A stretch of DNA of 22,536 nucleotides, taken from positions 1 through 22,536 of the IMG/VR virus record IMGVR_UViG_3300028197_000973; one strand, written 5' to 3'. The DNA is from a virus. A model generated the notes under the pieces. That model was given only the letters and a program-made list of their open reading frames with translations, had not been told where the DNA came from and made no database searches. The translations under genes and the position numbers were made by a program. Shown piece after piece: positions 1 to 22,536 of the stretch; position 1 is the stretch's first letter; every line of letters begins with the position of its first letter.

Positions 1-12
1 TAAATTCACCAT
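1..12 (-). CDS. Possible start of a second minus-strand gene (partial)
   Basis: On the minus strand an ATG at 12-10 directly follows the stop codon (15-13) of the neighbouring minus-strand gene, with no gap, and four codons (M-V-N-L) are visible before the window ends. The arrangement would suit a second gene in a leftward operon, but no clear Shine-Dalgarno sequence precedes it and four codons cannot prove a gene. Confidence 0.25.
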
Positions 13-243
13 TTACGATATTTCTTTTTTCAACCATTTGTATAAATAATCTCTCTCTTCGGCTCCACCGCTGAAATCTTTTGCAGCTAATGTTGCTTCT
101 AGCTTAAGTTTATTCTTTTCTATTTTTATGGGATATAATTTATCAAAAATTTCTACTAGACCAGTTTTGTCAGAGTATACCTCAAGAGGGAAACTCCCAG
201 ATCCAATATGCAAAGTCGAAATTTTAATAATCTCATTTTCCAT
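13..243 (-). CDS. Small hypothetical protein, divergent from the structural genes
   Basis: A 76-residue soluble protein with mixed charge and no recognisable domain. It has no signal peptide or membrane segment; the sequence alternates charged and hydrophobic residues and ends in a basic-acidic helix-like stretch (YLYKWLKKEIS). It is the only full gene on the minus strand and reads away from the virion genes across a 178-bp control region. A good extended -10 box ends six bases before the ATG and no ribosome-binding site is seen, which fits a leaderless mRNA. By position it may be an early or regulatory protein, but I do not recognise it and assign no function. The frame is credible because of its promoter and because no competing gene occupies the + strand here. 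Confidence 0.6.
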   Translation of the reverse strand: MENEIIKISTLHIGSGSFPLEVYSDKTGLVEIFDKLYPIKIEKNKLKLEATLAAKDFSGGAEERDYLYKWLKKEIS

Positions 244-249
244 GTAAAT

Positions 250-258
250 AGTATATCA
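250..258 (-). promoter_or_regulatory. Extended -10 promoter for a leaderless minus-strand transcript
   Basis: Read on the minus strand, bases 258-250 are TGA-TATACT, an extended -10 element (TGn followed by a TATAAT-like hexamer, 5 of 6 matches). Six bases separate the hexamer from the ATG at 243, so transcription would start at or within a base or two of the A of the start codon. Leaderless mRNAs with this spacing are common in Actinobacteria (known). No good -35 box lies 16-18 bp further upstream, which is tolerated by extended -10 promoters. Confidence 0.5.
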
Positions 259-283
259 CAGATACGCAAAAATGTTTTTATTA

Positions 284-313
284 TTGGCAACGATAAATAC
301 GCTAAGTTTTAAA
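284..313 (+). promoter_or_regulatory. Weak candidate rightward promoter
   Basis: TTGGCA (284-289, 5 of 6 to TTGACA), an 18-bp spacer, then TTTAAA (308-313, 4 of 6 to TATAAT). A start near 320 would place the inverted repeat at 344-376 in the 5' leader of the protease mRNA. In DNA this AT-rich such matches arise often by chance, so this is only a candidate. Confidence 0.2.
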
Positions 314-343
314 TTAGTTTGTTATTCTTATCTTTAGCGCACA

Positions 344-376
344 TTGTTATTAAGAAGTCTAACTTCGTAATAACAA
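344..376. promoter_or_regulatory. 14-bp inverted repeat in the divergent control region
   Basis: Two arms, 344-357 (TTGTTATTAAGAAG) and 363-376 (CTTCGTAATAACAA), are inverted copies with one mismatch (A353/G367) around a 5-base spacer. No T-run follows on either side, and the flanking genes are divergent, so a terminator is unlikely. It suits an operator for a dimeric repressor, or a leader hairpin of the rightward mRNA. Confidence 0.5.
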
Positions 377-421
377 ACGACATAAAAATAAATATTTAAT
401 ATGAGGAGTGGGTAGCGCTAT

Positions 422-1918
422 ATGTCTGAAGAAAAAGAAGTAAAGAATATTGAGTTTGAACTCAAAGCTGAAGGTGAATCCAAGGGTCAAGTAAAAGCTG
501 TATTTTCAGTTTTCAACAGCCTTGACAGTGACGGTGATGTTGTATTACCAGATGCTGTAAAATCAGGTTTTAAATCAGGTGATGTACCTATGGTTTGGTC
601 TCACAAATGGGATATGCCAATCGGCAAAGGTAAGATTGTAAAAGATAAAGACAAAGCTACTTTTGAGGGCAACTTCTTTATGGATACTGAATCAGGAAAA
701 GAAGCATACAACCTTGTTAAAGGAATGGGAGATCTGCAACAATGGTCTTTCGGTTTTAGAGTAAATGATTCTGAGTATGGAAAATTTAAAAAAGACGCAA
801 GTCAAGATGAACAAGATGTAAGATATCTCAAAGACTTGTCAGTTTATGAAGTCAGCCCAGTTTTAGTTGGTGCTAATCAAGAAACTTTTACGATGGCGAT
901 CAAGAGTGATAAAGAAACAGAAGAAAAACTAGTGCAATCTATATCCATATCTGAGGAAAATGATTCTGAAGTAAAGGAAGAAAAAGCTGCACTAGCAAAA
1001 GATACTTTTGATAATCCAGGTGAAGCAATGGAAAGATCTAAAGAACTTTCTTGTGCAATAGGTATGCATACGCATAAATTAGATGATGGCGAAGAAGTAT
1101 TTATGCCATGTAAAACACATACCGAGTATGAAGCTACTTTGGAAAGCGCAAAAGGTCATACACCTCAACACACATCAATGCAAGCTTTAGGTCAAATAGC
1201 AGAAGATCTAAAACAGATTTTAAGCAACATGCCCAAAGATGAAAATGCAGAAATGCCAAGTTGGTGGGTTGACAAGCTTACAGATGTAGCGAAAGAAGTA
1301 AACGAAATAAGAGATTTACTACTTGATCCAAAAGCAAAAGCTGATGATCAAGAAAAGGTTTCAGAAAAGAGTGCCAGCGTGCAAGGCAAACGCTTTTCTG
1401 ATGAGGTAAAAGATGTTCTTGCAGCATTAAATAACCTCGTTGCCAGAGTTCAATCTATAGGAGAACTCAGGAAAAAGAATGGTAGGAAGTTGGGAGCGTC
1501 AGCGACAGAGGCTCTCAGACAAGTTCAAGAAAGTGTCTCTGATGCTTTTGATGAACTAGATAAATTCGTAGACGAATTTGGAACGGAGGGTGCATTGGAA
1601 ACCGATGTAGTAGAAGAAGCTGAAGCTCAACTTAATGTTGATGCAGAGGCAGAAGTAGAAGCTCCAGCGGAAGCTGAAGTTGAAATAGAGGAAACAGTTG
1701 CAGAAGTTCCTGTTGAGGAAACTCAAGAAGAACCAGAAGCAGTAGTTGAATCAGATCCAACTGAAGTAGAAGAGGGTGCTTTAGCAGAAGCTTTAATACA
1801 AGCTGAAGCTACAGAAGTCGAAGTTGACAATGAGCTTGACGATCTATGGTTAGACAGCCAACAGATTGTTACTGACTCAATATTAACCGACATAGAAATA
1901 GAAAACGAGAATATTTAG
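422..1918 (+). CDS. HK97-type prohead protease (peptidase U35 family) with long C-terminal extension
   Basis: Capsid maturation protease that cleaves scaffold and capsid subunits inside the prohead. The first ~160 of 498 residues look like the HK97 gp4/U35 fold. Candidate catalytic residues are His61 (WSHKWD), Ser109 (QQWSFGF) and Glu143 (VYEVSPV, with the usual LVGAN following). Family members are usually near 200 residues; here about 330 more follow. They include a Cys/His-rich segment (C211, H216, H218, C230, H233, with the phrase FMPCKTH), a helical region around 240-390, and a very acidic Glu/Val/Ala-rich stretch (~400-465). The tail may act as scaffold or guide the enzyme into the prohead (inference). 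GAGGAG (403-408) lies 13 bases before the ATG, a long spacing, but an in-frame ATG at 401 hits a stop after four codons, so 422 stands. The capsid gene follows directly. Confidence 0.88.
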   Translation: MSEEKEVKNIEFELKAEGESKGQVKAVFSVFNSLDSDGDVVLPDAVKSGFKSGDVPMVWSHKWDMPIGKGKIVKDKDKATFEGNFFMDTESGKEAYNLVKGMGDLQQWSFGFRVNDSEYGKFKKDASQDEQDVRYLKDLSVYEVSPVLVGANQETFTMAIKSDKETEEKLVQSISISEENDSEVKEEKAALAKDTFDNPGEAMERSKELSCAIGMHTHKLDDGEEVFMPCKTHTEYEATLESAKGHTPQHTSMQALGQIAEDLKQILSNMPKDENAEMPSWWVDKLTDVAKEVNEIRDLLLDPKAKADDQEKVSEKSASVQGKRFSDEVKDVLAALNNLVARVQSIGELRKKNGRKLGASATEALRQVQESVSDAFDELDKFVDEFGTEGALETDVVEEAEAQLNVDAEAEVEAPAEAEVEIEETVAEVPVEETQEEPEAVVESDPTEVEEGALAEALIQAEATEVEVDNELDDLWLDSQQIVTDSILTDIEIENENI

Positions 1919-1927
1919 GAGAAACGA

Positions 1928-3166
1928 ATGGAAATTAAAACAATTCGTGAGCAAATAGTTGCAAAGTCCGAAGAACTCAAAGGTCTCTTTACAGAGATTG
2001 AGGGTCAAGAAGGACCATCTACTCCAGAACAAAAGAATGCCGTCATTGACAGAAATGGCGAACTTTCTTCTTTAAGAGATGATCTTAAAGTAGCTGAAGC
2101 TAAGTCTAAACTAGACGCTTCAGGTGGAGCAGTTGCAAGTATCCCTACCCCATCAGGAAATGAAGCACCAGCTTCTTTCGGAGCAGAGGTACTCAAATCA
2201 GCAGCTTACAAAGCTTACACAGAAAACGGCGCTAAGAACATACAGTCAACAGTGCCATTTGAGTTAAAGACAAACTTAACAACTACAGGATATCCACCAG
2301 AGTCCTTGAGACAACCTGGAATGTTGGAAACAGCATTAAGAAATCCTGATTCAGTTATTAATTTGTTCGATCAAATACAAACTGATCAAAATGCATTCGT
2401 GTATCTTGAGGAAACTACTTTCACTAACAACTCAGCTGAAGCCGCAGAGGCAGCAGCAGTTGGTGAAGCAGCTCTCGCATTTACCGAAAGAACTGCAACA
2501 GTATCAAAACTAGGTGTTAATATCCCAGTTACTGATGAGTTGATGCAGGATGTTTCTGGTCTTGAGGGATACTTAAACTCACGACTACAAACAATGGTCA
2601 AATTAAGATTAGACGGTCAGCTAATAGCTGGCAATGGTACTTCACCAAACCTTGAAGGTATCTTAGATGCAGGAAAATCCAGTGTTGGAACAACTGCTTT
2701 CGGATCCTACGCAGGTGGTTTGGGAAGAATTGGTGCTATCTATGGAGCGATCACATCTATTAGAGTGAACGCTTTCACAGAACCAGATGCAATAGTTATT
2801 CATCCAAATGATTGGGCGCAAATCGTCCTTCAATTAGATGCTGACTTTGCTGGTACAGCAGCTGAGGGATACACTGCGAAATCACCTGTATTTATGAGTG
2901 CAGGCGGATTTGGTGGCGGTGTCGCTAACCAACTTTGGGGATTGAAAGTTGTTCCATCAACAGCAATCGCTGAAGGTACTATCTTAGTTGGTAAGTTCGG
3001 TGGCGGAGAAGCAGCACATGTCGTAGTAAGACAAGGAATGGACATCGCAGTAAGTGATAGTCATGGTGATAACTTTACAAAGAATATCATGGTGATGAGA
3101 GCTACTATGAGAGTCGGTTTCCCTGTTTACAGGCAAGCAGCTTTCCACAAGATCACAAGCGCTTAA
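1928..3166 (+). CDS. HK97-fold major capsid protein
   Basis: Forms the icosahedral shell. Its 412 residues follow the HK97 gp5 plan. An N-terminal charged helical delta-like domain (~1-65, with SEELKGLFTEIEGQ and ELSSLRDDLK) serves as built-in scaffold and is normally removed by the protease. Next come a Gly/Ala/Pro linker and the shell domain, with the E-loop region around 150-190 (VYLEETTFTNN, Ala-rich loop), the spine helix (DELMQDVSGLEGYLNSRL), and the closing A-domain strand RVGFPVYRQAAFHKI. Length and layout are normal for a capsid protein that carries its own delta domain. AGGAGA at 1917-1922 overlaps the protease stop and lies five bases from the ATG. A hairpin terminator follows the gene, fitting separate high-level expression. 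The exact cleavage site cannot be set by eye; the Gly/Ala-rich stretch near residues 65-90 is likely. Confidence 0.93.
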   Translation: MEIKTIREQIVAKSEELKGLFTEIEGQEGPSTPEQKNAVIDRNGELSSLRDDLKVAEAKSKLDASGGAVASIPTPSGNEAPASFGAEVLKSAAYKAYTENGAKNIQSTVPFELKTNLTTTGYPPESLRQPGMLETALRNPDSVINLFDQIQTDQNAFVYLEETTFTNNSAEAAEAAAVGEAALAFTERTATVSKLGVNIPVTDELMQDVSGLEGYLNSRLQTMVKLRLDGQLIAGNGTSPNLEGILDAGKSSVGTTAFGSYAGGLGRIGAIYGAITSIRVNAFTEPDAIVIHPNDWAQIVLQLDADFAGTAAEGYTAKSPVFMSAGGFGGGVANQLWGLKVVPSTAIAEGTILVGKFGGGEAAHVVVRQGMDIAVSDSHGDNFTKNIMVMRATMRVGFPVYRQAAFHKITSA

Positions 3167-3182
3167 TAGCGTTACGATTTCG

Positions 3183-3209
3183 AGTATGGGGGCTTTTAGC
3201 CCCCATATT
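3183..3209 (+). terminator. Hairpin terminator after the capsid gene
   Basis: TATGGGGGCT (3185-3194) pairs perfectly with AGCCCCCATA (3198-3207) around a TTT loop: a 10-bp GC-rich stem, extendable by a G-U and an A-U pair. The tail after it is short (ATTTG), so termination is probably partial. This would give abundant capsid mRNA with reduced read-through into the connector genes. Confidence 0.75.
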
Positions 3210-3228
3210 TGTAGGAACAGGAGAAATA

Positions 3229-3291
3229 ATGGGCTACGGTTATAACAAAAAACCTAAGAAAAAGAAAAAACCTAAAAGAACAAAAAAATAA
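3229..3291 (+). CDS. 20-residue lysine-rich peptide
   Basis: Strong AGGAGA (3219-3224) lies four bases before an ATG that opens a 20-codon frame ending in TAA at 3289-3291. The product begins MGYGYN and continues KKPKKKKKPKRTKK; 11 of 20 residues are Lys or Arg and it has no acidic residue. The site is right after the capsid terminator and before another lysine-tailed protein. A nucleic-acid-binding or capsid-interior role is a guess from charge and position. The start signal matches those of the neighbouring capsid and tail-tube genes in quality, which argues that the frame is translated rather than being a chance A-rich run. Confidence 0.55.
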   Translation: MGYGYNKKPKKKKKPKRTKK

Positions 3292-3307
3292 GTTAGGATT
3301 AATTATT

Positions 3308-3562
3308 ATGGACGAAAAATATATAAAACCAGAAAAAAGTATTTGGAAATTACAAGACGGAACAATCTTTGAAGGTGCTGTCTCAGAGCTTCCAAAAGCT
3401 AACGCTGATCTAATTGCAAAAGCAGGTTGGGAATACCCAGAGTCTTATTTAAAAGAACAAGGATGGGGATCTAAACCTAAAAAACAAGCTCCTGCAAAAA
3501 AGAAAGCAGCGCCAAAGAAAAAAGTAGAAACTAAAGCAGTTAAACCATCTGAAAATAAGTAA
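3308..3562 (+). CDS. Small head-region protein with lysine/alanine-rich tail
   Basis: An 84-residue protein of unknown function. Residues 1-55 form a small folded-looking part (IWKLQDGTIFEGAV and AGWEYPESYLKEQGWG). Residues 56-84 are a histone-H1-like tail of Lys, Ala and Pro (PAKKKAAPKKK), with 12 lysines in about 29 residues. AGGA at 3295-3298 lies nine bases before the ATG, and the stop at 3560-3562 overlaps the AAGGAG of the next gene. Between the capsid and connector genes, phages often carry decoration or minor head proteins; the basic tail would suit contact with packaged DNA (inference). Confidence 0.8.
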   Translation: MDEKYIKPEKSIWKLQDGTIFEGAVSELPKANADLIAKAGWEYPESYLKEQGWGSKPKKQAPAKKKAAPKKKVETKAVKPSENK

Positions 3563-3571
3563 GGAGTTAAA

Positions 3572-4210
3572 ATGGCTCTTTGTTCTTATTCTGATGTTGA
3601 AGCTATAGTCGGAATTGACTTTAGTTCTACAGTACAAACATCAATAACAAATAATTTTATTGCGTACTCTGATAGGGTAATTAAAACCTATATTGGGTAC
3701 GACATAGAACAGTCAAATCAAACTGAAGTTCTTTTTGGAAATAACATGAGAGAGCTTAGTTTGAAACATCTACCAGTTAATTCTATTACCTCTGTAACTG
3801 AAGATGGCAATGTTTTATCAGAGGGAAATACTAATGAATATGTATTTCATGAAAATGGTCGACTAGAGAAAGTACTTGGCAGATGGTCAGGATCCAAACC
3901 TAAAAACATTACAATAGTTTACAATGCTGGTTACTCAACAATTCCTGAAGATATAAGGTTTACAAGTGCAAGGATTTCTGCCAGAATGGTCTTGTCGGCA
4001 TTAAATTTAGGAAGCCAAGCCAAACCAGGTGCGGTTGACACACATTTATCCGACTCAACAGATGGGGCTGACATGTCAGTAGTATTACAAGAGCGAATTG
4101 GAGATTTAACAGTTCAATTTGCTGATCCTTTAGCTTATTTTGACGGCGATCTATTAAAGTCATCAGATAAGTTATTACTATCACCTTATAAGAAACAGGT
4201 CTTGGTGTAA
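3572..4210 (+). CDS. Head-tail connector protein (HK97 gp6-like adaptor)
   Basis: This 212-residue protein resembles the gp6/gp15 adaptor that forms a ring under the portal. Typical signs are the N-terminal helix-forming segment (CSYSDVEAIVGIDF), a helix with DRVIKTYIGYDI, the strand phrase LKHLPVNSITSV, the pattern NITIVYNAGYSTIPEDIRFTS, and the C-terminal LLSPYKK. The call rests on this order of motifs and on position between capsid and head-closure genes. AAGGAG (3561-3566) lies five bases before the ATG. The stop shares its last A with the ATG of the next small gene (TAATG). The product is slightly longer than many family members because of a segment near residues 150-185. Confidence 0.75.
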   Translation: MALCSYSDVEAIVGIDFSSTVQTSITNNFIAYSDRVIKTYIGYDIEQSNQTEVLFGNNMRELSLKHLPVNSITSVTEDGNVLSEGNTNEYVFHENGRLEKVLGRWSGSKPKNITIVYNAGYSTIPEDIRFTSARISARMVLSALNLGSQAKPGAVDTHLSDSTDGADMSVVLQERIGDLTVQFADPLAYFDGDLLKSSDKLLLSPYKKQVLV

Positions 4211-4380
4211 TGGATCTTGTATCCTACACATATCTCATCGGTTTTCTAAATTACCATGGTCTATTATCCGCTCACCTAAGCGAGTATGCGCGTAGCCGCG
4301 TATTTCAAGAAGAACTAGTTAACACTAAGTTTAGTGAAATTATAAAAGGTGAAACATGGAATACAAGGAAGAATCTTTAA
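4210..4380 (+). CDS. 56-residue hypothetical protein coupled to the connector gene
   Basis: The ATG at 4210 shares its A with the connector stop (TAATG). The frame stays open for 56 codons to TAA at 4378-4380, overlapping the first 25 bases of the WhiB-like gene in another frame. It fills the otherwise empty 145-base gap between the two. The product starts MDLVSYTYLIGFLNYHGLLS, is mildly hydrophobic at the N-terminus and charged afterwards (SRVFQEELVNTKFSEIIKGE). No family is recognised. An internal GC-rich hairpin (4286-4303) lies within it. Translational coupling and the exact gap-filling support it; lack of a strong ribosome-binding site is the weak point. Confidence 0.5.
   Translation: MDLVSYTYLIGFLNYHGLLSAHLSEYARSRVFQEELVNTKFSEIIKGETWNTRKNL
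4286..4303 (+). other. GC-rich RNA hairpin upstream of the WhiB-like gene
   Basis: AUGCGCG (4286-4292) can pair with CGCGUAU (4297-4303), seven pairs including one G-U, around a UAGC loop. It stands out in local AT-rich sequence, 52 bases before the WhiB-like start. No T-run follows, so it is not a standard terminator. Pausing or mRNA processing is possible but unproven. Confidence 0.3.
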
Positions 4381-4643
4381 GTAATCTCTTAAGATTACAA
4401 GAACTATGGTGGCAAGTAGACGCAAACTGTAACGACAAGGACGCTGATCTATTTTTCCCAAATCGTGGAGCTTCAACGAGAGAAGCTAAAAAAATTTGTT
4501 CTGAATGTACTGTTAAGGAACATTGTTTAGAGTATGCTATAGTGAACGCCGAAAAATTCGGCATCTGGGGTGGTCTTTCTGAAAGAGAACGCCGTAAGAT
4601 AAGAAAAGAACGAGGACTTACGAGGAAAAGATCTAGTGCCTAG
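4356..4643 (+). CDS. whiB: WhiB-like iron-sulfur transcription factor
   Basis: WhiB-like proteins bind a 4Fe-4S cluster and regulate transcription, often by contacting region 4 of the primary sigma factor; they are known from Actinobacteria and their phages. This 95-residue protein has the four cluster cysteines C25, C48, C51 and C57 (C-x22-C-x2-C-x5-C), an acidic and aromatic segment between them (DLFFP), the signature turn GIWGG (69-73), and a basic C-terminus (ERERRKIRKERGLTRKRSS) for DNA contact. AAAAGGTGA (4344-4352) lies just before the ATG. It overlaps the downstream HTH/zinc-ribbon gene by eight bases. Its place in the middle of head-tail genes is unusual and implies late expression with virion proteins (inference). 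It is the best host clue in the window. Confidence 0.92.
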   Translation: MEYKEESLSNLLRLQELWWQVDANCNDKDADLFFPNRGASTREAKKICSECTVKEHCLEYAIVNAEKFGIWGGLSERERRKIRKERGLTRKRSSA

Positions 4644-5169
4644 TAGAAAAATACCATCAGTAGAACAAGCATACGAACTCTTTAATGACGATCCTTGGCG
4701 ACCATTATCTGAGTGGGCTGAAGAGTGGGATTGTTCTCATGAAAGAGTAAGGCAACTTAGAGAACAAGCAGGTTTTGATCCTATCTCTAAAATAGATAAA
4801 GGTATAGCAATGACTGTTGTTAACAGAATTCGTAATGGTGAATATTCACTTACAGTCCGTGAACTTTATAAAGATCTACCAATTGGCCTAGAAAAGTTTT
4901 TGACATGGATGAAAGAAGAACCATCTATTTACTTAGCTGTACTTGAAGCTCAACAATGGGTAGAGAAAGAATCTTGGAACCCACCATCAAAACAATGTGC
5001 CAAATGTGCAAATGTATTGGCACCTAAAAGTTTTAACAAAACACAAAAGTATAAAGACGGTCTTCAAAAAGTATGTAAGTACTGCATGAGTAACCCTTCT
5101 GAAAAATTGCAAAAAATTAAAGATAAGAAAAAAAAATTACAAGAACTTAAGAACAAGCTAGATAACTGA
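4636..5169 (+). CDS. Putative DNA-binding protein: HTH plus zinc ribbon
   Basis: A 177-residue protein starting with GTG; GAGGA (4622-4626) lies nine bases upstream and the start overlaps the end of the WhiB-like gene by eight bases. Residues ~20-47 form a likely helix-turn-helix (PLSEWAEEWDCSHERVRQLREQAGF), similar in style to sigma region 4 or small repressors. Residues ~72-95 may form a second helical domain. C121-x2-C124 and C147-x2-C150 make a zinc ribbon with the phrase KSFNKTQKYKDGLQKVCKYC, a knuckle often seen at the front of phage HNH endonucleases, but no HNH catalytic motif follows. The protein ends in a lysine-rich helix. Pairing with WhiB suggests a joint regulatory role; the target is unknown. 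Confidence 0.65.
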   Translation: MPSRKIPSVEQAYELFNDDPWRPLSEWAEEWDCSHERVRQLREQAGFDPISKIDKGIAMTVVNRIRNGEYSLTVRELYKDLPIGLEKFLTWMKEEPSIYLAVLEAQQWVEKESWNPPSKQCAKCANVLAPKSFNKTQKYKDGLQKVCKYCMSNPSEKLQKIKDKKKKLQELKNKLDN

Positions 5170-5199
5170 TTTCACAAATTTTTCTACTAAAGTATTAGT

Positions 5200-5535
5200 A
5201 TGTCCTACGATTATCAAGCATATTTAAAAGAAGATATAAGCGTTCAAACAATGTCAACAAGTAGTGTTGATGATAGAGGTTTATATAATTCTAATTGGAA
5301 CACTAGTAGTACCGTTAAAGGTCGTCTAGCTTCTCGTAGTGATTTAGAACAAGAAGGCGAAACTGATCTACAAGTAGGTGAATTCTTTTTATACATACCA
5401 GGTAGTACAGTTATTAAAACATCAGATAGAGTTGCTAAGGGATCAGAATATTTTGAAATAATAGGAATAGAAGAAATAAAAGACAGGTACGGAACAGTAC
5501 CAATTAAAAGACTTAGTCTGAGAAAGAGTTTCTAG
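5200..5535 (+). CDS. Head-closure / head-tail joining protein
   Basis: A 111-residue protein with the pattern of the HK97 gp7 / SPP1 gp16 family, which plugs or joins the connector to the tail. Signs are a short N-terminal segment, the phrase STVKGRLASRSDLEQEGE, a beta-strand pair (VGEFFLYIPGSTVIKTSDRV), then GSEYFEIIGIEEIKDRYG ending in a short basic C-terminus. Small all-beta proteins of about 110 residues with a DRV...G...Y.I core are typical of this slot. No strong ribosome-binding site lies in the 30-base gap before it. The stop shares its G with the GTG of the next gene (TAGTG). Confidence 0.7.
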   Translation: MSYDYQAYLKEDISVQTMSTSSVDDRGLYNSNWNTSSTVKGRLASRSDLEQEGETDLQVGEFFLYIPGSTVIKTSDRVAKGSEYFEIIGIEEIKDRYGTVPIKRLSLRKSF

Positions 5536-6512
5536 TGGCTGCTTCAGTAGGAAATAAATTTAGAAGCATTCTTTACAGTTCTTCTGCTAAAACATTTGCT
5601 ACAGGTGACTTAATTTCTTTAGACATAATGAAGTCACCAGCCAATGCTATTCGTCAACCAGCTTTAGCAACAGCAAAAGTTCTAGGTGACATAAGATCAG
5701 TTAGACCAGATGGTCAGGGTTTACCTATGAGACTTAGAAGAAGAGTCTCAGGTAGGATTGCAGGTAGAATGGGTCACATCCTAGTTCCACAGGGCATGGG
5801 TTTTGCTTCTCGTTTGATGAACAAATACTACGGTAGATTCTTAACTAAAAAGTTAAACAATTATTTTAATCAAAAAGTAACTTACACATTAAAACTAGAC
5901 GGCAACAAAATGACTCAAACAACAAAAGCACAATTAGCAAAAAATATTAATAGAAATATAAAAACACAAAGCATGAAAGGTAAGCAAGATTTAAAAGATA
6001 TGGGTGTTAACTTAGAACATTTTAACCCACAAGAAATACTTACTAAAATACAAAGACAAATGATGGGTGCCTCTGGAAGTACAGGTGTTCCAATAGTTAC
6101 TGGTAATTTAAGAGATTCCATAGTAAGTAGAGGATTTAAGTTTTATGGAAGTCAAGAAGCCATAATTGAGGGTAATCTGACTATAGGTGGTTCCAAAGGT
6201 TCCGAGATAGGTGGTAAAGCAGATAAAGCACCATATTGGTGGAAAACTGTTTATGGTGGTTATTATGACTTTGCACCAGATAGATTTGTACCTCCAAGAA
6301 ATTTTGCTTGGTTTGGTCTTTCTGTTGCTAAAGGATTGTCACTAGTACCAGCTCTTAAAGGTAAAAAAATATTTGTGGACAATGGAAATTTCTCACAAGT
6401 TATGACTGTTGCTAAGGGTGCTATGAAATATCACAACTTACAACCACCAAGACCTCCGAATGGTTCATTTGAAATAAGTGCTGAGAATAAATTAGAAAGT
6501 GACGGTGAATAA
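5535..6512 (+). CDS. Neck protein (HK97 gp10-like) with basic N-terminal extension
   Basis: A 325-residue protein starting at a GTG that shares a base with the upstream stop. The C-terminal half carries gp10-like features: VTGNLRDSI (~188-196), a GNLTIGG strand, APYWWKTVYGG, and the closing VPPRNF (~252-257). Such proteins form the neck or tail-completion ring. The first ~170 residues are an added, strongly basic and helix-prone region (LPMRLRRRVSGRIAGRMG) that typical gp10 proteins of about 110-180 residues lack. The extension might line the channel or contact DNA (inference). Order between head-closure and tail-terminator genes supports the call. Confidence 0.65.
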   Translation: MAASVGNKFRSILYSSSAKTFATGDLISLDIMKSPANAIRQPALATAKVLGDIRSVRPDGQGLPMRLRRRVSGRIAGRMGHILVPQGMGFASRLMNKYYGRFLTKKLNNYFNQKVTYTLKLDGNKMTQTTKAQLAKNINRNIKTQSMKGKQDLKDMGVNLEHFNPQEILTKIQRQMMGASGSTGVPIVTGNLRDSIVSRGFKFYGSQEAIIEGNLTIGGSKGSEIGGKADKAPYWWKTVYGGYYDFAPDRFVPPRNFAWFGLSVAKGLSLVPALKGKKIFVDNGNFSQVMTVAKGAMKYHNLQPPRPPNGSFEISAENKLESDGE

Positions 6513-6514
6513 CA

Positions 6515-6991
6515 ATGACAGGTTTAGCAAGTAATAGTAACCTACCACCTGATCCTGAAATCATAGCGAGGGCATGGTGTTTAGAGAAAACTCCTATAAC
6601 AGATGTAGTGGGTACAAGAATAGCAACAAGATTACCTCAAAATCCGACTTTACCATTTTTAGTAATTACCAACGGTGGAGGTAATTTATTAGATCCAAGT
6701 TCACAAGCAGCTATTAGTCAACAGTCAATGATTTTTAATTGCTATGCAGGAAGATGGGGTGGATCTGGATCTAAAGGTGAACCTGATTACACTACAGCAA
6801 GTAATTTAGCTCAAGTAGTTTTTAAGGAACTCTTTATAGAATCTAACGAAAAAGTTACAACTGCTAGCGGTGTAAATGGTTGGATTTATGGTTTTGAAAT
6901 ACAAACAACGCCTACGCGAGTAGAGGAAGCTGAGACTATGGTTGCTAACTTTGAAGTAGTAGCTCTTATGACTTACAGAGCTTCTGGTTAG
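6515..6991 (+). CDS. Tail terminator / tail completion protein
   Basis: A 158-residue protein in the slot where siphoviruses encode the protein that caps the tail tube and binds the neck (lambda gpU or HK97/SPP1 gp17 type). Compatible features are the N-terminal helix, TRIATRLPQNPTLPFLVIT (start of the beta-sheet domain, as in DUF3168-type proteins), a central NCYAGRWGG strand, the helix TTASNLAQVVFKELF, and a final strand FEVVALMTYR. Motif support is moderate; position is the stronger argument. Only two bases separate it from the neck gene. Confidence 0.65.
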   Translation: MTGLASNSNLPPDPEIIARAWCLEKTPITDVVGTRIATRLPQNPTLPFLVITNGGGNLLDPSSQAAISQQSMIFNCYAGRWGGSGSKGEPDYTTASNLAQVVFKELFIESNEKVTTASGVNGWIYGFEIQTTPTRVEEAETMVANFEVVALMTYRASG

Positions 6992-7029
6992 TCACTGAAT
7001 AACACTAATTTGCAAAATAATCATCTAAT

Positions 7030-7046
7030 ATTACCCTTGAGGTAAT
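7030..7046 (+). promoter_or_regulatory. Small hairpin covering a ribosome-binding site
   Basis: ATTACC (7030-7035) can pair with GGTAAT (7041-7046) around CTTGA. The GAGG core of the Shine-Dalgarno sequence for the gene at 7049 sits in the loop and stem. The stem is only six pairs and AU-rich, so any effect on translation would be mild. Confidence 0.3.
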
Positions 7047-7048
7047 TT

Positions 7049-7354
7049 ATGAAAATAAAAGTTAAAGTTAATCCTAATTATCCAGCTGACGCAGTTGGCG
7101 ATGAGATATTGGGCTTAACCTTTACCAAAAATGAATGGACGGAAGTTAATGGGACTGACTGGAAAAGACTCAAAGAATCAACTGGTCGTATGTGGAACGG
7201 TGAGCTATCTATACCAATGCTTATCGAACAAGGATCAGAGTGGGAGATCAAACCAGTCATTCAGACCAATATTGAGGAAGACAATTCCACAATATATGGC
7301 GATGAGGAAGCTGACGACTCTTCGAAAGACTGGTATAAGTCGGAAGAAGAATAG
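7049..7354 (+). CDS. Small acidic hypothetical protein
   Basis: A 101-residue protein of unknown function. The N-terminal ~70 residues are a compact mixed-charge region (LGLTFTKNEWTEVNGTDWKRLKES), reminiscent of small beta-rich phage proteins. The C-terminal ~30 residues are highly acidic (EEDNSTIYGDEEADD and KSEEE) and probably disordered. TGAGGTAA gives a good start signal six bases before the ATG. It lies between the tail terminator and the major tail protein. Acidic tails occur in assembly factors, but nothing here proves a role. Confidence 0.75.
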   Translation: MKIKVKVNPNYPADAVGDEILGLTFTKNEWTEVNGTDWKRLKESTGRMWNGELSIPMLIEQGSEWEIKPVIQTNIEEDNSTIYGDEEADDSSKDWYKSEEE

Positions 7355-7366
7355 CTGATCAAAATG

Positions 7367-7384
7367 ATTAGTTGTACAACTAAT
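7367..7384. promoter_or_regulatory. Perfect 18-bp palindrome before the major tail gene
   Basis: ATTAGTTGT (7367-7375) is followed at once by its exact reverse complement ACAACTAAT (7376-7384). It sits in the only 53-base gene-free gap between the acidic protein and the major tail protein. As DNA it suits a dimeric protein-binding site; as RNA it gives a seven-pair stem with a GUAC loop. No T-run follows. Confidence 0.45.
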
Positions 7385-7407
7385 AATAAGTAAGTTAGGA
7401 GAAATAT

Positions 7408-8052
7408 ATGCCAACGACATATAATACAGCAGGTACAGTTTCGGATGTGCTTATCGGCACAGGCGTACTGTATGTGGCTGCAAAAGGCACCAGCTTTCCT
7501 GGTAACACAGGATCTGACTGGGAAGACAACCCAAGCGGTTGGACTGATGTTGGTTTCTCAGAAGACGGCTGGACTTTAGAGTATGATAAAACTTTCGAAG
7601 ATATCATGGTTGCAGAAGAAATTGATCCAATAAAATCAGTTAAATCTGCACAAGAGATCAGATTAACTGGTACTCTTGCACAAGCAAGTTTAGCTAATAT
7701 TAAAGAAGCCTTTGGAGGTGGAACGATCGAACAAGATCAAACCACTAACTTTGCAGCTGGTTTTGACACATTAGTGCCACCATCAACTGATGGCTTCGTA
7801 GAGAAATCACTATTACTAGTAACTGAAGGACCAGGAGGTTCAATCAGACACCTAGAAATTCCTAGAGCTATAAATGTTGGAGCTTTCTCTATGGCGCAAC
7901 AAAAAGCACCTCAAAAAGTGCTTCTTGCCACAGAGTTTAAGATCCTTGCCCCTGATAGTGTTGCTACATCTGTAGGAACAACAGGCGGTAAAAAGAACAT
8001 TTTTAGAATTGTTGATAACACTAATGCAACAACAGAAGGAAGTGTAAACTAA
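7408..8052 (+). CDS. Major tail (tube) protein
   Basis: A 214-residue protein that should form the stacked rings of the tail tube. Supporting features are size, position before the chaperone and tape measure genes, and a beta-rich sequence with the phrases WTDVGFSEDGWTLEYDKTFEDI, SAQEIRLTGTLAQASLANIKEAFGG and a late strand VLLATEFKILAP. Tube proteins commonly show the D-G-W/Y-T-x-E pattern followed by a long loop and a helix with LA.AS..N...A (known family style). AGGAGA (7397-7402) lies five bases before the ATG, as strong as for the capsid gene, in line with high copy number. A perfect palindrome precedes the gene. Confidence 0.85.
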   Translation: MPTTYNTAGTVSDVLIGTGVLYVAAKGTSFPGNTGSDWEDNPSGWTDVGFSEDGWTLEYDKTFEDIMVAEEIDPIKSVKSAQEIRLTGTLAQASLANIKEAFGGGTIEQDQTTNFAAGFDTLVPPSTDGFVEKSLLLVTEGPGGSIRHLEIPRAINVGAFSMAQQKAPQKVLLATEFKILAPDSVATSVGTTGGKKNIFRIVDNTNATTEGSVN

Positions 8053-8081
8053 ATTAACTCATAACGATCGGAGGAATAATA

Positions 8082-8432
8082 ATGAGTAAACGATTTAAAG
8101 ATTTTGATGCTGCACAGGACTCAAAAAACCCTGAGCCAATCAAGATAAAAGTAAGCGGAAATGAATATGAGTTTCCATCATTTTTATCAGCGTCAGTTGT
8201 TTTAGAACAACTAACATGGATTGGGGACGATGGTGCTGTTGCAGCTTCGAATCTTCCAAGATGGTTTGTAACCGTTTTCGGAAAAGAAAACTATAACAAA
8301 ATTTCAAAAGATGTCCCTTTTCAAAAGCTACAAGAAATATCACAATGGCTTATGGAACAGTATGGACTTTCTGATACAAATCAAGAATTAGCAGGCGGAC
8401 TGACTGAGGATGATGGTGATACCCCAAAATAA
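8082..8432 (+). CDS. Tail assembly chaperone, short form (gpG-like)
   Basis: A 116-residue protein that should coat the tape measure protein and recruit tube subunits, as lambda gpG does. It has a short N-terminus, a small beta part (IKIKVSGNEYEFPSFLSASV), then helices (LEQLTWIGDDG, RWFVTVFGKENYNKI) and an acidic C-terminus ending DDGDTPK. GGAGGAA gives a strong start. The last codons before the stop form C-CCA-AAA (8423-8429), a canonical -1 slippery heptamer, so a portion of ribosomes should continue into the downstream frame to make the long form. Location directly before the tape measure gene is the family norm. Confidence 0.85.
   Translation: MSKRFKDFDAAQDSKNPEPIKIKVSGNEYEFPSFLSASVVLEQLTWIGDDGAVAASNLPRWFVTVFGKENYNKISKDVPFQKLQEISQWLMEQYGLSDTNQELAGGLTEDDGDTPK
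8423..8429 (+). promoter_or_regulatory. -1 ribosomal frameshift slippery site CCCAAAA
   Basis: In the frame of the upstream gene the heptamer reads C CCA AAA, the X XXY YYZ pattern, one codon before its TAA. Slipping back one base re-pairs as CCC AAA and continues with ATA ACT TTT. The new frame is open for 110 codons to TAA at 8759-8761, directly before the tape measure gene. Confidence 0.85.
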
Positions 8433-8761
8433 CTTTTAAGGTCACCGATGTCGTTGAGCGGTGGTCTTATGTAGAGTCCGACTTCAACAAAATATATAAT
8501 ATTATTGAACCTCTTGATCTTGAATGGCGCAAATTTTATAGATTACTGAGTACAATGCCTATAGAGAGTTCTTTATTTTTCGCTCCTTATTCAAATGAAT
8601 ATGCGGAGCAACAAGAAGGTCTATCCGAAAAATCAGATGATCGAAATTGGTATAAAGAAGAACTTGATACAAAGATGGGCAGAAAGCCTAAAGAAAGAAC
8701 TGCCACATCTATAGAAGAATTAATGCAAGACCAGAATAGATACGGTATAGGCAAGGAGTAA
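8429..8761 (+). CDS. Tail assembly chaperone, frameshift extension (T part of gpGT)
   Basis: This frame has no start of its own at its beginning. It is entered by a -1 shift at 8423-8429, giving a 226-residue fusion (116 + 110) encoded by 8082-8429 joined to 8429-8761. The extension begins ITFKVTDVVERWSYVESDFN, continues with a helical LDLEWRKFYRLLSTMP segment, and ends in a charged tail (GRKPKERTATSIEELMQDQN). In lambda the T part binds soluble tail tube subunits (known). An internal ATG at 8555 could be mistaken for the start of a 68-residue gene, but it lacks a good ribosome-binding site and the frame is open and protein-like well upstream of it. The AAGGAG near its end serves the tape measure gene. 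Confidence 0.82.
   Translation: MTFKVTDVVERWSYVESDFNKIYNIIEPLDLEWRKFYRLLSTMPIESSLFFAPYSNEYAEQQEGLSEKSDDRNWYKEELDTKMGRKPKERTATSIEELMQDQNRYGIGKE
8437..8469 (+). promoter_or_regulatory. Stimulatory stem-loop for frameshifting
   Basis: Bases 8437-8447 can pair with 8459-8469 to give 11 pairs (two G-U, the rest Watson-Crick, with a CACCG/CGGUG core) around an 11-base loop. The stem starts seven bases after the slippery heptamer, inside the 5-9 base window typical of -1 frameshift signals. Assignment is by hand pairing. Confidence 0.6.
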
Positions 8762-8762
8762 A

Positions 8763-11700
8763 ATGGCTTTTGGTAATCCTTTACAAGGTGTAGTAAAGTT
8801 AATGATCGGCGCTTCGCCTGATCTATCTCAACTCAAAATAGATGCTGATAAAGGTGTAGGTGAGGCTGCAAATCAAATAAAAAAGATGACAGCAATGCAT
8901 GCTTCAGTAGCAGCAGGTGCTTTGATAGGTATGGGTACTATTTCGATAGGTCTTATAAAAGCAGCACAGTCTGCTATAGCTTTTGAAGAATCTTTTGCTG
9001 GTATCAGGAAAACTGTTGAAGCTTCTGACGCAGAATTTGGTAGATTAGCAAGTCAAATAAAACAATTAAGCACCATTATACCAGTAAGTACAGACGAATT
9101 AAATAGAATTGGTGAATTAGGTGGTCAGTTAGGTATAGCTACTCAAAATCTTCCTGAGTTTATTAAAACAGTTTCTACACTTGCAACGACAACTAACTTA
9201 ACTGTTGATAATGCTGCACTTGGTCTTGCTAGATTAGATGCTATAGCTCAAACAAATGGTCAAACTTTTGAAAATATGTCTTCTGTAATAGTTGATCTTG
9301 GTAACAACTTCGCAGCTACTGAATCAGAGATTATGACTACAGTATTAAGAATTGCTCAGGCTGCAGCCCAGGTTGGCGCAACAACAGAAGACGCACTAGC
9401 CTTTGCTGCTGCTTTACAAGCTATTGGTGTACCAGCTCAAGCTGGTGGTACAGCTGTAGCTCGTGTATTCCAAGCAATTAATGAAGCTGTTATAACAGGC
9501 GGAGAAAGTTTAGAAAAATTTGCCACAATAGCAGAAGCCTCTGGTAGAGTTACAGCAGATAATTTTGCAGATTCTTTTGGAGATGATCCAGCTATGGCTG
9601 TTGTTTCATTTATTGAAGGCTTAAATGAACTTAATAAAGAAGGTGTAAATATAATTCAGTTTTTAGATGATTTAGATCTAAAACAAAGAAGAACAATGCT
9701 TTCTATATTAGGTCTTGCAGAAGCAGAAGGCGTTTTGGCGGATGCTGTAATGACATCAAGGAACGCTTTTGAAGAAAACAATGCTGCTCTTGAAGAAGCT
9801 GTAAAAAGATATACGACTACAGCTTCACAGATACAAATAACAAAAAATACTTTTAATGAATTAGGTATTCAAGTTGGTGAGAATCTTATACCAGCATTTA
9901 GAGGAATATTAGATACAGTTCAAGAAACAATACTTGCTTTTTCTGAAAGTGAAAAAGTAGGAAGAACATTAGGACAAATGATGGTAGGGCTTGGTGTGAT
10001 AGCAGCTGCAACAACTGTAAGAATAATGCAACTTAATGGTGTTTTGACTACTTTAAAAGGACACCCTGTTATTCTCGGTATTACAGCTATAACTACACTA
10101 TTTACGGCATTCGCAGTATCAGTAGCAAAATCAGAAGGTGAAATTATACAGCTTCGCAGAAACTTAGATGCGTTTTCTCAAGATGGTAAAATAACTGAAA
10201 ATACTATAAAAGCTATATTAGACACAACACTAGAGTTTGACAAAGTACTATCTGGTTTAAGTTTTGAAGATCGTTTCAATACTGAAAATATGATAGCTGA
10301 AGCTATTGTTGGTGGACCTAGTGAACAAAAAGCTCTTATTGAACATCTCAATACTGTAATTGAATCAAATCAAATAATACTTGATCAAAATAGAATATAT
10401 GGGGATCAAGAAGGGGTCATGCAAGCAGCAGTTGCAATAAAAAGTGCTAAAGATGTTCTAGGAATTATGGAAGAAATCAATCTTGGTATAATTGATAGGG
10501 AAAAATTACAACACGAAAATCTTAGAACGCAAGCTATGGAAGAATTAGGTATTAAAAGACTTGCTGAGACAGGCACTAGAGCTAGAGCTATGCAGGAACA
10601 ATCAATTATTATGTTTATGCAGCATCAAAAAGCTGTAGAAGCTGACAAAGAAGCAATGACTGCATTAAGTGAAGAAATGACAGGCTTAAAATCCATGTTT
10701 GAAGCAATCGACGAAGCTGTAGTAGATTCTACTGAAAGTTTTATTAGAAGTTTTCAAGCCTTACCTAACGCTGTAATAATGTCTGCTGATGCAATGGTAG
10801 AAAACTTTAGAGCAAGGTTCTTGCTTACAGAGATTTTTAAAGCGCAAATTGAAGAACTTAAAGTATTAGGTAATGATGATCTAGCACTTTTCTTCTCACA
10901 ACTAGGTCCTGAAGTAGCACCAAATTTAGCTAACTTACTTGCAAGCCCTGAAGCTATGGCAGAATTAGAAGCAGGCTTAGAAGCTACCGAAAATACAATG
11001 GTTGAAGGTCTTAAAGATAGTTCAACAAGAATTGCTGAAATATTAGGAAACGAATTTGGTTTAAGAGGCAAAGAATCTGGTATCGCATATATGGATGGGT
11101 TAACAGAAGGTTTTAAATCTGGTGCGCCAGAAACAGAGGGCGAGCTTTCTAAGAAATTAGAGGGTATAGCTAAAATAGCTGAAATAGTATTTGACACTGG
11201 ATCACCATCTAGGAGAATGAAAAAACTTGGTAACTTCATCATGCTTGGTTTCACTCAAGGTATTCAGCAAGGTTATCCGAGTTTAGAAAGAGAATTCGAA
11301 GGACAAATGATCGATCTTGTAGATATGATAGAAAGTAGTGTCAATGACGCAGTTTCAGCTATCTCAGGATCTTTTGGTGATCAGTTCGGTGCTTTTGGTT
11401 CTATGAATAATATTACCAAAATGAATAAAGATTTAAATAAATTGTTAGCAGAACAAACAAAACTGTACCAAGGTAATACAGCAGCTCAAACTAAAGCAAT
11501 CTTTGAAGCTCAGGAAAGAGTGGATTTTCTTACTTTGGCTGTGTCAGAGGGTACAGCTCCTTTATTTGAATTACAAATCGCAGAAGAGGAACTTGCAAAA
11601 GCTAAGAGAGCTAATGCTGATGAGCAAATAAAAGTTGCTGAAGATATAGAGTCAATACAAACCAGGATAGCTTCAGGAACATTTAGTGCCGCTAAAGACG

Positions 11701-12344
11701 GATTTGGACTATTACAAGCAGGACCTGAAGCTGTAGCTCAATTTGAAGAAGTAGCAAGAGTATTAGGAATTGATGAAAAACTAATAAGTAAGATTACTAC
11801 TAAGTCTTCAGAGCTTGCAAATACTTTAGGAACAGACTTTGCTGGTGTGATTAATGATATTTCCCAAGAATATTTTGATTTTAACCTAAAAGTAGAACAA
11901 GAAAAAATTACTTTGAATCTTGACACTACTGACGCAACTATGAGTATGATGGAATGGCTGGAATGGTACACCTCTACTATAAATAGTACCAACAATGCTG
12001 TAAGCCCATCAGTCGGTACTGGTCAAAACGAATTTACAATACCAATGATGGCAGGTGGTGGAAGAATACCTATGTATGCTAAAGGTGGAACTCTTGGTTC
12101 TGGATACGGAATAGTTGGGGAAGCAGGACCAGAATTAATTAGAGCAATACCTGGTGGTGGTGTGGATATTACACCAATAGGTTCTAAGAGTGCGTCTAGT
12201 ATTAATATTAGTAATCTAAATGTAAATGTTACTGGTGTTCCATCTGATCCAATGCAAGCAAGAAAAGCAGCTATTGCTATAAAGAAAGAACTTTCAAGAT
12301 TAGATAAAGAAGGACATATAGGAACAGGTATCAGAGGTAGATAG
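8763..12344 (+). CDS. Tail tape measure protein (TP901-like core)
   Basis: A 1193-residue protein that sets tail length and is ejected with DNA. The core near residues 72-240 is TP901-type: FEESFAGIRKTVEA, LSTIIPVSTDELNRIGELGGQLG, SEIMTTVLRIAQAAAQVGATTEDALA and GVPAQAGGTAVARVFQ. Hydrophobic, membrane-capable segments lie at ~46-68 and ~405-455. Long helical stretches fill the middle. Near residues 1095-1135 comes the Gly-rich AGGGRIPMYAKGG with VGEAGPELI, the usual tape measure C-terminal loop. No lytic transglycosylase or peptidase motif is evident. At about 1.5 angstrom per residue (general rule) the tail would be near 180 nm at most. AAGGAG (8753-8758) precedes the ATG; the stop shares a base with the next GTG. 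Confidence 0.93.
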   Translation: MAFGNPLQGVVKLMIGASPDLSQLKIDADKGVGEAANQIKKMTAMHASVAAGALIGMGTISIGLIKAAQSAIAFEESFAGIRKTVEASDAEFGRLASQIKQLSTIIPVSTDELNRIGELGGQLGIATQNLPEFIKTVSTLATTTNLTVDNAALGLARLDAIAQTNGQTFENMSSVIVDLGNNFAATESEIMTTVLRIAQAAAQVGATTEDALAFAAALQAIGVPAQAGGTAVARVFQAINEAVITGGESLEKFATIAEASGRVTADNFADSFGDDPAMAVVSFIEGLNELNKEGVNIIQFLDDLDLKQRRTMLSILGLAEAEGVLADAVMTSRNAFEENNAALEEAVKRYTTTASQIQITKNTFNELGIQVGENLIPAFRGILDTVQETILAFSESEKVGRTLGQMMVGLGVIAAATTVRIMQLNGVLTTLKGHPVILGITAITTLFTAFAVSVAKSEGEIIQLRRNLDAFSQDGKITENTIKAILDTTLEFDKVLSGLSFEDRFNTENMIAEAIVGGPSEQKALIEHLNTVIESNQIILDQNRIYGDQEGVMQAAVAIKSAKDVLGIMEEINLGIIDREKLQHENLRTQAMEELGIKRLAETGTRARAMQEQSIIMFMQHQKAVEADKEAMTALSEEMTGLKSMFEAIDEAVVDSTESFIRSFQALPNAVIMSADAMVENFRARFLLTEIFKAQIEELKVLGNDDLALFFSQLGPEVAPNLANLLASPEAMAELEAGLEATENTMVEGLKDSSTRIAEILGNEFGLRGKESGIAYMDGLTEGFKSGAPETEGELSKKLEGIAKIAEIVFDTGSPSRRMKKLGNFIMLGFTQGIQQGYPSLEREFEGQMIDLVDMIESSVNDAVSAISGSFGDQFGAFGSMNNITKMNKDLNKLLAEQTKLYQGNTAAQTKAIFEAQERVDFLTLAVSEGTAPLFELQIAEEELAKAKRANADEQIKVAEDIESIQTRIASGTFSAAKDGFGLLQAGPEAVAQFEEVARVLGIDEKLISKITTKSSELANTLGTDFAGVINDISQEYFDFNLKVEQEKITLNLDTTDATMSMMEWLEWYTSTINSTNNAVSPSVGTGQNEFTIPMMAGGGRIPMYAKGGTLGSGYGIVGEAGPELIRAIPGGGVDITPIGSKSASSINISNLNVNVTGVPSDPMQARKAAIAIKKELSRLDKEGHIGTGIRGR

Positions 12345-12826
12345 TGATAAAGAAGATAAAAGATAATATAGGTTTAGTTGCAACAGCAATAGCTCTTATG
12401 GGATCTGTTGGTGCAGGAGTGCAATCAGTCGGACAAATAGTTAATACACTTCAAGGTATTGATGAAAGAATGGTTGGAATAGAAATAGAGTTTGAACAAC
12501 TCAAACAAGACACAATGGTTTCAAATGATATTGCAGTTCTTTATGAAAAAATATTTGCGTTAGAAATGGCGGCACAAAATGTAGGCAGGTTTACTGAGGA
12601 AATGGCTACCTTACAAGCTAACTTATATAACTTAGAGCAACAGGTTAGAGAAGGTGGTTTTGATTTAGACAGATATTACTTATTAGAGAAGTGGGAGTAT
12701 CAAGAACTTAATGATTCAATAACTAGGATGGAAACACAAGTACAAAGTGTCAACAATAATATGTGGGAACTTAACGATTTAAAAACTAGATTAGCTTATT
12801 TAGAAGCAGTTGGTCATGGACATTAA
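12344..12826 (+). CDS. Membrane-anchored coiled-coil protein of unknown function
   Basis: A 160-residue protein starting at a GTG that shares its G with the tape measure stop (TAGTG). Residues 1-7 are basic (IKKIKDN), ~8-32 are a hydrophobic membrane segment (IGLVATAIALMGSVGAG), and the rest is an alpha-helical coiled coil rich in Glu, Gln, Leu and Met (TEEMATLQANLYNLEQQVREG, TRMETQVQSVNNNMWELNDLK). It ends GHGH. Topology would place the N-terminus in the cytoplasm and the coil outside, or the segment may enter the tail channel beside the tape measure protein. A holin- or spanin-like part cannot be excluded, but there is no lysis gene nearby. The role is unknown. Confidence 0.7.
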   Translation: MIKKIKDNIGLVATAIALMGSVGAGVQSVGQIVNTLQGIDERMVGIEIEFEQLKQDTMVSNDIAVLYEKIFALEMAAQNVGRFTEEMATLQANLYNLEQQVREGGFDLDRYYLLEKWEYQELNDSITRMETQVQSVNNNMWELNDLKTRLAYLEAVGHGH

Positions 12827-12949
12827 ATGATAGGAAACAAAGAAAAACATTACCTAAAATCTTGTAAATCAGATTTTAAATGTGGTAATTATTTTTATGG
12901 ACCTAAATATCAATACTGTGAAAAATGTAGAGCAAAGGATATGTGCTAA
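12827..12949 (+). CDS. 40-residue cysteine-rich mini-protein (zinc-ribbon-like)
   Basis: The ATG begins directly after the upstream TAA (12824-12826) and the frame ends at TAA 12947-12949, whose last A is the first base of the next ATG. The gene thus fills the gap exactly. The product carries cysteines at 13, 19, 31, 34 and 40 (C-x5-C-x11-C-x2-C-x5-C) among aromatic and lysine residues (CGNYFYGPKYQYCEKC), which fits a small zinc-binding fold. It contains the AAAGGA (12934-12939) that serves the next gene. Function is unknown; a metal-stabilised tail-tip or assembly protein, or a small regulator, are options. Confidence 0.6.
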   Translation: MIGNKEKHYLKSCKSDFKCGNYFYGPKYQYCEKCRAKDMC

Positions 12950-14211
12950 TGGCTAATACTCATCAAGTTACTATAGGACATCTTAGTTTTACATCACCGG
13001 GTAGTATAAGTTATAGTTCTGGTGGAGATGGAAGAAGATATAGTATAAGCGGAACTCTTGCGCATACCGATTCAAATTCATTAGATTTGACACAAAACCT
13101 ATACATTAGAGATGAACTAATGTCTATGGCTTCTTACGACCATGTTTATCCTTTCACATATACAGGTGAAACAACTATGTCTGGATATGTCAAAGTAGAA
13201 ACTTCAGATGTTACAGTAGAGAGATTTGGTGGAGCCGGAATGAAATATAATATATCATTAGAATGGCTAGGAAATCCTGGTGAAATAAGGTTTGAATCAC
13301 AATTTTCTGGAGCTTTGTTAGATAATAATCATAGCGTCACTACATCGGATTCACAATTTTTTGTTGCTCCTTCTGGGGCTTATTCGGTACATATTCCATC
13401 AGTAGGAACAGGAACAGCTCCTGCTTTAGAAACAAGAAGTGCTAGTTACAGTACAGGTTCTGTAGATTTAAAATTTTTTAGCGGTTCAAATTTAAGAAGT
13501 AATAATATTGAATTTGAGTGTAATCCAGAAGATTATCTCAAAGGTGCAGTAAAGATAAGCACCAATGGAAAAGTAAGAAATGGTTTATACAGTCCAAATA
13601 CTAATGTTGACCAAACTATTATTGAAAACGGACTAATTAAAATAGCTCTAACAAACAGTAATATAAAGTCTAGATTTACTACTTCTTTATGGGATACAGA
13701 TGGATGGAGAAGCGAAAAAGAATATTTTGTTGCGAAAGGTAGTTCCAAAACAGAGTGGGATGGATGGAACACAGTCACTATAATAAAAAATTATCCAGAG
13801 TGTGCAACTGTTAGATTTACTTCACAAGCAAATACAGATGGTAGCGGAAGACTAGTGTTTGATGTTTCTTTAAGAAGAGGCTCAAGATTTTTTAGTCTTG
13901 TAGTAAGTTCTTATGGAACAGCCGACGAAATACACATACAAAGAACTACAGCAGAAGCAGCGACTTCTGGTACTGGTTACATTAAATCTTCTAGTAACGA
14001 CTCTGAGGGTAATCACTATATACTGGGTTCTCCAAACACACATAGCACAGATACAACTAATGGAGGTATCAACCTTACTGCTACACAAATGAAGGCTTTT
14101 GTTGGTTATATATTTGACGGCACATCTGCTGCCGGTCAAAACACAGCTGATAATATGAGAGACTCATATTTAGACTTTGTTTATGAGTATGTAAGGACAA
14201 TCAGAGCATGA
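12949..14211 (+). CDS. Distal tail protein (Dit-like), minor tail protein
   Basis: A 420-residue protein, placed where siphoviruses encode the distal tail hub ring between tape measure and Tal/J-like proteins. The N-terminal ~130 residues (HQVTIGHLSFTSPGSISYSS, SGYVKVETSDVTVERFGG, KYNISLEWLG) are beta-rich and fit a Dit N-domain. Residues ~150-400 are a second beta-rich region with DVSLRRGSRFFSLVVSS, possibly a galectin- or carbohydrate-binding-like domain as in evolved Dits (inference). I chose the ATG at 12949 rather than a GTG at 12943: AAAGGA (12934-12939) lies nine bases from the ATG and only three from the GTG, and the ATG forms the TAATG overlap common in this cluster. It overlaps the hub gene by four bases (ATGA). 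Confidence 0.6.
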   Translation: MANTHQVTIGHLSFTSPGSISYSSGGDGRRYSISGTLAHTDSNSLDLTQNLYIRDELMSMASYDHVYPFTYTGETTMSGYVKVETSDVTVERFGGAGMKYNISLEWLGNPGEIRFESQFSGALLDNNHSVTTSDSQFFVAPSGAYSVHIPSVGTGTAPALETRSASYSTGSVDLKFFSGSNLRSNNIEFECNPEDYLKGAVKISTNGKVRNGLYSPNTNVDQTIIENGLIKIALTNSNIKSRFTTSLWDTDGWRSEKEYFVAKGSSKTEWDGWNTVTIIKNYPECATVRFTSQANTDGSGRLVFDVSLRRGSRFFSLVVSSYGTADEIHIQRTTAEAATSGTGYIKSSSNDSEGNHYILGSPNTHSTDTTNGGINLTATQMKAFVGYIFDGTSAAGQNTADNMRDSYLDFVYEYVRTIRA

Positions 14212-17204
14212 GCGTAAATGAAAAGCTTATGGCTCCCGGCACATTCAGTGTCAATCTAAACATTAAATCAACACCGAACTCAGTTATAAACTCTATAATA
14301 CCTTGGGGAAATATAGTTTTAACACCAACAAGAATAAACCCAACAGAATTTACTGATGCTCAAATTAGAGATATGGCTAGATATGTAGGAATAGTGCAAT
14401 CTCAAACAATAGGCGAAGAAAGCATAGAAGTTGAGGGTATGGGTATTCTTGGATATTTAGGTGATACTGACTCAAGAGGAATGGTACTTGCAAGAAATGC
14501 TGGTGTTGGTGCTGTAAGAAGTTATTCTACAGATACTCTTAGTGATGTTATTGATAGAACAAATTCCACACCATACGGAATATTAAGAGATGAATCTGCT
14601 GCACAAAGAGCAGTAAGAAAAGGTACAGTTACAGAAGTAACTTATGATGATACAGTATTGCTTTTTAATTTTGAAGGAAGTAACGGAGATACAACTACTA
14701 CAGATGCTTCTGCTTTTACATCTAATCAAGTAATTACTTTTAATGCTACAGCTGATATATCAACCGACCAAGAAAAATTTGGTAATACAAGTCTTCACTT
14801 GACGACAGATGGATATGTTTTAGTTGCGGATAGACCAGAATTAGATTTAACTTACCACGATTTTACAATTGAGTGGTGGGAATACAGAACATCTACAAGT
14901 GGAAATCCTACTGTTGCAGTTAGAAATAATAATACATTTTCACCGTGGATAGTTGGTAAAGCCGTATCTGGAAGAAACAGGGCATACATAACGCATGATG
15001 GTTCTACCTATACTGCTTCAGAAGGTCTAGATATAGATATGGGAACTATTAATACAAACCAATGGAATCACTTTGCCTTAGTTAGAAAAGGTAATAATTT
15101 TAGAACTTTTAAAAATGGAGCTATACAAAGCACAGAGTCACGACCAGATTTATTTTTAAGAGTTAGTTCAGATTCTTTACAAATTGGTAAAGGGCAAAAT
15201 GGTAATTTCTTCGAAGGATATATAGACGCATTTAGAATAGTTAGAGGAACTGCATTATATTATAACGCTTTTACTCCAGATAGTTCAGCACCTACTGCAA
15301 CTACAGCAAATAAAACATACACAGGTAAACACTATATGGAATCAGCTTATAAAACCATAAAGACTGTATGCACAACTGTTAATGCAGAGTTTAAAATGAA
15401 TAACAATGGAACAATAGATGTTGGTCCGCCTAGTTCTTTATTTACTGGACATAAGAATCAAACTCCGACAGGGATAATAGTAAGAAGATTGTCTGGTCCA
15501 GACCCAGAGATAACAGGTTATTCTGGTGTAGATTTAACTACAGAGTTTAATGCAGAAGATTTTGTAAGTCGTATTGAACTTATTGCCTCAAACTACGGTG
15601 CTGAGATAAATTTAGGACAAGCAGATGCTAAAGATATTCCGTATAAAGATTTGCATGGTAATACTTTAGAAAGAATTCAAATACTTTCAGAAAATGATAT
15701 ACCGGAGTCAATGCGTGATATAAGAGCAGAAGCATATCTTAATGAATATAATAAAATACAAAAAACTCTTAATGTAGGTTTAGAAAACTACGATGTTGCT
15801 GGTGATATTACTACTGGAGATATTATTTATGTTTACGACCCAGATGTTGGATTTGAAGATAACTCAACAGATGCAGCTTTGGAAAATAGAAGTAGATTTG
15901 AAATTACTTATCAAGGTCAAACATTACATCCTATAAAAATAAGAGTAATGGGATTATCATTTCCTGTTACAGATACAATGGGTGTTTTTTATAGAAACGC
16001 TGATGGTAATTACACTGATTTAACAGATTATGTAGATTTTGAAGTAGGTACTACACAGATAGAAGTAGGAACAACAAAAAAACAAATTAATCAAGACCTA
16101 AGAGGTTCAGCTTCTGTTATAGCTGTAGGAGGAGCTAATGAGTTTACAGTTCCAGATGCTCCTACAAGTTTTGCCTCTGCCGTAGGAACTTATCAAGATG
16201 GTAGTGGTCGCCCCTTTGCATTTGCAAGATTAACTTGGAATGAACCTACCAATACAGATGGTTCAAGAATAATTGACGGGAATATGTATCGTGTTAGATA
16301 TAGACAGGTAACTGATGTTGATGGAAACAACCTTATAGATAGTAATGATAATCAAGTTACTGATTACGAATATTTAACAGTCGAGTTTGGTACTAACGCA
16401 GTAGTTATAAAAGGTTTAGGAACAAACAATAGTTACGAGTTTGGTGTTGCAGCTATTGATAACTCTGGGTTTTCTGGTGGGTTTGCAAATATTACTTCAA
16501 CACAAATGCCTAACGATTCTATTGCTCCACCCGAGCCTACAGCTCCAACAGGTTCTTTTGGTTCTATAGCTTCAAGTGCAGCTTTAGTTCAAATACAACA
16601 TAAGCTAGGTGCTGCTAAAACAGTTGCCGGCGCAGCAATATCAAGTCCATCAAACTTTACTTTACCAAGAGATATAGACCATTTAAATGTTTACAGAGGT
16701 ACATCTTCTGGATTTACAATAGCTGCTACTAATTTTGTTGGAGAGATACAAGCACGAGCTGGACATATTGATGGAAGCATAACTGCTATAGGTTCTTTTC
16801 AAAATACAACACAAGGAACTGCTTTTTATAAACTTACAGCTGTTGATGTTGCTGGTAACGAATCTACACCTTCTACCGCAGGACAAGTTACAGAACAATT
16901 AATTGATACTGCATTTATAAATGATGCCTCTATCACAACTGCTAAAGTTGGAAATGCACAAATAACAAACGCAAAAATAGATACACTTACTGCTGCAAAA
17001 ATAACTGGTGGAACAATAACTGGTAAAGAGATAATTATAGATACAAATACTTCAGATGCTTCAAATCCTGTAATAGGAACAATAAGAAGTGATAATTATG
17101 TATCTGGTTCTGCAGGTTGGGTTATAAAGTCTGACGGTACAGTAGAGTTCGAGGGCGGAGAGTTCCGTGGTACACTTAGAGCTGGGGAGATACATCTAGG
17201 ATAA
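14208..17204 (+). CDS. Tail hub/tip protein with inserted LamG-like domain and FN3-like domains
   Basis: A 998-residue adhesion and tail-tip protein, J- or Tal-like. Residues 1-145 look like the first part of a baseplate hub. Residues ~147-360 form a LamG/concanavalin-like jelly roll (LLFNFEGSNGD, FGNTSLHL, FTIEWWEYR, WNHFALVRKGNNFRTFKNG, GYIDAFRIVRGTALY), a fold that often binds glycans. The hub then resumes (~370-640: YKTIKTVCTTVNAEFKMNNN, DITTGDIIYVYDPDVGFED). Two fibronectin type III-like domains follow (~648-770 with VPDAPTSF, ~774-895 with FYKLTAVDVAGNES). Residues ~900-998 carry the tip motif INDASITTAKVGNAQI and the ending GWVIKSDGTVEFEGGEFRG. It starts at an ATGA overlap with the Dit-like gene. 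Receptor or glycan binding is inferred from the domains. Confidence 0.8.
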   Translation: MSVNEKLMAPGTFSVNLNIKSTPNSVINSIIPWGNIVLTPTRINPTEFTDAQIRDMARYVGIVQSQTIGEESIEVEGMGILGYLGDTDSRGMVLARNAGVGAVRSYSTDTLSDVIDRTNSTPYGILRDESAAQRAVRKGTVTEVTYDDTVLLFNFEGSNGDTTTTDASAFTSNQVITFNATADISTDQEKFGNTSLHLTTDGYVLVADRPELDLTYHDFTIEWWEYRTSTSGNPTVAVRNNNTFSPWIVGKAVSGRNRAYITHDGSTYTASEGLDIDMGTINTNQWNHFALVRKGNNFRTFKNGAIQSTESRPDLFLRVSSDSLQIGKGQNGNFFEGYIDAFRIVRGTALYYNAFTPDSSAPTATTANKTYTGKHYMESAYKTIKTVCTTVNAEFKMNNNGTIDVGPPSSLFTGHKNQTPTGIIVRRLSGPDPEITGYSGVDLTTEFNAEDFVSRIELIASNYGAEINLGQADAKDIPYKDLHGNTLERIQILSENDIPESMRDIRAEAYLNEYNKIQKTLNVGLENYDVAGDITTGDIIYVYDPDVGFEDNSTDAALENRSRFEITYQGQTLHPIKIRVMGLSFPVTDTMGVFYRNADGNYTDLTDYVDFEVGTTQIEVGTTKKQINQDLRGSASVIAVGGANEFTVPDAPTSFASAVGTYQDGSGRPFAFARLTWNEPTNTDGSRIIDGNMYRVRYRQVTDVDGNNLIDSNDNQVTDYEYLTVEFGTNAVVIKGLGTNNSYEFGVAAIDNSGFSGGFANITSTQMPNDSIAPPEPTAPTGSFGSIASSAALVQIQHKLGAAKTVAGAAISSPSNFTLPRDIDHLNVYRGTSSGFTIAATNFVGEIQARAGHIDGSITAIGSFQNTTQGTAFYKLTAVDVAGNESTPSTAGQVTEQLIDTAFINDASITTAKVGNAQITNAKIDTLTAAKITGGTITGKEIIIDTNTSDASNPVIGTIRSDNYVSGSAGWVIKSDGTVEFEGGEFRGTLRAGEIHLG

Positions 17205-18811
17205 TGGCAGCAGCAGACGGATTTCATGTAGATAGTAACGGAAACCTTTGGTTAGGTTCTAACCGAGAAACTTTCGATGCAACAACTCGTTCAGAGGCAC
17301 CTTTTTATGTTTATGCTAACGGTAACATGGTTGCTAATTCTGGTACCTTTGCAGGTACATTATCTTCTGGAATTTCTATATCTGCTCCGGCAATAACTGG
17401 AGGAACTATATCCGGTACTAGTGGTACTTTTACTGGAAATATCTCTGGTGCTAGTGGTACTTTTACAGGTGATTTATCTGGTTCTGATATAACTGGTGGA
17501 ACAGTAAATATTGGAAGCGGAACATTTACTGTTGCTTCATCTGGAGCTATGGTTGCAACCTCTGCAACTATTACAGGTGCAATAACAGGAATATCTGGTG
17601 CTATTGGTGGTATCTCAATTAACACTGGAGATATACAAGCAAACTATTCAGCAGGGAGTACTGGATTTAAAATAACTAGTAGTGGTGGTGCAGAGTTTAA
17701 TGGACCAATATTAACATTTGGTAAAGTTGTAGGCTCACCATCGTCTACAAATTCAATTGAAATTGGTGATGCTAAATTGTATAATGCTGATATTAGCTCA
17801 ACAAGCTCTTTAGTTTCAACAAAGTCATTTATCGTTACTCCTGATGGAGATGAAGATAATCCATCTCTTGCTATAGACGGACAACACGGAACATTGGGAT
17901 TTTTTGTAGATGTACCTTTAAGTGGTGTATCAAGAATGCAGATAACAAATGGTGATAATAATGTTGCATCTTGGAGTACAGCAAATAGTGATTTTACAGT
18001 TAATGATAAGTTAGTTTTAGGTGGTTCAATTCAAGTAGGTGGTTCAACAGGTGGTAATAGTCAATACATTGGAAAAAATTCAAGCGGTACATTAGGTTTT
18101 CATACTTTACCTTCTGGTAATGACCACCCAGATAGCGACCATAGTTTTTCAGCTACTAACCACAACCACAATAGTGCTTACTACTCAGCTTCTGCTGGTT
18201 CAGTTCTTGCAGGTGCTTTGAGTTCCCATACAGGACATGCTACTTCTTTAAGTATAAATAGTAATGTTTCTAATAATAACTCTGGTGGTTTATTTGTAAC
18301 AGCAGTATCTGGTTTAGGAATCACAAGAACAAATATTGCAGGTACGACAATGGACACTCAAAAAGTTCGTCCTAGACAAGACCAAGCATATGCACTTGGA
18401 GAGTCTGGAAGAAGATACACTGTAGGTTATTTTCAATTTGGTACAAGTACTTCTGATGAAAGACTAAAAGAAAACATAGAAGAATTAAATTTAGGTCTTG
18501 ATTTTATTAATAAACTTCAGCCTAAGAAATACAATTGGACAACTGAAATAATTACAGATGATAACGGTGAAGAAATAATTAAAAGAGGCGACATAGCAAA
18601 TATTGATATGTTTGGTTTTATGGCTCAAGATGTATTGGCAATTGATGATTTAAATGATGATGTTACTTATGGTATAGCTAGACACGACACTGAAGAAGAT
18701 AGTTATGATTTATCATATGAGAATATGATTGCTCCTTTAGTAAAAGCGGTACAAGAACTCTCAGCTAAGAATGATGAGCTACAATCAAGAATAGAGGAAC
18801 TGGAAGGATAA
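17204..18811 (+). CDS. Tail fibre with C-terminal S74 intramolecular chaperone
   Basis: A 535-residue trimeric fibre. Residues ~40-170 contain short Gly/Ser/Thr repeats of the type SGTFTG, suited to a beta-helical shaft. A histidine-rich stretch at ~306-330 (DHPDSDHSFSATNHNHNSAY) carries an HxH motif like the metal-binding motifs of T4 gp37-type fibres. From Ser417 begins a peptidase S74 domain: S417-D-E-R-L-K422 has the Ser and Lys spacing of the endosialidase catalytic dyad, followed by FINKLQPKKYNW, FGFMAQDV and the final helix MIAPLVKAVQEL. The family folds the trimer and then cuts itself off before the Ser, leaving a mature fibre of about 416 residues (inference from the family). The ATG shares one base with the hub stop. 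Confidence 0.88.
   Translation: MAAADGFHVDSNGNLWLGSNRETFDATTRSEAPFYVYANGNMVANSGTFAGTLSSGISISAPAITGGTISGTSGTFTGNISGASGTFTGDLSGSDITGGTVNIGSGTFTVASSGAMVATSATITGAITGISGAIGGISINTGDIQANYSAGSTGFKITSSGGAEFNGPILTFGKVVGSPSSTNSIEIGDAKLYNADISSTSSLVSTKSFIVTPDGDEDNPSLAIDGQHGTLGFFVDVPLSGVSRMQITNGDNNVASWSTANSDFTVNDKLVLGGSIQVGGSTGGNSQYIGKNSSGTLGFHTLPSGNDHPDSDHSFSATNHNHNSAYYSASAGSVLAGALSSHTGHATSLSINSNVSNNNSGGLFVTAVSGLGITRTNIAGTTMDTQKVRPRQDQAYALGESGRRYTVGYFQFGTSTSDERLKENIEELNLGLDFINKLQPKKYNWTTEIITDDNGEEIIKRGDIANIDMFGFMAQDVLAIDDLNDDVTYGIARHDTEEDSYDLSYENMIAPLVKAVQELSAKNDELQSRIEELEG
17417..17482 (+). repeat. 33-bp tandem repeat, two copies, inside the fibre gene
   Basis: CTAGTGGTACTTTTAC starts at 17417 and again at 17450. 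Each unit encodes an 11-residue SGTFTG-type module (SGTFTGNISGA then SGTFTGDLSGS). The repeat is in phase with the gene and could let shaft length change by slippage. Confidence 0.65.
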
Positions 18812-19116
18812 TGGCTGAAGAAGTAAAAAAACCTAAACCTAAAAAACCTGTATTTGAATACAAAATATTAGGACACAGCGATAAATTAGGTCTTATTTTA
18901 GAAACTTTATTAGAGCTTGAAACTGCCTTATTTAGTCACAATATGAATATGTTAGATGAAAATCACTCTGAGTATTCACAATGGAAAGCTACTAATGATG
19001 AAATTGTAAATGAAATAAGTAGATTGAGATATGTATATGAAAGGATGGGCGGAGGCTGGGAGAACTTTGATGAGTTTGCAGAACCAGAGTACGATGAATA
19101 CGGCGAGGAAGTATAA
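18811..19116 (+). CDS. Small hypothetical protein between fibre genes
   Basis: A 101-residue protein with three zones: a basic, proline-spaced N-terminus (KKPKPKKPV), a helical middle (SDKLGLILETLLELETALFSHNMNM and IVNEISRLRYVYERM), and an acidic C-terminus (FDEFAEPEYDEYGEEV). No family is recognised. It overlaps both fibre neighbours by one base (TAATG at each end), with GGAAGGA just upstream. Small helical proteins next to fibre genes are often fibre assembly chaperones; that role is possible but rests on position only. Confidence 0.7.
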   Translation: MAEEVKKPKPKKPVFEYKILGHSDKLGLILETLLELETALFSHNMNMLDENHSEYSQWKATNDEIVNEISRLRYVYERMGGGWENFDEFAEPEYDEYGEEV

Positions 19117-20252
19117 TGACACAAACTAACAATGTTCATACTTCTACGGAAATGGCTACTTCGCAATCTTTTTCACATTCATTTCAAGGATTCCAAAATG
19201 CGAACTACACTACTAAGATACAATCGTTTCAAGATATTATGTATCTTGATGGTAAATCAATATTTTCCGACGGCGCACTATCTATAGGAACATCTTCAAA
19301 CAACCCTGTATATTTAGGTGCTGACTCTACTGCTTATTTAAAAATAGAAACTGATGGAAAGATAAATTTTTTATCTGGAAAAATGTCTATCAACGGGAAC
19401 ACTGGTTCGGTAGGACAAGTTCTTAGAACTGATGGTAATGGAAACTTATCATGGGTAACTGTAGACTTTACACAGTATGCATTTTCAAACTTAGCTGTAT
19501 CTGGACAAACAACAGTACAAGCTAACTCAACAAGTGATACACTAACTTTTGCAGCAGGTTCTGGAGTTGATATTACTACTTCCGGTTCTACTGTAACAAT
19601 TGCCAGTTCTGCAACAGCACACAACGCATTTAAATTTATATCGGCTGCGACTGGTGCAGGTAGTGCTTCTGGTAATAATATTGAAGCAGATGCGCAAGGA
19701 GATACTCTTACTTTTGAGGCTGGTACTGGTATACAGTTGACTACAGACCCGAACAATGATAAATTAACTATCGCAGCGAGTCAAAGTGGAGAAACAAATC
19801 AGAATGCAATAACTTCTATAGGGGTATCTGGTCAATCAACATTATCTGCTGGACAAACAAGTGAAACAATTAGTTTTGAATCTGTTGTAGACAGAAATAT
19901 TGTAGAGATTACAACAGATACTTCTACAAAAAAAGTTAACTTTAAAACTAAGTTACCGAGAACTTTAAGTATGAGTGGTAGAATACCAACAAGGCTCAGT
20001 GACGGTACATTATCTGGAATGCCAATAAATAACCACTTTGTAAATCAAACTGTATCAGGTGCGGTTGCAAGCGGTGGAGGTAATTCAATAGGTTTAAGTA
20101 CAAGAGCTGTTGTTTGCAATAAGTCAAATGGAACTGTAAGCAAAGTACCAATGCCAGCTTCTAATAATAATGGTTTATTGTTTAAGTTAAGAGAATCAAA
20201 TGGTTCTAGCACACAAGATTTTGAAGTAGATATGACAGAAAGCAATATATAA
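19116..20252 (+). CDS. Repeat-containing tail fibre-like structural protein
   Basis: A 378-residue beta-rich protein. The N-terminal ~115 residues hold fibre-like phrases (IMYLDGKSIFSDGALSIGTS, LRTDGNGNLSWVTV). Three imperfect units follow at ~121-165, ~170-222 and ~230-280. The first two carry SDTLTFAAGSGVDIT and GDTLTFEAGTGIQLT cores, the third the diverged SETISFESV, each followed by a short strand. The C-terminal part (~285-378) is a compact beta region. GAGGAAG precedes the ATG, which shares one base with the upstream stop. It probably builds a side fibre or connects the large fibre that follows; it lacks an S74 chaperone. Receptor binding is inferred only. Confidence 0.7.
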   Translation: MTQTNNVHTSTEMATSQSFSHSFQGFQNANYTTKIQSFQDIMYLDGKSIFSDGALSIGTSSNNPVYLGADSTAYLKIETDGKINFLSGKMSINGNTGSVGQVLRTDGNGNLSWVTVDFTQYAFSNLAVSGQTTVQANSTSDTLTFAAGSGVDITTSGSTVTIASSATAHNAFKFISAATGAGSASGNNIEADAQGDTLTFEAGTGIQLTTDPNNDKLTIAASQSGETNQNAITSIGVSGQSTLSAGQTSETISFESVVDRNIVEITTDTSTKKVNFKTKLPRTLSMSGRIPTRLSDGTLSGMPINNHFVNQTVSGAVASGGGNSIGLSTRAVVCNKSNGTVSKVPMPASNNNGLLFKLRESNGSSTQDFEVDMTESNI

Positions 20253-22536
20253 ATGGCAGTAAAAACTCCAATTAGGTATGTATTTGATTCGAATGGTAAT
20301 ATAACCGAGTTTTCAGAATTTCAATCATCAGATTTTATAGGTATATCAGACGGTGGAACGGGAGCAATAACAGCTTCGGCTGCAAGAACTTCTCTAGGAT
20401 TACAGATAGGTACAGATGTTCAAGCGTATGATGCAGAATTAGCAGCATTATCTGGACTTACTGCAACTGACTCTAATTTTATAGTAGGTAATGGAAGCAC
20501 TTTTGTAACAGAATCCGGGGCAACAGTAAGAGACTCTCTAGGATTAGGAACATCTAATTCTGTACAATTTAGTACTATTCTTACATCAAACCTAACTATT
20601 AGTGGAGCTTCCTTAACATTAGAAGGCGCTACTAATAATTCATTTGAAACAACAATAGCTGTTACAGACCCGACAGCAGATAGAACAATAACTTTCCCAA
20701 ATGCTACAGGAACAGTAGCACTTACAAGCGACATTTTAGCTGTAGATGTTGATATAGCAGGAGATAGTGGTACTGGTTCGGTAACCGATGCACAAACTCT
20801 TACAATAGCAGGTACTAGTAACGAGATAGAAACTACTGCTTCAAACCAAACTCTTACAATAGGATTACCTAACAATGTCACTATTGGTAATAATTTAACA
20901 GTCACAGGTAATTTAAATGTTCAAGGAACTCAAACAATATTAGAGACAGAAACTTTAACAGTAGATGATAATGTAATAGTTTTAAATTCCAATGCAACAG
21001 GTTCTGCTTCAGTAGATGCTGGTATAGAAATAGAAAGAGGAGACGACTCTAATGTAACCATTGTATGGGACGAAACAAATAATAGATGGACTGTTGGTTC
21101 AGAATCTTTTGTTGCTTCTACTTTTATAGGTAACTTAACCGGTAATGTTACAGGTACAGTTTCTTCTTTATCTGGATTAACAACAGATAATTTAACTGAA
21201 GGTTCTAGCAATCTATATATTACTGATGAGAGAGTAGACGATAGGGTAAACGCTTTAATTATAGGTGGCTCTGGTGTAGATACAGCTTACGATGATTCTG
21301 CTGGAACATTAACACTTACTGCAGATTTATCTGAAGTAACTACAGATTTAAACGAAAGAGTTGATGATAGGGTTTCTTCATTACTAGTAGATTCTGCTTC
21401 ATCAGGGATAGATATATCTTATGATGATTCCAATAATCAGTTAACAATTAGTACAGATTTAGGAGAAATTACTGCAGACTTAAACGAGAGAGTTGATGAC
21501 AGAGTAGATTCGCTACTTACAGCAGGTTCTAATGTCTCATTAACTTATGATGATTCTGCAGGTACTTTAACAATTGCATCTACTGATACAAATACTCAGC
21601 TTACTCAAGAACAAGTTGAAGATTTTGTTGATGGTGTAATTGTAGGAGGTACAAATGTTACAGCAACATATGATGACTCAGCAGGAACACTTACACTTGC
21701 TTCTACAGATACTAACACTCAATTAACACAGGAACAGGTAGAAGACTTTGTTGGTGGAATGCTTGATGGTACAGAAACATTAATAACTGTAGGTTATGAT
21801 GACACTAACGGAAATATAGATTTTGTTGTTGATAACGATTTAGCTAATTATTCAAATACTAACTCTGCTTTTATTACTAAAACAGGTATTAGTGTTACTG
21901 ATGCTGGTGGAGATGGAAGCTTAGCTTACAATAACTCTACTGGTGTTATTACATACACAGGCCCTTCACAAGCTGAAGTTCTTGCACATGTATCTGCTGG
22001 AACAGGAATTACAATATCTGGTGCTGGAGCTATAGCGACAACTATAACTCAATATGCAGATTCAGATGTTCAGTCTTACTTATCTGGAGGAACTGGTGTT
22101 ACTTTATCTGGTTCTGGAGAATTTAGTATAGGACAGGCAGTTGCAACAAACAGCAATGTTCAGTTTAACAATCTTCAAGTAGATGGTGTACTAACTTCTA
22201 ATGATATAACTTCTACAAATATTTCTATTGATGGAAATGCAACAATTACTGGTAACTTAACAGTCGAGGGTACCTCTACACAAGTTGATTCTACTACTGT
22301 AACCGTTGCCGACCCACTCTTTAAATATGCAAAAGACAATACAGGTAATTCTGTTGATATAGGTTTTTATGGTAAGTATGTACAATCTTCTACTACTAAG
22401 TATGCAGGTTTAGCTTGGGATGCAAGTACTTCTGATAAGTTTAGATTATTTCATGGCAATCAAACAGAACCTACTACTTCAGTAGATATTACTGGAACAG
22501 GTCATACAACTGGTACTTTAATTGCAAACCTAGAAG
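20253..22536 (+). CDS. Large repetitive tail fibre protein (partial, runs off the right edge)
   Basis: The ATG at 20253 directly follows the upstream stop, and the frame stays open to the window end: 761 codons without a stop. Near the start are phrases widespread in phage fibres: SDGGTGAITASAARTSLGL (~32-50), VQAYDAELAALSGL (~55-70) and DRTITFPNATGTVALTSD (~140-160). Three ERVDDRV units follow at about residues 326, 368 and 412, each leading to a YDDS strand. Two TDTNTQLTQEQVEDFV units lie at ~444 and ~485. The GNLNVQGTQT / GNLTVEGTST module occurs twice (~225 and ~670), the second followed by DIGFYGKY and LAWDAS. This arrangement is familiar from long fibres of marine phages (known style). 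The receptor-binding end is outside the window. The start has only a weak ribosome-binding site. Confidence 0.85.
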   Translation, partial: MAVKTPIRYVFDSNGNITEFSEFQSSDFIGISDGGTGAITASAARTSLGLQIGTDVQAYDAELAALSGLTATDSNFIVGNGSTFVTESGATVRDSLGLGTSNSVQFSTILTSNLTISGASLTLEGATNNSFETTIAVTDPTADRTITFPNATGTVALTSDILAVDVDIAGDSGTGSVTDAQTLTIAGTSNEIETTASNQTLTIGLPNNVTIGNNLTVTGNLNVQGTQTILETETLTVDDNVIVLNSNATGSASVDAGIEIERGDDSNVTIVWDETNNRWTVGSESFVASTFIGNLTGNVTGTVSSLSGLTTDNLTEGSSNLYITDERVDDRVNALIIGGSGVDTAYDDSAGTLTLTADLSEVTTDLNERVDDRVSSLLVDSASSGIDISYDDSNNQLTISTDLGEITADLNERVDDRVDSLLTAGSNVSLTYDDSAGTLTIASTDTNTQLTQEQVEDFVDGVIVGGTNVTATYDDSAGTLTLASTDTNTQLTQEQVEDFVGGMLDGTETLITVGYDDTNGNIDFVVDNDLANYSNTNSAFITKTGISVTDAGGDGSLAYNNSTGVITYTGPSQAEVLAHVSAGTGITISGAGAIATTITQYADSDVQSYLSGGTGVTLSGSGEFSIGQAVATNSNVQFNNLQVDGVLTSNDITSTNISIDGNATITGNLTVEGTSTQVDSTTVTVADPLFKYAKDNTGNSVDIGFYGKYVQSSTTKYAGLAWDASTSDKFRLFHGNQTEPTTSVDITGTGHTTGTLIANLE
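21228..21762 (+). repeat. In-frame repeat arrays inside the large fibre gene
   Basis: ERVDDRV-coding units start at 21228, 21354 and 21486 (spacing 126 and 132 bases). TDTNTQLTQEQVEDFV-coding units start at 21582 and 21705 (spacing 123). Each unit contains a YDDSAGTLT-like strand. DNA copies have diverged at third positions, so the duplications are old and kept by selection on protein sequence. Confidence 0.7.

Follow-up and report, generated by a model that had tools for sequence, protein, structure and literature searches.

Core protein X, or mu, of adenovirus is 19 amino acids long in its mature form and occurs in 100-300 copies per virion. It is rich in arginine and is cut from a 79-residue precursor by the viral protease (PMC7998265). 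Phages of Ca. Actinomarina that carry WhiB genes are described in PMC7771536 and PMC3861242. The stretch of DNA analysed here (the window, 22,536 nucleotides) is a 22.5-kb viral record with genes for a protease, an HK97-type capsid protein, a head-tail adaptor and a WhiB protein. Its post-capsid region contains a 20-codon frame for a very basic peptide and a gene for an 84-residue protein.

Organization of the locus

The features of the capsid region of the window are as follows.

422 to 1918, plus strand: prohead protease (Peptidase_S78) whose C-terminal tail is scaffold-like and very acidic (profile matches, tail charge)
1928 to 3166, plus strand: HK97-type major capsid protein (phrog_10, E 3.8e-37; PF05065, E 1.5e-34)
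about 3181 to 3211, plus strand: strong hairpin 3' of the capsid gene, a terminator or processing stem (z -4.7; same position in relatives)
3219 to 3224, plus strand: AGGAGA ribosome-binding site of the micro-ORF (sequence)
3229 to 3291, plus strand: 20-residue cationic micro-gene, MGYGYNKKPKKKKKPKRTKK (ORF, selection, shuffles)
3308 to 3562, plus strand: 84-residue protein of the post-capsid slot, in which a small domain at the N-terminus is followed by a lysine-rich, disordered tail with ETKAVKPSENK at its end
3572 to 4210, plus strand: head-tail adaptor, or connector (phrog_442, E 5e-18)
4356 to 4643, plus strand: WhiB-family regulator (PF02467, E 1.5e-24)

The capsid stop codon is followed by the hairpin, AGGAGA, the 20-codon ORF, the 84-residue ORF and the adaptor gene, so that both small ORFs lie between the hairpin and the phrog_442 adaptor, as the first-pass annotation had placed them. 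The hairpin stretch has an MFE of -23.7 (z -4.7), and equal stability was reached in none of 200 shuffles. Its U-tract is short (ATATTTGTAGG) and a terminator scan did not flag it; "terminator" is a fair name for it, yet unproven.

The WhiB gene and the published WhiB-bearing phages suggest that the host is an actinobacterium, for instance Ca. Actinomarina. The assignment leans on these two sources because none of the 20 stretches in the genome collection that matched a pattern for capsid relatives was confirmed. The connector module, from the adaptor to a possible head-closure gene, also holds WhiB together with a gene whose zinc region weakly resembles endonuclease VII/Lar (window 4356-5169). 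A 40-residue cysteine-rich ORF (CKSDFKCGNYFYGPKYQYCEKCRAKDMC; 12827-12949), zinc-finger-like by eye, lies among the tail genes, and the tail protein that ends within 18450-18811 has an end that looks, by eye, like an S74-type self-cleaving chaperone (SDERLKENI..).

The 20-codon micro-ORF as a gene

A 20-codon frame with an AGGAGA start signal and 11 basic residues had been noted on first inspection, and its boundaries and composition were confirmed at 3229-3291. The peptide contains 10 Lys and one Arg (55% K/R), no Asp or Glu, and has a net charge of +11. One may object that lysine codons are A-rich, that the region is AT-rich and that many relatives lack the frame, and the ORF might then be an A-rich stretch that reads as lysine by chance. 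Dinucleotide shuffles of 3167-3307 were searched for ORFs of 18-30 residues with at least 45% K/R, no Asp or Glu, and a start signal. No comparable ORF appeared in 20,000 shuffles, and six of 20,000 yielded one when the start signal was not demanded.

A capsid search gave 60 loci, of which 55 had the 3' end of the capsid gene on the contig; in the other five (L037, L040, L055, L058 and L060) the capsid gene runs off the contig. A basic micro-ORF was found at the equivalent place, with the capsid gene on one side and the 84-residue and adaptor genes on the other, in 34 of the 55 close relatives. It was absent in 20, and one (L022) could not be read, having no readable downstream gene. The copies are 19-24 codons long, the basic versions contain no Asp or Glu, and most retain the start signal. 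Twenty-six relatives have a lysine form (e.g., MPYHYGMRKPKKKKKPKKRKR) and eight, all of the clade at 52-55% identity, an arginine form (e.g., MPKGRGYGRTTRRTAPKKRGSRRR) that uses mixed codons. Judged from these two forms, the basic charge is maintained while Lys and Arg are exchanged. Many of the loci are near-identical contigs, and 17 distinct DNA versions of the micro-ORF were obtained, including that of the window.

Four pairs of micro-ORFs, picked as near and ungapped rather than at random, differed by 17 synonymous and 9 non-synonymous changes. Neutral placement gave on average 6.0 synonymous changes of 26, and 17 or more were reached in none of 20,000 simulations. One comparison of versions separated by a single change was non-synonymous only. 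The shuffles, the copies in relatives and the synonymous excess together indicate that the micro-ORF is very probably translated and under purifying selection. The selection and shuffle results contradict a chance reading of an A-rich stretch, as do the mixed codons of the arginine form and the start signal kept in most copies, and we regard that reading as very improbable.

Searches of PHROGs and Pfam with the 20-residue peptide gave no match, which says little for a query of this length. The ribosomal protein bTHX was considered for its size and charge; it gave no Pfam match to the peptide, a comparison with little power for 20 low-complexity residues. A tblastn search with an arginine-form peptide against 50,697 phage records was also negative, within the limit that low-complexity masking sets on such a search. 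No description of the peptide was found in the literature searched, of which coverage was partial; large catalogues of small genes exist, and that of Fremin et al. 2022 reportedly covers small genes in phage genomes and may list the peptide. The start signal in most copies, the in-frame lengths, the Lys-to-Arg exchange and the synonymous excess strongly support the frame as a real and probably undescribed gene. Whatever its function, it shows clearly how standard annotation skips a 20-codon gene that is under selection.

Repeated loss of the micro-gene

Conservation in relatives had been proposed as the check on the frame, with equally common synonymous and non-synonymous changes as part of a refuting outcome. 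Such equality was not seen, although the frame itself was missing in the 20 close relatives noted above. In a second search, a capsid profile retrieved 504 relatives. Eighty of them were retained, and none of the 42 new ones (61-65% identity) had a micro-ORF at the post-capsid place. A capsid tree was built from 66 rows, 46 of them different, which represent the window and 65 loci; 15 of these loci came from the 42 new ones. It required at least six changes between presence and absence. One locus (L048) resembles a near-clean deletion, in which an AGGAGA start-signal-like sequence and the downstream spacer are left and the frame is gone. Two others (L021 and L010) retain DNA that can be aligned to the 3' end of the frame, which is what deletion remnants would look like. 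Because of these scars, the changes on the tree and the absence in relatives, the micro-gene is, on comparative evidence, dispensable and repeatedly lost. For the direction of change the tree by itself is not sufficient, and in some lineages the support comes from the scars.

These deletions also bear on a reading in which the product is inert and the frame is a regulatory leader, translation of the basic run slowing the ribosome and thereby adjusting expression of the 84-residue and connector genes. Basic nascent chains slow ribosomes, and the short frame follows a strong hairpin and is separated from the next gene by 16 nt. However, the downstream gene and its start signal persist where the peptide has been deleted (L048 and L052). 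With two further observations given below for peptides elsewhere, a leader is unlikely.

An element of roughly 50 nt (GGTAGGTTTCAAAGCGATATA...GCCACCTACC, with an outer 7-bp stem) is conserved in some relatives, where it lies about 20 nt before the start of the micro-ORF. It is found in L018 (6298-6355), with copies in L011, L025, L026, L029 and L092, and further in L076, L078, L081, L082, L086-L088, L090, L091, L094 and L095; in other marine viruses it precedes unrelated small genes. Two patterns for the element retrieved an identical set of 21 stretches. No match to Rfam was obtained for the loci tested, and the core of the element was not found in the window. With a two-sided change in only one pair, the element is a candidate RNA structure.

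The neighboring 84-residue protein

The tail of the 84-residue protein had been called histone-H1-like in the first-pass annotation. The lysine-rich composition was upheld: residues 54-84 contain 12 Lys and have a net charge of +10, while the first 53 residues have a net charge of -3. The histone identity was not, as no histone family in Pfam was matched at E 0.1 by any of 25 members. DUF7302 gave a weak match to this protein (residues 34-80), its score of 17.0 bits being under the cut-off of 24.9; only two of the 25 family members matched it at E 0.1. The predicted structure was modest (pLDDT 70.5, and below 50 at residues 57-78 and 80-84). No PDB fold matched the model better than E 4.2, and the protein had no match in the 50,697 phage records.

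A script recognized the 84-residue protein in 83 of 98 rows. The misses were prematurely ending contigs and the clade at 52-55% identity, in which the gene was recorded separately. A C-terminal ETKAVKP..K motif is conserved. Read from gene content, the 84-residue gene is constantly present in this slot throughout the clade, also where the micro-gene is absent, and since it persists where the 20-residue gene was lost, the two are not an obligate pair. The 84-residue protein would be a separate component of the slot, whose lysine-rich tail could make contacts similar to those of the peptide.

Look-alike peptides in other marine phages

A degenerate pattern consisting of a start signal, MPxH and KPKKK matched 112 viral stretches, of which 111 were analysed. 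A control pattern with MA replacing MP matched four, themselves tiny basic ORFs. Of the 111 ORFs, 103 have 36 codons or fewer (the longest has 62), and 48 of the 56 distinct peptides contain no Asp or Glu. Positions that the pattern left free are biased in the 56 distinct peptides, with Y3 in 30, Y5 in 35 and G6 in 27. This enrichment at the protein level argues against a regulatory leader, as does the following gene, which differs elsewhere and may be 200-350 nt away.

Neighborhoods were labeled from the PHROGs results of example loci. By these labels, 34 of the 111 look-alikes, more than in any other classified group, follow an endolysin gene. Eighteen have the neighborhood of the window, nine lie one gene after an HK97-type capsid gene, eight after a head-morphogenesis gene, four before a scaffold gene and one after a terminase gene; 37 are unclassified, some of them near portal or terminase genes (L182, L250, L211 and L272). 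The head-module neighbors matched phrog_241 (head morphogenesis), phrog_206 (scaffold), phrog_1216 (portal), phrog_3717 and phrog_2 (terminase) and phrog_10 (capsid). A composition scan of loci for short basic ORFs with a start signal, which excluded ORFs overlapping long frames by at least 25 nt, yielded peptides of this kind and no others.

These neighborhoods are relevant to the possibility that the peptide is made late to take over the host, binding RNA, the ribosome or another host target outside the particle. Its composition would serve for binding RNA no less than DNA, the look-alikes occur in varied late contexts, including after endolysin, and the gene is dispensable and patchy, as accessory genes are. 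Against this, every classifiable context is a structural or a lysis module; the lack of a Pfam or PHROGs family match also counts against it, though only slightly for 20 residues. We consider a take-over function possible but doubtful.

A group MPxHYG..KPKKKK was proposed, defined as free-standing ORFs of about 13-36 codons with a start signal, K/R of about 40% or more and almost no Asp or Glu. The window peptide fits in size, start signal, K/R share and lack of Asp and Glu. It begins MGYGYN and so lacks the MPxH motif, with which its lysine-form orthologues at the same locus mostly start (MPYH, MPRH, MPSH or MPAH). Homology between the distant look-alikes and the window peptide is not proved, because the pattern itself fixes MPxH and KPKKK and the window peptide would not match it. 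A scan for arginine-type peptides was not used as family evidence because it was less specific, many of its matches being a non-basic protein of 61-62 residues that starts MPKGKGYG.

Eight cultured phages were selected by their neighbor genes, and six carry an MP-starting micro-ORF (HTVC202P, HTVC026P, MED4-184, MED4-117, KBS-S-2A and S-H1); the other two, HTVC010P and HTVC112P, lack one. In the records, the micro-ORF lies at 29606-29674 in HTVC202P and at 30023-30106 in HTVC026P. The six micro-ORFs coincide with no annotated feature. The copies of both cyanophage pairs (four of the six carriers) are without a clear start signal, and since each pair has identical peptides, the six cases amount to about four independent ones. 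Behind the capsid genes of 12 cultured capsid relatives (11 and HK97), no short lysine-rich ORF with a start signal was found; the only short basic frame there, in Mwe-Yong1, has no lysine and no start signal. Small basic ORFs of another type (..PKGYHYMPDGTLMKDS..) follow endolysin in the Pelagibacter phages HTVC202P, HTVC112P and HTVC026P (L355, 3145-3255; L356, 2982-3089; L360, 3168-3278), and no annotated feature in the records matches them.

It is conceivable, if rather doubtful, that these ORFs form an unnamed marine-phage family of cationic micro-proteins of 13-36 residues, a recurring mu-like accessory part of head assembly in phages of actinobacteria, SAR11 and cyanobacteria. Its members would be prokaryotic counterparts of mu, made by direct translation and not by cleavage of a precursor. 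Such a family would have been missed because annotation ignores frames so short.

A possible role in head assembly

We tentatively favor, with somewhat less than even confidence, a late gene of the head module for a disordered cationic peptide that acts electrostatically in head assembly. The peptide would be made together with the head proteins, would remain disordered and would act through its charge during assembly. It would most likely join the procapsid via the acidic scaffold-like tail of the protease, the incoming DNA, or both. The low-complexity protease tail (window 1526-1918) has a net charge of -46 over its last 130 residues, and all 49 distinct tails compared have net charges of -43 to -60. 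The protease with its acidic tail is likely a protease-scaffold fusion. With tails this acidic, the procapsid could plausibly contain a cationic partner. Tail charge showed no trend with presence of the peptide (mean -48.2 with it, n=19; -50.8 without, n=30). The absence of the peptide in 20 of 55 close relatives and in 42 of 42 at 61-65% identity counts against a head role, as does the position of the largest classified look-alike group after endolysin genes.

The first-pass annotation had also raised neutralization of packaged DNA, and the peptide could be a protamine-like bulk counter-ion inside the capsid. It carries +11 in 20 residues, has no acidic residues and exchanges Lys and Arg, and adenovirus mu offers an analogy. 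For an assumed 36-kb genome, however, about 650 copies would be needed per 10% of the charge (65 per 1% of the phosphates). A T=7 shell has 415 capsid subunits, fewer than this number of peptide copies, and close relatives manage without the peptide. Bulk neutralization is thus quite unlikely. In the head-assembly reading that we favor, the peptide would instead tune assembly or packaging as an accessory factor.

Comparison with known systems

The 84-residue protein shares its slot, from the capsid gene to the head-to-tail adaptor, with hypothetical post-capsid proteins of actinobacteriophages (e.g., Purgamenstris gp7, Lakshmi gp10 and Olliecat gp7). Several of these have low-complexity A/K tails with less lysine than the 84-residue protein. 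No common sequence family was found between them, and the likeness is one of position and style.

The micro-ORFs of the cultured phages resemble that of the window in being short (22-27 residues), lysine-rich and in a head or post-endolysin position, whereas their hosts and neighbors differ. These carriers make the question directly testable. If the peptides are translated and bound to virions, a class of head-module genes would be missing from reference genomes, including those of well-used cultured phages.

The window peptide has the composition of mu and protamine-like proteins, being short, very basic and free of acidic residues. Like mu, it is near 20 residues long and encoded late with structural genes. 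Unlike mu, it would be translated directly as 20 amino acids, and no homology is claimed. Adenovirus mu may serve as its closest working analogue, and if the peptide is translated and virion-bound, ocean phages would equip their heads with a cationic peptide that resembles mu.
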